Source of the DNA: Sandaracinus amylolyticus | GTDB lineage: Bacteria; Myxococcota_A; Polyangia; Polyangiales; Sandaracinaceae | DNA length: 64,000 bases | Reading direction: 5' to 3' | Assembly (NCBI RefSeq): GCF_000737325.1 | Contig: NZ_CP011125.1 | Coordinates: 4,650,001-4,714,000 of the forward strand | Part shown: positions 1 through 64,000 of the stretch, piece after piece | Numbering within the stretch: position 1 is the first letter of the stretch | Layout of the letters: each line of letters begins with the position of its first letter | Notes under the pieces: generated by a model | The model's database searches: none | Seen by the model: only the letters and a program-made list of their open reading frames with translations | What the model was told of the DNA's origin: nothing | Program-made: the position numbers and the translations under genes

Positions 1-3000
1 GCGTCGGACGATCCCGAGATGGTCCTTCGCGCGTCGCGCTCGCTCGAGCGCATCCACAGCTCGCGCGGCGATCACGCGAAGCTCGCTGCGGATCTGCGCC
101 GCCAGGCGAAGCTCGAGAACGAAGCGGGCACGCGCCGCGCGCTGCTGGTGCGCCTCGCCGAGCTCCTCGAGACCAAGCAGAACGACCTCGAGGGCGCGAT
201 CGCGGTGCACAACGAGCGCCTCGAGCTCGATCCCGACGACGTGGGCGCGCTCGCCGCGCTCGAGCGTCTGTACGAGCAGCTCGCGCGCTGGCAGCCGCTG
301 ATCGGCGTCCTGCAGAGCCGCGACGCGCTCGCGTCGGGCGACACCGAGCGCAAGCAGATCGCGCTGCGCATCGGCGCGATCTGGGACGAGAAGCTCACGG
401 ATCGCGACAACGCGATCGTCGCGTACAACGAGGTGATCGAGCGCTTCGGGCCCGATCACGCGGCGCTCGCCGCGCTCACGCGCCTCTACGAGCAGGCGGA
501 GCGCTGGAGCGATCTGCTCGAGGTCGTGCAGATGGTGCACGACCTCGTTCCCGGCGCGGCCGAGAAGGCGCAGCTGCGCTTCCACGCGGCCGAGCTCATG
601 CGAAAGCGCACCGGCGAGCTCGAGCGCGCGATCGAGACGTACGCGGAGGTGCTCGACTCGCTGCCTTCGCACGAGGGCGCGGTCACCGCGCTCCGCGAGG
701 TGATGAGCGATCCCGCGAGCAGCTCGCGTCTCGCGGCCGCGCGCGTGCTGCGCCCGCGCTTCGAGGCGCAGGGCTCGTACCCCGCGCTGCTCGACGCGCT
801 CGACGTGCTCGCGGAGTCCGACGATCCGAGCGAGCGCCTCAGCGCGCTCCGTCGCGCCGCGGAGGTCGCCGACATCGGGCTGAACGAGCCGGGGCGCGCG
901 TTCGATCTCGCGTCGCGCGCGCTCCGCGCCGGGCTCGGTGAGCCCGACGTGAACGTGCTGCTCTCCGAGGTCGAGCGGCTCGCGGCGTCGAGCGATCGCT
1001 GGGCGGACTACGTGGCGCTGCTGCGCGACGTCGCGCCCGACGTGGGCGACGGCGAACTGCAGATCGACAGCTACCGGAAGATCGCGGACACCGCGCGTCG
1101 TCGGCTGAACGACCCGGAGCTCGCGCGCGGGTACTACCAGCGCATCCTCGATCACCAGCCGGATCACGCGGGCGCGCTCGACGCGCTCGAGCAGATGACG
1201 GCGGAGGCGGGCGATCACGCCGCGCTGCTCGACGTGCTCCGCCGCAAGTCGGAGCTCGCGAGCGGGCGCGATCGCGTGACGCTGCTGATGCGTCAGGCCG
1301 AGCTCTGCGAGACGAAGACGGGCGAGCTGCCCTCCGCGATCGACGCGCTCGAGCAGGTCCTCAGCGAAGACCCGGCGCACGCGCCGGCGTACGTCGCGCT
1401 CGAGCGGCTCTATGCGAACGCGGAGCGCTGGAGCGATCTCGCCGCGCTCTTCGAACGCATGCTCGAGCAGCGCGTCGGCTTCGCCGTCGAGGTGCGCTTC
1501 AAGCTCGGCCGGCTGCACCGTGAGAAGCTCGACGACGTCTCGACCGCGATCGAGCAGTTCCGCGAGGCGCTCTCGCTCGGCGCGCCCCACGAGCCGACGG
1601 TCGAGCAGCTCCAGGATCTGATGCGCACGAACGAGGAGCACCGCGCCTCGGCGGCGGCGATCCTCGAGCCGATCTATCTCACGCGGCTCGCGTGGCCGCG
1701 CGTCGTCGAGGCGCTCGAAGCGCGCCTCTCGGGCGAGACCGAGCTCGAGGGCCGCAAGGCGCTCCTGCAGCGCCTCGGTCAGGTCCACGAGGACTACCTC
1801 GAGGATCTCGACGGCGCGATGACGGTCTACGCGCGACTCTTCCGGGAAGACCCGCGCGACGAGGGCGCGTGGGAGACGCTCTCGCGTCTCGCGAAGGTGC
1901 TCGAGCGCTGGGATCGCCTCGCCGACACCTACCGCGGCGCGATCGAGGAGAGCGGCGTCGAGGACGAGACGACGCAGCGCCTCGCGGTGATGGCCGCGCA
2001 GCTCTACGACCAGCGCACGAACGACGCGGCGAAGGCCGCGGAGCTGTATCGCAAGGCCCTGCGCTTCTCGCCGGAGGACCAGAGCACGTTCCGCGCGCTC
2101 GAGTCGCTGCTGCGCCGCACGTCGCAGTGGGACTCGCTGCTCGAGCTCTACGACGAGCAGGCGCAGGTCGCGCCGAGCGATGCCGATCGTGTGTCGCTCC
2201 TCGAGAAGACGGCGCTCGTGCTGCGCGATCAGAAGGACGAGCCCGATCGCGCGATCGAGGCGTTCCGCGAGGTGATCGCGATCGAGCCGGCGCACGCGGG
2301 CGCGACCGTCGCGCTCGACGCGCTGCTCACGTCGCGCGAGCGCTGGCACGATCTCTCGGATCACCTGCGGCACCGCATCGATCTCACGACCGACGCGAAG
2401 CAGGCCGCGGATCTGAAGCACCGCCTCGCCGTGCTGTCGGCGGAGAAGCTCGGCGACAAGACCGCCGCGATCGATCTGCTCGAGGACGTCACGCGCGACG
2501 ATCCGCGTCACCTGCCCGCGGTGACCGAGCTCGAGCGGCTCGTCACCGACCCCGAGCACCAGCTGCGAATCATCCAGATCCTCGAGCCGATCTACCAGGC
2601 GACGGATCAGTGGAAGAAGCGCATCGCGGTGCACGAGGCGCAGGTCGCGCTGTCCGACGACGCGCTCGATCGCGTGCGGCTGCTCCAGGAGATCGCGCGC
2701 CTCCACGAGGAGCGCGGGCGTGATCGCTCGCTCGCGTTCCACGCGATGGCGCGCGCGATGGCGCTCGATCCGGGCAACGAGGAAGTGCGCGCCGAGGTCG
2801 ATCGCCTGGGCGCGACGCTCGAGATCTGGAACGAGCTCGTCATCGCGTACGAGCAGGCGATCGCAGCGAGCACCGATCCTGCGACCACGAGCTCGCTGCT
2901 CGGCACCGTCGCGCGCCTCCACGACGAGAAGCGCGGCGACCCGCGCGCCGCGATCGTCACGTACGAGCGTCTCGCGGAGCACGACCCCGAGGACGCGAGC

Positions 3001-6000
3001 CCGCTCGACGCGCTCGAGGCGCTCCACACGATGGTCGGCGACTGGCGCGGCATGGTCGACGTGCTCAAGCGCAAGGTCGATCGCTCCTACGACCCGGTCG
3101 AGCGCGGCGAGCTGCTGCGTCGCGCCGGCTCGGTGATGGAGGACCTGCTCGGCGATCGCGGCGGCGCGATCGTCATCTACAAGCAGGCGGTCGCCGAGGA
3201 TCCGAACGACGCGGTCGCGCTCGAGTCGCTCGATCGTCTCTTCAGCGACGCGAACGACCACGCCTCGCTCGCCGAGGTGCTCAAGCGCCGCGTCGAGCTC
3301 GAGCAGGAGCCCGAGCTGCGCGCCGAGGTCGGCCTGCGCCTCGGTCAGCTCGCGGAGGAGTTCCTCCGCGACGCCGAGACCGCGATCGAAGCGTTCGTGC
3401 GCGTGCTCGAGGATCAGCCCGGCGAGACCACGGCGGTCACGTCGCTGGCGCGCCTCTACGAGCGCCAGGCGATGTGGCCCGAGCTGCTCGAGAACCTGCG
3501 GCTGCAGGCGGGCATGGCGAGCGACGCGCCCGCGCGCGTGACGCTGCTGCACCGCGCGGCCGAGGTCCTCGAGCGCGAGCTCGACGACACGCCCGAGGCG
3601 ATCGAGTCGTACCGCCAGGTGCTCGAGATCGATCCGCGGCACGAGGCGACGCTCGCCTCACTGCTTCGCATCGTGCGTCTCGAGGATCACCGCCAGGCCG
3701 CGTCGGAGATCCTGCTCCCGCTCCTGCGTGAGCAGGGCCGCTGGGACGATCTCGCGCAGGTGCTCGAGCTCACCGCCGAAGCGAGCGGTGATCCGATCGA
3801 CAAGCGTGACGGTCTGCGTGCGCTCGCGGAGGTGCACGAGCAGGGTCGTCGCGATGCGAACGCCGCGTTCGAGTCGTACCGTCGCGCGCTCGCCGAGGAC
3901 CCCTCGGACCTGCGCACCGCGGACGATCTCGAGCGCCTCGCGGCGCAGCTCGGCGCGTGGGATCGCGTCGCGGACGTGTTCGCCGCGCGCGGCTCGTCGG
4001 CGCTCGATCCCGAGATCGCGAAGAACCTCTACGGGCGCCTCGCGCGCATCGCGGAGGAGAAGCTCGGCGACGACGCGCGCGCCATCGAGGCGTACCGCCG
4101 CTCGCTCGAGCAGGTCGGTGACGACGAGGACGCGCTCGGCGCGCTCGATCGTCTCTACCTCAAGTCGCAGTCGTGGCCGGACCTCGCCGAGGTGCTCGAG
4201 CGCCGCGTGCAGCTCGCGAACGACGGCGCCGCGCGCATCGATCTGCTGGTGCGCCTCGGGTCGTTGCGCTGGGAGCGCCAGAACGATCGCCACGCGGCGT
4301 TCACGTCGTTCCAGGAGGTGCTCGAGGCGCAGCCCGACGAGCCGCGCGCGATCGGCGCGGTCGAGGGCCTGCTCGCCGACGAGGATCTCGCCGCGCAGGC
4401 GGTCGACGCGCTCGACGCGGCGTACCGTCGCACGAGCTCGACCCAGAAGATGGCCGCGCTCTACGACGTGCGCGTGCGCCTCGCCGAGGACGGCGGCGAG
4501 CGCGTCGCGCTGCTCCAGGAGCTCGCGCAGCTGCAGGAGAACGAGCTGCGCGACCCGAGCGCCGCGCTCGCGACGACGGTCCGCGCGTTCGAGATCGATC
4601 GCCGCGACGAGGGCCTCCTCGGCGAGCTCGAGCGCCTCGCGGCGATCGTGAGCGGCTGGGAGTCGCTGCGCGGTCTGATCGAGCGCGTGACGAGCGGCGG
4701 CGACGATCTCGACGCGGTGACGCGTCGCGACCTCGAGCTGCGTGCCGCGGGCTGGTACCGCGATCGGCTCGGCGACCCCGGCGCCGCCGAGGGCGCGCTC
4801 CGCCGCGCGATCGCCGCGGACCGTGAGACCGCCGACGCGCACGCCCAGCTGGTCGAGCTGCTGCGCGCACCGAGCCGCGAGGCCGAGCTCGTCGCCGCGC
4901 TGCGCGCGTGGTCCGAGGTCGAGTACGACGAACTCGCGAAGAAGGAGCGCCTCCGCGAGGCCGCGCGTCTCGCCGAGAGCGCGCTCGGCGACGCGACCCA
5001 GGCGATCACGCTCCACGACGCGATCCTCGAGACCGACGGCAGCGATGCCCTCGCGCTCGACGATCTGATCCGCCTGCGCATGGGCGCGGGCGCGTGGCCC
5101 GAGGTCGTCGAGCTCCTCGAGCGCCGCATCGACGTGGAGTCGGATCCCGATCGCCGCGTCGAGCTGCGCCGCCAGCTCGCGCACGCGCTCGCCGGTCCGG
5201 TCGGCGACCCGGCGCGCGCGATCGAGGCGTGGCGCGCGGTCATCGACGAGGTCGCGACCGATCTCGATGCGATCGGCGAGCTCGAGACGCTCTACGAGAG
5301 CGCCGAGCGCTGGTCGGATCTCGAGGAGCTGATCCAGCGTCGCCTCGACATCGCCGAGACGCCCGCGGACCGCATCGCGGCGCGCGTGCGCCTCGCGCGC
5401 CTGTCCGAGACCCGCTTCGGCCGCCGCGCCGAGGCGATCGAGCAGCTGCACGAGATCCTCGGCGAAGATCCGCACAACGCGGACGCGCTCGACGAGCTCG
5501 AGCGGCTCTACGCGGCCGACGGCCGCCAGGCCGAGCTCGTCGACCTGCTCGAGCGTCGCGTCGCCGACGCGCGCGACGCGGAGACCGAGCTCGACGTGCT
5601 CGGGCGTCTCGCCGAGGCGCGCGAGACGGGCGGCGAGACCGACGCCGCGGCCGAGGTGCACCAGCGCATCCTCGACCGCGATCCCTCGCGCGAGGGCTCG
5701 CTGCGCGCCCTCGCGCGCCTGCACGCGGCGGCCGGCCGTCACGCGGAAGCGGCCGACGCGATCGAGCGCCTGCTGCCCACGCTCGCGCCCGCGGAGCGCC
5801 GCGAGGAGTCGTTCCGCCTCGTCGAGCTCGCGACGTCGAAGCTGAACGACCAGGCGCGCGCCGAGCGCGCCCTCCGCGGTCTCCACGAGGACGATCCCAG
5901 CGACGCCGAGGTGCGCACGCGCCTCAAGGCGCTCTACGAGCGCACGCAGCGCTGGGCCGAGCTCGCCCACATGCTCGCGCTCGACGAAGCGTCGTTCACC

Positions 6001-6600
6001 AAGCCCGCGGACCGCATCGCGCTCTTCAAGCGCATCGCGGATCTGCACGCGACGAAGCTGAGCGATGCCGCGGGCGCGGCGAGCTGGCTCGAGCGCGCGG
6101 TGCAGCTCGAGCCCGACAACCGCGACGTCCTGCTCCCGCTGTGCGACCTCTACATCGCGGCCGGGCGGCAGAGCGACGCGATCCCGGTGCTCGAGAAGAT
6201 CATCGCGTCGTACGGCACGCGCCGCAGCAAGGAGGTGGCGCTCTACCAGCACCGCCTCGGCCAGGCGCTCGAGGGCATGGGCAACACGACGGGCGCGCTC
6301 AACGCGTACGACGCCGCGTTCAAGGTCGATCTCACGAACGTGCAGATCCTCCGTGACCTCGGCCGCCTCTGCTACACGACCGGCGACTACGATCGCGCGC
6401 AGAAGACGTTCCGCGCGCTGCTGCTCCAGAAGCTCGACGGCCAGTCCGGCATCACCAAGGGCGACGTCTACTTCTACCTGGGCGACATCTCGGCGAAGCA
6501 GGGCGATCCGAAGAAGGCGATCTCGATGCTCGAGCGCGCGCTCGCGGAGGAGAGCGGGCACCGCCAGGCGAGCGCGCTGCTCTCGTCGCTCAAGAGCTGA
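1..6600 (+). CDS. Giant tetratricopeptide-repeat protein (5' end outside window)
   Basis: The frame is open from the first base, so the N-terminus is missing; at least 2,199 residues are present. Nearly the whole protein is one repeated design of about 72-73 residues: a LYE-x3-RW-x2-L helix, a variable helix, an E-K-L-x-D-x3-AI-x2-Y helix, then a D-P-x-H-x2-A-L-x-A-L turn. Each unit amounts to two TPR-like hairpins, and about 30 units fit the length. The last 180 residues are more canonical TPRs (for example around the GDYDRAQKTFRALL segment). No catalytic motif, membrane segment or signal peptide is visible in the part seen. Such solenoids are protein-protein scaffolds; the partner cannot be read from sequence. 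It ends directly against the next start codon, so the two are probably co-transcribed. Confidence 0.9.
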   Translation, partial: ASDDPEMVLRASRSLERIHSSRGDHAKLAADLRRQAKLENEAGTRRALLVRLAELLETKQNDLEGAIAVHNERLELDPDDVGALAALERLYEQLARWQPLIGVLQSRDALASGDTERKQIALRIGAIWDEKLTDRDNAIVAYNEVIERFGPDHAALAALTRLYEQAERWSDLLEVVQMVHDLVPGAAEKAQLRFHAAELMRKRTGELERAIETYAEVLDSLPSHEGAVTALREVMSDPASSSRLAAARVLRPRFEAQGSYPALLDALDVLAESDDPSERLSALRRAAEVADIGLNEPGRAFDLASRALRAGLGEPDVNVLLSEVERLAASSDRWADYVALLRDVAPDVGDGELQIDSYRKIADTARRRLNDPELARGYYQRILDHQPDHAGALDALEQMTAEAGDHAALLDVLRRKSELASGRDRVTLLMRQAELCETKTGELPSAIDALEQVLSEDPAHAPAYVALERLYANAERWSDLAALFERMLEQRVGFAVEVRFKLGRLHREKLDDVSTAIEQFREALSLGAPHEPTVEQLQDLMRTNEEHRASAAAILEPIYLTRLAWPRVVEALEARLSGETELEGRKALLQRLGQVHEDYLEDLDGAMTVYARLFREDPRDEGAWETLSRLAKVLERWDRLADTYRGAIEESGVEDETTQRLAVMAAQLYDQRTNDAAKAAELYRKALRFSPEDQSTFRALESLLRRTSQWDSLLELYDEQAQVAPSDADRVSLLEKTALVLRDQKDEPDRAIEAFREVIAIEPAHAGATVALDALLTSRERWHDLSDHLRHRIDLTTDAKQAADLKHRLAVLSAEKLGDKTAAIDLLEDVTRDDPRHLPAVTELERLVTDPEHQLRIIQILEPIYQATDQWKKRIAVHEAQVALSDDALDRVRLLQEIARLHEERGRDRSLAFHAMARAMALDPGNEEVRAEVDRLGATLEIWNELVIAYEQAIAASTDPATTSSLLGTVARLHDEKRGDPRAAIVTYERLAEHDPEDASPLDALEALHTMVGDWRGMVDVLKRKVDRSYDPVERGELLRRAGSVMEDLLGDRGGAIVIYKQAVAEDPNDAVALESLDRLFSDANDHASLAEVLKRRVELEQEPELRAEVGLRLGQLAEEFLRDAETAIEAFVRVLEDQPGETTAVTSLARLYERQAMWPELLENLRLQAGMASDAPARVTLLHRAAEVLERELDDTPEAIESYRQVLEIDPRHEATLASLLRIVRLEDHRQAASEILLPLLREQGRWDDLAQVLELTAEASGDPIDKRDGLRALAEVHEQGRRDANAAFESYRRALAEDPSDLRTADDLERLAAQLGAWDRVADVFAARGSSALDPEIAKNLYGRLARIAEEKLGDDARAIEAYRRSLEQVGDDEDALGALDRLYLKSQSWPDLAEVLERRVQLANDGAARIDLLVRLGSLRWERQNDRHAAFTSFQEVLEAQPDEPRAIGAVEGLLADEDLAAQAVDALDAAYRRTSSTQKMAALYDVRVRLAEDGGERVALLQELAQLQENELRDPSAALATTVRAFEIDRRDEGLLGELERLAAIVSGWESLRGLIERVTSGGDDLDAVTRRDLELRAAGWYRDRLGDPGAAEGALRRAIAADRETADAHAQLVELLRAPSREAELVAALRAWSEVEYDELAKKERLREAARLAESALGDATQAITLHDAILETDGSDALALDDLIRLRMGAGAWPEVVELLERRIDVESDPDRRVELRRQLAHALAGPVGDPARAIEAWRAVIDEVATDLDAIGELETLYESAERWSDLEELIQRRLDIAETPADRIAARVRLARLSETRFGRRAEAIEQLHEILGEDPHNADALDELERLYAADGRQAELVDLLERRVADARDAETELDVLGRLAEARETGGETDAAAEVHQRILDRDPSREGSLRALARLHAAAGRHAEAADAIERLLPTLAPAERREESFRLVELATSKLNDQARAERALRGLHEDDPSDAEVRTRLKALYERTQRWAELAHMLALDEASFTKPADRIALFKRIADLHATKLSDAAGAASWLERAVQLEPDNRDVLLPLCDLYIAAGRQSDAIPVLEKIIASYGTRRSKEVALYQHRLGQALEGMGNTTGALNAYDAAFKVDLTNVQILRDLGRLCYTTGDYDRAQKTFRALLLQKLDGQSGITKGDVYFYLGDISAKQGDPKKAISMLERALAEESGHRQASALLSSLKS

Positions 6601-7470
6601 GTGCCCCTCGCGATCACGATCGACGGGCGACCGAGCACCGAGGCCGACGCGACGGTCTCGGTGCTCGATCGCGGCTTCCTCTTCGGCGACTCGGTCTTCG
6701 AGGTCGTACGCACCTACGGCGGCGTGCCGTTCGCGGGGCGCGAGCACCTCGAGCGGCTCGCGCGATCGTGCGAGGGGCTCGGCATCGTCGTGCCGGTCTC
6801 GCTCGACGCGCTGGAGCGCGAGATCGCCGACACCATCGCGCGCTCCGGCGAGCCCGAGTGCTACGTGCGCATCGTGATCACGCGCGGCCGCGGGCCCCTC
6901 AACATCGATCCCGCCCCCGCGAAGCACCCGCTGCGCGTCGTCATCGCCGCGCCGCTCTCACCGTGGCCCGAGGGCCTGCACACGCGCGGCGTCGAGGTCG
7001 CGACGGTGCGCGTCGAGCGCGCGACGGATCACACGCGCGCCGCGGGCGCGAAGGTCTCGGCGTACGTCGCGAACATGCTCGCGCTCTCCACCGCGCGCGA
7101 GCGCGGCGCGTACGAGGCGATGATGGTCGGCGCCGGCGGCGAGATCTCCGAGGGCACGACGAGCAACGTGTTCGTCGTCACCGCGGGCGAGGTGCGCACG
7201 CCGCCGCTCTCGATGGGCATCCTCGGCGGGATCACCCGTCGCTACGTCTTGCGCGCCGCCGACGATCTGGGCGTGCCCTGGCGCGAGACCGTCCTCTTCC
7301 CGCGCGATCTCGAGCGCGCCGACGAGGCGTTCCTCACGAGCAGCCTGCGCGAGGTCGTCCCGATCGTCGGCGTCGACGGCGTGCGCATCGGGGAAGGGCG
7401 CCCGGGCCCGATCACCGCCCGCCTGCTCGAGCGATACCGCGAGCTCGTCCGCGCGCATTGCGACGGTTGA
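6601..7470 (+). CDS. Class IV aminotransferase (BCAT / aminodeoxychorismate lyase family)
   Basis: A 289-residue PLP enzyme of fold type IV. It has the N-terminal LDRGFLFGDSVFE signature (residues 22-34), the Schiff-base lysine K151 in the AKVSAYVANMLA motif and the EISEGTTSNVF cofactor motif with E184. The family includes branched-chain amino-acid aminotransferases, D-amino-acid aminotransferases and 4-amino-4-deoxychorismate lyase (PabC). Sequence alone does not settle the substrate, and no folate or Ile/Val genes are nearby. The GTG start abuts the TGA of the giant TPR gene with no spacer, which suggests translational coupling. Confidence 0.88.
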   Translation: MPLAITIDGRPSTEADATVSVLDRGFLFGDSVFEVVRTYGGVPFAGREHLERLARSCEGLGIVVPVSLDALEREIADTIARSGEPECYVRIVITRGRGPLNIDPAPAKHPLRVVIAAPLSPWPEGLHTRGVEVATVRVERATDHTRAAGAKVSAYVANMLALSTARERGAYEAMMVGAGGEISEGTTSNVFVVTAGEVRTPPLSMGILGGITRRYVLRAADDLGVPWRETVLFPRDLERADEAFLTSSLREVVPIVGVDGVRIGEGRPGPITARLLERYRELVRAHCDG

Positions 7471-7523
7471 CTGCGGCCCGAGTCTCGACTAGACCCCGCG
7501 CCTCCTGGAGGAGTACCCGCACC

Positions 7524-7658
7524 ATGGTCTCGAATACGAAGCAGACCGAGCGTCGCCGCCGCGCCAAGCGCGCGACGGTGGGCCGCGCCCAGAAGCGCGA
7601 GCGCACCAAGGCCGGCACGCCGAAGTTCCCGATTCATCCCGAAGAGAAGAAGGGCTGA
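7524..7658 (+). CDS. Small highly basic 44-residue protein
   Basis: A short gene with an unusually clear ribosome binding site: GGAGGAG at 7507-7513, ten bases before the ATG, far better than most starts in this window. The product is rich in Lys and Arg (TERRRRAKR near the N-terminus, then RAQKRERTKAG) and ends PIHPEEKKG, so it probably binds RNA or DNA or a ribosomal partner. There is no hydrophobic segment. It stands alone between the aminotransferase and a convergent metalloprotease gene. I do not recognise a named family. Confidence 0.7.
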   Translation: MVSNTKQTERRRRAKRATVGRAQKRERTKAGTPKFPIHPEEKKG

Positions 7659-7682
7659 CGCTCCGGGAGCCCGCACGCGCCT

Positions 7683-7704
7683 CACACGCTCAATGAAGCG
7701 TGTG
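7683..7704. terminator. Hairpin between convergent genes
   Basis: Perfect 8-bp inverted repeat CACACGCT/AGCGTGTG with a six-base loop. It overlaps the last codon of the reverse-strand metalloprotease gene and lies just after the small basic protein. Its position suits a bidirectional terminator; there is no T tract, as is usual in GC-rich genomes. Confidence 0.5.
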
Positions 7705-8922
7705 GCTGCGGCCTTCCCAGACGATCGTCGGCACGTGCGGATCACGCGGGCCCCTCGCATCACGCGGCGGGCTCGCGTCGTCGTCTCCGTCGTCCTCGTC
7801 GTCCGCCGCTCGCGCCCCGTCCGCCGCTCGCGGCCCGTCCGCGGGCGCTCCATCCGCGGGCGCGTCGTGAGCCGGCGCATCGTCGCGCACCGGACGCGCC
7901 GTGGTGACCACCGCGATGCGCGCCACGGCCGCCGCGCGCGCGGCGCGCTCCTCCTCGGCGCCCCAGCGCTCCAGCGTGCGTCGCGCATCGCGCCGCCGGC
8001 GCCACCAAGCGAGCAGCACGAGCACGCCGATCAGCGCCCAGATGAGCCCCGTCCCGAGCAGCAGCGGCATCGCGCCGTAGCGCTCGGCGAGCCCCTCGCG
8101 CCACTCGTGCTCGAGCTGCCCGATCCCCGCGCTCCACGTCTGCGACACCGCCGTCTCGAACGGCTGATCACGCGCGATGCGCGACACGAGCTCGCGGAAG
8201 TGCGCGTCGTCCCCGCCGCGCAGCCGGAGCCACTCGACGAAGTCCGCGCTCTCCGCGTACGCGACGCTCACGCGGTGCGCCTGCGCCGGGAACCCGCGCG
8301 ACAGATCGTCGAGCGGCAGCAGCGTGCCGCGCACCGTCGCCTCCCAGAGCGTCTGCACGCGCTCGAACGAGCGCTCGCGCGCCTGGTGGATCGCGAGCCC
8401 CTCCGAGAGCCAGCGCGGCACCGGACGTCCCCCCGCCGCGCGATGCAGCGCGACGTGGCTGAGCTCGTGCGTGAGCACCTGCGGCACCGAAGGGCGCTCC
8501 CACGTGCTGGGCGCGCTCAGCGTCAGCAGCACGAGCCCGGTCGCGGGGTACGCGACGCCCACCGCGTACGCGGGCGGCGGCGCGTTCGGCGGCGCGAGCG
8601 CGGCCATCTCGTCGGGATCGCGCGCGATGCGGATCACCAGCGCATCGTCGATCTCCGCCCCGAGCTCACGCTCGATGCGCGGCCACTCGCGCCCCAGCGT
8701 CGCGACGAGCTCGTCGACCAGCGGGCTCGCGGCGCGCGGATGATCCCAGCGCACGTCGCCGACCACCCGCGTCACGAACCCCTCGGGCGCGGGTGGAAGC
8801 GCGCTCGCCTCGAAGTGCGCGAGCGACACGTCGCTCGGGACCGGAGGATCGTCCGCGCGCGCGCTCGAGACGAGCGCGAAGAACGCGAGCAACGCGGTCA
8901 GCAGCGAGGACAGCAGGCGCAT
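7690..8922 (-). CDS. Membrane-anchored gluzincin metalloprotease (peptidase MA-like)
   Basis: Signal peptide at residues 1-23 (ends SSARAD). The zinc site HELSH is at 152-156 with the downstream glutamate E174 in WLSEGLA, which is the HExxH...E gluzincin arrangement. A single transmembrane helix at about 285-307 is followed by a basic stop-transfer stretch (WWRRRRD) and an Ala/Arg-rich then Ala/Asp-rich cytoplasmic tail with GAPADG-like repeats. The catalytic domain should therefore face the periplasm while tethered to the inner membrane. The substrate is unknown. The start is the ATG just before the signal peptide, with the next reverse-strand gene 23 bp upstream, so the two probably form an operon. 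Confidence 0.82.
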   Translation of the reverse strand: MRLLSSLLTALLAFFALVSSARADDPPVPSDVSLAHFEASALPPAPEGFVTRVVGDVRWDHPRAASPLVDELVATLGREWPRIERELGAEIDDALVIRIARDPDEMAALAPPNAPPPAYAVGVAYPATGLVLLTLSAPSTWERPSVPQVLTHELSHVALHRAAGGRPVPRWLSEGLAIHQARERSFERVQTLWEATVRGTLLPLDDLSRGFPAQAHRVSVAYAESADFVEWLRLRGGDDAHFRELVSRIARDQPFETAVSQTWSAGIGQLEHEWREGLAERYGAMPLLLGTGLIWALIGVLVLLAWWRRRRDARRTLERWGAEEERAARAAAVARIAVVTTARPVRDDAPAHDAPADGAPADGPRAADGARAADDEDDGDDDASPPRDARGPRDPHVPTIVWEGRSHTLH

Positions 8923-8945
8923 GCCGGTCGGCCCCGGCGCGCCGC

Positions 8946-9824
8946 TCAGTCCATCGGGACGCCGGGCTGAAACCGTAGCATCGGGGGAGGGTCCCCGCCG
9001 TCCGCCGCGACGACCACGACGAACACGATCGCGGCCGCGAGCAGCCCACCTGCCGCGAAGTAGGGCCAGTGCTGCTCGAACCAGTCGGGCTCGTCCTCGG
9101 GCTCGTCCGCCTGGGTGGCCGCGGCCGGCACTTCGGGCGCCGGGAGCTCGGTCGTCGTCGGCTCGGTCGGCGCCGCGGCCGCGCCCCTCGCCGCGGCGCG
9201 CGCGCGCCGCGTCACGAACGGCAGCACGCGCTCGGGATCGAGCTCGGAGAGCGGCAGTGTTCCCTCGAAGAACTGCGCGGTGCGCACGTCGAGCGCGACG
9301 GCCTCCGGCCCCTCGGCGCCCTCCCGCAGCGCGAGGACCAGCACCGCGCCGGCGCGACGTCCGAGCCGCGCGAGCACGGGCGCATCGCTCGACTCCCCGA
9401 GCCCGAGGCGACGTCGCTCGCGGCGCACCTCGTCGAGCCCGTCCTCCGGCGCGCCCGCATCGCCGCGGAGCGCGGCGCGCAGCGCGGTGTCGGACGGGAG
9501 CCGCAGATCGCCGGAGAGCGCGAGCCGCGCTTCGATCTCCACCGCGCTCGCGACGAGCACGGGATCGGGATCACCGACGACGATCACCGCGACCTTCGGC
9601 GCGACGCGCGGCTCCGCCGCCGGCGCTTCGGGCGCCGCCGCGGACGCGTCCGGCGCCGTCGCTTCCGCTGCCGGCGCTTCGGGCGCGGTCGTCTCCGAGG
9701 TCGCCGCCTCCGGCGTCGGCGCGGCCTCTTCGGCAGGCACCTCGGGCGCGTCGCCCGTCGTCTGCGCGACGGCGATCGCTGGCAGCAGCATCGACGCGAG
9801 GAGCGACACGACGACGGAACGCAT
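8946..9824 (-). CDS. Exported protein with Ala/Pro/Glu linker and C-terminal membrane helix, function unknown
   Basis: 292 residues. The ATG at 9824 opens a signal peptide (MRSVVVSLLASML, cleavage after AVAQ). A low-complexity stretch built from AP-E-AP-A units fills about residues 25-85. A folded domain of about 130 residues follows, with an AVIVVGDPDPVLVASAVE strand-helix start and an RAGAVLVLAL core, then a Thr/Pro linker and a transmembrane segment (AAGGLLAAAIVFVVVV) near the C-terminus. The topology suggests a periplasmic domain tethered to the membrane, like its downstream metalloprotease neighbour. No catalytic motif or named family recognised. Confidence 0.7.
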   Translation of the reverse strand: MRSVVVSLLASMLLPAIAVAQTTGDAPEVPAEEAAPTPEAATSETTAPEAPAAEATAPDASAAAPEAPAAEPRVAPKVAVIVVGDPDPVLVASAVEIEARLALSGDLRLPSDTALRAALRGDAGAPEDGLDEVRRERRRLGLGESSDAPVLARLGRRAGAVLVLALREGAEGPEAVALDVRTAQFFEGTLPLSELDPERVLPFVTRRARAAARGAAAAPTEPTTTELPAPEVPAAATQADEPEDEPDWFEQHWPYFAAGGLLAAAIVFVVVVAADGGDPPPMLRFQPGVPMD

Positions 9825-9881
9825 CGCGCGCCTTGTAGCGGATCGTTGCTCGCTGCGCCCGCCGCCGCGTATCTTCCGCCC

Positions 9882-10601
9882 GTGCGCGCGCGCCTCGCTG
9901 GAAACGCGCTGATCACGTTCTCCTGGACGGGCGTGATGTGCTCGTACGCGCTCGGCTATCAAGCCGTGCATCGAGACGCGAAGGCGCTCGAGCGCCACAC
10001 GCGGCTCTGGGCGCAGGGCCTCGCGCGCGGCTGGGGCATGGAGGTCGAGGCGCACGACGTCGATCGCGTCCCGCGTGATCGACCGTGCGTGCTGCTCGCG
10101 AACCACCAGAGCCACGCCGACGTCGTCGCGCTCTTCCTCGCGCTGCCGGTGCTCCCGGTGTTCCTCGCGAAGCGCGAGCTCCAGGCGGTGCCGCTCTTCG
10201 GTCGGATCATGGAGACCGGCGGGCACGTGTTCATCGATCGCGCGAAGCACGATCGCGCGATCGAGACGATCGACGACGCCGCGCGTCGCTTGCGCCCGGG
10301 CAACCCGCTGCTCGTGTTCCCCGAGGGCACGCGGGGCGCGCGCCTCGAGGTGCAGCGCTTCAAGAAGGGCGGCTTCCACCTCGCGCGGAAGGCGGGCGTC
10401 CCGATCGTGCCGGTCGGCATCCGCGGCTCGCGCGCGGTCTGGCCGCGCGAGGCCGCGGCGGCCGTGCCGGGGCGCGTCGTGATCCACGTCGGCGAGCCGA
10501 TCCCGCCGGAGGTCGTCACGTCGTCGCCGCTCGACACGCTGATGGACGACGTGCGCGAGCGCATCAGCGAGCTCTCGGCGCTCCCGATCGCCGAGCGCTG
10601 A
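9882..10601 (+). CDS. 1-acyl-sn-glycerol-3-phosphate acyltransferase (PlsC family)
   Basis: 239 residues. It has the acyltransferase HX4D motif as H75-QSHA-D80, the glycerophosphate-binding FPEGTR at 146-151 and the later VPIVPVGIRGS block, all in the right order and spacing for PlsC. The predicted reaction is transfer of a fatty acyl group from acyl-ACP or acyl-CoA to lysophosphatidate at the inner membrane. An N-terminal hydrophobic stretch (ALITFSWTGVMCSYALGY) serves as anchor. The GTG at 9882 is chosen because it precedes that anchor; the longer in-frame extension upstream runs antisense through the neighbouring gene. The acceptor could be another lysolipid. Confidence 0.85.
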   Translation: MRARLAGNALITFSWTGVMCSYALGYQAVHRDAKALERHTRLWAQGLARGWGMEVEAHDVDRVPRDRPCVLLANHQSHADVVALFLALPVLPVFLAKRELQAVPLFGRIMETGGHVFIDRAKHDRAIETIDDAARRLRPGNPLLVFPEGTRGARLEVQRFKKGGFHLARKAGVPIVPVGIRGSRAVWPREAAAAVPGRVVIHVGEPIPPEVVTSSPLDTLMDDVRERISELSALPIAER

Positions 10602-10691
10602 TCGTCGGGACCGATTCCAGGCCGGCTCGCGCTGCCCGCGCGACCCGTTGCGTCGCGCGACGTCGGGCGCGCGCTGCTCTGCGCACCGCCG

Positions 10692-10985
10692 AGCCGATGG
10701 CACCCCACCTCGAGCTGGTCCGCGGAGTCGCCGAACCGAATGGACCCCGGCTCGAGCTGGGTCGAAATCGGTTCGAACCGAATGGACCCCGGCTCGAGCT
10801 GGGTCGAAATCGGTTCGAACCGAATGGACCCCGGCTCGAGCTGGGTCGAAATCGGTTTGGGTGCCCGCGGACCCGGCTCGAGCTGGGTCGAAATCGGTTT
10901 GGGTGCCCGCGGACCCGGCTCGAGCTGGGTCGAAATCGGTTTGGGTGCCCGCGGACCCGGCTCGAGCTGGGTCGAAATCGGTTCG
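10692..10985. repeat. Seven-unit 42-bp tandem repeat array
   Basis: This fills most of the 397-bp gap between the convergent PlsC and M18 genes. The core GGCTCGAGCTGGGTCGAAAT recurs every 42 bp exactly, with CTCGAG at 10709, 10751, 10793, 10835, 10877, 10919 and 10961. Unit 1 is degenerate. Units 2-4 share the flank AACCGAATGGACCCC and units 5-7 share TTTGGGTGCCCGCGGACCC, so two sub-families sit side by side. Unit boundaries contain the palindrome CGGTTCGAACCG. The period is divisible by three, so frames stay open across it, but no start or ribosome site makes it look coding. Confidence 0.92.
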
Positions 10986-10998
10986 AGTCGCGGATGAG

Positions 10999-12312
10999 TC
11001 AGCTGTGCGCGGTGAAGAACGCGCGCATCACCGCGATCATCTTCGCGACGTCGGCCGCGCCGCTCATCTCGCGGCACGAGTGCATCGAGAGCATCGGGTT
11101 GCCGACGTCGACCACCCGCATGCCGAGCCCTGCCGCGGTGATCGGCCCGATGGTGCTGCCGCACGCGAGATCGGTGCGGGTCACGAAGCGCTGCGGCGTC
11201 ACGTCCGCCTCGGCGCACCACATCTCGAAGCGCGCCTGGCCCTCGGCGTCGGTCGCGTAGCGCTGGTTCGCGTTCGACTTGATCACCGGGCCGCCGCCGA
11301 GCTGCGGCTGGTGCTGGGGCTCGTGCTTGTCCGCGTAGTTCGGATGCAGCGCGTGCGCCATGTCGGCCGACACGAAGAACGAGCGCGCGAGCGCGCGCGG
11401 CAGCGCATCGCGCGACGACTTCGGGTGCGCCTCGCAGACGCGTGTGAGCACGTCGCGCAGGAAGGGCCCGTCCGCGCCCTGTGCGCTCATGCTCCCGACC
11501 TCCTCGTGGTCGAAGAGGAACACGCCGCGCGTGACGTGCGGCGCCGCGGGCGCGTCGAGCAGCGCGGCGAGCGACGCGTGGCACGACGCGAGGTTGTCGA
11601 GGCGCGGCGCGAACACGTACTCGCCGCGCACGCCGCCGCGCGTCGCGGGCACGACGTCGTACGCGCAGAGCTCGAACGCGAGCACGTCGCCCGCGGCGAG
11701 GCTCTCTCCGTCGCGACGCACCGCGTCCGCGAGGAGCGCCTTGAAGTCGAGCGCGCCGCCCGACTCGAGCGCGAGCAGCGGGACCATGTGGCTCTGCGCG
11801 TTGAGCACGAGCCCCTCGGTGTTCACCGCGCGATCGAGGTGGATCGCGAGGCTCGGCACGCGCAGCATCGCGCGGTCGAAGCGCACGAGGCGCGCGTCGA
11901 GCGCGTTGCCCGCGCGCACCATCACGCGACCGGCGAGCGCGAGGTCGCGATCGAGCCAGGTGTAGAGCAGCACGCCGCCGTAGATCTCGACGCCGATCTG
12001 GTGCTGCCCCGAGCGCTTGAGCTGCGCGTTCGGCTTCACGCGCAGGTTCGGCGAGTCGGTGTGCGCGCCGATCAGGCGGAACCCCGCGGTCTCGGGCGCG
12101 GCATCGCCGATCTCCAGCGCCGCGATCGACGATCCCGCGCGCACGACGTACACGCGATCGCCGGGCTTCACGCTCCAGCTCTCGGCCTCGTCGAGGCGGC
12201 GATAGCCCGCGGTCTCGAGCCGCCGGATCGTCTCGCCGACCGCGTGCCAGGGCGTCGGCGACGCGTTCACGTACGAGATCAGATCGTCGGCGGGATCGAG
12301 TGCGGCGTTCAT
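10999..12312 (-). CDS. M18 family aspartyl aminopeptidase
   Basis: 437 residues, the usual M18 length. Metal-binding motifs are IGAHTDSPNLR (H84, D86), FDHEEVGS in the middle and SADMAHALHPNY further on, plus the C-terminal NPMLSMHSCREM block with its conserved histidine. The family releases N-terminal Asp or Glu from peptides in the cytoplasm, using two zinc ions in a large tetrahedral assembly. The ATG at 12312 gives MNAALDPADDLISYVNASP, the typical N-terminus. The stop lies 14 bp from the 42-bp repeat array. It is divergent from the PEGA gene. Confidence 0.93.
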   Translation of the reverse strand: MNAALDPADDLISYVNASPTPWHAVGETIRRLETAGYRRLDEAESWSVKPGDRVYVVRAGSSIAALEIGDAAPETAGFRLIGAHTDSPNLRVKPNAQLKRSGQHQIGVEIYGGVLLYTWLDRDLALAGRVMVRAGNALDARLVRFDRAMLRVPSLAIHLDRAVNTEGLVLNAQSHMVPLLALESGGALDFKALLADAVRRDGESLAAGDVLAFELCAYDVVPATRGGVRGEYVFAPRLDNLASCHASLAALLDAPAAPHVTRGVFLFDHEEVGSMSAQGADGPFLRDVLTRVCEAHPKSSRDALPRALARSFFVSADMAHALHPNYADKHEPQHQPQLGGGPVIKSNANQRYATDAEGQARFEMWCAEADVTPQRFVTRTDLACGSTIGPITAAGLGMRVVDVGNPMLSMHSCREMSGAADVAKMIAVMRAFFTAHS

Positions 12313-12369
12313 CGTCGCGGGAGGGTAGCAAACCGTCGTGGTGGATCTCGCGTCGTGATCGCCCGTACG

Positions 12370-13098
12370 ATGAGGCGCGTGCTCGCCCTTCGTGCTGCGC
12401 TCGTCGCGTTCCTCGGCGTGCTCGTGTGGTCCGCGCCGGTCGACGCGCAGCGACGTCGCACTCCACGCGCGCCCGCGCAGGGCACGCTCGCGCTGCAGGC
12501 GACGCAAGCGGGCGCCGAGGTGTTCGTCGACGAGCAGCCGGTCGGCACCACGCCGCTCGATCCGATCACGCTCGCGCCGGGCTCGCACACCGTGCGCGTG
12601 CGCATGGCCGGCTACACCGAGTTCACCGACGTCGTGCACGTCGCGGCCGGGCAGCGGACCGAGGTCTCGGTCGAGCTGTTCCCTCTGTCGCAGGTGCTCG
12701 CGGTCACGACCGAGCCGCCGGGCGCGCACGTCTACGTCGACGGCGACTTCATGGGCGACACGCCGGTCGAGTTCGATCTGCTCGAGGGCGCGCACTCGCT
12801 GCGCGTCGCGCATCGCGGCTACGCCGACGTGGTGCGGCAGATCGAAGCGCGCGCCGGCACGCGCGAGGAGCTGCAGCTGACGCTCGAGGCGCTGCCGCCC
12901 GAGATGCTGTCGGACACGCCGGACACGACCGAGTGGTACGAGGAGCCGGTCACGTGGATCGCGATCGGCGGCGGCGCGGTGGCGATCGCGGTGGCGATCA
13001 CGGTGATCGCGGTCGTCACGACGAGCGAGCAGGGCTCCGAGCTGCAGTCGTTCTGCGAGCTGCCCGGCGGGTGCTTCCGCGTCGAGACGCCGTGGTGA
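12370..13098 (+). CDS. Double PEGA-domain protein, exported and membrane anchored
   Basis: 242 residues: signal peptide (ends APVDAQ), then two PEGA domains at about residues 37-102 and 106-170. Each has the diagnostic AEVFVDEQPVGTTPL or AHVYVDGDFMGDTPV strand and a GSHTVRV or AHSLRVAHRGY strand. A transmembrane helix follows at about 197-217, then a short Cys-containing tail. PEGA domains are surface or periplasmic beta-sandwich modules common in myxobacteria; the ligand is unknown. An alternative GTG start lies 15 bases upstream at 12355. Confidence 0.85.
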   Translation: MRRVLALRAALVAFLGVLVWSAPVDAQRRRTPRAPAQGTLALQATQAGAEVFVDEQPVGTTPLDPITLAPGSHTVRVRMAGYTEFTDVVHVAAGQRTEVSVELFPLSQVLAVTTEPPGAHVYVDGDFMGDTPVEFDLLEGAHSLRVAHRGYADVVRQIEARAGTREELQLTLEALPPEMLSDTPDTTEWYEEPVTWIAIGGGAVAIAVAITVIAVVTTSEQGSELQSFCELPGGCFRVETPW

Positions 13099-13110
13099 TC
13101 TCCAAACCTC

Positions 13111-13286
13111 GGCTCGGCCACGGCGGGTCCTTCCTCCGCGTGCTCCGCACGCTCCCGTGCGGCCCCTCCGCGGCCGAGCACTCCCATCGAGGTGAGCAAA
13201 ATCGGCTCGGCCACGGCGGGCCCTCCCGTCCGCGTGCTCCGCACGCTCCCGTGCGGCCCCTCCGCGGCCGAGCACTCCCATCGAGG
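13111..13286 (+). repeat. Tandem pair of 82-83 bp hairpin-forming repeats
   Basis: Two near-identical copies (13111-13192 and 13204-13286) sit between the PEGA and enoyl-CoA hydratase genes. Each holds a nested structure: outer arms GCTCGGCC/GGCCGAGC and inner arms CCGCACG/CGTGCGG with a four-base loop. The copies differ mainly by a short indel in the GGGTCCTTCC/GGGCCCTCCCG stretch. The place and symmetry suit duplicated terminators after the PEGA gene or a REP-like element. Confidence 0.8.
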
Positions 13287-13324
13287 CTTGACCGGTTCGC
13301 GCCGCGCGGGGTAGGGCGCGCGGG

Positions 13325-14146
13325 ATGACGAACCAGGTCGAGCGCGAGATCGAGACGGCGGGTGGATCGGTGGGCGTGCGCGCGGAGCGCCGTGGCGCGC
13401 TCGCGATCTGGACGATCGATCGTCCCGATCGCCGCAACGCGCTGTCGCGATCGGTGGTGCGCGAGCTCGGTCGGCTCGCGCGCGAGGGCGCGAAGGATCC
13501 GACGCTGCGCGCGGTGATCGTGACCGGCGCGGGCGATCAGGCGTTCTGCGCGGGCGCGGATCTCAAGGAGCGCCAGGGCATGGTCGAGGAAGAGGTGCGC
13601 GACTTCCTCAGCCTCTATCGCGTCTCGCTGCGCGATCTCGATCGGCTGCCGGTGCCGGTGATCGCGGCGATCGACGGAGTCGCGTTCGGCGGCGGGCTCG
13701 AGCTGGCGCTCGCGTGTGATCTGCGCATCGCGTCGCGCACGTCGCAGCTCGGGCTCACCGAGACCTCGCTCGGGATCATCCCGGGGGCCGGCGGCACGCA
13801 GCGCCTGACGCGCGAGCTCGGACCGGCGCGCGCGAAGGAGCTGATCCTCTTCGCGCGTCGCCTGAGCGCCGAGGAGGCACTCGCCTATGGGATCGTGCAG
13901 CGCCTCGCCGCGCCCGAGCAGCGCGCGCTCGACGCCGCGATCGAGTGGGCGCAGCCGCTGCTCACCGGCGCGCCGATCGCGATCTCCGCGGCGCTCACCG
14001 CGATCGACGCGGCCGCCGATCAGCCGCTCGAAGAAGGGCTCTCGATCGAGCGGCTCTGCTACGAGCGCACGCTCGCGTCGAAGGATCGCCTCGAGGCGCT
14101 CGCGGCGTTCGCGCACAAGCGCAAGCCGGTGTTCAAGGGCGAGTAG
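13325..14146 (+). CDS. Enoyl-CoA hydratase/isomerase (crotonase family)
   Basis: 273 residues. Crotonase features in order: IDRPDRRNAL near residues 31-40, the oxyanion-hole segment CAGADLK (75-81) and DGVAFGGGLELALACD. Both catalytic glutamates of true hydratases are present, E126 (GGGLE) and E146 (LTETSLG), spaced 20 residues apart as in the rat enzyme. PGAGGTQRL follows. Syn-hydration of trans-2-enoyl-CoA in fatty-acid or amino-acid breakdown is therefore likely; leucine-pathway methylglutaconyl-CoA hydratase is an alternative. No beta-oxidation partner is adjacent. Its 3' end overlaps the convergent membrane TPR gene by 14 bp. Confidence 0.9.
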   Translation: MTNQVEREIETAGGSVGVRAERRGALAIWTIDRPDRRNALSRSVVRELGRLAREGAKDPTLRAVIVTGAGDQAFCAGADLKERQGMVEEEVRDFLSLYRVSLRDLDRLPVPVIAAIDGVAFGGGLELALACDLRIASRTSQLGLTETSLGIIPGAGGTQRLTRELGPARAKELILFARRLSAEEALAYGIVQRLAAPEQRALDAAIEWAQPLLTGAPIAISAALTAIDAAADQPLEEGLSIERLCYERTLASKDRLEALAAFAHKRKPVFKGE

Positions 14147-15851
14147 CCTCTTCGGTCTCGCTGGGAGCGCGCGCAGGCGAGGGCACGGCCTCGTCCTCGG
14201 CGCGCTCCCGGGCCCGCTCGCGCTCGACGTAGCGGATGACCTCGGGGATCACGGGGTTGCGGCCCATGCGCGAGAGATAGAAGCGCGCGAGCCACTCGTT
14301 GCCCTGCGTGAGCTGCACCTGCGCGGCGCGCTCGAGGCGCTCGTCGGAGATCGGCTCGATGTCGAGCGCGCGCGCCAGCGCGTAAGTGACTCCGTCGCGG
14401 TAGCCCAGCTGCGCCATCTCGCCCGCGAGCTCGCGCAGCGCGACGGGATCGTCCATGCGCACCATGAAGCGCTGCGCGGTGTCGGTCGCGCGCGACGGCG
14501 TGATGTCGCGGCGCGCTTCCTCGCGCAGGAGCAGCGCGGACATGAACGCGCCGTGCCCGAGGCGCAGCTGCGGCGCGATCTCGATCGCCTCCTGGTACGC
14601 GCGCAGCGCGCCGCGGTGATCGCCCGCGTCGCGGCGCACCTCACCGAGCTTCAGCCACGCGTAGAACGCGCGCGGCTGCGCCTGCACCGCGTGCTGCCAG
14701 AGCGCGAGATCGCTCGCCCACGCGCCCTCGTACGCGACCGTCCGGAGCGCGAGCGCGACGCACGCGAGCGCCGCGATCGCGACCACGACGCGGCTCGCGC
14801 GCAGCGCGTCGACGCACGCGCCGAGCACGAACGCGAGCCCGAGCAGCGGCAGCACGACGTAGCGGTCGTGCCACTGGAAGTGCAGAGGAAGGACGTTCGA
14901 GACGGGCGCGAGGAGCACCACGAACGCGATCATCCCGAAGAGCACGCGTCGCCCGATCTCGTGCTCGCGCGCGCGCCACGCGACGACGATCGTCGCGACG
15001 ATCACGCCGCACCCGACGAGCGTCCGGGCGAGGCTCGGCGCCTCCTCGCGGGCGAGCGGGTAGATGGGCGAGACCGAGGCGGGCCAGAGCGCGGTCGCGA
15101 GGTGGTGCGCGTACGTCGCGAGCACGAGCGAGGGCGAGCCGCCGGTGCGGATCATCTCGTTCTCGCTCCACAGCGCGACGACGATCGCCGCGAGCCCCGC
15201 CCCGACGACGAGCGAGGGCAGCTGCGCGATCAGCGCGCTCCGCGCGTCACGCTTGCGCAGCAGCACGTCCGCGGCGAACAGCACGATCGGCAGCGGCAGC
15301 ACGATCGTCTTGGTGAGCGCCGCGAGCACGTACAGGACGCGCGAGATCCACGCGTCGCGATCGCGCCAGCGCTCCGAGCGCAGATGCGCGATCGCGCTGC
15401 CCGCTGCGAGCGCGACGGCGAGCACGTCCTTGCGCCCGGTCGCCCACGTCACGGCCTCGACCTGCACCGGATGCAGCCCGAAGAAGAGCGTCGCGATCAC
15501 CGCCGGCACGAGCGCGAGCCCGAGCTTCCGGAACAGCGCGAGCACGAGCAGCAGCGCGCCGCACCACAGCGCGAGCGACACGGCGTGCACGACCGGCGCG
15601 CTCGGGCCCGCCCACGGCACGTCGATCCAGTACGAGAGGAGGTGCAGCGGCTGGTACGCCTCGAAGCGCGGCCCGCTCCACATGCGCACGAGCGCGTCCC
15701 ACGAGACGTGGCGCGCGTCGGCGTTCTCGACGAGGAAGCGCCCGTCGTCCCAGCTCTCCACGAGCCCGCCGCCCACGCCGCGCGCGAACGTCGCGATCGC
15801 CGCGACGACCACGACCGCGCGCGCGATCCACTCGTCGCGCGTCTTCGTCAT
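14133..15851 (-). CDS. Multi-pass membrane protein with C-terminal TPR region (TMTC-like)
   Basis: 572 residues. About ten hydrophobic helices span residues 10-390. An early GLVESWDDGRFLVEN segment is like the acidic first loop of GT-C glycosyltransferases, and a FGLHPVQVEAVTWATGRKD motif is characteristic of TMTC/DUF1736-type proteins. The C-terminal 170 residues carry TPR-like helices (FYAWLKLGEVRRDAGDHRGAL, then ALARALDIEP). Eukaryotic TMTC proteins are O-mannosyltransferases, and bacterial relatives are presumed envelope glycosyltransferases; activity here is inference. The start codon overlaps the stop of the upstream AgmX-type gene by ATGA. Confidence 0.75.
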   Translation of the reverse strand: MTKTRDEWIARAVVVVAAIATFARGVGGGLVESWDDGRFLVENADARHVSWDALVRMWSGPRFEAYQPLHLLSYWIDVPWAGPSAPVVHAVSLALWCGALLLVLALFRKLGLALVPAVIATLFFGLHPVQVEAVTWATGRKDVLAVALAAGSAIAHLRSERWRDRDAWISRVLYVLAALTKTIVLPLPIVLFAADVLLRKRDARSALIAQLPSLVVGAGLAAIVVALWSENEMIRTGGSPSLVLATYAHHLATALWPASVSPIYPLAREEAPSLARTLVGCGVIVATIVVAWRAREHEIGRRVLFGMIAFVVLLAPVSNVLPLHFQWHDRYVVLPLLGLAFVLGACVDALRASRVVVAIAALACVALALRTVAYEGAWASDLALWQHAVQAQPRAFYAWLKLGEVRRDAGDHRGALRAYQEAIEIAPQLRLGHGAFMSALLLREEARRDITPSRATDTAQRFMVRMDDPVALRELAGEMAQLGYRDGVTYALARALDIEPISDERLERAAQVQLTQGNEWLARFYLSRMGRNPVIPEVIRYVERERARERAEDEAVPSPARAPSETEEATRP

Positions 15852-16522
15852 TCGAGCGTGATCGGATAGCGCACGACCATCTCCGGCCCGTCGAAGCGGG
15901 GGAACTGGATCGCGCGCGCCGCGTCGCGGAGGCACTCGCCGCAGTCGCCGGTGGTCACGACGGCGGGCCCGCTGAGGCTCACCGCGGTCGCGCGTCCGGT
16001 GCCCGCGATCCGCAGCCCGAAGGTGAGCCGTCCGGTCACGGGATCGTCGCCGGCGGCGAGCACGAAGCAGCGGCGGATGCGTCCCATCGCGCCGTCGAAC
16101 GCCGCGTCGATCTCGGCGCCGCTCAGCTGCTCTTCGCCGCCGGTGCCCTCGCCGTCGATCACGCGCATCTCGCCTTCGCGCAGATCGTCGCCGGTGACCG
16201 CGTCGCCGCGCGGCACGCTCTCGGCGCTCGAGCCTTCGGCGCCGCGCGATCCGCGCCGCCCCGAGCGCCGTCCGCCGCGTCGCTTCGTCGTCTCTTCGGG
16301 CGCGGCGGCGACCTCGGTCGCGTCCGCGATCTCGACGACCTCCTCGGGCTCGCTCGGAGGCCCCCATCCGAGCGCGAGGTGCAGCGCGGCCGCTGCGCTG
16401 CCCCAGACCACCGTCGCCGCTGCGAACCCCGCGAGGAACCTCGACACGGCCGCGGGTCTACCACGACGTTTTCGGCCCTGCGAGCACGCATAGGCCTCGC
16501 TTGACCCCATCAGGAGGCTCAT
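15848..16522 (-). CDS. AgmX/PglI C-terminal-domain protein, single-pass membrane
   Basis: 224 residues: a short basic N-terminus, one transmembrane helix at about 28-48 (FLAGFAAATVVWGSAAAALH), an acidic then Arg/Gly-rich linker (KRRGGRRSGRRGSRG), and a C-terminal domain. That domain has the AgmX/PglI or TonB-C-like pattern: a first Cys in IRRCF, a beta strand GRLTFGLRIAGTGRA, a Cys pair GDCGEC and a closing FPRFDGPEMVVRYPI strand. These domains are typical of myxobacterial envelope and gliding-related proteins. An alternative GTG start at 16447 would begin just before the membrane helix. It overlaps the downstream membrane TPR gene and is divergent from the next gene. Confidence 0.78.
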   Translation of the reverse strand: MSLLMGSSEAYACSQGRKRRGRPAAVSRFLAGFAAATVVWGSAAAALHLALGWGPPSEPEEVVEIADATEVAAAPEETTKRRGGRRSGRRGSRGAEGSSAESVPRGDAVTGDDLREGEMRVIDGEGTGGEEQLSGAEIDAAFDGAMGRIRRCFVLAAGDDPVTGRLTFGLRIAGTGRATAVSLSGPAVVTTGDCGECLRDAARAIQFPRFDGPEMVVRYPITLE

Positions 16523-16537
16523 CTAGGGTCCGCCACC

Positions 16538-17302
16538 GTGTCGAGGCTCCAGGCTTTTTCGCTTCGAAATGCAACGACCTGCGCCTACCGTGCGCTCCCA
16601 CTGATGCTGGCGATCGCCTGCGTGGGTCTCGCGCCCACGATCGCTCGCGCGCAGGACGGTCCGCCCGAAGAGCACGAGGAGGCCGGCCGCTCGCGCGGCG
16701 GGCGCGCGTGGGGCGAAGAGGGCGGCGAGGGAGGCGAGGGCGCGCAGCGTCCCGCGTACCACCACTACGGTCAGGCCTTCGCGTCGCTCGGCGTCGGCGG
16801 CACGGTCCGCATCCTCGCGCACGCGGCGGTCTGCGATCCCGGCGTGCCTGGTCGCGAGGGCTGTCGCTTCTCGCCGCCGTACCTCCAGCTGCGCGGCGGC
16901 TGGTTCTTCGAAGGCGACGGTGATCTCCAGCACGGCGCCGGGCTCGGCATCGGGACGAACCTGACGCCCGACGGCACGGCGGGCCTCGGCATCGACGCGT
17001 TCGGCCAGTGGGTGCTCACGCCGAGCTACTTCCTCCGCTACTGGTTCGATCAGTGGTTCCAGCTGATGGGCCACTTCGGCGTGCCGCTCGCGCTCTCCGC
17101 GGTCACCGGCACGTCGCGTCAGGCGAGCACCGACTTCAACTGGGGCCTCGAGCTCCAGGTCGGCCTCGTCTTCAAGTTCCTCACCGGCCTCGGCGCGTAC
17201 GCCGCGGTGAACGGTGCGATGTTCTTCGCAGGCGACTCGATGGTGTGGCCGACCGTGAGCGGCGAGATCGGTCTGATGTTCGAGTACGAGGTGCTTCCGT
17301 GA
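16538..17302 (+). CDS. Putative outer-membrane beta-barrel protein
   Basis: 254 residues starting at a GTG, with a long signal region ending TIARAQD at about residue 39, then a Glu/Gly-rich linker. The remainder is rich in alternating hydrophobic/aromatic strands (PPYLQLRGGWFFEGDG, YFLRYWFDQWFQLMG, FNWGLELQVGLVFKF) and ends in a strand close to the C-terminus (GLMFEYEVLP), as expected for a small outer-membrane barrel. No family name recognised. GTGA overlap with the following lipoprotein gene implies co-translation. Confidence 0.72.
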   Translation: MSRLQAFSLRNATTCAYRALPLMLAIACVGLAPTIARAQDGPPEEHEEAGRSRGGRAWGEEGGEGGEGAQRPAYHHYGQAFASLGVGGTVRILAHAAVCDPGVPGREGCRFSPPYLQLRGGWFFEGDGDLQHGAGLGIGTNLTPDGTAGLGIDAFGQWVLTPSYFLRYWFDQWFQLMGHFGVPLALSAVTGTSRQASTDFNWGLELQVGLVFKFLTGLGAYAAVNGAMFFAGDSMVWPTVSGEIGLMFEYEVLP

Positions 17303-17700
17303 GCCCGCGCGCGAACTTCCTGCTGCGTGCAGCAGTGGTCCTGATCATGGCGATGTTCGTCGGCGCGCCGACGCCCGGCTACGTGTCGGGGTGCAGCAGC
17401 GGCGGGAGCAGCGTCGATCCGCAGGAGTACTGCCGCGGCTACAACGAGCGCACGTGCGCGCGCGATCGCGTCGCGGGTCGCCTCGACGAGCCGGGATACC
17501 AGGCGTGCGTCGGCCAGATCCCGTTGATGTGCTCGGGCTTCAACTTCGGCCCGGGGTGCAACCCGACGCAGTCGACGGTCGACGCGTGCTTCAGCGCGCT
17601 GGTCGATCCCATGCGCGTCGGCACCGACGACATCTCGCTCCCCGAGTGCCAAGCTGTGTGCGGTGGATCCGGCGGTGGTTTCGAACCGGAGGGGATCTGA
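17299..17700 (+). CDS. Small Cys-rich putative lipoprotein
   Basis: 133 residues from a GTG that overlaps the previous stop. A signal peptide ends in the lipobox-like VSGC at residues 29-32, followed by a Gly/Ser linker and a compact domain with eight further cysteines (for example EYCRGYNERTCARD, LMCSG, CQAVCGG), probably disulfide bonded in the periplasm or outer membrane. No named family. It lies in a four-gene forward run with the barrel protein, a larger lipoprotein and the GbsR regulator. Confidence 0.68.
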   Translation: MSPRANFLLRAAVVLIMAMFVGAPTPGYVSGCSSGGSSVDPQEYCRGYNERTCARDRVAGRLDEPGYQACVGQIPLMCSGFNFGPGCNPTQSTVDACFSALVDPMRVGTDDISLPECQAVCGGSGGGFEPEGI

Positions 17701-17701
17701 C

Positions 17702-18976
17702 ATGCGGTTTTTCTCCGTGCGCGGTCTGACCGCCGCGAAGTCCCTGCAGCGCGGGATCTCGGTGCTCGCGATCGCGGGCGCGCTCCTCGGGGTCGTTCCG
17801 AGCGGATGCGCGACCGTCGCGACGCACGACGAGTACGCGAGCTACCGCGGCGTCCGTCAGGCGCGTGAGCGCAACGATCGGCTCGCGGCGCTCGAGCGCT
17901 ACGCGACGAACTATCCGGGCGGCCTGTGGATCGAAGAGGTCCGCGCCGAGCGCGCGCAGCACGAGGAAGCGATCTGGACCGAGGGCAACTCGACGCGCGA
18001 GGGGCTCCAGTTCTATCTGTCGGTCTACCCGGACGGCTCGCACGTCGAGGCTGCGCAGCAGCGCCTCGCGGCGCTCGGCACGGTGCAAGAGCGCCGTGAG
18101 GTCGAGCAGGAGCACGTCGAAGAGGTCCAGCAGGAGCAGCGCGCGGTCGCGGCGGAAGAGCGCCGGCTGTGGGTCACGCGCGCGGTCACGTTCTGGACGC
18201 GCACCCTGCTCGGCATTCGCAACTTCGGTCAGCCGATCTCCGCGGTCGCGCGCGCGAACCCCGATTTCTCGCAAGCGTTCGGGCAGGCGCCGGCGCCGGT
18301 GTGCAACCCGCAGGGCTGCCTCAAGCACTACCATGCGAGCTACGTGATCCCGGTGCCGGGCGCGACGCGCATCGATCGCGAGATGCACGTCTTCCTGCGG
18401 CTCCACCTGGACCGCGGGCGCGTCCAGCGCGTCGAGGTGCTCCTGCCCAACAAGGGCTTCTCGCGCTGGTACGAGCTCGAGAACCGCACGCTCGTGACCG
18501 ACGAGGATCCGTCGCAGCGCATGGCCGCGATCGAGTGGGCCATGCAGCGCCTCGAGCCGGTGATCGCGGAGGTCGCGACGGGCGCGCGCGCGATCGACGT
18601 GGTGCCGGAGCCGATCGCGCCGATCTCGCAGGCGGCCCAGGCGGCGAGCACGCGCGCGGAGGAGTCGGACACCGAGGTGCCCGGCCAGCCGCAGCCCGCG
18701 CAGCCGCAGCAGCAGGCGCCGCAGGCGGGCGGCGAGCAGCCGGCGGCGGATGGCAGCATCGATCAGCTGCTCGAGCAGGCGGTCGGCGGCGGCGCGCAGG
18801 GCGAGCAGCCGCAGGCGCTGCCCGAGGAGCCTCCGCCGGACACGTCGGCGCTCGTGCTGCCGATCGGTCTGCGCGGCCTGCAGCGCGGCAACGTGCGCAT
18901 GGTCGTGTTCGCGGCGGGCGACGAGGACTACGCCGAGGCCTACGACGGCTTCTACATCGAGCTCGCGCGGGACTGA
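17702..18976 (+). CDS. Lipoprotein with coiled coil and Gln/Pro-rich linker, function unknown
   Basis: 424 residues; the ATG is one base after the previous stop. An export signal leads to Cys36 (VVPSGC), a lipobox-like site with proline at -3, so lipidation is likely but not certain. A TPR-like N-terminal part (RLAALERYATNYPGG) is followed by an acidic coiled coil at about 127-155, a central domain with CNPQGCLKHYHASYVIPVPG, and a linker rich in Gln, Pro and Ala (about 325-380). A short final beta-rich segment may lie at the outer membrane. Not assigned to a named family. Confidence 0.7.
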   Translation: MRFFSVRGLTAAKSLQRGISVLAIAGALLGVVPSGCATVATHDEYASYRGVRQARERNDRLAALERYATNYPGGLWIEEVRAERAQHEEAIWTEGNSTREGLQFYLSVYPDGSHVEAAQQRLAALGTVQERREVEQEHVEEVQQEQRAVAAEERRLWVTRAVTFWTRTLLGIRNFGQPISAVARANPDFSQAFGQAPAPVCNPQGCLKHYHASYVIPVPGATRIDREMHVFLRLHLDRGRVQRVEVLLPNKGFSRWYELENRTLVTDEDPSQRMAAIEWAMQRLEPVIAEVATGARAIDVVPEPIAPISQAAQAASTRAEESDTEVPGQPQPAQPQQQAPQAGGEQPAADGSIDQLLEQAVGGGAQGEQPQALPEEPPPDTSALVLPIGLRGLQRGNVRMVVFAAGDEDYAEAYDGFYIELARD

Positions 18977-19006
18977 TCCCGCGGCGGGCGAGACGACGCG
19001 TTCGAC

Positions 19007-19567
19007 GTGAGCGACGAGGGCACACGCGACGTCTCGACGATGAGCCCCGCGGAGCGGATCGTCTCCGAAGCGGTCGGCCGCTTGATGGAGTTCTGGGGCT
19101 TCAAGCGGAACATGGGCCGGGTGTGGGTCGTGCTGCACCTCAGCGACGAGCCGCTCACGTCGCGCGACCTGCGCGAGCGGCTCGTGCTGTCGAGCGGCTC
19201 GGTGTCGATGACGCTCAACGAGCTGCAGCGCTGGGGCGTGGTGAAGCGCGTCTGGGTGCAGGGCTCGCGCGCCGAGCACTTCGCGGCGGAGAACAGCCTC
19301 TGGAAGATGGTCTCGCGGGTGCTGCGCGAGCGTGAGCTCGTGGAGATCCACGAGGCCATCCTGGCGTTCGAAGAGGGGCTGCGCGCGCTGGCGGATCAGA
19401 CGCCGCGCGACGACGTGGAGCGGCGCCGGATCGCGATGCAGAAGGAGCGCGTCGAGGAGCTGCTCGAGGTCGCGCGCCTCGGTCGCGGGCTGCTCGAGGC
19501 GCTCGTCTCGACGGCGCGGGTGGACGCGACCGCGCTCGCGAAACTGCTCCTCGGCAGCAAGGAGTGA
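19007..19567 (+). CDS. GbsR/MarR-family transcriptional regulator
   Basis: 186 residues. A winged-helix domain at about 20-100 resembles GbsR-type regulators: FWGFKRNMGRVWVVLHLSD, then SRDLRERLVLSSGSVSMTLNEL as the recognition helix and a wing around VVKRVWVQGSRAEHF. A C-terminal helical dimerisation region with heptad-like Glu/Arg/Leu follows. Family members are usually repressors in osmoprotectant uptake or efflux; no such genes are next to it, so the target may be the three envelope genes just upstream. The GTG start is 30 bp after the lipoprotein gene. Confidence 0.85.
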   Translation: MSDEGTRDVSTMSPAERIVSEAVGRLMEFWGFKRNMGRVWVVLHLSDEPLTSRDLRERLVLSSGSVSMTLNELQRWGVVKRVWVQGSRAEHFAAENSLWKMVSRVLRERELVEIHEAILAFEEGLRALADQTPRDDVERRRIAMQKERVEELLEVARLGRGLLEALVSTARVDATALAKLLLGSKE

Positions 19568-19613
19568 GCGCGGCGGCGTGGCGCGGATCGTCGGGCTTTT
19601 CCCGGGTCGTCGT

Positions 19614-19671
19614 TTGACATAATCCATCTTCTGCGAAGTTCGTTGCGTGGGCGCGGGGGAGTGGCCCACGC
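19614..19671 (+). promoter_or_regulatory. Candidate promoter with leader hairpin upstream of lipoprotein gene
   Basis: Inside an AT-rich island, a perfect -35 hexamer TTGACA (19614-19619) stands 114 bases before the ATG of the next gene. No good -10 box is spaced correctly. An 8-bp inverted repeat GCGTGGGC/GCCCACGC (19645-19652 and 19664-19671) would form a leader hairpin. Confidence 0.4.
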
Positions 19672-19732
19672 CGTCTCGCGACGCGCGCGCGGCGACTTGC
19701 TCGCGCGCCCCACGGAGCAACGTGCCTCGCTG

Positions 19733-20107
19733 ATGGAACCGAGGCTCGTCGTCGTCGCCGCGCTCGTGGCGTCGGGGCTACTGCTTCCTGGCTGCGTGTC
19801 GGCGCCACGCGCGCGGATCGTCGGAGCGCCGGCGCCGACACGCTCGGGCGCGCTCCTCGCCGAGACGCTCGCGAGCGCCAGCGACCCGATCCAGCGGTGC
19901 GTCGGTGCGACGCGCGGCGGGACGCTCCGCGCGTCACTCGTCTTCGCCCCGCACGGCTTGGTCTCGTCGGTCCAGCTCCCGGACTGGCAGGCTCCGACCG
20001 ACGACGTCGAGATGCGCTCGTGCGTGGCCGACGTTCTCTACGGGCTCGAGCTCCCGCCGTTCGACGGCAAGGAGCTCCACGTCGACGTCGCCTACGACCT
20101 CTGGTGA
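19733..20107 (+). CDS. Small lipoprotein with AgmX/TonB-C-like domain
   Basis: 124 residues. The lipobox LLPGC puts the lipidated Cys at residue 21. The mature part has the same Cys-strand-Cys layout as the AgmX/PglI domain encoded at 15848-16522: IQRCVG, a GGTLRASLVFAPHG strand, a second Cys in MRSCVADVLYG and a final LPPFDGKELHVDVAYDL strand. This suggests an outer-membrane-tethered copy of the same fold. It ends one base before the stop of the convergent BamB-like gene. Confidence 0.75.
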   Translation: MEPRLVVVAALVASGLLLPGCVSAPRARIVGAPAPTRSGALLAETLASASDPIQRCVGATRGGTLRASLVFAPHGLVSSVQLPDWQAPTDDVEMRSCVADVLYGLELPPFDGKELHVDVAYDLW

Positions 20108-20108
20108 C

Positions 20109-21293
20109 TCAGAGCAGCCGGAAGACGAAGAGCGTCCCCGAGTTCGACACCACGCCGCCGAGCCCCTCGGAGAACTCCGCAGGCGCCGCGAACCCGTGTC
20201 CGGCTTCGATGCGGCCCAGCTCGGTCCCACGCCCGAGCGAAAGCGTCAGGAGCCCGCCTTCGCTCTCACCGACGATCACCACGTCGCCGACGACACGCGG
20301 CACCGTCGGCGATCCGCGTCCGATCCGGCTGGTCCACACGCGCTCCCCGTCGGTCGCGCGCAGCGCCATCACGCCGAGGTCTCCCGAGCTCGCGATCACG
20401 AGCCCGCCGGGCGCCTCCGCGAGCCCGGTGATCCCCGTCAGCTCCTCGCGCAGCCAGCGCACCGAGCCGCTCGAGCGCTCCAGCGCGTAGAGCCCGCCCG
20501 CGAACGACGCGACGTACACGGTGTCGCCGATCACCAGCGGCGTGGTGTCGACGTCGGTGAACCGGATCGTGTCGCTCGTCGTGCGCAGATCCGCGGTGGT
20601 GTCGCGCTCCCAGAGCACGGCGCCATCACGCGGATCGAGCGCGACGACCACACCGTCGGTGAACCCCGTGATCAGCTGGCGTTCCGTGAGCGCGAGCCCG
20701 GCGTGCTCGGTCACGTAGAAGCCCTCGGGCGCCTCACGTCGGTATCGCCAGAGCGCCTCACCGGTCGACCGATCGAACGCGGTGACCACGTCCGCGTCGG
20801 TGATGATGTAGATCGCGTCGTCGCTCGCGACCGGCGGACGGCCCACGGCGCCACCGACCTCGGCGTGCCAGCGCACCTCGCCGGTCGACGCGACGAGCGC
20901 GTGCAGGCGCCCGTCGTCGCTGGCGACGTAGACCTCGTCGCGGTCGGGATCGACGAGCGGCTGCGAGCCGATCGCGCCGCCCGCTTGATACATCCAAATC
21001 TCCGTGCCGGCGCCGCTGAGCGCCCAGAGCGCCCCGGCGCTGGACCCGACGTAGATGCGATCGGCGCGCGCGTCGAGCGCGGGCACCGACCGCTCGATCG
21101 GCAGGTACGGTCCCTCGTCCTCCGGCGCGATCCGCTTGGTCCAGCGGATCGGCAGACGGCCCTCGCGCGTGCGCCCGCGCGGCGCGTCGTAGGCCTCGTC
21201 GTACGTGCCGAGTGGGATCGGCGCGCCGCCGCACGCTCCGAGCGACGCGGCGCCGACCCCGATCCCGACCAGCGCCGCGAGCGCCCGCTTCAC
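20109..21293 (-). CDS. BamB-like PQQ-repeat beta-propeller lipoprotein
   Basis: 394 residues. Lipobox LGAC gives Cys21. The body is a beta-propeller of repeated blades ending in a D-G or S-G turn plus Trp: ALSGAGTEIWMY, ALVASTGEVRWH, AFDRSTGEALWR, ALDPRDGAVLWE, ALERSSGSVRWL and ALRATDGERVWT. This matches BamB, the outer-membrane scaffold lipoprotein of the BAM complex. The GTG start overlaps the stop of the upstream YfgM-like gene, the same order as yfgM-bamB in enterobacteria, which supports a BAM role over a quinoprotein enzyme. Confidence 0.85.
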   Translation of the reverse strand: MKRALAALVGIGVGAASLGACGGAPIPLGTYDEAYDAPRGRTREGRLPIRWTKRIAPEDEGPYLPIERSVPALDARADRIYVGSSAGALWALSGAGTEIWMYQAGGAIGSQPLVDPDRDEVYVASDDGRLHALVASTGEVRWHAEVGGAVGRPPVASDDAIYIITDADVVTAFDRSTGEALWRYRREAPEGFYVTEHAGLALTERQLITGFTDGVVVALDPRDGAVLWERDTTADLRTTSDTIRFTDVDTTPLVIGDTVYVASFAGGLYALERSSGSVRWLREELTGITGLAEAPGGLVIASSGDLGVMALRATDGERVWTSRIGRGSPTVPRVVGDVVIVGESEGGLLTLSLGRGTELGRIEAGHGFAAPAEFSEGLGGVVSNSGTLFVFRLL

Positions 21294-22582
21294 TCGGGCA
21301 CGCCCTCGCCGGGCGCGCCCTCGCCCGCGCCGCCCGCACCGAGCTGACGGCGGAGCTGCTCGAGGATCTGCGGATCGATCCCCTCGAGGCCCGGCGGAAG
21401 ACCGCCCGAGCCACCCGGCGCGCCCTCGGGCCCGATCATCATCGGCGAGCTGCTCGAGGCCGAGCCCGGATCGAGCTCGCGGAGCCGTACCTCGGCCTGC
21501 GCCATCACGTACGGGAACGCCGGCTCGCCCTCGCTCGACTCCTCGCGGAGACGCTCGACGAGGCCACGCAGCGCGGTCGTCGCCTCGACGCGCTCGCCCT
21601 TCGCGATGCGCATGCGCGCGATGTGGTAGTCGGCGGGCGCTTCGTACGCGCCGTCCTCGATCGAGCGCAGCTCCTGGTACTGCTCGATCGCCTGGTCCCA
21701 CTGCTGGTCCGCTTCGTACGTGAAGCCGATGCCCTCGAGCGCGCGCCACGCGACGATCGGATCGCCGCCGGCCTCGCGCAGCGCGGTCTCGTACGCGCCG
21801 CGCGCGTCCTCGTTGCGGCCGAGGTCGAAGAGCGCCCTCGCCTCGCCCAGGCGCGCCCAGCGCGCGGCGTCGGACCCGCCCGCCTCCGAGAGCACCCGGC
21901 GATACGCCTCGAGCGCTGCCTCGGCGCGCGCCTCGCGCGTCGCGAACGTGCGCTCCTCCTCGCGGCCCTCGACCGGCTCGGGGCGCTCCTCGCCTTCGCG
22001 CACGACCTCGGCGTTCGCGATCTCGACGGCCTCGGTGAGCAGCGCGCCCGCGGCGTGCGCCTGGGACGCGTGCCACCACGAGTAGCCGACCCAGCCGAGC
22101 GCGCCGACGATCAGCACGCCGACGATCCCGACCGCGATCTGGCGGTTCGCCTGCGCCCACTCGCCGGCCTTCGAGGCCGCGACGCCGATCGCGGACTCCT
22201 TCAGGACCTCCTCGGGGGCCTTCGCGGGCGCGCCGCCACCGGTCATCGCCAGCTCGTCGGTCGGGGCGCCCTCTGCGGCGAGCTGCGCCTTCTTGGCGGC
22301 CTTCTTGGCCGCCTTGGCCGCCTTCGCGGCCGCGAGGCGTGCACCCGCGCTGCCGCTGCGGGCCGCGGGCTTCTTCGCGGTCGAGACGGGGGCGACGCCG
22401 CTCGCCGTGGCGGCCTCTTCGGCCTCGCCTTCGTCCTCGTCGCCGGTGCCCGCCTCGCCGTCCTCGGTGGACGCGCTCGCCTCGCGCGTCTCCTCCGACG
22501 TGTCGTCCTCGGCTCCGTCGGAGCGCGTCTGCGGCTCGCCGCCCTCGCGCTCCTCGTTGTCCTTCTGCTGCTCGGTGGGCAC
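21290..22582 (-). CDS. YfgM-like membrane-anchored TPR protein
   Basis: 430 residues from a GTG at 22582 preceded by GGAGAG at six-base spacing; a longer frame reaches an ATG at 22675 but lacks a ribosome site. The N-terminus is acidic (about 1-58), then Ala/Lys-rich (85-100, repeated AAKAAKK), then one transmembrane helix at 148-168. A periplasmic TPR-type domain follows (ARLGEARALFDLGRNEDA, AYRRVL, FTYEADQQWDQAIEQYQEL), with a Gly/Pro-rich tail. YfgM in E. coli sits beside bamB and cooperates with the Sec translocon and periplasmic chaperones. The long charged cytoplasmic arm is absent from the E. coli protein. Confidence 0.78.
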   Translation of the reverse strand: MPTEQQKDNEEREGGEPQTRSDGAEDDTSEETREASASTEDGEAGTGDEDEGEAEEAATASGVAPVSTAKKPAARSGSAGARLAAAKAAKAAKKAAKKAQLAAEGAPTDELAMTGGGAPAKAPEEVLKESAIGVAASKAGEWAQANRQIAVGIVGVLIVGALGWVGYSWWHASQAHAAGALLTEAVEIANAEVVREGEERPEPVEGREEERTFATREARAEAALEAYRRVLSEAGGSDAARWARLGEARALFDLGRNEDARGAYETALREAGGDPIVAWRALEGIGFTYEADQQWDQAIEQYQELRSIEDGAYEAPADYHIARMRIAKGERVEATTALRGLVERLREESSEGEPAFPYVMAQAEVRLRELDPGSASSSSPMMIGPEGAPGGSGGLPPGLEGIDPQILEQLRRQLGAGGAGEGAPGEGVPE

Positions 22583-22846
22583 GCTTCTCTCCAGGACCTG
22601 GGTCGCCGGGCGGGGCCGGCTCGGACGCTCGCGCGCCGTCGTTCGTCGGTGGGGCGCCGCGCGGGTCTCGAGCACCCCGTCGCGGAAGGCGGCGCAGCGC
22701 TCGGATCACGCGCGATCCGGGCGGGGCCCGGCGCGAGGGCGGGACATTACACGCGGCCCCAAACACCTGCAACTCGCGGCCCGAGCAGGATTCGCGGCCT
22801 CCGACGTGGACTCGACAGCACCACGGACGGGGGACATACGACGGCG

Positions 22847-23398
22847 GTGCGCGCCGTACCCACCTGCCTCGTCGCAGCGATCGCCGCCGCCCTGCTCTGC
22901 CCGTCCAGCGCCCGCGCCTACGAGGACCAGATCGGCCTCGCGCTCGGCGTCGGGTACGCCGCCGTCGCGAGCGACAATCCATTGCCACACCACGGTTTCG
23001 TGGCGCAGCTCGAGGGGTCGCTCGGGCTCGACGACACGTGGGAGGTGCGGGCGCTCGCCGGGTACGCGCTCCACGTGGACGACGCGCTGCTGCACCGCGC
23101 GTCGGTCGGGGTCGAGCTGGTGTACCTGATCGACATCCTCGAGCTCGTGCCGTTCTTCGGGCTCGGCGTCGACGCGCCGGTCTCGATCTGGGATCGCGAG
23201 GGCACGACCGACGCGTGGATCGACTTCGCGGGCCACGCGGTGGTCGGGCTCGACTGGCTGCTCTCGCGTGAGTGGGCGATCGGCGTCGAGGTGCGCCCGT
23301 ACGTGCTCTTCACGTCGTTCGGCGATCAGCCGCCGCGCCCGGCGGACCCGGTGTGGATCACCGCGATCCTCCGAGCGCAGATGCTGTTCGAGATCTGA
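22847..23398 (+). CDS. Small outer-membrane beta-barrel-like protein
   Basis: 183 residues from a GTG, with a signal peptide ending SSARAYED. Amphipathic strands follow (IGLALGVGYAAVASDN, FVAQLEGSLGLDDTWEVRALAGYAL, VVGLDWLLSREWAIGVEVRPYVLF), ending in the hydrophobic strand ILRAQMLFEI, whose aromatic residue near the C-terminus is typical of BAM substrates. It is divergent from the YfgM-BamB pair. Exact family not recognised. Confidence 0.75.
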   Translation: MRAVPTCLVAAIAAALLCPSSARAYEDQIGLALGVGYAAVASDNPLPHHGFVAQLEGSLGLDDTWEVRALAGYALHVDDALLHRASVGVELVYLIDILELVPFFGLGVDAPVSIWDREGTTDAWIDFAGHAVVGLDWLLSREWAIGVEVRPYVLFTSFGDQPPRPADPVWITAILRAQMLFEI

Positions 23399-23401
23399 CG
23401 A

Positions 23402-24973
23402 TCACTCGCAGCCGTAGCGGGCCGCGCGCAGCGAGGTGTCGCCGACGACCGAGAGCACCGCGGCCGGGCTCGAGAGCGCCGCCACGACGCGCTGAGTCCC
23501 GGTGACGGGCACGCCCAGGTCGAGGTCCTGGACCGCGTACCCGTCGTCCTGCGGCGTGAGGCTGTGGAGACGCGTGCGGTTGCGACCGACGGTCGGCTGC
23601 TCGACGCGCGCGGCCCACCACTCTGCGCGGCCATCGAAGCCGGCGAGCGCGAGGCGACCCGAGCCACTCACCACGGCGCCGAGATCGAGGGCCGACTCCG
23701 GCACCGGCGGCGCTGCGTCCGTGAACGACGCGAAACGCGCGCGGTTGCTGTCGTCCGCGTACAGCACGCCGATGCGGCCGTTCGCTTCGACGACGCGAGG
23801 ACGGCTGCCCGCACCGAGCGGGACGGTCGACGACAGCGCGCCCCCGCCATCGACGAAGCCCACGCGAACATGCGTGCCGTCGCCGAACGCGATGCGCGCC
23901 CGACCTGCGCCGGCCGGCGCGAGATCGACGCCTTCGAAGCCCGTCCCGAGCGGGGTGGGGAGCGGCGCGACGGTCGCCGTCGCGACGGGAGGGCTCCACG
24001 CGCTGACGAACGCGTACGTGCTGCCTTCGACGCTCAGCACGACGAGCGCGTCGCGATCGTCGAGCGGCGTGACCGCGAGCTCGCCCATCGTGCGGAGATC
24101 GGTCGTCACCGCCTCGTTGATGCGGCGGACCACACGCGACTCGTGCACGACCGAGAGGTCTTCGAGCGAACGGACACCGAGCGCGATCCGCGGCCACTCG
24201 AACTCGAAGACCGTCGCCGTGACGACCACGAGCTGACCCGCGTGCGCGAACGCGGCGACACGTACGTCGAGCATCGCGAGCGCCTCCGCCCCAAAGAGCT
24301 CGACGGGCGCGCCGAGGGGCGACCCGTCGGCTCCGACGCGCTGCAAGTAGAGGTAGTCGCGGTCGCCGGCCGTCTGCCGCTCTGCCCAGCTCCAGATCAC
24401 GATGGTCTCGCCGTCGACGCCGGGGACTGCCGCGATGGGCGAGGCGAGGTACTCCAAACCGCTGTCGCGTCCTTCCATCACGGGCACGACTGCGCCGAGC
24501 CGCGCCAGGCCCTCGTCCACGCGCCCATCGCAGTCCTCGTCGTGACCCCCGCCGTCGCACGTCTCCGTGCCGGACGGGGTGCAATCACGGCACGCGTCGT
24601 CGCAGTCGCGCGCGTCGACGACGTAGCCGTCGGGCGCCTCGCACGCCGACACGGTGCGAGCGGGATCGCCGAAGCCGTCCTCGTCCTGATCGCGATGGAA
24701 CGTGCGCTCGACGCAACCATCGCCGTCGACGTCGCCCGAGTCGGTCGCGGCGTCTTCGTCGGTACGCGCGGCGTCGCCGAGGACCATCCCGTCGAGGGGC
24801 GTGACGCTGCCGTCCAGGTAGCAGAGGCCGTCACGATGCGTCCCGCCGTTCGGGCACACGCACAGGTGCTGCGCGCGGTCGTACGTGAGGTTCTCGCCAC
24901 AGGCGAGCGGCGTCTCGCACCCTCCGGTCGCGAGCAACAGCGAAATCACGAATGGCGTCGAACGGAATCGCAC
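23402..24973 (-). CDS. Lipoprotein with Asp/Cys-rich MopE-type N-terminus
   Basis: 523 residues from a GTG at 24973, eight bases after AGGAGG (24981-24986); the adjacent GTG at 24976 is also possible. The lipobox region is LLATGGC. The first 150 residues are Cys/Asp-rich with calcium-type loops (DVDGDGC, DQDEDGFGD, DARDCDDACRDC, DEDCDGRVDEG), the putative metal-binding motif found in many myxobacterial surface proteins. The rest is a roughly 350-residue beta-rich region with blade-like strands ending VVVTATVFEFEW, suggestive of a propeller, and a final cysteine. The role is unknown; cell-surface binding is likely. Confidence 0.75.
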   Translation of the reverse strand: MRFRSTPFVISLLLATGGCETPLACGENLTYDRAQHLCVCPNGGTHRDGLCYLDGSVTPLDGMVLGDAARTDEDAATDSGDVDGDGCVERTFHRDQDEDGFGDPARTVSACEAPDGYVVDARDCDDACRDCTPSGTETCDGGGHDEDCDGRVDEGLARLGAVVPVMEGRDSGLEYLASPIAAVPGVDGETIVIWSWAERQTAGDRDYLYLQRVGADGSPLGAPVELFGAEALAMLDVRVAAFAHAGQLVVVTATVFEFEWPRIALGVRSLEDLSVVHESRVVRRINEAVTTDLRTMGELAVTPLDDRDALVVLSVEGSTYAFVSAWSPPVATATVAPLPTPLGTGFEGVDLAPAGAGRARIAFGDGTHVRVGFVDGGGALSSTVPLGAGSRPRVVEANGRIGVLYADDSNRARFASFTDAAPPVPESALDLGAVVSGSGRLALAGFDGRAEWWAARVEQPTVGRNRTRLHSLTPQDDGYAVQDLDLGVPVTGTQRVVAALSSPAAVLSVVGDTSLRAARYGCE

Positions 24974-25044
24974 CACGAGGTCCTCCTGGTCATGGGTCGC
25001 GCGCTCATCGTCGCGCGCTGCCGAGCGTTGCCCCGAACGCGAGA

Positions 25045-25075
25045 ACGCCCCCGAGCGTGGCTCGCTCGGGGGCGT
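25045..25075 (-). terminator. Strong hairpin terminator
   Basis: Perfect 13-bp inverted repeat ACGCCCCCGAGCG/CGCTCGGGGGCGT with a five-base loop, 26 bp beyond the stop of the reverse-strand Cys-rich gene. On that strand it is followed by TTCTCGCG, only a weak T run. It separates the gene from the next reverse-strand lipoprotein gene. Confidence 0.7.
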
Positions 25076-25101
25076 CCTTCGAGCTCTCGCGTCGCTCGAT
25101 C

Positions 25102-26319
25102 TCAGTCGCGCATGCCGCAGTAGGTGCTCGCGCCGCAATCGGTGCGGACCTCACAGCAGTCGCGGTCCTCGCAGTCCTCGAAGCCGTCGCGGTCGTCGTC
25201 GCACGAATTCCCGCAGGTCTCGGCGGTGTTCTCGGTGCCGGGATCCATCGTGACGTCGTCGCCCGCGCACAGGTTGACCATGCCCGGGTTGAACGTCGCG
25301 CAGTACGTCCCCGCGCCGCACGCCGAGCCGCCGGCGGAGCGGATCAGGCAGCAGCCGCGATCGCCGCAGTCCTCGAACCCGTTGCGGTCGTCGTCGCAGT
25401 CGTTGCTGCACGCGGCGAGGGTCGCCTCACGCTCGGGCGGCATCGTGACGTCGTCGCCCGGGCAGAGGTTCACGGTGCCGGGATTGAACGTGGAGCAGAA
25501 GCCGGTCGTGCAGCGCATCCCGCCTGCTTCGAGCACGAGGCAGCAGTTCCGGTCGCGACAATCGAAGAAGCCGTTGCCGTCGTTGTCGCAGCCGTCCATG
25601 CAGGCCTCGACGGTGTTCTCGGGACCGCGCGTCTCGCACGCCGTGTTGCCACCGTCGGGGCGCGGACCACCGTCGGGGCGACGGCCGCAGGCCGTCTCCG
25701 CGCCGCAGCTCACGCGCGAGCAGCAGCCGAAGTCCTCGCAGTCCGCGAAGCCGTCGCAGTCGTCGTCGACGCCGTTGTCGCAGAGCTCGGCGGTGTTCTC
25801 CACGCCGCCACCCGCGTCGCAGCGCATCCCGCCGTCACGCATGGTCGAGCGGCCGCACGCGGTCGACGCCGGGCAGTCACTGCGGAGATCGCAGCAGTCG
25901 AAATCGTTGCAGTCCGCGAACCCGTTCCCGTCGTCGTCGCAGTCGTTGCTACACGCCGCCGCCGTGTTCTCATCGCCGGGGGTCTCGCACTCCATCACCG
26001 TGCCGCCGTCCTGCTGCCGGCCGCAGTACGTCGTCGCCGGGCAGTCGCTCCGCACGCCGCAGCAGTCGCGGTCGTCGCAATCGGCGAAGCCATCGGGATC
26101 GGCTTCGTTGTCGCAGCCGTCGCTGCACGCTGCCGCCGTGTTCTCCGGCCCGGTCGTCGTGCACGCGGGCGCCGACGCGTCGGAGCGCGCCGCGTCCATG
26201 CCGGTGCCGGCGTCGTTCGAGGTCCCGTCGTCGTCGCCGCAGGCGACGGTGAAGATCGTGGTGCACGCGAGCAGCGCGGCGAAGGAAGCACGGCTCGCTG
26301 AAGTACGAATGGCGCGCAT
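25102..26319 (-). CDS. Cys-rich lipoprotein with six DDDxNGFxDCxDxxCC repeats
   Basis: 405 residues. The export signal ends at Cys27 (TVAC). The mature protein is six repeats starting near residues 59, 117, 174, 234, 297 and 363. Each opens with an ENTA-like segment, then a Cys pair flanking Asp/Asn (CDDDGNGFADC-type), D-x2-CC, and a variable tail often ending TxCG. The Asp/Asn pattern resembles calcium-binding thrombospondin-3 or MopE-type loops, and the even number of Cys per unit suggests disulfides. Repeats 4 and 5 share an inserted FCSTFNPGTVNLC-like tail, marking internal duplication. No enzyme motif. Confidence 0.8.
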   Translation of the reverse strand: MRAIRTSASRASFAALLACTTIFTVACGDDDGTSNDAGTGMDAARSDASAPACTTTGPENTAAACSDGCDNEADPDGFADCDDRDCCGVRSDCPATTYCGRQQDGGTVMECETPGDENTAAACSNDCDDDGNGFADCNDFDCCDLRSDCPASTACGRSTMRDGGMRCDAGGGVENTAELCDNGVDDDCDGFADCEDFGCCSRVSCGAETACGRRPDGGPRPDGGNTACETRGPENTVEACMDGCDNDGNGFFDCRDRNCCLVLEAGGMRCTTGFCSTFNPGTVNLCPGDDVTMPPEREATLAACSNDCDDDRNGFEDCGDRGCCLIRSAGGSACGAGTYCATFNPGMVNLCAGDDVTMDPGTENTAETCGNSCDDDRDGFEDCEDRDCCEVRTDCGASTYCGMRD

Positions 26320-26334
26320 GCGGTGAAATCCCCT

Positions 26335-26351
26335 GGCTTCTGTGAGAAGCC
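26335..26351 (-). promoter_or_regulatory. Leader or terminator hairpin upstream of the six-repeat gene
   Basis: Perfect 7-bp inverted repeat GGCTTCT/AGAAGCC with a three-base loop, 16 bases before the ATG of the Cys-rich lipoprotein gene and 48 bases beyond the ComEA-like stop. It could end the lysC operon or act in the leader of the next gene. Confidence 0.4.
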
Positions 26352-26398
26352 GGTCGGTCTACGCTCGGCGCCGGGAGCGCGCAAGCGAGCGCGGCGCG

Positions 26399-26803
26399 TC
26401 ATTCGGGCGACGACGTCGGGTCGCCGACCCGCACCAGCGCGCGGAGACGCTCGATCGTCGCCGGGCCGATCCCACGTACGCGATCGAGATCCTCGACGCT
26501 CGCGAACGGGCCGTTCACCTCGCGATCCTCGACGATCCGACGCGCGAGCGCGGGGCCGATCCGCGGGAGCGCCTGCAGCGCGTCGGCGTCGGCCACGTTC
26601 AGATCGAGCGGGCCCGCCTCGCGCGTCTCCTCGGGCTCGGGCGCGAGCTCGATGGCGGCGACCGGAGGGCGCGCGGAGCGATGCCGCGCGGCGAGCACAC
26701 CCAGCGCGACCGCGACGAGCAGGACGCCGAGCGCGGCGATCGGAGACGACGTGGGACGACGAGCGGTCGACACGCGGGGCGCCATCGAGCGCGCCCCACG
26801 CAT
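26399..26803 (-). CDS. ComEA-like helix-hairpin-helix protein
   Basis: 134 residues: a transmembrane helix at about 22-40 (PIAALGVLLVAVALGVLAA), a short linker, and a C-terminal double HhH domain with LNVADADALQALPRIGPALARRI and EDLDRVRGIGPATIERL. This is the ComEA architecture: DNA-binding HhH held on the outer face of the membrane for DNA uptake. Ten bases separate it from lysC upstream. A second in-frame ATG at 26785 is an alternative start. Whether it serves competence or an unrelated envelope role cannot be told; no other com gene is in the window. Confidence 0.82.
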   Translation of the reverse strand: MRGARSMAPRVSTARRPTSSPIAALGVLLVAVALGVLAARHRSARPPVAAIELAPEPEETREAGPLDLNVADADALQALPRIGPALARRIVEDREVNGPFASVEDLDRVRGIGPATIERLRALVRVGDPTSSPE

Positions 26804-26813
26804 CGTTGCGGGC

Positions 26814-28037
26814 TCAGTCGCCGAGCCCGAACCCGTCGTGCAGCGCGCGCACCGCGAGCTCGTGGTACTTCGAGTGGATCAGGCACGAGACCTTGATCTC
26901 GCTCGTGCTGATCGCCTGGATGTTGATCCCCTCGTCCGCGAGGATGCGGAACATCTTCGCCGCGACGCCCGCGTGCGAGCGCATGCCGAGGCCGACGATC
27001 GACACCTTCACCACGTCGCCGTCGACGTCGATGCCCTGCGACTCGAAGAGCTTCTTCGCGATCTCGCGCGCCTTGTCGACGTCGCCCTTGGGCACCGTGA
27101 ACGTCATGTCCGTGGTGCCCTTGTTCGTCCCCGCGGTCGCGCTCGGGTTCTGGATGATCATGTCGACCGAGATGCGCGCGTCCGCGAGCGCCTCGAAGAG
27201 CGACGCGGCGCGGCCCGGCTGATCGGGCACGTCGCGGATCGTCACCTTCGCCTCGTTCTTGTCGCTCGTCACACCCGCGACGACGACCGACTCCAGCGAG
27301 GCCTCCTCGCCGACGACCCACGTGCCGGGGGCGTCCGAGAAGCTCGAGCGTACGTGCACCGGGACCGCGTACTTCATCGCCAGCTCCACCGATCGGATCT
27401 GCAGGACCTTCGCGCCGAGAGAGGCCAGCTCGAGCATCTCCTCGTAGCTGATCCGCCCGACCTTCTTCGCGTTCTTGCAGACGTTGGGGTCCGCCGTGTA
27501 GACGCCCTCGACGTCCGTGTAGATCTCGCACGCGACGCCCTGTCCGAGCGCCGCCGCGATCGCGACCGCCGTGGTATCCGAGCCGCCGCGGCCGAGCGTC
27601 GTGACGTTGCCCGCGTCGTCGACGCCCTGGAACCCCGCGACGATCGGCACGCGACCATCGCGGATCGTCCCGAGCAGCACGTCGGCGTCGAGGCCCTTGA
27701 TGCGCGCCTTCGTGAACCCGCTGTCGGTGCGCAGCCGGACCTGGTGCCCGAGGAACGAGCGCGCCGGCACGCCGATCGACTCGAGCGCGATCGCGAGCAG
27801 CGCGACCGACACCTGCTCGCCCGTCGCGACCAGCGCGTCGAGCTCGCGCTCGTTCGGGTGCTTGGTGATCTGCGCGCCGAGCGCGAGCAGGCGATTCGTC
27901 TCGCCCGACATCGCGCTCGCGACGACCACGACCTCGTCGCCGGCCGCACGGGCACGAGCGACACGCTGGGCGACGTTCTTGATCCGCTCGATCGAGCCGA
28001 CGCTGGTGCCGCCGAACTTCTGGACGATCAGGGCCAC
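26814..28037 (-). CDS. lysC: Aspartate kinase
   Basis: 407 residues. It begins MALIVQKFGGTSVGS, the kinase signature with the catalytic Lys, followed by an amino-acid kinase fold (GRGGSDTTAVAIAAAL, CEIYTDVEGVYTADP) and two C-terminal ACT domains (VTIRDVPDQPGRAASLFEAL and KVSIVGLGMRSHAGVAAKMF). It phosphorylates aspartate, the first step to Lys, Thr, Met and diaminopimelate, and the ACT pair implies feedback inhibition by lysine and/or threonine. The length fits the alpha-subunit class; an internal beta-subunit start is possible but not shown. Confidence 0.95.
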   Translation of the reverse strand: MALIVQKFGGTSVGSIERIKNVAQRVARARAAGDEVVVVASAMSGETNRLLALGAQITKHPNERELDALVATGEQVSVALLAIALESIGVPARSFLGHQVRLRTDSGFTKARIKGLDADVLLGTIRDGRVPIVAGFQGVDDAGNVTTLGRGGSDTTAVAIAAALGQGVACEIYTDVEGVYTADPNVCKNAKKVGRISYEEMLELASLGAKVLQIRSVELAMKYAVPVHVRSSFSDAPGTWVVGEEASLESVVVAGVTSDKNEAKVTIRDVPDQPGRAASLFEALADARISVDMIIQNPSATAGTNKGTTDMTFTVPKGDVDKAREIAKKLFESQGIDVDGDVVKVSIVGLGMRSHAGVAAKMFRILADEGINIQAISTSEIKVSCLIHSKYHELAVRALHDGFGLGD

Positions 28038-28065
28038 GGGGCGCGAAGAGTACGCGCGTTCTCCG

Positions 28066-28079
28066 ATGCGTCAACGCAT
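28066..28079 (-). promoter_or_regulatory. Palindrome and possible promoter upstream of lysC
   Basis: A 14-bp palindrome ATGCGTCAACGCAT lies 29 bp before the lysC start. On the reverse strand it contains TTGACG (28074-28069), with a TAnnnT box TACTCT (28052-28047) sixteen bases further on. That would place transcription only a few bases before the ATG. Candidate operator overlapping a promoter. Confidence 0.35.
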
Positions 28080-28090
28080 TATGCGCAAAG

Positions 28091-28564
28091 TCACTGAGAA
28101 GGCGTTTCGCCCGGCGGATCGCTGGGCTCGGCGGGGTCTTCGGGGGGGCGCTCGCGCTCCGATCTCACCGGGCGCGCGAGCCGCGGAGGCTCTCCGAAGT
28201 CCTCGCGGAGCTTCCGCGACAGACGGTCGAGGAGCATGCGCTCGACCCACGACGGCATCGAGGGAATCTGCACGACCGCCCTCACCCGCTCGATGCCGTC
28301 ACTGCCCGTCGTGCGCACGAGCTCGATGCTCCCCGCGTGCGTTCGCCCCGCGTCGGCGTAGTCGAACATCACGTAGCCGATCTCTTCGTCGCGATCGGTG
28401 ATCGGACAGCCGAGATCGACGCGCACGAGGCGCACCGACGCCTGCCAGACCTGCGCCCACGCGTACGCGTAGTCGGTCTGCACGCGCGCTCGTGCGATGC
28501 GCGGCGCTGCGAGGACCGCGAGCGCTGCGGGCACGCCCGCGAGGAACGAACGACGACGCATCAC
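28091..28564 (-). CDS. Tat-exported protein of unknown function
   Basis: 157 residues. The N-terminus MMRRRSFLAGVPAALAV carries a twin-arginine-type signal (RRRSFL) with cleavage near IARARV. The mature part has two Trp-rich helices (YAYAWAQVWQASVRL) and a beta region (EIGYVMFDYAD, ERVRAVVQIPSMPSWVERMLLDRL), ending in a Pro/Glu-rich tail. The layout could fit an SRPBCC-like lipid-binding fold, but I cannot assign it. It lies upstream of lysC on the same strand, 53 bp away. Confidence 0.68.
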   Translation of the reverse strand: MMRRRSFLAGVPAALAVLAAPRIARARVQTDYAYAWAQVWQASVRLVRVDLGCPITDRDEEIGYVMFDYADAGRTHAGSIELVRTTGSDGIERVRAVVQIPSMPSWVERMLLDRLSRKLREDFGEPPRLARPVRSERERPPEDPAEPSDPPGETPSQ

Positions 28565-28613
28565 GAGCTCGTCCGTTACACGAGCCGGCGCGACGCTCGC
28601 AACTTTCCGACGG

Positions 28614-29732
28614 TCAGGCGCGCGCGCTGAGCAGATCCGAGAACCGCAGCCGCAGCGCGTAGAGCGGGAGCACGCCGGTCAGCGTCATCACGAGCGCCTG
28701 GGTCACGTACATCAGGAACACGTAGACCGCGCCCTCCGCGCCGACGATCGACTCCGCGAAGAAGAGCTTCAGCGCCACCGAGATCGCGAGCTGGAAGTTC
28801 CCGAAGAGCCCCGGGCCCGCCGGCAGCAGGATCCCGATCGCGAGGATCCCCATGACCGCGACCGCGTGCCCGAAGCCCATGTCGAGCCCGCAGCCCCAGC
28901 CGAGCAGCCACATGCCGAGCGCGTTCACGAACCAGTACACGAGCGTCTCGATCACGAACCCGGCCGCGAGGCTCGGCACCGCGATCGAGCGCACTCCGTC
29001 GGCCACGCTCGCGACCTTCTCCGCGACCTTCGACGCGAGCCGCTTGCTCACGAGGCCGAACGTCCAGTCGACGAGCCGCACCGCGAGCGCGCGCTGCCAC
29101 AGGAAGAGCACGAGCCCGACCATCGCGGCCGCGAACACGCTCACCGCGAGCCCGCCGTAATACGGAAGGCTGCGCGCGATCGGATCGTCGACGTCGCGAT
29201 GCGGCAGCGCGACGAGCGCCCACACCACGCAGAGGCTCGTCACGAGCCCGTCGATCACGCGCTCCACCGCGACGGTCCCGAAGCCCGCGGAGATCGGCAC
29301 ACCCTGGCGGATCTTCGTGAGCGCGGGGCGCGCCATCTCGCCGAGCCGGAGCGGCAGCGCGAAGATCGCGAAGAAGCCGATCCAGTTGAGCACGATCGTC
29401 TCGCGGAACGGCACGTTCTTCACGGGCGCGATCAGGAAGCGCCAGCGGCTCGCGCGGAAGAAGTGCGTCACGAGCAGCAGCGCGACGTACGCGGGCAGCG
29501 TCAACCACCGCACCCGGGCGAACGCGTCGGCGGGCGGGATCAGCGGCATGCCGCCCCGCTCGAGCAGCCACACGAAGAGACCCGCGAGCGCGAGCGAGAT
29601 GCCGAGCTTCGGCAGCACGCGACGCGCGAAGGAGGGCTCCGACGTCGGACCAGTGGCGGGCGCCGGCGGCAGGGAAGCGGTCACGGGGGTGGGCGCGCTC
29701 GAAGCGCTCTCGGTCGTCGCGGTCGAAGACAT
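28614..29732 (-). CDS. Flippase-like / LPG-synthase transmembrane-domain protein
   Basis: 372 residues: a Ser/Thr/Pro-rich N-terminus, then eight or so membrane helices with YbhN/AglD-like hallmarks, THFFRASRWRFLIAP, PLRLGEMARPAL and LLPAGPGLFGNFQLA. The family lacks the catalytic C-terminal domain of MprF and is thought to move lipids or lipid-linked sugars across the inner membrane. ATG 29732 is chosen over an upstream frame start at 29843, which adds only low-complexity residues. The neighbouring CpsB-like PHP gene supports a polysaccharide or envelope role. Confidence 0.8.
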   Translation of the reverse strand: MSSTATTESASSAPTPVTASLPPAPATGPTSEPSFARRVLPKLGISLALAGLFVWLLERGGMPLIPPADAFARVRWLTLPAYVALLLVTHFFRASRWRFLIAPVKNVPFRETIVLNWIGFFAIFALPLRLGEMARPALTKIRQGVPISAGFGTVAVERVIDGLVTSLCVVWALVALPHRDVDDPIARSLPYYGGLAVSVFAAAMVGLVLFLWQRALAVRLVDWTFGLVSKRLASKVAEKVASVADGVRSIAVPSLAAGFVIETLVYWFVNALGMWLLGWGCGLDMGFGHAVAVMGILAIGILLPAGPGLFGNFQLAISVALKLFFAESIVGAEGAVYVFLMYVTQALVMTLTGVLPLYALRLRFSDLLSARA

Positions 29733-29846
29733 CCGGAGAAGACGGGGAGTGATACTCGGGGGGGCGGATCCGGTCGAGTGGGTGTCCCGCGCGTCGGGAT
29801 CGATGCTCCAGCGTGGCCGAACGGCTCGCGCGCCGTCGTCCAATCG

Positions 29847-30572
29847 TCAGGGCTCGTACGAGCCGTCGAGGATCGCGCGCGGATGAGATCCGAGCAGGAG
29901 CTCGGCTTCTTCGGCGCCGACGAGCGCGCGAAGGCGCTCCACCGCGCGCTCGACGATCGCGACGTCGTCGGGGCGATGGGTGTCGGTGCACGCCGCGTCG
30001 TACGCGCCCTCCTCGAGCATGCGCTCCGCCGCGCGCCGCGGGCGCTCGCCGTAGCGCCCGACCAGCGACATCACGTCGAGCAGCGTGAGCGCGCCGACGT
30101 CGAGCAGCGGGTCGAGCGGATCGGTCTCGCGGAAGAGCGCGGCGTACCGCTCCGGGTGCGCGATCACCGGGCGCACGCCGCGCACCTGCATGTCGAAGAG
30201 CCGGCGCTCCACGTTGCGCGGCCACGCGTCGTAGTGGAACTCGATCAGCGCGGCGCGCTCGCCGGGGTACGGCAGCGCCTCGCCGCGCACGAAGAGATCC
30301 CAGAAGACGTCGTCGCAGTAGTGCTCCGCGGAGAGCGCGAGCTCGGGCATGCGCGCCGCGCCCGCGACGATGTCCTTCATCTCCTCGAACGCGCGGCGCA
30401 GACCGGGCGCGCGGTTCTCGAACATCGCGGTGCGGATGTGCGGCGTCGCGACGACCTTCGACCAGCCGAGATCCCGCAGCCCGGCGAGCATCCGGAGCCC
30501 TTCGTCGGCGGTCCGCGCTCCGTCGTCGATGCCCGGCAGGTAGTGGCAGTGGAGATCGACCCAGCCGCTCAC
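29847..30572 (-). CDS. CpsB/YwqE-type PHP-domain phosphatase
   Basis: 241 residues. The PHP metal-binding start is DLHCHYLPGIDDGA (H8, H10), followed by VVATPHIRTAMFEN, LSAEHYCDDVFW, PVIAHPERY and CTDTHRPDDVA, all conserved in the manganese-dependent protein-tyrosine phosphatases (CpsB, YwqE) that act on BY-kinases in capsule export. No BY-kinase or wza gene is near. The GTG start overlaps the stop of the upstream CCA-adding enzyme gene. Confidence 0.87.
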   Translation of the reverse strand: MSGWVDLHCHYLPGIDDGARTADEGLRMLAGLRDLGWSKVVATPHIRTAMFENRAPGLRRAFEEMKDIVAGAARMPELALSAEHYCDDVFWDLFVRGEALPYPGERAALIEFHYDAWPRNVERRLFDMQVRGVRPVIAHPERYAALFRETDPLDPLLDVGALTLLDVMSLVGRYGERPRRAAERMLEEGAYDAACTDTHRPDDVAIVERAVERLRALVGAEEAELLLGSHPRAILDGSYEP

Positions 30573-31855
30573 GCGAGCTCCTTCGCGACCTCGGGCACCA
30601 GCGCGAGCAGTCGCTCGCGCGTGTTGAACGACGGGTCCTCCACCACGCGCGCCAGCAGCGCCGCGAGGATGCGCCCGACGTGGCGACCGGGGCCGCTGCC
30701 GAGCGCGCTCATCACGTCCTTCCCGCCGATCGCGAGATCCCCCGCGACCAGCGGCACGTTCGCCTCGAGCTGCGCGCGCGCCCGCGCCCAGAGCGCATCG
30801 ACGAGCGCCGTCGGCGCGCCCCGCGCGATGCGATCGGCGCGCTCGATCTCGAGCAGCGCGTCCACGTGCGCCTTCGTCGCGCGCTGCACGAAGCGCCGCA
30901 CGTCCGCGTCGCTCCACGCCTCCGCGCCCTCCACGCCGCGCGCCCGCAGCAGGTGCGCGGCGAGCTCGCGCACCTCGTTCGAGAACCGGAAGGCGCGCAT
31001 CCACGCGTCGTGATCGCCCGGCGCGTCCCAGAGCAGCGCCGCGACGCGCAGCGCGACCGCGCGGGGCGTGGCGTCGACGCGGCGCAGCGTGCGCGCGAAC
31101 GCCTCGTCGTCGAGCGCGGCGATCGCGGGCCCGCTGATCGCGAGCATCCCGGTGCGGCGCATCACGTCGAACGCGCGCGACGGCGCGCGCGCCTTCGTCA
31201 GCGCCTTCACCCACTCGTCGTGCACGCGCTCCGGGCTCACCTTGCGGAACGTCTCGAGCGTCGGCGGGATCGCCGCCTCGGTCGCGGGATCGAGCGTGAA
31301 CTCGAGCGTCGCGACGAAGCGCGCCGCGCGCAGCACGCGCAGTCCGTCCTCGCCGAACCGCTCGCGCGGATCGCGCACCGCGCGCACCACGCGATGCTGG
31401 AGGTCGTGCACGCCACACCACGGATCGACGATCTCTCCGTGGCGCGGATCGAACGCGATCGCGTTCACCGTGAAGTCGCGCCGCGCGAGATCCTCCTCGA
31501 TGTCCGACACGAAGTGCACGCTGTCGGGCCGGCGCCCGTCGGTGTACGCGCCCTCCCCCCGCAGCGTCGTGACCTCGTAGTGCCCGCCGCGGTGGAGCAC
31601 GGTCACCGTGCCGTGCGCGATCCCGGTGGGCACCGTGCGCCGGAACACGCGCATCACGTCCTCGGGCGTCGCGTCGGTCGCGAGATCCCAGTCGGAGACC
31701 CGCTCGCCCATGAGGAGATCGCGGATGCATCCCCCGACGACCCACGCACGGTAGCCGCTGCGCGCGAGGCGCTCGCAGAGATCGATCACGGCCTCGGGGA
31801 TCGCGTCGGGAGGGATCGCAGGCGCGGCGGACACAGGGGCGACGGTGTAGCGCAT
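30569..31855 (-). CDS. CCA tRNA nucleotidyltransferase / poly(A) polymerase family
   Basis: 428 residues. Class II nucleotidyltransferase head: WVVGGCIRDLLMG, metal-binding D55-W-D57, RRDFTVNAIAFDP, and the neck motif RFGEDGLRVLRAARFVATLEF. The tail is helical with no obvious HD phosphatase motif. It adds CCA to tRNA 3' ends or poly(A) to RNA; the presence of DFTVNA and a compact tail favours CCA addition, but only a genome-wide count of paralogues would settle it. It shares a stop/start overlap with the CpsB-like gene downstream. Confidence 0.87.
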   Translation of the reverse strand: MRYTVAPVSAAPAIPPDAIPEAVIDLCERLARSGYRAWVVGGCIRDLLMGERVSDWDLATDATPEDVMRVFRRTVPTGIAHGTVTVLHRGGHYEVTTLRGEGAYTDGRRPDSVHFVSDIEEDLARRDFTVNAIAFDPRHGEIVDPWCGVHDLQHRVVRAVRDPRERFGEDGLRVLRAARFVATLEFTLDPATEAAIPPTLETFRKVSPERVHDEWVKALTKARAPSRAFDVMRRTGMLAISGPAIAALDDEAFARTLRRVDATPRAVALRVAALLWDAPGDHDAWMRAFRFSNEVRELAAHLLRARGVEGAEAWSDADVRRFVQRATKAHVDALLEIERADRIARGAPTALVDALWARARAQLEANVPLVAGDLAIGGKDVMSALGSGPGRHVGRILAALLARVVEDPSFNTRERLLALVPEVAKELA

Positions 31856-31931
31856 CTCGTGCGCGTCGGGAGGCCGGCGGAGCGTGCGTTTCCACGGCGC
31901 GCGCGCGACCGTCCTCGTTATGCTCCGCGCG

Positions 31932-32813
31932 ATGCAACCCAGTCGTTCTTCGTCGCTCACCCGCTCGGTCCTGTCCCTCTCGCTCGTCGCGACCCTCGGC
32001 GCCTGCGGCTCCGAGGAGCCCGCCGCGCCCGAGCTCGACACCGCGGGCGTGGTGCGCGGCGGTGAGGGCCTCCTCGCGACCGCGCTCGTCTTCGACGTCG
32101 TCGACGCGCTCGGCGAGCTCGGCACGCTCGTCCCGACGAGCGCGGTCGAGACGGTCGCCGGGAACATCCACGGCAGCGCGCTGCGCGTGGTGTCGACCTG
32201 CGGGACCGTCACGCTCGACGGCACCACCGTGTCCGCGACCATCCAGGGCCAAGGCTGCGAGCTCCCGCCGCCCGAGGATCCCGAGGCGCCCCCGCCGGTC
32301 TGGATCGCGCCCGGCGGCGCGACCGCGGGCTCGATGGAGATCGTCGCGTCGCGCGACGGCGAGGACCTCGTCCTGACGCTCACGCTCGACGATCTCCTCG
32401 TCCACGACCGCACGCTCGACGGCACCACGACGCTGCGCACCGCCGACGGCTTCGAGTGGAACGTCGCGCTCGACCTCGACGTGACCGGCGGCGCCGAGGC
32501 CGTGCACGTGTCGAGCGACGCGACGCTCAGCCCGACCACGACGTCGCGCACCATCGACGGCGCGATCACCGTCGAGGGCACCACCGTCACCACGACCTAC
32601 GACGCGCGCGAGGTCGAGTGGGCGCGCGACGCGTGTTACCCCGACAACGGCGCGCTCTGGTTCGACGACGTCGCGGAGCGCGAGACGCGCGTCACGTTCG
32701 ACGACGAGAGCGCGACGAGCGGCGTCGTCACCGTGTCGTTCCCCGCGACCGTCGAGATGCCCGACCCGGTCGACATGAGCGCGACGCTGCCGGTCTACGG
32801 CGAGTGCCCGTGA
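31932..32813 (+). CDS. Beta-rich lipoprotein of unknown function
   Basis: 293 residues from the ATG at 31932, which places a signal peptide directly before the lipobox TLGACG; a GTG 48 bases upstream is possible. The mature part is Thr-rich and strand-rich (GTVTLDGTTVSATIQGQG, GTTTLRTADGFEW, GAITVEGTTVTTTYD) with four Cys, probably two disulfides. No named family. Divergent from the CCA-adding enzyme gene and convergent with the AAA+TPR gene. Confidence 0.72.
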   Translation: MQPSRSSSLTRSVLSLSLVATLGACGSEEPAAPELDTAGVVRGGEGLLATALVFDVVDALGELGTLVPTSAVETVAGNIHGSALRVVSTCGTVTLDGTTVSATIQGQGCELPPPEDPEAPPPVWIAPGGATAGSMEIVASRDGEDLVLTLTLDDLLVHDRTLDGTTTLRTADGFEWNVALDLDVTGGAEAVHVSSDATLSPTTTSRTIDGAITVEGTTVTTTYDAREVEWARDACYPDNGALWFDDVAERETRVTFDDESATSGVVTVSFPATVEMPDPVDMSATLPVYGECP

Positions 32814-32821
32814 GCCCACCA

Positions 32822-32855
32822 CGACGGCTCGCGCCCCTCGAGGCGCGAGCCGTCG
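32822..32855. terminator. Bidirectional terminator hairpin
   Basis: Perfect 14-bp inverted repeat CGACGGCTCGCGCC/GGCGCGAGCCGTCG with a six-base loop. It exactly fills the 44-bp gap between the convergent lipoprotein and AAA+TPR genes. Confidence 0.75.
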
Positions 32856-32857
32856 CG

Positions 32858-35509
32858 TCACCCTGCGAGCACGGTCCCGGGCGACGTCTCTTCCCCCTCG
32901 AGCGGCGGCAGCGCGTCGTCGCTCCCGCTCGCCGCGAGCCGCTCCTGGATCTCGACCGCGCGCGTGCGAAGACGTCGCGCCTCGTGGGCGCGCACCGGAT
33001 CGTTCTTCGCGTCGGGATCGCTCTCGAGGAACGCCGCGAACGCCTCGCAGCTCCGCGCCAGCTCGACCTCGTTGCCGAGCTCCTCGAAGATCCGCACCGA
33101 CTGCTCGAACGCGTGCTTCGCGCGCTGGTGCTCGCCGCCACCGAACGAGCCCGCCGCCGCGATCTCGCCCGCCGTGCGCAGCGCGACGCCGAGGAACGGC
33201 TTGCTCCGCGTCTTCTCGAAGAGCGCCACCGAGCGCGCGATGAAGTCACGCGCCGTCGTGATGTCGTGCACCAGCATGTGCGCCTTCGCGAGGCCGCGGA
33301 GGATCTCCGCCTCGAGGATGCGATCCCCGAGCGTGCTCGAGATCGCCTCCGCCTTCTGCAGCACCGCGATCGCGTCCTCGGGCTGCTCCTGGCGGTACGC
33401 GTTCTCGCCGAGGTTCGTCAGGATCACCGCCTGACGCATGCGATCGCCGACGCTCGTCGCGTACTCGAGCGCCTCGCGCCAGAGCTCGTTCGCGCGCGCG
33501 TGATCGCCGTTGTCCTGGTGGATCGTCGCGATGTTGTTCAGCGTCTGCGACATGCCCGGCAGGTCGCCGATCTCGCGGCGGATGAGCAGCGCCTCCTGGA
33601 ACGCCTCCTGCGCCTCCTCGAAGCGCCCGCTGTCCTGGTAGACGAGCCCGAGGTTGTTCAGCGAGAGCGCGATCGATCTCGCATCACCGAGCTCGCGGCG
33701 GATCTCGAGCGAGCGCCGCATGAAGCGCTCCGCGGGCTCGTAGGCGCCGCGCATCCAGTGCACCTTGCCGACGTCGTCGAGCGAGCTCGCCACGCCGCGC
33801 GAGTCGTTGGCCGCGTCGAAGAGCGCGTGCCCGGTGCCGAGGTGGCGCATCGCCTCCTCGAGCTGACCGATCGCGCGGTACACGCGCCCGATCCGGTTGT
33901 GCGCCGCGCCGCCCTTGCTCTTGAAGTCGAGGCGCCACGCGATCTCGAGCATCTTGCGGAAGCTCGCGATCGCCTCCTCGTTGCGACCCGCGAGCTGCAG
34001 GACGTCGCCCTGGTGGTGGTACGCCTCGAGGCGCCCCACGACGTCTTCTTCGCCGAGAAGCTCGAGACCGCGCGCGTAGTAGTCGGCAGCCTTCGCGTTC
34101 GCGTAGCGCGCGCGCGCCCGATCCCCTGCCGCGAGGAAGTACTCCGCCGCCTTCCGCGGCGCGCCGCCGCGCTCGTAGTGCGTCGCGAGCATCTCGCAGT
34201 GCTCCTCGACACGATCCGCCTGCGCGCCCTCGAAGAGGCGCAGCTCGAGCCACTCCGCGAACTCGCGGTGGTAGCGGCGCAGCTGCGACGCGCTGGTCAG
34301 GCGATACAGCGTCTCGCGCTCGAGGTTGTGCTTGAACGCGAGCTCCTCGGGCTCGCTGCCGATCGACGAGTCCGGCAGCGCGAGCACGTAGTCGCGCTCC
34401 GCGAGCCCCGCGAGCAGATCGCGGTAGTGCGCCCCGAGATCCTCGGCGCCGCCCCAGAGCTCCGGCGCCTTCTTGCCGAGGCGCCCCAGCGCGACCAGCG
34501 CGCCGAGCCAGAACACGCCGCCCATCACCGCCGCCATCTCCAGCAGCGCGCGCTCCGCCGGCGTGAGCGACGCGATGCGCGCCGCGATCGCGTCGTCGAC
34601 CGAGAGCGGCAGCTGCGCGTCGTCGAGCCGATCGAGGTCGACGTCCCAGCGCCCGCCCGCGCGCGGGATCAGCGTCCCGCTCGCGACGTACGTGCGGAGC
34701 ATCTGCTCGAGCAGGTACGGATTGCCGCCCGCCATGTCGACCGCGGCGTCGACCAGCTCCTCCGGCGGATCGCCGGTCGGCTCGAGCAGGTGCAGCATCA
34801 TCTGCGCGGCGTCGTCGGGCTTGAGCGGCGCGAGCTCGAGCTTCGTGTGGCTCTCGGCCCACTCGGGGCGCCGCGTGAGCAGCTCGGGGCGCGCGCTCAC
34901 GATCATCAGCACCGGCGCGTCGTGCATCGACTCGAGCAGCGTGCGCACCAGCTCGAGGCTGTCGTCGTTCGAGAGGTGCAGATCCTCGAACACCAGCACC
35001 AGCGGCGAGACCGCGGCGTCGACCTCCACGAAGCGCCGCAGCACCGCGCGACCGATGCGCGCGAACTGCTCGGGGTCGTCCTCGAACGCCTTGGTGAACG
35101 GCGACTCGGGCCACGTGAGATCGAGGAACGCGCCGAGGAAGTGGAGGAACTCGGTGACTCGCTTGTCGCCGAGGATCTCCGTCACCGCGGCGCGCACCGC
35201 CTCGCGCTGCACGTCGGGATCGGCGCCCTCGACGATGCCGAAGCGCGCGCGGAGGATGCGCTGCACGACGCCGTACGCCGGCCCGCTCTCGCGCGCCGCG
35301 CCGCGGAAGGTGCGCACGCGGCGCTCGCGCGCGCGCACCTTCGCGAGGAACTCGTCGAGCAGGCGTGTCTTCCCGACGCCGGCGCCGCCGATGATCGTGA
35401 TCGCCTGTGGACGACCCGTGCCGAGCGCACGCGCGAGGGCCTCGTCGAGCTCGGCGAGCTCGGCCTCGCGGCCGACGAGAGGCGCGCGGATCGCGATGGG
35501 CGTGGACAT
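32858..35509 (-). CDS. AAA-type ATPase with long TPR tail (AAA_16-like)
   Basis: 883 residues. It opens with LVGREAELAELDEAL, Walker A GGAGVGKT at 41-48 and Walker B LVLVFEDLH at 170-178, then the sensor region IVSARPELL and a winged-helix-like segment to about 400. From about 450 to 840 it is a TPR solenoid (ALSLNNLGLVYQDSGRFEEA, TLNNIATIHQDNGDHARA). The same ATPase-TPR module is usually fused behind Ser/Thr kinases or LuxR/adenylate cyclase domains in myxobacteria; here it stands alone, with no kinase or DNA-binding head. It is likely a signalling switch whose partner is unknown. The region is flanked by a lipoprotein gene and an unknown gene. Confidence 0.85.
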   Translation of the reverse strand: MSTPIAIRAPLVGREAELAELDEALARALGTGRPQAITIIGGAGVGKTRLLDEFLAKVRARERRVRTFRGAARESGPAYGVVQRILRARFGIVEGADPDVQREAVRAAVTEILGDKRVTEFLHFLGAFLDLTWPESPFTKAFEDDPEQFARIGRAVLRRFVEVDAAVSPLVLVFEDLHLSNDDSLELVRTLLESMHDAPVLMIVSARPELLTRRPEWAESHTKLELAPLKPDDAAQMMLHLLEPTGDPPEELVDAAVDMAGGNPYLLEQMLRTYVASGTLIPRAGGRWDVDLDRLDDAQLPLSVDDAIAARIASLTPAERALLEMAAVMGGVFWLGALVALGRLGKKAPELWGGAEDLGAHYRDLLAGLAERDYVLALPDSSIGSEPEELAFKHNLERETLYRLTSASQLRRYHREFAEWLELRLFEGAQADRVEEHCEMLATHYERGGAPRKAAEYFLAAGDRARARYANAKAADYYARGLELLGEEDVVGRLEAYHHQGDVLQLAGRNEEAIASFRKMLEIAWRLDFKSKGGAAHNRIGRVYRAIGQLEEAMRHLGTGHALFDAANDSRGVASSLDDVGKVHWMRGAYEPAERFMRRSLEIRRELGDARSIALSLNNLGLVYQDSGRFEEAQEAFQEALLIRREIGDLPGMSQTLNNIATIHQDNGDHARANELWREALEYATSVGDRMRQAVILTNLGENAYRQEQPEDAIAVLQKAEAISSTLGDRILEAEILRGLAKAHMLVHDITTARDFIARSVALFEKTRSKPFLGVALRTAGEIAAAGSFGGGEHQRAKHAFEQSVRIFEELGNEVELARSCEAFAAFLESDPDAKNDPVRAHEARRLRTRAVEIQERLAASGSDDALPPLEGEETSPGTVLAG

Positions 35510-35552
35510 GGCCGGCGAGTATACCGAACCCGATCCACGCCCATCGCGCGCG

Positions 35553-36236
35553 TCACGCCGCGGGCGCGTCGGGCTCGTCGTCGTCGGCCTCGCTGCGCGG
35601 CGCGGTCACCTCGTCGAAGAACACGTCCTGGCGCTGGCGATCCCGCGGGAACAGCTCGCGCACGGCGCCCGCGACCGCCGCGTAGGTGTCGAGGAACGAC
35701 TCCTTCGCGTCGTCGCGCAGCGCGCGCGCGTCGGACGACGCGGCGAGCGCGTCGCGGCGGTTCAGCAGCGCGCGATCGTAGTCGGCGCGCACCGCCTCGA
35801 TGCGCGCGCGCTGCGCCTCGCGATCGCGCCACGCGGTCGCCGACGCGATGCGCCCCTCGAGCGTGCGCAGCGCCGCGACCTCGGTCGCGCCGACCGGCTT
35901 CACGATCGGCTGGATGCCCGCCGGGAACACCGCGCCGGCGGCGCCGGCCTCCTCGGCGATGCGCTTGACGCTGCGCACGACGGTGTCGGCGTGCAGGTCG
36001 ATCAGCTTCACCTCGACGCGCGGCGCGATCAGCGCGAGCACCGCGGCGTGGTAGGCGGCCTGGCGCGTCGTCAGCGCGTCGGTGGCCTCGGCGAGGGTGG
36101 CCGCGAGCGACTCGAGCCGCGCCGCGACGTCCGGCGTGGGCGCGAACAACGTCGCGTAGCGGCGCAGGGCGGACTGCGCGAACGTGCTCAGGGACACGCA
36201 GCGCTGCACGGGTGTGGAGCGAACGGGGATCTGCAT
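35553..36236 (-). CDS. Helical protein of unknown function
   Basis: 227 residues from ATG 36236, with AGGAGG at 36247-36252, ten bases upstream. Long alpha-helices predominate (ARLESLAATLAEATDALTTR, ALRTLEGRIASATAWRDREA), with a central loop IQPIVKPVGATEV and a Glu/Asp-rich end. No signal peptide or membrane segment. It lies immediately beside the degenerate 43-bp repeat array. I recognise no family. Confidence 0.68.
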   Translation of the reverse strand: MQIPVRSTPVQRCVSLSTFAQSALRRYATLFAPTPDVAARLESLAATLAEATDALTTRQAAYHAAVLALIAPRVEVKLIDLHADTVVRSVKRIAEEAGAAGAVFPAGIQPIVKPVGATEVAALRTLEGRIASATAWRDREAQRARIEAVRADYDRALLNRRDALAASSDARALRDDAKESFLDTYAAVAGAVRELFPRDRQRQDVFFDEVTAPRSEADDDEPDAPAA

Positions 36237-36300
36237 GACGGAGGGCCCTCCTTCCGGCCCGGCGTGATCGCGCACCAACCGAGCGCCCCGGTCAACTTCG

Positions 36301-36644
36301 CGCGGCGAAAAGGCCCTCCGTCGTCCGATCGTGGCCCCGGACGGGTGGCGGCAGCGGAAATCGGGTCTCGATCACGGCCCCGGACGCGTGTCCGGAGGGT
36401 CGATCGAGATCCGTGGAAGGCCCCCGCCGCGCGTCGCGAGGCGTGATCGGATCCTGTGGAGCGCTGCCGCCGGGCGTCCGGTCCCGTGCTCGGAACGCGA
36501 TCGCGGCGCCCGCCACGCGTCGAGGGGCGTGATCGAGCGGCGATCGCCCTCACCGCCGCGCGTCGGGGGCCACGATCGGGACGCGATCGCCGGTCGCGCC
36601 ACACGTCCGGGGCCGCCACGGAGATACGGCGCGCGGTCGCCCCG
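36301..36644. repeat. Degenerate 43-bp-period repeat array
   Basis: This fills most of the 417-bp gene-free gap. Units begin at 36301, 36344, 36387, 36430, 36473, 36516, 36559 and 36602, exactly 43 bp apart. Most open with a CGCGTC- or GCGTCC-like block, then GGGG, a GATCG near the middle and a second GATCG or CGATCGCC, with CCGC-rich ends. Individual units share only part of the sequence, so it is an old, diverged array. It differs in sequence from the 42-bp array at 10692-10985. Confidence 0.7.
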
Positions 36645-36653
36645 CGCGGCGGA

Positions 36654-38438
36654 TCACAGCCCCGGGAGGCGCGCGAAGCCGACGTCGGCGAGCTCGAGCA
36701 CCAGCAGGTCGCCGAGCTGGGGATCCCGCGCGGTCACGAGCACGCGCTCGCCCTCCGCGACGACCGTCGGCGGGCCGCAGAGCCCCTCGCCCACGCCGCC
36801 CGACGGCCCCGCCCAGCACGGCGCGGGCACCTCGGGCGCGCCGATCACGTCGCCGCGCACCCGCGCGACGCGGACCTGCGGGCGCTGCGCGTTGCCGGTC
36901 CACGCGACGAGCGTCGTGCCGCCGCCGTGCGCCGCGTCCATCTGGCTCGCGCCCTCGGCGACCACCTGCGGCTCGCCGCATCCCTCGGTCGTGCACGCCC
37001 AGCGCAGCACGCGACGGCGGCGATCGATCGCGAGCAGGTCCGCTCCCTCGTCGTGACAGGCGATGCGCACCGCGTCGTCCTCGCGCGACGCGCCGAGCAC
37101 CGGCTCGCGCAGCGCCTGGGTGATCGGCGCGAGCGCGCGCGCGCCGTCGAGCACGACGACGCCGTCGGGCATCGCGACCGCCGTCCACGCGCCGCATCGC
37201 GCGAGCGCGACCTGGCGCGGCGCGGGTCGTTCCTCGCCCTCGCCGGGCAGCGGGACCTCCATCGCGGGCTCGATCCCCGCGCCCGCGATCCACAGCGCGC
37301 CCGCATCGCGCCACGCGCGCACCACGCCGCCCGGCACGAGCAGCGCGTCGATCGCATCGTCGAGCGCGACGCGCTCGCTCGCGACGATCGGCGTCACCTG
37401 GTCCTCGCTCGCCGGCTCGGGCGCGTCGGGATCGAGCACGAAGCGGCGCATCTCGCGCCCTTCCCCGCCCTCCCCCACCGCGATGACGCGCACCACGCCG
37501 CCCGGCTCCACGCGCACCGCACGATCGATGCGTCCCGCGGGATGCGCCGCGACCCACCAGCGCGGCGTCGGCTCGCTCACGTCGCGCATGGGCGCGATGC
37601 CGAGGAGGCGCGCGGCGCAGTGCTGCGCGTCGGTCGCGCACGTCGTCTCGCTGGTGATCCAGAGCAGGAAGCCGCTCTCGGGACCGAGCGTGATCCCGCG
37701 GACCGCGGGGGGACGGCGGACCTGGGTGAAGTCGACGCGCCCGTCGCGCACCGCGGCCTCGGAGACGCTGCGACCGTCGCTGGTGATCGCCCGGAGGCCG
37801 CCGGGCTCGGGGCGCACCTGGGTGACGCCGCTCGCGGCGGTGCGCGTCGGGATGCGCGAGGGCGCGACGATGGTGGGATCGGCGTCGAGCGCGATCGCCG
37901 GCGCGTTCGGATCGACGGTGACGTCCGACGCGGTGAAGAGGTTCGCGAGCGCGGAGCGCAGCTGGGTGAGCGCGCGCAGCGGGCGCTCGGGCACCGCGCC
38001 GACGCCGCCCTCCTCGGTGCGCGCGCGCTGGAGCGCGACGAGCTCGGCCTCGGCCTGATCGATGGCGCGCCGCAGATCCTCCTCGGCCTGCTTGGGCGAG
38101 GGGAAGAGGAAGATGACGGGCTCGGGACGCATCGCGCGCAGCTCGGCGATGCAGGGCTCCGGCCACGACGCGTCGGCGCGGGCGACGCGCGCCGCGAACG
38201 CCTCGCGATCGCCGGGCGGCAGCGCGAGGCCGGGCTCGTCGACGGCGCGCCCGCCGTACATGCACTGCGCGAGCGCGGCGTAGTGCGCGCCGGCGTCGGT
38301 CGCGCGCAGCTTGCCGCGCACGTAGGGGATCCCGAGCAACATCAGCGCGAGCGTCGCGTTGAGGCCCGCCGCGATCCAACCGGGGCGTCGTCCCGGCCGG
38401 AACGCGCGGGCGACCTCTTCCTCACCGTCGTCGCTCAC
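36654..38438 (-). CDS. Membrane-anchored protein of unknown function with beta-propeller-like region
   Basis: 594 residues from a GTG. A transmembrane helix near 22-40 (AAGLNATLALMLLGIPY) is followed by a helical region (EDLRRAIDQAEAELVALQ). A long extracytoplasmic section has repeated short strands with VVVLDGARALAPITQALR, VRIACHDEGADLLAID and RVLRWACTTEGCGEP, like a degenerate beta-propeller, and several Cys. Its stop overlaps the edge of the 43-bp array. No family assigned. Confidence 0.68.
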   Translation of the reverse strand: MSDDGEEEVARAFRPGRRPGWIAAGLNATLALMLLGIPYVRGKLRATDAGAHYAALAQCMYGGRAVDEPGLALPPGDREAFAARVARADASWPEPCIAELRAMRPEPVIFLFPSPKQAEEDLRRAIDQAEAELVALQRARTEEGGVGAVPERPLRALTQLRSALANLFTASDVTVDPNAPAIALDADPTIVAPSRIPTRTAASGVTQVRPEPGGLRAITSDGRSVSEAAVRDGRVDFTQVRRPPAVRGITLGPESGFLLWITSETTCATDAQHCAARLLGIAPMRDVSEPTPRWWVAAHPAGRIDRAVRVEPGGVVRVIAVGEGGEGREMRRFVLDPDAPEPASEDQVTPIVASERVALDDAIDALLVPGGVVRAWRDAGALWIAGAGIEPAMEVPLPGEGEERPAPRQVALARCGAWTAVAMPDGVVVLDGARALAPITQALREPVLGASREDDAVRIACHDEGADLLAIDRRRRVLRWACTTEGCGEPQVVAEGASQMDAAHGGGTTLVAWTGNAQRPQVRVARVRGDVIGAPEVPAPCWAGPSGGVGEGLCGPPTVVAEGERVLVTARDPQLGDLLVLELADVGFARLPGL

Positions 38439-38600
38439 ACGCCTCCATCGCCCGGGTCCATCTCGCCCGAGGGGAACTTCCGGACAGCGTCACGCGTCTC
38501 CAGGTTCCGCTCTCCCGCTCCGGACCGAGCCGTTCCAATTCGCGAGCGCGCCCCGGGCTCCGCACCCACTGTCACGAAGCCTCCCCGGAAATCCAGCAGC

Positions 38601-38630
38601 TTGGCCGCGCTCGGGCGCGACACCTATACT
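38601..38630 (+). promoter_or_regulatory. Candidate sigma-70-type promoter of the S41 protease gene
   Basis: -35 TTGGCC at 38601-38606 and -10 TATACT at 38625-38630, spacer 18 bp. It lies 47 bases before the ATG of the protease gene in an otherwise GC-rich region where such a -10 is rare. Confidence 0.5.
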
Positions 38631-38677
38631 CCAAACCCACGCTTCGAGCCGGAGCGCGAGTCCGAGACGACAACCGA

Positions 38678-41600
38678 ATGAACGACCAGCGCAAGCCCCT
38701 GTGGCAGTCCCCTCAGGCACGAGCACGACTGGCGGGGGCGAGCCTCGCGGCCCTGGCGATCGGCGCCGCGGTCGGGCTCACCTACGTCTGGCCGCATCGC
38801 AACGGGCTCGATCTCGACATCGACAGCTCGGCGCGCGCCCAGGAGGTGCGCAGCCGCGAGCCCTACGACCTCACCCAGCTGACGGTCATGAACCGGGTGA
38901 TCCTCCAGGTGAAGGATCATTACGTCGACCCGGAGCGCGTGAGCCCGCAGCGGATGCTGCTCGGGGGCCTGAACGCGGTGCAGCAGACGGTCGCCCCGGT
39001 GCTCGTGCACTACGAGGACGGCGGGAACGAGGTCGGGGTCACGGTGTACGGCGCGTCGCGCAATTTCCGCGTCGACGACGTCACGAGCCCGTGGGCGCTC
39101 AGCTACCGCTGGCGCGAGATCTTCGGGTTCCTGCAGGCGAACCTGCGCGACGAGGACGTCGAGCTCCGCGACATCGAGTATGCCGCGATCAACGGCATGC
39201 TCCGCACGCTCGACCCGCACTCGGTGCTGCTCGATCCCGAGACGTACACCGAGATGCAGATGAGCACGCGAGGCGAGTTCGGCGGCCTCGGCATCGTCAT
39301 CTCGATCCGCGACGGACAGCTCACGATCATCCGTCCGATGCCCGAGACGCCCGCGTCGCGCGCGGGGCTGAACCGCATGGACCGCATCGTGCGCATCGGC
39401 GAGGAGAGCACGCTGAACATGCCGCTCGAGGACGCGGTGTCGCGCCTGCGCGGCCCGCCGGGCTCGAACGTGCAGGTGTGGGTGACGCGCGAGGGACAGG
39501 GCGGCTGGAGCACGCCGCGCCCGTTCACGCTGACGCGCGCGGTGATCCACATCGAGTCGGTCGAGTCGCGGATGCTCGAGGGGAACATCGGGTACATCTC
39601 GATCAACTCGTTCCAGGGCAACACGTTCGAGGACATGACGCGCGCGCTGGCGCAGCTGCACGCGCAGGGGATGCGCGGCCTGGTGCTCGACCTGCGCGAC
39701 GATCCGGGCGGTCTGCTCGATCAGGCGGTGCGCGTCGCGGACGCGTTCCTCGACAACGGGATCATCGTCACGACGAGCTCGAGCGATCCGTCGCAGCGCG
39801 ACGAGCGCAGCGCGCGTCGTGAGGGCACCGAGCCCGAGTACCCGATGATCGTGCTGGTCAACGGCGGCTCGGCGAGCGCGAGCGAGATCGTCGCGGGCGC
39901 GCTGAAGAACCACGATCGCGCGCTGGTCGTCGGACAGCGGACGTTCGGCAAGGGCAGCGTGCAGGTCCTCTACAACTACGACGACGGCTCGGCGCTCAAG
40001 CTGACCATCGCGCAGTACCTCACGCCGGGCGACGTCTCGATCCAGGGCGTCGGCATCGTGCCCGACATCGCGATCGATCCGATGACGGTCGACCGCACCG
40101 ATCTCGATCTCGAGGTCGACCAGGGCTACGTGCGCGAGGCGGACCTCGACCAGCACCTGACGAACACGAGCGCGCGCGACGGCGAGGAGTCGGCCGTGGT
40201 GATGCGCTACTACCTGCCGGTCGAGACGCGCGAGCGTCTGCGCGAAGCGCGCCCCGAGGACCAGGAGGAGAACGAGCAGGAGGACGAGTTCCTGCTCCGC
40301 TTCGCGCGCGAGGTGCTGGTGCACTCGACGCGTGAAGGCGCGCCCCGCCGCGGCAACCGCCGCCAGATGATCGAGGACGCGACGCCGGTGATCGAGCGCC
40401 TGCGCGGGCAGGAGCTGTCGACCGCGGCGCGCGAGCTCGAGCGCCTGGGCGTGAACTGGGACGAGGGCACGGATCAGGGCGCGAGCCCGGTCCAGGTCGA
40501 GGTCACGACCAACGCGCCGGAGAACCGCATCACGGCGGGCGAGAACCTCGAGCTGCGCGTGCGCGTGACCAACACCGGCAGCGCGCCGCTGTACCGCCTG
40601 CGCGCGCAGACCCGCAGCGACTTCGCGCTGTTCAACCACCGCGAGCTGGTCTTCGGTCGCCTCGATCCGGGCCAGACGCGCGAGTGGTCGACGACGCTCG
40701 GCATCTGCACGACCGAGAACGAGCGCCGCACCTGCGTGGTGCCGCGCGAGGTTCCGGATCGCGCGGACGGCATCCGCGTGGAGTTCTCGGAAGCGCACGG
40801 CCACGCGCCGCCGAGCACCGAGATCCGCACGCAGATCCGCGCGCTGCCGCGCCCGCAGTTCGCGTATCAGGTGCAGGTCGCGGACGACGTGCGCGGCAAC
40901 GGCGACGGCCTGGTGCAGCGCGGCGAGACGGCGAGCGTGTACCTCCGCGTGCGCAACACCGGTCAGGGCCGCACCTACGAGACCCAGGCGAACCTGCAGA
41001 GCCGCGCCGGTCAGGGCGTGCTGCTCCACGCGGGACGCTTCGAGCTCGAGAGCATCCCGCCGGGCGAGGAGCGCCTCATCCACTTCACGTTCGAGGTGCT
41101 GCCCGACTTCGAGCGCGACAGCGTTCGGCTCGAGGCGCGCGTCGCGGACGTGAGCCTGCGCGAGCTGATGGTCGAGCGCGTCGACGTGCCGATCGCGCCG
41201 AGCGGCGCGGCGCCGACGCCGCGTCGCGGTCGCGTGACGCTGCGCGACGGTGCGGCGGTGCGCGAGCGTCCGGCGGCGGACTCGCAGACGCTGGCGCGCG
41301 TCGAAGGCGGCGCGGCGTCGCTGCCGGCGCAGGCGGAGCTCTCGGGCTTCGTGCGCGTCGATCTCGGCGAGGGGCGCCCCGGCTGGGTCGCGTCGTCGGA
41401 CGTGACGACCGATCGCGCGGCGTCGGGCGCGCGCGTGACGCCGCTGATGGACCACATGCCGCCGCGCATCGACGTCGAGGGTGTCGCGGGCATGCTCACG
41501 ACCACCGCGGACCGCGTGCCGATCCGCGCGATCGTGCGCGACGATCTGCAGGTGCGTGACGCCTACGTCTTCGTGGGCACGCGCAAGGTCTTCTACGTCT

Positions 41601-41827
41601 CGAACCGCGACGCGACCGACCCGCGCGAGGTGCGCTTCGACACCGAGGTGCCGCTGCGTCCGGGCGTGAACGTCGTGATCGTCGTGGCGCGCGAGAACGA
41701 CGAGGTGCTGTCGCGGCGGACGTTCATCGTGCGGCGCGACGCGCCGGACGGGACGCTCATGGAGACGCCGCGCACGGGCGACGACTGGTTCCACCTCGGC
41801 ATCGAGGGCGAGGAAGGCGAGGAGTAG
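38678..41827 (+). CDS. S41 carboxy-terminal processing protease with CARDB-like and SH3-like tail
   Basis: 1,049 residues, more than double the usual Ctp length. A signal anchor lies at about 19-36, then a PDZ domain at about 205-290 (GLGIVISIRDGQLTIIRP), then the S41 catalytic domain with the Ser/Lys dyad S400 (GSASASE) and K425 (FGKGSVQ), 25 residues apart as in plant D1 protease. The extra C-terminal half holds two tandem beta-sandwich repeats (ENLELRVRVTNTGSAP and ETASVYLRVRNTGQG), an SH3-like piece (VRERPAADSQTLARVEGG, GWVASSDV) and a final strand region. It processes C-termini in the periplasm; the tail probably docks on cell-wall or protein partners. Confidence 0.88.
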   Translation: MNDQRKPLWQSPQARARLAGASLAALAIGAAVGLTYVWPHRNGLDLDIDSSARAQEVRSREPYDLTQLTVMNRVILQVKDHYVDPERVSPQRMLLGGLNAVQQTVAPVLVHYEDGGNEVGVTVYGASRNFRVDDVTSPWALSYRWREIFGFLQANLRDEDVELRDIEYAAINGMLRTLDPHSVLLDPETYTEMQMSTRGEFGGLGIVISIRDGQLTIIRPMPETPASRAGLNRMDRIVRIGEESTLNMPLEDAVSRLRGPPGSNVQVWVTREGQGGWSTPRPFTLTRAVIHIESVESRMLEGNIGYISINSFQGNTFEDMTRALAQLHAQGMRGLVLDLRDDPGGLLDQAVRVADAFLDNGIIVTTSSSDPSQRDERSARREGTEPEYPMIVLVNGGSASASEIVAGALKNHDRALVVGQRTFGKGSVQVLYNYDDGSALKLTIAQYLTPGDVSIQGVGIVPDIAIDPMTVDRTDLDLEVDQGYVREADLDQHLTNTSARDGEESAVVMRYYLPVETRERLREARPEDQEENEQEDEFLLRFAREVLVHSTREGAPRRGNRRQMIEDATPVIERLRGQELSTAARELERLGVNWDEGTDQGASPVQVEVTTNAPENRITAGENLELRVRVTNTGSAPLYRLRAQTRSDFALFNHRELVFGRLDPGQTREWSTTLGICTTENERRTCVVPREVPDRADGIRVEFSEAHGHAPPSTEIRTQIRALPRPQFAYQVQVADDVRGNGDGLVQRGETASVYLRVRNTGQGRTYETQANLQSRAGQGVLLHAGRFELESIPPGEERLIHFTFEVLPDFERDSVRLEARVADVSLRELMVERVDVPIAPSGAAPTPRRGRVTLRDGAAVRERPAADSQTLARVEGGAASLPAQAELSGFVRVDLGEGRPGWVASSDVTTDRAASGARVTPLMDHMPPRIDVEGVAGMLTTTADRVPIRAIVRDDLQVRDAYVFVGTRKVFYVSNRDATDPREVRFDTEVPLRPGVNVVIVVARENDEVLSRRTFIVRRDAPDGTLMETPRTGDDWFHLGIEGEEGEE

Positions 41828-41863
41828 CGCCCTCCCCCGCCGACCGTTCGGTCACCCTTCAGG

Positions 41864-41895
41864 AGGCCGGAGCATCCGAGAGGGCGCTCCGGCCT
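41864..41895 (+). terminator. Terminator of the S41 protease gene
   Basis: Perfect 10-bp inverted repeat AGGCCGGAGC/GCTCCGGCCT with a twelve-base loop, followed by TCTCGCG, beginning 37 bp after the stop codon. Confidence 0.65.
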
Positions 41896-42031
41896 TCTCG
41901 CGTCCGTCCAGATCCGGGCCTAGATCGCGATGGCGGGGCCCCGATCGGCAGGGGCCTCACCGCTCCCGGACGTTTTCTCGGAGTTTCATTCGCCCTCATA
42001 CGATTTGGCACGGCGCGCGCTGCACACGTTC

Positions 42032-42060
42032 TTTACACCCTGTTTCAAGAGTGGTATGCG
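42032..42060 (+). promoter_or_regulatory. Candidate promoter of the H1-like gene
   Basis: -35 TTTACA at 42032-42037 and -10 TATGCG at 42055-42060 with a 17-bp spacer, inside an AT-rich island (41984-42060) that stands out from its surroundings. The transcript would have a leader of about 48 bases ending in a strong GGAGGGGGAGG ribosome site at 42098-42108. Confidence 0.5.
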
Positions 42061-42114
42061 CGTCACGGGAGCACCCGGACTCCAGGGCCCACGCCGAGGA
42101 GGGGGAGGCGGCAG

Positions 42115-42891
42115 GTGGTGACGAGCGCGAAGAAGAGCACCGCAGCAGCGAAGAGCGCCGCGAGCAAGCCCGGTCGGGCGCCCGCAGCACCGGCGAAGAA
42201 GTCCGTCTCGAGCAAGGCGCCCGCAGAGAAGCCCGCGAAGAGCGTGAAGGCTGCGCCCAAGACCGCGGCGAAGCCGGCGGCGCCCGCCCCGGCCGCGAAG
42301 AAGGCGACGCCCCTGCCGAAGCAGCCGGCCAAGACAATGGCCAAGCCCGAAAAGGTCGCCAAGCCCGAGAAGGCGGAGAAGGCCGAGAAGGTCGTCGCCG
42401 CCGACAAGGCTGCCGGCAGCGAGCCCCCGCCTCCGCCTGCGCCCGCCGCGGGCCTCGCGAAGCCCACCGCGCCGCGCCTCACGGTGCGCACGCCCGTCGG
42501 GGCGGACGAGCTCAAGCAGAAGATCGGCGCGCTCGCGACGGCGACGGCGAACATCCGCAACCTCAAGCGCTCGCTGCAGCGCAGCTTCTACGACATCGGC
42601 CTGATCCTGAAGGACATCGACGAGCGGAAGCTCTACGAGGTCAAGGGTTACGGCTCGTTCGAGGCGTTCCTCGAGCGCGAGATCGATCTCGGGAAGCAGC
42701 TCGGGCTTCGCCTCGCTCGCGCGGTGCAGGTCTTCCAGCGCGAGGCGGCCACGCAGGCGGGCCTCGACCGCGTGTCGGCGGCGATCGCCGTGTTCGACGG
42801 CGAGGTGGATCCCTCGCTCGCGCCGCCGCCCGGCACCGCACCCACCTCGAGCGGCGGCGCGCGGTCGCCGATCCCGTTCCACAAGCTGTGA
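42115..42891 (+). CDS. Histone-H1-like Lys/Ala/Pro-rich protein with conserved C-terminal domain
   Basis: 258 residues. Residues 1-120 are a Lys/Ala/Pro tail without hydrophobic residues (AKKSTAAAKS, KPEKVAKPEKAEKAEK), like the H1-type tails of some bacterial nucleoid proteins. Residues 125-215 form a helical domain (LKRSLQRSFYDIGLILKDI, GYGSFEAFLEREIDLGKQ, LARAVQVFQREAATQ). The -GYxSFEAFLERE- part resembles helix-turn-helix segments of phage and plasmid regulators, an inference only. A Pro-rich end follows. GTG at 42115 or 42118; the strong ribosome site and promoter suggest high expression. DNA binding or compaction is the likely role. Confidence 0.75.
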   Translation: MVTSAKKSTAAAKSAASKPGRAPAAPAKKSVSSKAPAEKPAKSVKAAPKTAAKPAAPAPAAKKATPLPKQPAKTMAKPEKVAKPEKAEKAEKVVAADKAAGSEPPPPPAPAAGLAKPTAPRLTVRTPVGADELKQKIGALATATANIRNLKRSLQRSFYDIGLILKDIDERKLYEVKGYGSFEAFLEREIDLGKQLGLRLARAVQVFQREAATQAGLDRVSAAIAVFDGEVDPSLAPPPGTAPTSSGGARSPIPFHKL

Positions 42892-43022
42892 GCGCCGGTC
42901 CGGACCCAGCGAGCGCGGTCTTCTCGGGCCGCGCTCGCGCCACGGTCGCCATCATCACCGTGCGCCCGGTGGGGATCGCGCTGTTCCCGGTGGGTATCGA
43001 CACGCGCCCGCAGGGGCGCTAG
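42888..43022 (+). CDS. Possible 44-residue ORF between two genes
   Basis: A GTG overlaps the stop of the H1-like gene (GTGA) and the frame runs to a TAG 12 bp before the CorC-like gene. The product would have the repeated patch RPVGIALFPVGI and no recognisable domain. Overlapping stop/start is a usual sign of a real gene here, but the length and composition do not support it strongly. Confidence 0.25.
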   Translation: MSAGPDPASAVFSGRARATVAIITVRPVGIALFPVGIDTRPQGR

Positions 43023-43034
43023 TCCGGGGGGGCC

Positions 43035-44411
43035 GTGCTCGCGCTGCTCGCCGCGCTCCTGTGCGTGCTCGCCAACGCGTTCTTCGTGGCGGCGGAGTTC
43101 GCGCTCGCGAAGGTGCGTCCCACCGCGCTGCAGGCGCTCGCCAACGAGGGCGATCCCTCCGCCGCGCGCGCCTACGCGATCACCCAGCGCCTCGACGCCT
43201 ACCTGAGCGCGACGCAGCTCGGGATCACGCTCGCGTCGCTCGGCCTCGGATGGCTGGGTGAGCCCGCGATGGAGCGCCTGCTCGCGCCGCCGCTCCACGC
43301 GCTCGGCGTGGACGAGCAGACCGCGTCGGGCGTCGCCGTCACCGCCGGGTTCATGATCATCTCGGCGCTGCACATCGTGGTCGGCGAGCTCGTCCCGAAG
43401 TCGCTCGCCATCCAGCGCCCCGAGGACGTCGCGCGGCACAGCTCGCTGCTGATGCGCGCGTTCTTCTACGCGTCGTACCCCGCGCTCTGGGTGCTCAACG
43501 GCACGTCGAACCTCGTGCTGCGCCTCATGGGCCTGCCCGCGCCGCAGCACGCCGAGGGCAAGCTCTCGCTCGAAGAGCTGCGCCTCGTCATCCAGGCCTC
43601 GTTCGACGAGCTCGAGGGCAAGAAGCGCGACCTGCTCGAGCGCGTGCTGCGCGCGACCGATCGCCCGGTGCGCGCGATCATGGTGCCGCGCGTCGACATG
43701 GAGGTGCTCTCCGTCGGCGACGGCTACGACAAGTGGATGGCGAAGGTCCGCCGCTTCGGGTTCAGCCGGTATCCGGTGAGCCAGGACGGCGATCCCGATC
43801 ACGTCATCGGCTACGTGTACGTGAAGGATCTGCTGATGGCGGGCGGGCGCGAGCGTCCGCCGAGCATCGCGAGCCTGAAGCGCGACATCCTGATCGTCCC
43901 CGAGGGTCAGACCGTCGGCGAGGTGCTCGAGCAGTTCCAGCGCACGAAGATCCCGATCGCGCTGGTCGTCGACGAGTACGGCGGCACCGCGGGCCTCGTG
44001 ACGCTCGAGGACGTCGTGACCGAGATCGTCGGCGATCTGCAGGACGAGATCACGATGGGGATCGCGACGCGCATCCATCCCGCGAAGGACGGAACGCTGA
44101 TCGTCGACGGGACCGTTCCGATCGACGAGCTCGAGCTCACGGATCAGCGCATCCCGGAGATCGAGGGCGGCGACACGGTGAGCGGCTACGTCGTCGCGAG
44201 CCTCGGCCGTCTCGCGAGCCCCGGTGACGTGATCGATCTCGGTCGCTGGGAGATGATCGTCGAGGACGTCCGCGCCCGGCGCGTGCACCGCGTGCGGTTG
44301 CGCCGGAAGCCGGAGCCGTCGGGCGCGGAGCGCGAGAGCGATCGCCCGAGCCAGCCCTCGTCGATCCCGCCGCCGCCGAAGGATCGCCCGGAAGACGACG
44401 ACGGGGCGTGA
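43035..44411 (+). CDS. CorC/HlyC-type membrane protein with CBS pair (hemolysin family)
   Basis: 458 residues. An N-terminal DUF21/CNNM membrane domain has helices at about 1-20 (LALLAALLCVLANAFFVAAEF) and around 55-150 (AVTAGFMIISALHIVVGELVPKS). Two CBS domains follow (VRAIMVPRVDMEVLSV, RFGFSRYPVSQDGDPDHVIG; ILIVPEGQTVGEVLEQF, VVDEYGGTAGLVTLED). A CorC_HlyC transporter-associated domain (VDGTVPIDELELTDQRIPEI) and a Pro/Asp-rich tail complete it. The family is implicated in magnesium or cobalt handling; hemolysis is a misnomer. GTG start with a GGGGGG stretch just upstream. Confidence 0.9.
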   Translation: MLALLAALLCVLANAFFVAAEFALAKVRPTALQALANEGDPSAARAYAITQRLDAYLSATQLGITLASLGLGWLGEPAMERLLAPPLHALGVDEQTASGVAVTAGFMIISALHIVVGELVPKSLAIQRPEDVARHSSLLMRAFFYASYPALWVLNGTSNLVLRLMGLPAPQHAEGKLSLEELRLVIQASFDELEGKKRDLLERVLRATDRPVRAIMVPRVDMEVLSVGDGYDKWMAKVRRFGFSRYPVSQDGDPDHVIGYVYVKDLLMAGGRERPPSIASLKRDILIVPEGQTVGEVLEQFQRTKIPIALVVDEYGGTAGLVTLEDVVTEIVGDLQDEITMGIATRIHPAKDGTLIVDGTVPIDELELTDQRIPEIEGGDTVSGYVVASLGRLASPGDVIDLGRWEMIVEDVRARRVHRVRLRRKPEPSGAERESDRPSQPSSIPPPPKDRPEDDDGA

Positions 44412-44425
44412 CGCCAGCGGGAGTG

Positions 44426-44492
44426 CTCGCTGCCGGCGGGCCCGGCCGGGAGCGTGCGGCGCACGCGTACGGAAGGGCGCGTCGGCAGCGAG
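44426..44492. terminator. Long-range inverted repeat between convergent genes
   Basis: CTCGCTGCCG at 44426-44435 pairs with CGGCAGCGAG at 44483-44492 across 47 bases that contain a smaller stem. It fills the gap between the CorC-like gene and the convergent dCTP deaminase gene. A bidirectional terminator is likely, but the large loop makes it uncertain. Confidence 0.4.
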
Positions 44493-44510
44493 CCGATCTT
44501 GATCCCTGTC

Positions 44511-45083
44511 CTAGCGCGCGTCGCGCTTGATGCGCGACGGAGTCGGTCCGCTCTGGTCCTGGTACTTGCTGCTGCGGCGCGCGTCGCCGTAGGGGCGCTG
44601 CGCGGGGGAGCTCAGCGTCTCGAAGCTGATCTGGCAGATGCGCATGCCGGGGCGCAGCGCGACCGGCAGGCGACCGACGTTCGAGAGCTCGAGCGTGATC
44701 GTCCCGCGGAACCCGGGATCGATGAAGCCCGCCGTCGCGTGGATCAGGATCGCGAGCCGCCCGAGGCTCGAGCGACCGTCGACCTTCGCGAGCAGATCGT
44801 CGGGGACCTCGACGCGCTCGACGGTGCTGCCGAGCACGAACTCGCCGGGGTGCAGCACGAACTGCTGGCCGTCCTCCACCTCGACGATCTCGGTGAGCGT
44901 GTCGGGATCGTCGAGCTCGGGATCGACGAACGGCGTCGCCGAGCTGCGGAACAGCGCGAAGCGCGAGCCGAGCCGCAGGTCCACCGAGCACGGCTGGATC
45001 TGCACCGCGCGGTCGACGAGCGGATCGATCACGATGCGGCGCGCGTCGAGCGCGGCCTCGATGTCGCGGTCGGAGAGGATCAT
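44511..45083 (-). CDS. dcd: dCTP deaminase
   Basis: 190 residues, full family length. Signatures: [11 protein letters not shown] at 30-40, GRSSLGRLA at 103-111 and [17 protein letters not shown], with the catalytic Glu at about 132. It deaminates dCTP to dUTP; a bifunctional dCTP deaminase/dUTPase is possible, as the trimer can do both in some lineages. The ATG at 45083 follows an unusable upstream extension. It is divergent from the sigma factor gene. Confidence 0.93.
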
Positions 45084-45168
45084 CGCGGCGGCATCGTCGC
45101 GCGCACGTCCGACGCGCGCAACGAGCGACTCTCGACGATCGCGGCGCACGCGTGGTACCTACGAGCGC

Positions 45169-45831
45169 GTGGGGCAGACCGACGACCAGCGCTTCGTCGA
45201 AGAGCACGCACCCCTGGTGCGGAAGATCGCGCTTCGCGTGCGCGCCGAGCTCGATCTGACGTGCGAGCTCGACGACCTGATCGCGTTCGGGTACCACGGC
45301 CTGCTCGAAGCGCGCGGTCGGTTCGACGAGACGCGAGGCGTGCTCTTCAGCACGTTCGCGTACTACCGCATCCGCGGCGCGATCCTCGATGGCGTGCGCA
45401 AGATGGCGTACCTGCCACGGCGCATCCATCAGAAGCGGCGCGCGGCGGAGGCGATCGACTGGGCGATCGAGGCCGAGGGCGAAGCGCGCGCGACGACGCC
45501 CGAGGCGCGCGCCGACGTCGAGGCCACCCTCGCCGCGGTGGACGACATCCTCGGCAAGATCACCGCGACGTTCATGCTCGCGGCGGTCGGGCAGGACGAG
45601 GAAGCGACGCGCGAGAGCCCCGAGGAGCAGCTGATCGGCGCGCACGAGAAGCAGCGCGTGCGCACCGCGCTCGAGACGCTGCCCGAGCGCGAGCGGATCG
45701 TGGTCAACGGGATGTACTTCGAGGGTCGGAACCTCGACGACATCGGCGCGGAGCTCGGGATCTCGAAGAGCTGGGCGTGTCGCATCCACACGCGCGCGCT
45801 CGGGCTGCTGCGCGAAGCGCTCGAGCGCTAG
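45169..45831 (+). CDS. FliA/SigF-family RNA polymerase sigma factor
   Basis: 220 residues. Region 2 begins FVEEHAPLVRKIALRV, with the core-binding DLIAFGYHGLLEARGRFDETRG and STFAYYRIRGAILDGVRK promoter-melting part. A region 3-like middle with an acidic stretch follows, and region 4 carries LPERERIVVNGMYFEGRNLDDIGAELGISKSWACRIH. The RIRGAILDG motif is typical of sigma-28/SigF-type alternative factors. No anti-sigma gene is adjacent. GTG start at 45169; the gene shares an 85-bp divergent gap with dcd. Confidence 0.88.
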   Translation: MGQTDDQRFVEEHAPLVRKIALRVRAELDLTCELDDLIAFGYHGLLEARGRFDETRGVLFSTFAYYRIRGAILDGVRKMAYLPRRIHQKRRAAEAIDWAIEAEGEARATTPEARADVEATLAAVDDILGKITATFMLAAVGQDEEATRESPEEQLIGAHEKQRVRTALETLPERERIVVNGMYFEGRNLDDIGAELGISKSWACRIHTRALGLLREALER

Positions 45832-45844
45832 CTCGCAGCACGAA

Positions 45845-45955
45845 TTCGCGCTCGCGAGCGCGAAGTTGCGGCGCGAATGGGCCATTTCTCAAGGAGAATT
45901 GCCCCGTTTTCGCGAACGGTCACCAGTGACCGTTCGAGCGGTCGACCCCGACCGC
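45845..45955. other. Cluster of three palindromes between convergent genes
   Basis: Three inverted repeats in the gap between the sigma factor and the reverse amidohydrolase: TTCGCGCTCG/CGAGCGCGAA without a loop (45845-45864), CGAACGGTCAC/GTGACCGTTCG with a two-base loop (45913-45936) and GCGGTCG/CGACCGC with a four-base loop (45938-45955). The first probably terminates the sigma gene and the others the amidohydrolase gene. The loopless forms could also be protein-binding sites. Confidence 0.6.
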
Positions 45956-45972
45956 CCCAACGGCCGCCTCGC

Positions 45973-47292
45973 TCACTCCGAGCGGTCGCGCGCGACCGTC
46001 CCGGTCCAGCCTCGGGGCACCGCGTCGAGCGATCGATAGCGCTCGAGCAGCAGCGTCTGGCGGGACCGAAGGGGCACGTCCTGCCCCGCGACGATCACGT
46101 GGGTCGGCGCGCTGGTCGTCTCGAACGGATCGCCGCTCCACACCACCAGGTTCGCGCGGCGCCCCGCGGCGATCACGCCGTGCTCGCGCATCCCGAAGAC
46201 CTCGGCGGGCAGCGACGTGACCGCGGCGAGCGCGGCATCGGGATCCATGCCCCACGCGATCGCGTTGCCCGCTTCCTGCCGCAGGTTCCGCGCGTCCCAC
46301 GCGCCCGGCGACATCAACATCACGCGCACGCCGGCGCGCGAGAGCAGCGCGGCGTTGTCGTAGCGCGCGTGGAGGCGCGAGAAGCGCTCGGGCAGGTTCG
46401 TCATCGCCTGCACGATCACGGGCACGTTCGCGGCCGCGATCTGCGGCGCGACCATCCATCCTTCTTCGACGCCCGCGAGCACGATGCGCAGCCCGTACTC
46501 GCGCGCGAGCGCGATGGTGCGGACGACGTCGATCGCGCGCGACACCCTGATCACGACGGGGATGCGGCCGGCGAGCGCCTCGCCGACGCGCTCGAGATCG
46601 AGGCGGCTGACGTCGGTGTCGCGGAAGTCACCGCGATCGAACGCGGCGCGCTGGCGGGCGTAGAGCCGCGCGTCGTCGAGCAGCTCGCGCAGCCGCGTGA
46701 TCGCGCTCGAGCGCGCGCCGCCCGCGGCGTCGATGCCCTCGTCGTTCAGGCTCACGTGGAGCGCGAGCTGCGGCGTGAGCACCGCGTCGGTGCTCACCGT
46801 GGACGAGGGGCCGAGCAGATCGGCCCACGCGCTCGTGCCCGGGACGAGGCCTCCTTCGGGCACGCTGGTCACGCTCGTGATCCCGCCCAAGCGCGCGACC
46901 GGGATCAGCGTGGAGAGCGGGTTGTACCCGTCGGCGGCGGAGAACGCGGCGCGGATCGCGTCGGCGTCGTCGTCCTCGGGACCGGTGTCGCGGGCCGCGC
47001 GCTCGAGCTCGATCTCCTCGAGGCCGAGCGCGGTCATCGTCGCGACGAAGCCGGGCGTGATCACCGCGCCGGTCGCGTCGATCACCGTGGCGCCGGCCGG
47101 GGCTGCGAGGCCCGCGCCGACCGCATCGATGCGATCGCCGCGCACGATGACGGTCGCGTTCTCGATCGGCGGGCCGTTGCCGGGGCGCACGGTCGCGCCG
47201 GTGATCGCGATCGTCGTGGTCGGGCGGCGCTGCGCCGACGTGGGGGTCGTGATCGCCAACAACGCGATCACCGCGAGCGCGCGGAGCTTCAT
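45973..47292 (-). CDS. Amidohydrolase-fold protein lacking metal ligands
   Basis: 439 residues with a signal peptide (MKLRALAVIALLAITTPTSAQ). The overall pattern is an imidazolonepropionase-like amidohydrolase (VIVRGDRIDAVGAG, IDATGAVITPGF, QEAGNAIAWGMDPDAALAAVTSLPAEVFGM, RANLVVWSGDPF). The catalytic HxH is gone: in the place where the neighbour has IIDTHSH, this one reads FVATMTA (82-88), and the HSD motif is replaced by MSP. It is therefore probably a pseudoenzyme. Its start overlaps the stop of the intact paralogue upstream (ATGA), so the two are co-translated. Confidence 0.82.
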   Translation of the reverse strand: MKLRALAVIALLAITTPTSAQRRPTTTIAITGATVRPGNGPPIENATVIVRGDRIDAVGAGLAAPAGATVIDATGAVITPGFVATMTALGLEEIELERAARDTGPEDDDADAIRAAFSAADGYNPLSTLIPVARLGGITSVTSVPEGGLVPGTSAWADLLGPSSTVSTDAVLTPQLALHVSLNDEGIDAAGGARSSAITRLRELLDDARLYARQRAAFDRGDFRDTDVSRLDLERVGEALAGRIPVVIRVSRAIDVVRTIALAREYGLRIVLAGVEEGWMVAPQIAAANVPVIVQAMTNLPERFSRLHARYDNAALLSRAGVRVMLMSPGAWDARNLRQEAGNAIAWGMDPDAALAAVTSLPAEVFGMREHGVIAAGRRANLVVWSGDPFETTSAPTHVIVAGQDVPLRSRQTLLLERYRSLDAVPRGWTGTVARDRSE

Positions 47293-48869
47293 CGCGCACC
47301 TCCGTCCTGCTCGAGCTGGAGATCGAGGCCGAGCTCGAAGTCGCTGTCGCGCGACGCGCCGTCGCGCGCGCGGTCGTACTCGCGCAGGCCGTCGACGAAC
47401 ACGAGATCGGCGTGCGCATAGACCGAGAACGGGCTCGCCGACCACACGACGACGTCGGCCATGCGTCCGGGCTCGAGCGTGCCCGCCATCTCGTCGATGC
47501 CGAGCGTCCACGCGGCGTTCGTGGTGATCCAGCGCAGCGCTTGGTCCTCGGTGATCTCGATCCCGGCGCGACGGCCCGCCGCCATCGCCTTACCGGCTTC
47601 CTGGTTGAGCCGCTGGATCAGCATCGGCGAGTCCGAGTGCAGCACCGCGCGCGTGCCCGCCTCGGTGAGCAGCGCGAGGTTCTCGGGGATCGCGTCGAAG
47701 GCTTCCATCTTGAAGCCCCACCAGTCGGCCCACGTGGAGATCGAGATCTCCTCGGCCGTGAGCAGGTCGCGGATCTTGTAGGCCTCGACCGCGTGGTGGA
47801 AGCCGCGGATGCGGAAGCCGAACTCGCGCGCGATCTCGATCATGCGCGCCATCTCGTCGGCGCGATAGCAGTGCATCTGCACGAGAACGCGGCCCTCGAT
47901 CGCGCCGAGCAGGAGCTCGTGACCGAAGTCGCGCGTGGGTGGCGCGGGCGCCGGGCCGGGATCCTCGGGGTGCTCCTCGGGCGCGCCGGGATCGTCGCCT
48001 GCGCCCTCCCCTCCGGCGCCCGGGATCTCGCTCGCGTCGCGCTCTTCGGTCTGCTCGCTCTGCCAGCGCGCCCAGCGCTCCTGGCGGATCGACCAGAGGC
48101 GGTAGGTCTCCTGCCAGTCGCTCCACGAGCGGCCGTACTCGATCGCTTCCTGGAACGCGCGTCGATAGCCCGCGACGTTGCCCATGCGCGTCGAGGGCTC
48201 TTGGTGCTGGCCGCCGTAGACGCGCTTCGGGTTCTCGCCGCACGCCATCTTCATCGTGTCGGGCGCGCCGGGCAGCTCCATCTCGCTCGAGGTGCGGCCG
48301 AGGTGCAGCTTGTACGTCTCGCCCGCGCCGCCGATCAGGTTCGCGCTGCCGGGCAGCACCTGGATCGTCGTGATGCCGGCGGCGAGCGCGCGCGCGAGCG
48401 CGGGATCCTGCGGCCAGAACGAGTCGGACGCGCGCACGTGCGGCGTGACCGGGGCGGTCGCTTCGTTGCCGTCCTCGTGCGCCTGCGCTTCGGGCACGGG
48501 GTAGACGCCCATGTGCGAGTGCGTGTCGATGATCCCGGGCGTCACGAAGCGTCCGGAGACGTCGATCACCTCGGCGCCTTCGGGGATCGTGATCTCGCTG
48601 CGCGGACCGACGGCGCGGACGAGCCCGTCCTCCATGACGACGACGCCGTCTTCGATGGTGCGGCCGGTCGCGGTGAGCACGGTGCCTCCCGCGAGCACGA
48701 CGAGCGGGGACTCGATCGTGGGCACCGAGGGACGCTGCGCCTGCCACGGGAGGAGCGGCGGCGCGGGGCTCGGCTCGGGCGCCGATGGACGCGCGGCGCG
48801 GAGGCCGGCGCCGCCACACGCGCCGAGCGCGAGGAGGACGAAGATCGCGGAGAGACGTGTCGCACGCAT
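47289..48869 (-). CDS. Amidohydrolase family lipoprotein
   Basis: 526 residues. Lipobox LGAC gives Cys18, so it is a periplasmic lipoprotein. Metal ligands are present: HSH as H117 and H119 in TPGIIDTHSH, candidate carboxylated K187 in YKLHLG, H333 (VQMHCYRADEM), H358/H359 (RGFHHAVE) and D413 in LHSDSP. An unusual Gly/Glu/Pro-rich insert occupies about 280-312. It probably hydrolyses a cyclic amide or peptide-like substrate outside the cytoplasm. Overlapping partner downstream is a degenerate copy; they may form a complex. Confidence 0.87.
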   Translation of the reverse strand: MRATRLSAIFVLLALGACGGAGLRAARPSAPEPSPAPPLLPWQAQRPSVPTIESPLVVLAGGTVLTATGRTIEDGVVVMEDGLVRAVGPRSEITIPEGAEVIDVSGRFVTPGIIDTHSHMGVYPVPEAQAHEDGNEATAPVTPHVRASDSFWPQDPALARALAAGITTIQVLPGSANLIGGAGETYKLHLGRTSSEMELPGAPDTMKMACGENPKRVYGGQHQEPSTRMGNVAGYRRAFQEAIEYGRSWSDWQETYRLWSIRQERWARWQSEQTEERDASEIPGAGGEGAGDDPGAPEEHPEDPGPAPAPPTRDFGHELLLGAIEGRVLVQMHCYRADEMARMIEIAREFGFRIRGFHHAVEAYKIRDLLTAEEISISTWADWWGFKMEAFDAIPENLALLTEAGTRAVLHSDSPMLIQRLNQEAGKAMAAGRRAGIEITEDQALRWITTNAAWTLGIDEMAGTLEPGRMADVVVWSASPFSVYAHADLVFVDGLREYDRARDGASRDSDFELGLDLQLEQDGGAR

Positions 48870-48933
48870 GAGGGCGCGCGGACTATCTCACGATCGCGAC
48901 GTGCCGGGTGGCGAGCCGCGGGACGCGGGCGCG

Positions 48934-49458
48934 TCACGTCGATCCGTTCCGCAGGATCGCGAGCGTGCCGTCGAGGCGCTCGAAGCGGAACGACCACTTC
49001 CCGATCCGCAGGCGCGTGCCGTACGGGAGGGACGTGTCCTCGCCGTCGATCGCGCGCGTGCCGAGCGCGGTGCCGTTCGTCGAGCCGGCGTCGGCGATCG
49101 TCCACGCGTCGTCGCTCTGCCGCCGAATGCGCGCGTGGAGCTTCGAGATGCTCGCGTCGTCGACGAACACGTCGCTGGTGCTCGCGCGGCCCACGAGGAT
49201 CGTGTCGGCGAACGTCGAGCGCAGCTTGCGGACCGGGAACACGAACGCGCGTGAGAGCTCGAGGCCGAGGCGCGCGCCGAGCTCGGGGCGCAGGATCGCG
49301 CGCGTCTGGAACGACCACTCGTCGTCCTCGTCCACGCGCGTGGGTGGAGCGCCGATCAGCTGTGCAGGGCCGAGGAGCTCGACGAGCTTCGCGTACTCGT
49401 GGTTGCGCGCGAGGTCGATCGCACCGACGAACGCGATCCCCGAGCCGAGCTTCTGCAC
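48934..49458 (-). CDS. FHA-domain protein
   Basis: 174 residues. The C-terminal half is a forkhead-associated domain: ILVGRASTSDVFVDDASISKLHARI with the phosphothreonine-binding Arg, Ser and His, then DAGSTNGTALGTRAI. The N-terminal 70 residues are variable. It should recognise phosphothreonine on a partner; no Ser/Thr kinase gene is in the window. It lies at the end of the ribH-nusB run, 32 bp after the M17-N gene. Confidence 0.83.
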   Translation of the reverse strand: MQKLGSGIAFVGAIDLARNHEYAKLVELLGPAQLIGAPPTRVDEDDEWSFQTRAILRPELGARLGLELSRAFVFPVRKLRSTFADTILVGRASTSDVFVDDASISKLHARIRRQSDDAWTIADAGSTNGTALGTRAIDGEDTSLPYGTRLRIGKWSFRFERLDGTLAILRNGST

Positions 49459-49490
49459 GGCTCGTCAGGTGAGCACCGTGGCGTCGCGCG

Positions 49491-50021
49491 TCAGGCTCCG
49501 CCTTCGAGGGCGCGGGCCTTGCGCCGCGCGCGCTCGAGCACCGGGATCATGGAGCGTTGCGCGTCGAGCGGCTCGATCAGCGTGAGCTCGTCGTGCTCGT
49601 GGCGGTCACGCGCCGCGGACAAGAAGAGCTCGAGCGCGCGCTCGGGGCCCACCAGCTCGAGGCTGCGTCCGGGCAGCGCGATCACCGCGGTGCGCGCGCG
49701 CATCTTCTCGAGCGTGTCGAGCACGTCGTCGACCGACGCGACGAACGCGGTCTCGTCGAACGCCGCGCGCGGCCCGAGGCCGAACAGGAAGAGCTTCTCG
49801 AACGCGAGGCGCGGGCGCGCCGGGATGAGCACGCGCTCGCCGAGCGCGCCGCGCATGCGACCGCGCACCAGCAAGCGCGAGAGTCGTCCGCAGAGGCGCC
49901 AGTCGACGAGCCCCGCGGCGCCGCGCAGGGGGCGCTCGTCCTGGAAGAACGGGAGCGCGAGCGCCTCGGAGCGGAGCCCGTCGAGCGCGCGGAGGTCGGG
50001 CGCGACGAACCGGAGCTCCAC
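49491..50021 (-). CDS. Stand-alone M17 leucyl-aminopeptidase N-terminal domain protein
   Basis: 176 residues corresponding only to the N-terminal macro-like domain of M17 aminopeptidases: MELRFVAPDLRALDGL, PFFQDERPLRGAAGLVDWRLCGRLS, EKLFLFGLGPRAAFDE. The catalytic metal domain is absent and the reading frame ends cleanly, so this is a domain-only protein, not a truncation. Its role is unknown. It follows nusB after 6 bp. Confidence 0.78.
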   Translation of the reverse strand: MELRFVAPDLRALDGLRSEALALPFFQDERPLRGAAGLVDWRLCGRLSRLLVRGRMRGALGERVLIPARPRLAFEKLFLFGLGPRAAFDETAFVASVDDVLDTLEKMRARTAVIALPGRSLELVGPERALELFLSAARDRHEHDELTLIEPLDAQRSMIPVLERARRKARALEGGA

Positions 50022-50027
50022 GCGCGC

Positions 50028-50456
50028 TCAGTCCTTGCCGAGATCGCTCGCGATGCGATCGAGGACGCCGTTCACGAACCCCGCGCTGCCGTCGCTGCCG
50101 TAGCGCTTCGCGAGCTCGACCGCCTCGTTGAGCGTCACGCGTCGCGGGATGTCCTCCATCGCGATCAGCTCGTACGTGGCGAGGCGCAGGATGTTCCGAT
50201 CGACGCGCGTCATGCGCTCGAGCCGCCAGTGCTGGCTCACCTTGCGGATGATCTCGTCGATCTTGTCGCCCTCGGTCTCGCAGCCGCGGACGATCCGGTT
50301 CGCGAAGTCCTCGCCCTCGCGCGACGAGCCGAGGTTGGCCCAGAACAGGTGGATGGCCTGCTCCGCGCGCACTCCCGATGCCTCCATCTGATAGAGCATC
50401 TGGAGCGCCGCTTCGCGGCCCTTGCGCCTCGAGCCGGTGCGCGCGGTGGAGCTCAT
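50028..50456 (-). CDS. nusB: Transcription antitermination factor NusB
   Basis: 142 residues. Helical NusB fold with an Arg-rich N-terminus (ARTGSRRKGREAALQMLY), LFWANLG, RVDRNILRLATYELIAM, IPRRVTLNEAVELAKRYGSDGSAGFVNGVLD; length and motifs are typical. It works with NusE (S10) on boxA RNA for rRNA antitermination. The position after ribH is the usual bacterial order. Confidence 0.95.
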   Translation of the reverse strand: MSSTARTGSRRKGREAALQMLYQMEASGVRAEQAIHLFWANLGSSREGEDFANRIVRGCETEGDKIDEIIRKVSQHWRLERMTRVDRNILRLATYELIAMEDIPRRVTLNEAVELAKRYGSDGSAGFVNGVLDRIASDLGKD

Positions 50457-50488
50457 CGTCGTCGGACCCGGACCGAGCGCGTGCGCGC

Positions 50489-50977
50489 TCAGAAGCCGGC
50501 CTTCTCCAGAGCGCGGCGGAGGTTGATCATCTCGATGGCGCCGAGGGCCGCTTCCCAGCCCTTGTTGCCCGCCTTCGTGCCGGCGCGCTCGATCGCCTGC
50601 TCGATGGTGTCGGTCGTCAGCACGCCGAAGATCACGGGCACGCCGGTCTGCATCATCACCTGCGCGCAGCCCTTCGTGGCCTCGCCGGCGACGTAGTCGA
50701 AGTGCGGCGTCGAGCCGCGGATCACCGCGCCGAGCGCGATGACGGCGTCGACCTTCTTGCTCGACGCGATCTGCCGCACGGCGACCGGGAGCTCGAACGC
50801 GCCGGGCGTGCGCGCGACGACGACGTTCGCGTCGGGCACGCCGTGGCGGCGGAGACCGTCGAGCGCGCCCTCGAGGAGTCGATCGGTGATGAAGTGATTG
50901 AATCGCGACACGACGATCGCGAAGCGCGCGCCCTGGGGCGTCTCGAACGTCCCCTCGATCTCCAGGATGTCAGGCAT
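50489..50977 (-). CDS. ribH: 6,7-dimethyl-8-ribityllumazine synthase
   Basis: 162 residues. Active-site motifs are [43 protein letters not shown] with its conserved histidine, and [16 protein letters not shown]. It condenses 5-amino-6-ribitylaminouracil with the RibB product to give lumazine, the step before riboflavin synthase. The ATG at 50977 has GAGGGAG upstream. It is 221 bp from ribB across a hairpin-rich gap. Confidence 0.95.
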
Positions 50978-51142
50978 CACTCCCTCGGGTCGCGTGTCTA
51001 ACGCACGCCGCGCTTTCGTGCACGCCGAGGACGAGCACGAGCGCGCGCGTACGTGCGTCGACGCGCTGCGGTGCATCGGCTCGTCGCTCGAGCGCGAGCA
51101 AGCGGGGTTGGGGCCCCGCGCGCAGTGTTCAGGGTGGGGGGA

Positions 51143-51192
51143 CCCGATCCGGCTCTGCCGGTCGGGGGGAGGGGTCTTCCAAGACCCCTCCC
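51143..51192 (-). terminator. Two adjacent hairpins after ribB
   Basis: GGGAGGGGTCTT/AAGACCCCTCCC with a two-base loop (51167-51192), preceded by CCCGATCCGGC/GCCGGTCGGG (51143-51166). Together they begin 7 bp beyond the ribB stop, well before ribH. They would pause or end transcription between ribB and ribH. No T tract is present. Confidence 0.6.
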
Positions 51193-51198
51193 GCAAGC

Positions 51199-52353
51199 TC
51201 AGTGCTTCAGCTCGGGCGCGTCCATCTCGCCGCTGAGCGCGGCGTCCTCGCTCACCACGAGCTGCTCGGTGACCTCGAGGCCGTAGCCGTCGACGCCCGC
51301 GATGCGGCGCGGACGGTTCGTCAGCAGGCGGATGCGACGCAGGCCGATCGCGCGCAGCACCTGCGCGCCGAGGCCGTACTCGCGGAGCACCTCGCCGCTG
51401 TCCATGTGCTTCGGCTTCACCTGCTTGCCGAGGCGCTGCGCGAGATCCGACTCGAGATCGATCGGGCCCGGGATGAACACGATCACGCCGCGCCCTTCCT
51501 CTTCGATGCGCGCGACGACGTCGTCGATCGCGACGCGCCCGCGGCTGCGCACGTCGAACACGTCGCCGAGCACGCTGCCCGTGTGCATGCGCACGAGCGT
51601 CGGGCTCTCGTCGATCTCGCCGAGCGTCAGCGCGAGGAACTCGCGCTGGTCGTGCTTCTGCACGAAGAGGTGCGCGCGCCACTGCTTGCCGCTCGGCAGC
51701 GCGAGCTCGCCGTCGAGGCGCTTCTCGATCATCTGCTCGTGCTCGAGGCGGTACTGGATCAGATCCGCGATCGACAGGATGCGAAGCCCGTGCTTCTCGG
51801 CGAATTCGACGAGATCGGGCATGCGCGCCATCGTGCCGTCGTCGTTCATGATCTCGCAGATGACGCCCGCGGGGCGGAACCCCGCGAGGTGGGCGAGATC
51901 CACCGAGCCCTCGGTGTGACCGGTGCGCTGCAGCACGCCGCCCGGGCGCGCCTTGAGCGGGAAGACGTGGCCGGGGCTCACGATGTCGGAGGGACGCGCG
52001 TCCTCGGCGATCGCGACCTTGATCGTGTGCGCGCGATCCGCGGCGCTGATGCCGGTCGACACGCCGTGGCGTGCCTCGATCGAGACGGTGAACGCGGTCG
52101 AGCGCTGCGACTGGTTGTCGTCGACCATCATCGGCAGATCGAGCTGCCGCACGTGCTCGTCGGTGATCGTCAGGCAGATGAGGCCGCGGCCCCACTTCGC
52201 CATGAAGTTGATCGCCTCGGGCGTGACCTTCTCGGCGGCCATGACGAGGTCGCCCTCGTTCTCGCGGTCCTCGTCGTCGACGAGGATCACCATCCGACCG
52301 GCGCGGATGTCCTCGAGGGCACGGTGGACTCTCTCGATCGCGGTGCGACGCAT
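51199..52353 (-). CDS. ribB: 3,4-dihydroxy-2-butanone-4-phosphate synthase with degenerate GTP-cyclohydrolase-II domain
   Basis: 384 residues. The N-terminal RibB domain is intact: acidic loop [10 protein letters not shown] at 26-35 and [11 protein letters not shown] with H146. The C-terminal 180 residues resemble RibA ([27 protein letters not shown]), but the zinc-binding Cys motif is missing: where RibA has GDxxxSLRCDCG, residues 258-273 here read [16 protein letters not shown] with no cysteine. The RibA half should not cleave GTP, so GTP cyclohydrolase II must be encoded elsewhere. Similar RibB-X proteins are known in proteobacteria. It lies 29 bp after ribE. Confidence 0.92.
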
Positions 52354-52382
52354 CGTTGACCTCGTCTCTCGTTCGTTGCGAA

Positions 52383-53054
52383 TCAAAGGAATCCGGTGCG
52401 ACCCAGGAGATCCAGGGTGACACCTCCACCGCCCGCGCCGGGCGGGTTCTGCGGGGGCACGCCGTCGACGCCCGGGTTGCCCAGGAGGCGCGCGACGTAC
52501 TTCGCGAGCACGTCGACCTCGAGGTTGATCGGCGCGCCGACGTCCTTCTGATCGAGCAGCGTCTTCTCGCGCGTGATCGGCACGAGCACGACGTCGAAGC
52601 GCGTGCCGGTCGCGCCGTTCACGGTGAGGCTCACGCCGTCGACGGTGATCGAGCCCTTCGGCGCGAGGAAGCGCGCGAGCACCTCGGGCACCTCGAATTC
52701 GACCTTCAGCGCGTCGCCGAGCGGCGTCTTCGCGGCGACCTTGCCGACGCCGTCGACGTGCCCGCTCACGACGTGGCCGCCGAAGCGATCCCCGGCGCGC
52801 AGCGCGCGCTCGAGGTGCACCTTCGTGCCGCGCGTGATCGCACCGAGCGTCGTCTTCTCGAGCGTCTCCGCCGACGCGTCGCAGGTGAACCCGCCTTCCG
52901 GCATCGTCGTCACGCTGAGGCACACGCCGTTCACCGCGATCGACTCGCCGAGCACGAGGTCGCGCCACGGGCACTCGATGCGCATCGTCGATCCGAGCGC
53001 GCCGCGCTGGACGTCCCGCACCGTGCCGATCTCTTCGACTAGACCCGTGAACAT
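52383..53054 (-). CDS. ribE: Riboflavin synthase, alpha chain type
   Basis: 223 residues with two lumazine-binding barrels: [12 protein letters not shown] opens the first and [13 protein letters not shown] the second, each with SLTV or CLSV motifs ([19 protein letters not shown]). It converts two lumazines to riboflavin. The ATG overlaps the ribD stop (TGATG), so translation is coupled; a GTG one codon upstream is possible. A Pro/Gly-rich tail ([13 protein letters not shown]) extends past the usual end. Confidence 0.94.
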
Positions 53055-54175
53055 CACGCCTCCCGAGGGCCTCTGGTGACACGACCGCGGAAGCGAACGT
53101 CGCGTCCGAGCCGATCGATCTCGAGATCCGCGAGCTGGAACGCGCTCGCGATCTGCATGGGGGGATCGTGCATCGCTGCCAAGGGCCGAGCATCGGGATC
53201 CCCGAGGACCACGGGCGCGACGAAGATCTCCGCCCGATCGGCGAGGCCACGATCCAGCAGCGCCCCGTGCACGCGCCCTCCGCCCTCGGCGAGCAGGCGC
53301 ATCACGTCGCGACGGCCGAGCTCGGCGAGCGTCCACGCGACGTCGACGGTCTCGCCCTCGAGCGGCGCTTCGATCAGCACGACACCATCGCGGCGGAGCG
53401 CGTCGCGTCGCTCGTTCGGTGCGTCCGGGCCATGCACGATCCACGTCGGGCGCGACGAGCCGTGCGCCACGAGCTTCGCGCTCTCGGGCGTGCGCAGGTG
53501 CGTGTCGAGCACCACGCGGATGGGGTCGCGGCCCTCGACCATGCGGACGTCGAGGCGCGGATCATCCGCGAGCACCGTGCCCACGCCGACCATCACCGCG
53601 TCGGCGCGATCGCGCAGTCGATGTGCCTCGCGGCGTGCGTCCTCGCCGGTGATCCACTTCGAGTCGCCGGTGCGTGACGCGATGCGTCCGTCGAGCGTCA
53701 CGGCGGCCTTCAGGATCACCAGCGGGCGCTTCTTCACGACGAGGCACGCGAAGTCCTCGATCACCTCGCGCGCCTGCGCCTCGCGCACCCCGAGCACGAC
53801 CTCGACGCCCGCTTCGCGCAGCCGCGCCGCGCCGGAGGTGGGGCCGTGCTTCGCGGGATCGACGCAGCCCACGACCACGCGCGCGATGCCCGCGGCGAGG
53901 ATCGCGTCGGTGCACGGCGCGGTGCGCCCGTGGTGGTTGCACGGCTCGAGCGTGCAGTAGAGCGTCGCGCGGCGCGCGCGATCGCCGGCCGCGCGCATCG
54001 CGACGACCTCGGCGTGGGCCTCGCCTGCACGCTCGTGGTGCCCGACGCCGACGACCTCGCCGCCCTGCACGATGACCGCGCCGACGTGAGGGTTCGGAGC
54101 GGTCCGGCCCTTGCGCGCCTCGGCGAGCGCGAGGTCCATCATGCGCTCGTCGAACGACGCGACCGGTGCGCTCAC
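53054..54175 (-). CDS. ribD: Bifunctional pyrimidine deaminase/reductase RibD
   Basis: 373 residues. Deaminase domain: [10 protein letters not shown], zinc ligands H54 with E56 (HAEVVAM), C79 and C88 ([12 protein letters not shown]). Reductase domain: [32 protein letters not shown] and [11 protein letters not shown], for NADPH-dependent side-chain reduction. The GTG start overlaps the nrdR stop (GTGA). It supplies the ribitylaminopyrimidine for RibH. Confidence 0.95.
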
Positions 54176-54654
54176 GACGACGAGCTCTCGCGCTTCGGCG
54201 TGCCGTCGGGCAGGAGCTGCGCGATCTCCGCCATGAACTCGTGGAGGTCGGCGAACGAGCGATAGACGCTCGCGAAGCGCACGTACGCGACGGGATCGAG
54301 CTCGCGCAGCGCGTCCATCGCCTTCTCGCCGATCATCGACGAGGGCACTTCCTTCTCGCCGGTCTCGACGAGCTCGCGCTCGAGGCGATCCACGAGCCGC
54401 TCGAGCGACTCCTGCGAGACCGGGCGCTTCTCGCACGCGCGGCGCACGCCGCCGAGGATCTTCATGCGATCGAAGGGCTCGCGCCGGCCGTCCTTCTTCA
54501 CGACGAGCGGAAGCACCTGCTCGACGCGCTCGTAGGTCGTGTAGCGGCGCGCGCAGCCCTCGCACTCACGACGCCGGCGCGTGACCTCACCGCCCTGCGA
54601 GAGGCGGGAGTCGATCACCTTGTTGTCCAGGGTGCCGCAGAAGGGGCACTTCAT
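54172..54654 (-). CDS. nrdR: Transcriptional repressor NrdR
   Basis: 160 residues. Zinc ribbon C3, C6 and C31, C34, then an ATP-cone domain ([29 protein letters not shown]) and [18 protein letters not shown] near the end. It represses ribonucleotide-reductase genes when dATP is bound and is often placed in the rib operon, as here. The Ser-rich tail KRESSSS is short. Confidence 0.96.
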
Positions 54655-54754
54655 CGCGGCCGATCGCTAACCCCTCGGGCGCAAAAGGGCAAACAGGCAT
54701 GTGCGCGAGTCCGCTCGCTGGATCGGGAGGCGCGACCCGTGGCAGCGTCGGCGC

Positions 54755-55189
54755 ATGCGCGCGCTCGAGCCCTGCCCTGTCTGCCACCGCCACGTCGCGG
54801 TCCGCGAGCCACGCTGTCCGATGTGCGGGGTCGACCTCGCCGTCGGGTGGGCGAGGCCGCGCGCGAGCCTCGTTCCGCGCGGGCTCGGGCGCGCAGCGCG
54901 CGTCGTCGCGCTGGGGATCACGGTCAGCGCGTGCGGCGCGCGAACCGACCTCGGCAGCGAGGACGCGAGCGCGCGCGACGACGCCGCGCAGCGCGAGGAC
55001 GCCGCGACGCCGGTGGCCGACGCGGGCACGCCGCGCGACGCGGGACGGGATGCGGGCGTCGACGCGGGGGACATCCCGATCCCGCTCTACGGCGCACCAC
55101 CGGTGCGCGACCTCCCGGAGCAGGCGATCGCCACGATCCCGCCCGAGGCCGCGCGCCCGCGCGACGACGAGGCAGACGAGCGCGCGTGA
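54755..55189 (+). CDS. Zinc-ribbon protein with membrane segment and Asp-Ala-Gly tail
   Basis: 144 residues from ATG 54755. It starts with a zinc ribbon (C7, C10, C21, C24 in CPVC and CPMC), followed by a hydrophobic segment with a lipobox-like VSACGA, and then a low-complexity tail of DAG, DAA and EDAA units. Zinc ribbons are cytoplasmic, so a cytoplasmic N-terminus with an outward tail is the natural reading; a lipobox after a zinc ribbon would be odd. A GTG at 54701 gives a longer form. Unknown role. Confidence 0.6.
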   Translation: MRALEPCPVCHRHVAVREPRCPMCGVDLAVGWARPRASLVPRGLGRAARVVALGITVSACGARTDLGSEDASARDDAAQREDAATPVADAGTPRDAGRDAGVDAGDIPIPLYGAPPVRDLPEQAIATIPPEAARPRDDEADERA

Positions 55190-55222
55190 CGAACGTGGCG
55201 CGATGTCTCGCGCCATTCGTGC

Positions 55223-55666
55223 TCAGATGAACGTCGACGTCGCCTGCAGCGGCCGGGAGATCTCGCGCAGCAGCTCGGCGGTCTCGTGCTCGTCGCCCGC
55301 GCGCGCCACGTCGGCCTGGGACACGATGCCGCAGCAGCGTCCCTTCGAGTCCACGACCGGCACGCGCCGGATCATGTTCGACTCGAGAACCTCGCAGCAC
55401 TCGTGGATGCTGTCGTCGACGTTCACCGTCACGCACGGGCTCGACATGACCTGTCCGGCGGTCATCTCGAGCGGGTTCTTGCCCTGCGCGACGGTGCGAC
55501 AAGCGATGTCGCGATCGGTCACGACGCCGATGGGCGTGCCCACGTCGTCGAGCACCGGGATCTCGCCGCAGTCGTGCACGATCATCATGCGCGCGACCTC
55601 CTCGAGCGACGTCGAGGCGCTGCAGCACGCGGGCGAGCGGGTCATGATGTCTCGGACCTTCTGCAT
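55223..55666 (-). CDS. CBS-pair protein
   Basis: 147 residues: two CBS domains, the first with DIMTRSPACCSASTSLEEVARMMIVHD and VLDDVGTPIGVVTDRDIA, the second with VMSSPCVTVNVDDSIHECCEVLE and VVDSKGRCCGIVSQADVA. Nothing else is attached, so it is an adenosine-nucleotide sensor acting on a partner. Five Cys residues are unusual. GGAGGA lies five to six bases before the ATG. Divergent from kptA. Confidence 0.88.
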   Translation of the reverse strand: MQKVRDIMTRSPACCSASTSLEEVARMMIVHDCGEIPVLDDVGTPIGVVTDRDIACRTVAQGKNPLEMTAGQVMSSPCVTVNVDDSIHECCEVLESNMIRRVPVVDSKGRCCGIVSQADVARAGDEHETAELLREISRPLQATSTFI

Positions 55667-55700
55667 ACTCGTCCTCCGGCCCGCGATCGCTGCACCCCGC

Positions 55701-56222
55701 ATGCCCTCGATCGAGCTGAGCAAGCGCCTCGCGTGGGCGCTCCGCCATCGCCCCGGCGCGGTGGGGATCACGCTCGACGGCGCCGGATGGACCGACGTCG
55801 ACGCGTTGCTCGATGCGCTCGGGATCACGCGTGAGGAGCTCGACGCGGTGCTCGCGATGCCGGGCAAGAAGCGCTTCGAGCTCGAGGGCTCGCGCATCCG
55901 CGCGCTGCACGGGCACTCGGTCGCGGTGGACGTCGACCATCCCGCGATCGCCCCGCCGGAGATCCTGTTCCACGGCACGATCCGCGCGCGGCTCGCGTCG
56001 ATCCGCGCGAAGGGGCTCGTGCCGGGCGCGCGCCGTCACGTCCACCTCGCCGAGACGCGTGAGGACGCGATCGAGGTGGGCGCGCGGCGCGGACCGCCGA
56101 TCGTGATCGAGGTCCGCGCCGCGGCGATGCATGCGCGCGGCGTGCGCTTCTCGCGCGCGCCGGGCTCACGCGTGTGGCTCGTCGACTACGTGCCCGCCGA
56201 GCACCTCGGGATCCCCGAGTAG
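55701..56222 (+). CDS. kptA: RNA 2'-phosphotransferase (KptA/Tpt1 family)
   Basis: 173 residues. An N-terminal winged-helix-like part (SIELSKRLAWALRHRPGAVGI) precedes the ADP-ribosyl-transfer fold with LFHGTIRARLASIRAKGL, HVHLAETREDAIEVGARR and IVIEVRAAAMHARGV. Tpt1 removes a 2'-phosphate from RNA with NAD, giving ADP-ribose 1'',2''-cyclic phosphate. Bacteria have no matching tRNA splicing pathway, so the substrate is unknown; 2'-phosphorylated RNA or an ADP-ribosylating role are open. Its 3' end overlaps the HAD gene by 57 bp. Confidence 0.9.
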   Translation: MPSIELSKRLAWALRHRPGAVGITLDGAGWTDVDALLDALGITREELDAVLAMPGKKRFELEGSRIRALHGHSVAVDVDHPAIAPPEILFHGTIRARLASIRAKGLVPGARRHVHLAETREDAIEVGARRGPPIVIEVRAAAMHARGVRFSRAPGSRVWLVDYVPAEHLGIPE

Positions 56223-56720
56223 GACGCGCTGCACGTCGCGCCACGTGCGCGTCGCGACGACCCAGTCGGGCGCGGGATCGCGCTGCACGCCGAACCAGCA
56301 GAGCGCGGGCACGACGCCCTCGAGGTGACGCAGCACGTCGAGGCGATCGTCGACGAAGCAGGTGAGCCCCAGCGCGAGCGCGTGCTCGCGCTTCTGCCTG
56401 CGCTCACGGCAGAAGCGCACGTGCTCGGGTGGGATCCCGGTCACGTCGTGGAAGCCCTGGTGCGCGAGCCAGCGGCGCGTGAGCGCCTGGATGCGCGGGC
56501 CGCACTTCGAGACGAGCCACACGCGCCCTTCGAGGTGCGCGTGAAGCCGCGCGATCGTCTCGAACGCGCCGGGCACGGGTGGCGTGCGGAGCGCGTCGTC
56601 CTCGCTGCCCGAGAGGAACGACGTGTCGGTGGTGCCGTCGTCGGCGGTGGCACCGATGATGACCCGACCGATGTCGACGCCGAGGCGCGCACCGGGCGGA
56701 AGCGGGAGATGTCGATTCAT
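56166..56720 (-). CDS. HAD-like protein with altered first motif
   Basis: 184 residues. HAD motifs: LGVDIGRVI has nucleophile D16, but the usual second Asp is Gly18; motif II is VWLVSKCG with S71; motif IV is CFVDDRLDVL with D124 and D125. Without the second Asp, classical phosphatase chemistry is doubtful. Family members in phages and bacteria act as 5'-nucleotidase-like or end-processing enzymes. It is convergent with kptA and overlaps it by 57 bp. Confidence 0.72.
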   Translation of the reverse strand: MNRHLPLPPGARLGVDIGRVIIGATADDGTTDTSFLSGSEDDALRTPPVPGAFETIARLHAHLEGRVWLVSKCGPRIQALTRRWLAHQGFHDVTGIPPEHVRFCRERRQKREHALALGLTCFVDDRLDVLRHLEGVVPALCWFGVQRDPAPDWVVATRTWRDVQRVLLGDPEVLGGHVVDEPHA

Positions 56721-56813
56721 GTTCGCGACGTCCTTTCGTCCGCATCGAAGCTGGGCGGAACGAGGATTCGCGTCCGTTGAAGAATCCCGACGATCGATCG
56801 GAGAATCCGAACG

Positions 56814-57680
56814 ATGGATCTCGACCTCCTCCGCGCGTTCGTCGCGTTCGCCGAGCACGGCACCTTCGCGGGCGCGTCGAGCGCGCTGCACGTCTCGCAG
56901 GCGACGCTGCACGGGCAGATCGCGCGCCTCTCCGAGCAGCTGGGCGTGCCGCTCTACCGGCGTGTGGGGCACGGCGTGGAGCTCACCGAGGACGGCGTGC
57001 GCGTGCTCGCGTTCGCCCGCGAGACCGACGCGCGGATCCGCGGATTCCGCGACGAATTGCGTGCCGGCGCGAGCTCTCAGCCGGTGGTCCTCGCGGCGGG
57101 GGAAGGCGCGTTCCTGTACTTGCTGGGGCCCGCCGTGCGCGCGTTCCACGGGAAGGCGCTCGCACCGCTGCGCCTGCTGACGCGCTCCGGGCCGACCGCG
57201 CTCGAGGCGGTGCGACGCGGCGAGGCACAGCTCGCGGTCACAGCGCTCGCGAGCGTTCCCGACGACCTCGAGGCGCAGGCGCTCGCGCACGTCGGCGCGA
57301 AGGTGCTCATCCCGAGGCGCCACCCGCTCGCGCGCAAGCGCGCGCTGCGCCTGCGTGACCTCGCGGGCGAGCGCTTGATCGTCCCTCCGATCGGCGCGCC
57401 GCACCGGGATGCGATCGCGCGCGCGATGGAGGCGGAAGGGCTCGTGTGGTCGCCCGCGGTCGAGGCGCAGGGCTGGGAGCTGATGGCGCACTTCGCGCGC
57501 ATGGGCCTGGGCCTCGCGATCGTGAACGCGTTCTGTCGCGTACCGAACGGGCTCCACGCGCGGCCTCTGCGCGCGCTGCCGCCGGTCACCTATCGCGTGC
57601 TCTGGCGACGAGGCGCGGCGTTGTCGCACGCAGCCGAGGCGCTGCGCGCGATGATCACGACGAAGCGCGCGGGATCATGA
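56814..57680 (+). CDS. LysR-type transcriptional regulator
   Basis: 288 residues: N-terminal winged helix (LDLLRAFVAFAEHGTFAGASSAL, VSQATLHGQIARLSEQLGVPLYRR) and a substrate-binding domain (RAFHGKALAPLRLL, AQLAVTALASVP, RMGLGLAIVNAF). It faces away from the HAD gene over a 93-bp gap that holds the direct repeat GAATCCYGA twice (around 56783 and 56803). The usual LysR arrangement would make the HAD gene its target. Its last codons overlap the convergent rRNA methyltransferase gene by 26 bp. Confidence 0.87.
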   Translation: MDLDLLRAFVAFAEHGTFAGASSALHVSQATLHGQIARLSEQLGVPLYRRVGHGVELTEDGVRVLAFARETDARIRGFRDELRAGASSQPVVLAAGEGAFLYLLGPAVRAFHGKALAPLRLLTRSGPTALEAVRRGEAQLAVTALASVPDDLEAQALAHVGAKVLIPRRHPLARKRALRLRDLAGERLIVPPIGAPHRDAIARAMEAEGLVWSPAVEAQGWELMAHFARMGLGLAIVNAFCRVPNGLHARPLRALPPVTYRVLWRRGAALSHAAEALRAMITTKRAGS

Positions 57681-58923
57681 GCGCGACCGTCTCGACGTGC
57701 GCGGTCTGCGGGAACATGTCGAACGCCTCGACGCGCGCGAGCACGTAGCCGTGGGTCGCGAGGCGCTCGAGATCGCGGCCGAGCGTCGCGGGATCGCACG
57801 AGACGTAGACGACGCGCGCAGCGCGCAGCGCGGCGATCGGATCGATCACCTCCTTCGCGCCGGTGCGCGGAGGATCGAGCACGACGACGTCGACGCGCTC
57901 CTTCTTGCCGGTCGGGACGCCTGCGAGCGCGTCGGCGGTGATCACCTCGGCGCGGAGATCATGCACCGCGAGGTTCTCGCGCAACGCCTCGGTCGCGCCC
58001 GAGGAGAGCTCGACGGCGCGCACGGATGCAGCGCGCGCAGCGAGCGCGAGCGTGAGGTTGCCGTGCCCGCAGTAGAGCTCGAGCACGCGCGCGCCCTGGG
58101 GCTCGGCCCACGCGATCACGCGCGCGCCGAGCGCCGCGTTGATCTCGTCGTGGGCCTGGCTGAACCCGCCGATCGCGCCGTGGATGACGCGACCTTCGAC
58201 GTCGCGCCCGACCTCGCGGGGATCGCCGATTCGCGTCGCGACGCTCGCACCGCCCGCGCGCACGCTCGCGCCGGCGACGGTCCCCTCCGCGACCATCGCC
58301 TCGAGCTCCGCGAACGCCGCGCGCGGGAGCACCGCGTCGGTCTCGATCACGATCACCGCGCGTCCGCCCGCGCCGATCGCGAGCTGCATCTCGCCCGATC
58401 CCGACAGGTGCGCGCGCAGCCGAGCGCGCACGAGCGCGAGCGCCGCGTCGAGCTCGGGGCGCAGCACGAGGCAGCGCTCGACGTCGACGATGCGCTCGTC
58501 GCGCCGAGCGCGCAGGCCGAGCGCCCCACCCTTCCACGCGAGCCGCGCGCGGCCGCGATACGCGAACATCGCGGTGGGCTGCGTGATCGCGAGCGACACC
58601 GCGCTCGACGCGCGCGGCACCTTGGCGAGCGCGCGCTCGACCGTCGCGCGCTTCGCCTCGGCCTGTGCTTCCGCCGAGCCGTGCATCCACGGGCACCCGC
58701 CGCAGCGCGCGACGTGCGCGCACGCGGGCTCGACGCGCGACGCCGACGGCTCGAGCACCACCAGGCGACGCGCGCGCAGCAGCTTGCCTTCCTTGCGCAC
58801 GTCCTCGACGCGCACGCGCTCGCCGGGCAGTCCGCCGGGCGCGAACACCAGCCCGCGCTCGGTCTCGACCACGGCGTCGCCGTCCTTCGCGAGCCCTCGG
58901 ACGCGCCCTTCGATCGACTTCAC
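57655..58923 (-). CDS. TrmA/RlmC/RlmD-family RNA m5U methyltransferase
   Basis: 422 residues. A TRAM domain leads (IEGRVRGLAKDGDAVVETERG), then a [4Fe-4S] Cys set (CAHVARCGGCPW and C in VERC), SAM motif VLELYCGHGNLTLA, catalytic Cys in VSCDPATLGRDL and the closing FPQTAHVETVAL. It methylates uracil C5 in 23S rRNA; the 4Fe-4S set favours the RlmD/RlmC type over TrmA. GTG at 58923 overlaps the preceding stop by one base (TAGTG). Confidence 0.9.
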   Translation of the reverse strand: MKSIEGRVRGLAKDGDAVVETERGLVFAPGGLPGERVRVEDVRKEGKLLRARRLVVLEPSASRVEPACAHVARCGGCPWMHGSAEAQAEAKRATVERALAKVPRASSAVSLAITQPTAMFAYRGRARLAWKGGALGLRARRDERIVDVERCLVLRPELDAALALVRARLRAHLSGSGEMQLAIGAGGRAVIVIETDAVLPRAAFAELEAMVAEGTVAGASVRAGGASVATRIGDPREVGRDVEGRVIHGAIGGFSQAHDEINAALGARVIAWAEPQGARVLELYCGHGNLTLALAARAASVRAVELSSGATEALRENLAVHDLRAEVITADALAGVPTGKKERVDVVVLDPPRTGAKEVIDPIAALRAARVVYVSCDPATLGRDLERLATHGYVLARVEAFDMFPQTAHVETVALMIPRASS

Positions 58924-59531
58924 TACGGGAAGGTCTGCGCGGGACGCCCGCGCTGGTAGAAGAACGTGAAGCTCCCGGACACGCGCGCGGTGCGCTCGCC
59001 AGGGCGCTCGGGATCGTCGAACACGACGTCGGTAAACGTCGCGCTGATCTCGGTCTGCGTCGAGTCGATGTCGGGCGCGTAGATCGCGTCGAAGGTGATC
59101 GTGCCGGAGTACGCCTGGAGGATCAGCGGGATGCGCCAGAACTCGCGCGGGAACCCCGAGTCGCACGTCTCGTTGAGGTAGAGCGTCATCTTCACCGGCG
59201 CCTCGGCGAGCGCGGTGAGCGGGATCGGCACTCCGAGTGACGTGCGCTGCAGCTCGTTCGCGTCCTGCACGAGCACCACGAGCCCGTCGCTCTCGCCCTC
59301 GCGGAAGCTGCCGCGCTGGATGCGCAGCGAGAGCCGCCGCGCGATGTCGTCGTCCGGGTCGCCGCGATCCTCGATCACGTCGGCCGAGAAGAACGTCGGG
59401 CGCAGCGAGTACGCGGGCTCGTCGAGCTCGCAGAGCGGATCGACGACCGATCCCACGAGCTCGCCGGTGCCCTGTCCTACCGAGCACGACGCGAGCAGTG
59501 TCGCGATCCCGATCCCGAGCAGCGCGCGCAT
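58923..59531 (-). CDS. Lipoprotein of unknown function
   Basis: 202 residues from the ATG at 59531. Lipobox LASCS gives Cys15 just after a short signal peptide; the longer upstream frame adds nothing useful. The mature part is a beta-rich domain (AYSLRPTFFSADVIED, LVVLVQDANELQRTSL, GTITFDAIYAPDIDSTQTEISATFTDVVFDD) with two Cys. Unknown family. Wedged between mnmA (4 bp) and the methyltransferase (1-bp overlap) in one operon. Confidence 0.72.
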   Translation of the reverse strand: MRALLGIGIATLLASCSVGQGTGELVGSVVDPLCELDEPAYSLRPTFFSADVIEDRGDPDDDIARRLSLRIQRGSFREGESDGLVVLVQDANELQRTSLGVPIPLTALAEAPVKMTLYLNETCDSGFPREFWRIPLILQAYSGTITFDAIYAPDIDSTQTEISATFTDVVFDDPERPGERTARVSGSFTFFYQRGRPAQTFP

Positions 59532-59535
59532 GATC

Positions 59536-60606
59536 TCAGGCGATCGTGCCACCACCGACCACGCGCGGTCCAACGTACACCACGGCCGCCTGACCGGGCG
59601 CGACCGCGCGCTGGGGCGAGGCGAAGCGCGCCACGAACCCGTCCGCGGTCGGCTCGACGCGCGCGGGGGACGCCGCGTGGCGGTGACGGATCTGCACCTC
59701 GGCCTCGAACGCCTCGCGCGGCGCGTCGCCGATCCACGTGACGTGACGCGCGGTGAGCGCGTCCGCGCGCAGACCGTCCTCGCCGCCGACGATCACGTCG
59801 CCGGTCTCGCGCACGATCCGAAGCACGTAGCGCGGCTTGCCATCGGGCGCGGGCCCTGCGAGCCCGAGGCCCTTGCGCTGTCCGATCGTGAAGCGCTGCA
59901 CGCCGTCGTGCGCGGCGAGCACGGCGCCGGTCTCGTCGACGATCCGGCCCGCCGTGCCGGCGCCCGCCTCGCGCTCGACGAACCCGCCGATGTCACCGTC
60001 GGGCACGAAGCAGAGCTCCTGCGAGTCCTTCTTCGCCCAGTTCGGCACGCCCAGGCGACGGCCCTCGTCGCGCGTTCGATCCTTCGTCATCCCGCCGAGC
60101 GGGAGCACGAGGCGCGCGAGGATCGAGCTCGGTACGCCGTAGAGGAAGTAGCTCTGATCCTTGCTCGCATCCGCGCCGCGCAGGAGCACCGGGCCCGTGG
60201 GATCGAGCTCGACGCGCGCGTAGTGCCCGGTCGCGATCTTCGTGCATCCGAGCTGATCCGCGAGCTGCGCGAGCCGGCCGAGCTTCACGTACTGGTTGCA
60301 CGCGACACACGGGCTCGGCGTGGTGCCGCCGCGATACGCGTCGAGGAAGGGATCGACGACCTCGGTCCGGAACGCCTCGCGCTCGTCGATCACGTAGTGC
60401 GGGATGTCGAGCGCCTCGCAGGTGCGTCGCGCGTCGTCGCGATCCTCGGGCGCGCAGCACCGACCGACCTTGCTCTCGCCGGTCGCGTCCCAGAGGTGCA
60501 GCGTGACGCCGACGAGCGTGTGCCCCTGCTCGCGCAGCAGCGCCGCTGCCACCGACGAGTCCACACCGCCGCTCATCGCGACCAACACGCGCTCGGGACC
60601 GCTCAC
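59536..60606 (-). CDS. mnmA: tRNA-specific 2-thiouridylase MnmA
   Basis: 356 residues. PP-loop MSGGVDSS at 11-18, catalytic Cys pair C103 (VACN) and C199 (SQELCFVPDGD), THLHLW-like TLHLWD segment, GHYARVELD and DQSYFLYGV. It activates U34 of tRNA Lys, Glu and Gln with ATP and inserts sulfur received from a cysteine desulfurase. The GTG start gives the normal length; an ATG at 60708 would add 34 residues of no family match. Paired with the desulfurase gene 196 bp upstream. Confidence 0.94.
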   Translation of the reverse strand: MSGPERVLVAMSGGVDSSVAAALLREQGHTLVGVTLHLWDATGESKVGRCCAPEDRDDARRTCEALDIPHYVIDEREAFRTEVVDPFLDAYRGGTTPSPCVACNQYVKLGRLAQLADQLGCTKIATGHYARVELDPTGPVLLRGADASKDQSYFLYGVPSSILARLVLPLGGMTKDRTRDEGRRLGVPNWAKKDSQELCFVPDGDIGGFVEREAGAGTAGRIVDETGAVLAAHDGVQRFTIGQRKGLGLAGPAPDGKPRYVLRIVRETGDVIVGGEDGLRADALTARHVTWIGDAPREAFEAEVQIRHRHAASPARVEPTADGFVARFASPQRAVAPGQAAVVYVGPRVVGGGTIA

Positions 60607-60802
60607 CGCGCTCGACCTGGCGCAACGGCGCGCGATCGTCAATGCGACCGCTGAACATCTGGATCCCTCGCGTTCCATTCGAGCGAACGCTCGATCGCGC
60701 GAGAGCACGCGATCGATTTCGATCTTCTTTCGCGCACTTGCGATCCGAATCGCGACGCGCGCTGATCCGATCGATCGAAACCTCGACGCGATCTGAAGTC
60801 TC

Positions 60803-61912
60803 TCAGGCGCGCGGCAGCACGCGACGCAGCGTGGCGATCGCGTGATCGATCATCGCGTCGTTCGTCTCGGGCCCGAGCGAGATCCGCAGCGCGCTGCTCG
60901 CACGCCAGGGCTCGTCCTCGTGCATCGCGGCGAGCACGGGCGAGGGCCGATCGAGCCCCGACGAGCACGCCGCGCCGCTCGCGACCTCGAGCCCTTCGAG
61001 ATCGAGCGCCGCGACGAGCGCGGTGCCGCGCCACCCGGGAACGCTCGCGCTCACACACGTCGCGACCCGCTCGCCCTCGCGCGCATTGATCGACGCGCCG
61101 AGCTCCTCGAGCGCGCGCTCGATCCGATCCCGACGCGCGGCGATCGTCGGCATCGCCGCGAGCCGCTCGTCGATCGAGGCGCACGCACCGCCGAAGCCCG
61201 ACAGCGAGATCACGTCGGGCGAGCCCGCGCGCCGCCCGCGCTCCTGTGCACCACCGACGATCAGCGACGCGAGCTCCGGCGCGTCGCGCGCGATCCAGAG
61301 CGCCCCCGCGCCTGCCGGACCGCCGATCTTGTGCGACGCGAACGCCATCGCGGTCGCGCCGATCGCGCGCACGTCGATCGCGATCTTCCCGAGCGCCTGC
61401 GTCGCATCGATCACGCAGGCGACTCCGTGCGCGCGGCACGACGCAGCGATCTCGGCGACGGGCAGCACGGTGCCGGTCTCGTGGTTGACCCACTGCACCG
61501 CGACGAGCGAGGTGTCGCCGGTGATCGCGCGCGAGACCTCGTCCGCGGTCGGCGCACGCCCGCGCGCGACCGCGAGCCGCGTCACGCGCGATCCCGGGAT
61601 CGACTCGACGCTCATCGCGATCGCGGGGTGCTCGATCGTCGTGGTGATCACGTGCGAGCCCGGGCGCGCGAGCCCACGGACCGCGAGGTTGCACGCCTCG
61701 GTGCCGCCCGACGTGAGCACGATCTCCGCCGGCGTCGCCGCGATCGAAGCGCCGATGCGATCGCGCGCCTTCTCGAGCAGCGCGCGCGACGCGCGACCCG
61801 CGGCGTGCACGCTCGCCGGGTTCGCCCACCCTCGCTCGCGCGCTTCGTCCATCGCGCCGCGCGCGCCTTCGCAGAGCGGCGTCGCGGCGTGGTGATCGAG
61901 GTAGATGCGCAC
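60803..61912 (-). CDS. Cysteine desulfurase (NifS/IscS class)
   Basis: 369 residues. Aminotransferase class V: IYLDHHAATPL start, TSGGTEACNLAV, THE-type IEHPAI, PLP lysine K195 (FASHKIGGPAG) and catalytic Cys316 in GAACSSG on the mobile loop. It takes sulfur from cysteine as a persulfide. Its position directly upstream of mnmA points to tRNA thiolation; Fe-S cluster assembly is also possible, as no iscU or sufU is nearby. Confidence 0.92.
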   Translation of the reverse strand: MRIYLDHHAATPLCEGARGAMDEARERGWANPASVHAAGRASRALLEKARDRIGASIAATPAEIVLTSGGTEACNLAVRGLARPGSHVITTTIEHPAIAMSVESIPGSRVTRLAVARGRAPTADEVSRAITGDTSLVAVQWVNHETGTVLPVAEIAASCRAHGVACVIDATQALGKIAIDVRAIGATAMAFASHKIGGPAGAGALWIARDAPELASLIVGGAQERGRRAGSPDVISLSGFGGACASIDERLAAMPTIAARRDRIERALEELGASINAREGERVATCVSASVPGWRGTALVAALDLEGLEVASGAACSSGLDRPSPVLAAMHEDEPWRASSALRISLGPETNDAMIDHAIATLRRVLPRA

Positions 61913-61921
61913 CCGATCGAT

Positions 61922-63163
61922 CTACTCGATCGGATGCGTGCTCGCCGGGATCCGCGGGCGGACCTTCACGCGCAGCACGACCTCGGTGCCCGTGAGCCCG
62001 CGCGCCGCGAGCGCCGGGCTCGGCGGGCTGTGCACCGCCACGTCGCCGCCCATCGCCTCCGCCACGCGACGCGCGAACGCGAGGCCGAGCCCGACGCCGC
62101 CGTGCTGTCGCGTGACCGATCCGTCGACCTGATAGAACGGCTCGAGGATCTTCGCGATGCGATCGGGCGGCACGCCCGGACCGTTGTCCGCGACGACGAA
62201 TTCGTACGACGCATCCTCGGGCGTCGCGCCCGCGACGCGCTGCACCGCGATCGCGACCTCGCCGCCCGGCGGCGTGAACTTCACCGCGTTGTCGAGCAGG
62301 TGCGCCATCGCGCGTCGCAGCTTGTCGGGATCGCCCGTCCCGAGCAGCGCCTCCTTGCTCCGGCCGTCGCGCAGCGTCAGGCGCCGATCGTCGAAGCGCG
62401 GCTTGCTCTCGTCGATCGCGCGGGCGGCGACCTGCGCGAAGTCGTAGTCGCGCGCGTAGAAGTGGAGGCGCCCGGTCTCGAGCGAGCTGACGTCGAGCAG
62501 CGTGTCGATCAGCGAGCGCAGGCGCGACGTCGCGGCGTCGACGCTGGTGAGCGCCTTGCGCTGCACCGGCGTGAGCGGACCGAGCTCTTCGCCGAGCAGC
62601 AGCTTCAGGTAGCCGACCACCGGCGTCATCGGAGTCGCGAGCTCGTGCGACAGGTTCCGCAGGAACTCGCGGCGCAGCCGCATCATCTCCTCGAGGCGCG
62701 TGTTCGCCTGCGAGAGCTCGACGATCTTCTTCTCGAGCCGCTCGACCATGCGATGCGACTGCTGGCGCAGGTGGATCTCGCCGGTGTTGTCCTCGGCGCG
62801 CTCGCGGTGCCCACGTAAGTACTTCTCGATCTGCTTCGGGAAGCGCCGCGCATCGATCGGCTTCTCGAGGAAGCCGTCGCAGCCGACCGCGAGGCTCATC
62901 GCGCGATCGCCCTCTGCGGTGATCGCGACGATCGGAACGCCCGCGAGGCGCGGGATCCCGCGCAAGCGCAGCGTCACCTCGTAGCCGTCGAGATCGGGCA
63001 CGTTGATGTCGACGAGCACGAGCTCGGGGCTGACCTCGCCCGCCAGGCGGATGCCCTCCAGCCCGGTGCCTGCGTCGACGACCTCGTGCCCCGCGGCGAC
63101 GAGGATCTTGCGGACCAGCAAGCGGCTCTTGGGGTCGTCCTCGATGTGGAGGATTCGGGCCAC
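61922..63163 (-). CDS. Receiver-first histidine kinase
   Basis: 413 residues. An N-terminal receiver (ILHIEDDPKSRLLVRK, phospho-acceptor D52, K101 in LEKP) precedes a coiled stretch and a HisKA domain with H173 (NLSHELATPMTP). An HATPase_c part follows: N292 in HLLDNAVKFTPPG, DNGPGVPPDRI, GGVGLGLAFARRV. No sensor or membrane segment is visible, so it is a cytoplasmic kinase driven through its own receiver. No cognate regulator gene is adjacent. It lies 9 bp before the cysteine desulfurase gene on the same strand. Confidence 0.9.
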   Translation of the reverse strand: MARILHIEDDPKSRLLVRKILVAAGHEVVDAGTGLEGIRLAGEVSPELVLVDINVPDLDGYEVTLRLRGIPRLAGVPIVAITAEGDRAMSLAVGCDGFLEKPIDARRFPKQIEKYLRGHRERAEDNTGEIHLRQQSHRMVERLEKKIVELSQANTRLEEMMRLRREFLRNLSHELATPMTPVVGYLKLLLGEELGPLTPVQRKALTSVDAATSRLRSLIDTLLDVSSLETGRLHFYARDYDFAQVAARAIDESKPRFDDRRLTLRDGRSKEALLGTGDPDKLRRAMAHLLDNAVKFTPPGGEVAIAVQRVAGATPEDASYEFVVADNGPGVPPDRIAKILEPFYQVDGSVTRQHGGVGLGLAFARRVAEAMGGDVAVHSPPSPALAARGLTGTEVVLRVKVRPRIPASTHPIE

Positions 63164-63352
63164 GGCGCGAGCCTAGACCGTCAGTCCTGATTCCAGCAAT
63201 CCTGGAAGGCCAAGTGGCCACGTTCGCGCGGCGGGGCGTGCCGTCGTGCCGGGAAAGATCCAGTGATCCCGCGGACCTACTCCGTGGTTGGCGACATCGG
63301 ACCACGAGTCCGTGGCGCGGCGCACTCCGCTGTGGGCGCGAAGGGCGGCGGC

Positions 63353-64000
63353 TCAGCGCTCGCAGACGTGCGCCTGGAGCTCGCGGCAGCGTCGCAGCGC
63401 CCAGCCGTCGGTCGTCGGGTCGTCGAGCACGCAGTGCGCTTGAGGGTTGCCGCTGGGCTCGCCGGGGCCCCAGTGGCGGTGCGAGGACGAGCTTCCGTCG
63501 ACCCACGTGAAGATGTCTTCGACCGTGAGGTCGTTGAGGCCCGTCCAGTACGTCGCGCCGCCCGCGAGCGTGCGCACGAACGCCTCTTCGTCCGGGCCGC
63601 CGATGCTCACGAGGTGCCCGCGCCACGCGACGCACGCGGCCTCGGCGGTGGACCAGTCGTGGGTCGCGCTACGGAAACTGTAGCAGTGCCCCGACCACTC
63701 GGCGCCATCGCAAGCGTCGGGCGGCGCGCCGGCATCGACGCCGATCCCGCCGTCCTCCGCGCCGGCGTCCTCGGTCGTCGTGCCTCCGTCGCCGTCGGGC
63801 GGAACGCCCGCGTCCTGCATGCCTGCGTCGTGCGTCCCGGCATCGCCGGTCTCGACCGCGCCGGCGTCGCGATCGGTGCACGTGCCATCGACGCACGCGC
63901 TCGCCGCGCACGCGGCGGTGGGGAGCACGCGCTCGAGCACGAGCTCGACGCGCTCGCCCGCGCGGAGCGGGAGATCGCGCTCGACGCAGCCGCGCACCAG
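63353..64000 (-). CDS. C-type-lectin-like protein with Asp-Ala-Gly linker (5' end outside window)
   Basis: The frame is open to the window edge, so the N-terminus and any signal peptide lie beyond it. The visible part starts with a Cys pair region (TAACAASACVDGTC), then a linker of repeated DAG, TGDAG and EDGG units (about 45-95 of the visible part). A C-type lectin-like domain follows: CYSFRSATHDWSTAEAAC, WRGHLVSIGG, YWTGLND, HWGPGEPSG, CVLDD and a closing CRELQAHVCER. The WND/EPN calcium-binding motif is partly kept as EPS. It is a surface sugar- or protein-binding module. Confidence 0.82.
   Translation of the reverse strand: MVRGCVERDLPLRAGERVELVLERVLPTAACAASACVDGTCTDRDAGAVETGDAGTHDAGMQDAGVPPDGDGGTTTEDAGAEDGGIGVDAGAPPDACDGAEWSGHCYSFRSATHDWSTAEAACVAWRGHLVSIGGPDEEAFVRTLAGGATYWTGLNDLTVEDIFTWVDGSSSSHRHWGPGEPSGNPQAHCVLDDPTTDGWALRRCRELQAHVCER

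Follow-up and report, generated by a model that had tools for sequence, protein, structure and literature searches.

Conserved pairing of a live amidohydrolase with a paralogue lacking the metal site, a probable enzyme-pseudoenzyme pair of Sandaracinus amylolyticus and bacteria of several phyla

Why would a bacterium keep, next to an intact amidohydrolase gene, a second copy whose metal site is gone? This question is raised by two genes on the reverse strand of the window (the whole stretch of 64,000 nucleotides of the Sandaracinus amylolyticus genome that was analysed), here named P1 and P2 (Table 1). A preliminary description of the locus stated that the two overlap by ATGA, and these four bases are indeed common to both ORFs. 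The neighbours of the pair in the window (an FHA protein, NusB, riboflavin genes and a dCTP deaminase) give no functional hint. Next to nusB, a 176-aa protein (49491-50021, reverse strand) was identified that possesses only the N-terminal domain of a leucyl aminopeptidase (M17_N) and no catalytic domain. No second copy of P2 is present in its own genome (10.33 Mb, single contig). The reading preferred here, to which we give a probability of about 0.68, is that P1 and P2 form an ancient obligate enzyme-pseudoenzyme pair in which P2 is the dead subunit that P1 needs.

Table 1. Features of the P1-P2 locus, with positions in the window
Feature	Position	Strand	Basis or conservation
P1, live amidohydrolase, probable lipoprotein	48869-47289	(-)	526 aa open ORF
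P1 lipobox L15-G16-A17-C18 (LGAC)	48816..48827	(-)	by eye
P1 H117-S118-H119 (HxH)	48513..48521	(-)	invariant in untruncated P1 relatives
P1 K207, candidate carboxylated lysine	48249..48251	(-)	K in 62/62 live, 1/80 dead copies
P1 H333, beta-5 metal ligand	47871..47873	(-)	alignment with relatives
P1 H359, beta-6 metal ligand	47793..47795	(-)	alignment with relatives
P1 D413, beta-8 catalytic aspartate	47631..47633	(-)	alignment with relatives
ATGA overlap, P2 start over P1 stop	47289..47292	(-)	sequence
P2, dead paralogue (pseudo-amidohydrolase)	47292-45973	(-)	439 aa open ORF
P2 residues 1-20, Sec-type signal peptide (TSA|Q)	47233..47292	(-)	by eye
P2 M86-T87-A88 replacing HxH	47029..47037	(-)	alignment
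P2 H179 replacing K207	46756..46758	(-)	alignment
P2 R249 replacing H333	46546..46548	(-)	alignment
P2 G274 replacing H359	46471..46473	(-)	G in 71/80 dead copies
P2 P329 replacing D413	46306..46308	(-)	alignment

Both proteins score above the gathering thresholds of Pfam Amidohydro_1 and Amidohydro_3, and their cores align as had been described: BLASTP (E 2e-15 over 173 residues) and profile-profile comparison (probability 100% over 370 columns) show them to be paralogous. Their description as imidazolonepropionase-like is only loosely right, the scores against the hutI equivalog (NCBIfam; 56 bits for P1, 40 bits for P2) lying far below the cut-off of 298. The nearest solved relative of both is instead TM0814 of Thermotoga maritima (PDB accession no. 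3ooq), an uncharacterised protein on which no paper was found in the open-access literature; in both sequence and fold it outscores other amidohydrolases by a wide margin. It is the best PDB match of P1 (E 2.8e-67) and also matches P2 in sequence (E 2e-28). The predicted structure of P2 (pLDDT 91.3, pTM 0.90) has 3ooq as its closest neighbour (Z 49, rmsd 2.6 over 369 residues), ahead of a second-ranked entry with a Z of 26; the neighbours were drawn from Foldseek candidates only, so that missing families prove nothing. Given a pLDDT of 91 and a Z of 49 to 3ooq, the barrel-plus-sandwich fold of P2 is predicted to be intact though its site is gone, and with fold and family profile together P2 belongs to the superfamily. 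An insert of about 60 residues, acidic and proline-rich, precedes beta-5 in P1. Exported dipeptidases of COG1228, namely the Lys/Arg carboxypeptidase Cc2672 (3mtw) and Xaa-Pro dipeptidases (3n2c, 2qs8), share superfamily and fold (Z about 25) but are much more distant from P1 and P2 than TM0814. Their ligand order is the same as that of P1, and to our knowledge they act without a dead paralogue.

Alignment with TM0814 and relatives places all six metal-site residues in P1, so that it holds the conserved set of the binuclear amidohydrolase subtype (HxH, Lys, His, His, Asp); TM0814 has HHHHD and a lysine at the same position. None of the six is retained in P2, where the corresponding positions read MAHRGP, and P2 therefore lacks the metal-site residues of the superfamily. 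The ligands listed earlier for P1 (HxH, H333, H359 and D413) are present, except that H358 is no ligand candidate, because TM0814 and one P1 relative have E at this position. The losses reported for P2 (the HxH histidines and D413) are real, and where three had been noticed six exist: H333 and H359 are gone as well, and the counterpart of K207, in P1 the expected carboxylated lysine of a binuclear site, is a histidine. It could be proposed that P2 is itself active through a rearranged metal site, given that some dead copies retain a residue or two out of the six, or have histidines close by. No ligand position is conserved among the dead copies, the beta-6 histidine being glycine in 71 of 80, and an alternative metal site was rejected for want of a conserved ligand set; we regard this explanation as very improbable.

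To examine conservation of the arrangement, the P2 alignment was used to scan 84,980 species genomes; from the 234 relatives found, 80 loci were retained. The scan patterns (NLRQEAGN and [VL]W[ST]GDPFE) contain no ligand positions, and the ligand census is therefore unbiased by the scan. Both genes lie side by side in 13 genomes of the order of the window, its own genome included, and the relatives at about 60% identity are Sandaracinus and other Sandaracinaceae. P1 is found directly upstream of P2 on the same strand in 79 of the 80 loci, the 80th being at a contig edge; the 79 belong to Myxococcota, Gemmatimonadota, Acidobacteriota, and Bacteroidota and allies. Among the 77 pairs of separate genes, a P2 start codon at -4 is possible in 61, at -1 in six and at 0 to +20 in seven, while in the other two loci (two MAGs of one genus) P1 and P2 form a single reading frame. 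All five scored ligands are present in 85 of 86 P1 rows (the exception is a contig-end fragment). Of the 92 P2 rows, 71 have no ligand and the other 21 have one; eight genomes occur twice in each set. Retention of the ligands in the second protein, which would have spoken against the pairing, was looked for across several phyla and was not found. P1 is better conserved than P2. The census strongly supports the enzyme-pseudoenzyme pairing proposed in the preliminary description, with a loss that is real and conserved: the dead copy is kept as dead and is co-inherited with the live one.

In a phylum-wide sample, the P2 profile matched 146 of the 282 Myxococcota genomes at E up to 1e-10 and, in the phylum to which a Salinivenus relative belongs, 142 of the 247 genomes at E up to 1e-30. 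Both are upper figures for P2, as live copies match too. Wider sub-groups were taken from sixty fetched stretches, three of which were 10-base placeholders. Each tandem examined among these wider relatives consists of a live and a dead copy, or of dead, live and dead. All six residues are present in each of the 62 live rows, and the 80 dead rows hold none of them (41 rows), one (35) or two (4). Many Bacteroidota encode an N-terminal dead domain fused to a live domain, followed by a separate dead gene. Dead-live-dead trios were seen at loci L135, L136, L137, L171-L175, L195, L199-L201 and L203, many of them with the first dead and the live domain in a single protein of about 950 aa.

Loci with a lone gene were considered as counter-examples to the pairing. 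Five Bacteroidota with a lone dead gene each carry a dead-live fusion elsewhere in the same genome, and these were rejected on that account. At two Bacteroidota loci (L193 and L209), an ORF resembling alpha/beta-hydrolases lies downstream of the lone dead gene on the same strand. In one genus of Myxococcota, live and dead copies are located on different contigs, and both are retained in five genomes. The lone live genes of Myxococcota (L188-L192 and L236-L239) likewise do not count against the pairing, as they fall in a separate single-gene group resembling TM0814 or share its signature. This small group of single live genes has no dead partner, and TM0814, treated as a single live protein, groups with it and not with the pairs (support 91; looser when ligand columns are removed). 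Since such single live genes exist, the fold needs no dead partner in general.

In a tree of 142 rows, all 80 dead copies are set apart by a single branch with support 99. After removal of the ligand columns and their neighbours and addition of seven outgroup amidohydrolases, a branch with support 95 still separates the dead copies from the outgroup and from the live copies, whether single or paired. Both trees come from quick searches, and some of the outgroup branches are long. As the dead copies form one branch even without the ligand columns, the history fits one ancient loss of the metal site followed by co-inheritance. The mirror-tree correlation over 73 P1-P2 pairs is 0.89 (reached in 0 of 2000 permutations), to which shared species history contributes. 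Comparison with a congener gave a dN/dS of 0.149 for P2 and 0.147 for P1, so the P2 gene is under purifying selection and is not decaying. Loss of all six metal-site residues might by itself be taken for the mark of a decaying duplicate, a pseudogene in progress, yet a dN/dS of 0.15, an intact predicted fold and the same loss across phyla in one branch are set against this. On dN/dS and conservation we take that explanation as refuted and give it practically no credence.

Purifying selection would also be compatible with P2 having a new, metal-free role of its own, as another enzyme or a binding protein, and being merely co-transcribed with P1, and P2 does retain residues conserved in its own family (e.g. 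E277, W279, D388 and E391). The positions conserved in all dead copies are, however, mostly glycine or proline or are common to the live copies, and form no new catalytic set. Dead domains occur fused on either side of the live domain, and both copies are retained even where they are unlinked, which suggests that P2 is a dependent partner. We consider an independent function unlikely. Conserved live/dead pairing across several phyla points to a dead copy that is probably required as a partner and not junk.

Under the obligate-pair reading, P1 would be a metal-dependent amidohydrolase of the TM0814 type with the residues of a binuclear site, exported and probably lipid-anchored. It would contain metal and act on a peptide-type substrate. 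P2 would be its obligate dead subunit, derived from one ancient duplication, which has kept the barrel-plus-sandwich fold and lost the metal site. Its translation would be coupled to that of P1 on a shared mRNA. P2 most likely hetero-oligomerises with P1, which would rely on it for stability, substrate binding or completion of the active site; P2 would then be a structural activator, in the manner of prozyme or the alpha subunit of MPP. The complex that had been proposed for the window pair is indirectly well supported, by the fusion in one genus, the possible -4 starts in 61 of 77 pairs, co-retention of unlinked copies and the dead-live fusions of Bacteroidota. A model of the natural P1-P2 fusion reached a pLDDT of only 65.6 and did not resolve the live half, and no interface is therefore claimed; it was built on the only clean alignment, in which P1 had two rows. 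In the other fusion alignments, which had P1 and P2 rows, the P2 rows fell wholly or partly on the P1 half. A search for surface or interface residues unique to dead copies found none that is invariant across the family. Overlapping starts and one-to-one pairing would also agree with P2 serving P1 as a dedicated chaperone, anchor or regulator, acting in assembly, in localisation or as an allosteric sensor, and pseudoenzyme regulators have precedents (PMC6221367). Fixed covalent fusion and the dead-live-dead trios match constant subunits better than a transient factor, and such a role seems to us distinctly unlikely.

The preliminary description placed the complex at the periplasmic side, and the N-termini of the window pair fit this. 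P1 carries a lipobox, and a lipobox-like motif was detected with a simple pattern in 47 of 73 testable P1 relatives; the N-terminus of P2, judged by eye, is Sec-like (MKLRALAVIALLAITTPTSA-Q). The claim does not extend to all relatives: in 25 of 77 loci P2 has just 7-10 residues ahead of the domain and no normal signal peptide (L046:5977 and 24 other loci; one such start is MIAFLLAQ-TIAITGG), while P1 in these loci mostly has a lipobox. In those lineages, such short leaders are hard to reconcile with a complex in the periplasm, and they are the main weakness of that model; either P2 takes another export route there, or the two proteins differ in compartment. Programmed frameshifting that would join P1 to a short-leader P2 was considered, and no obvious slippery heptamer was seen by eye before the ATGA. 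Twin-arginine-like leaders, not of the Sec type, were observed in P2 of L044, L045, L052 and L074 (RRQLLG, RRRELL, SRREWL and SRRNVL).

The best-known enzyme-pseudoenzyme pairs are those of eukaryotes and of M16 peptidases. Within the amidohydrolase superfamily, pseudo-dihydroorotases and CRMPs are metal-less members that serve as structural parts, and we know of none that is paired with a live paralogue from the same operon. The dihydroorotase of Aquifex, of the same superfamily, is inactive alone and active in its complex with ATC (PMC3880350); unlike P2, its partner is no paralogue. In trypanosomes, the dead paralogue prozyme heterodimerises with AdoMetDC, which needs it (PMC6221367); this eukaryotic system has an unrelated fold, and activation is shown there and only proposed here. 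The closest parallel in layout is that of live/dead M16B pairs (MPP beta/alpha, SPH2681/SPH2682 and TTHA1264/1265), which also occur as single-chain fusions (PMC12731061, PMC11266112) and of which the dead alpha subunit of MPP is essential (PMC11266112). Like P1-P2 they are two-gene live/dead paralogues with fusions, whereas their fold and catalytic motif are unrelated. No description of a pair of the P1-P2 type was found in the open-access literature, subscription papers lying outside the search. Pseudoenzymes of the superfamily and live/dead pairs elsewhere are already known, and it is a within-superfamily pair of this breadth that was not found in the searchable literature. There is a slightly better than even chance, in our estimate, that these genes represent an ancient, widespread and so far undescribed class of envelope amidohydrolases, in which a live subunit is obligately accompanied by one dead paralogue (Myxococcota, Gemmatimonadota, Acidobacteriota) or two (Bacteroidota) derived from a single loss of the site, and in which the live site is completed or controlled by the dead subunit.

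The pair lies in a very large and much-used hydrolase superfamily and occurs in hundreds of genomes of several phyla, where its members are presumably annotated as two ordinary amidohydrolases; the pair cautions against extending an enzymatic annotation to half of these genes. The obligate-pair reading predicts that the live gene, expressed alone in a heterologous host, would frequently fail. The natural one-, two- and three-part architectures offer a clean system for testing what a dead subunit contributes.

A hint of function is provided by Gemmatimonadota, where two co-directional M16 peptidase genes precede the pair in 17 loci with a complete region, and partly in six more. One of the two M16 proteins possesses HLFEH and the other lacks HxxEH. 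M16B peptidases are known live/dead heterodimers (PMC12731061, PMC11266112). The four-gene row, whose live amidohydrolase is a lipoprotein, would thus hold two live/dead pairs in what is likely one operon. The upstream M16 pair, together with the dipeptidase-like superfamily neighbourhood of P1, suggests that P1-P2 probably degrade peptides in the cell envelope. The complete M16/M16/live/dead rows were seen at L046, L054, L059, L062, L064, L066, L067, L070 and L071, and further at L073, L075, L076, L082, L086, L094, L096 and L104. At L046, the M16 homologue without HxxEH carries a DUF3108 domain at its C-terminus.
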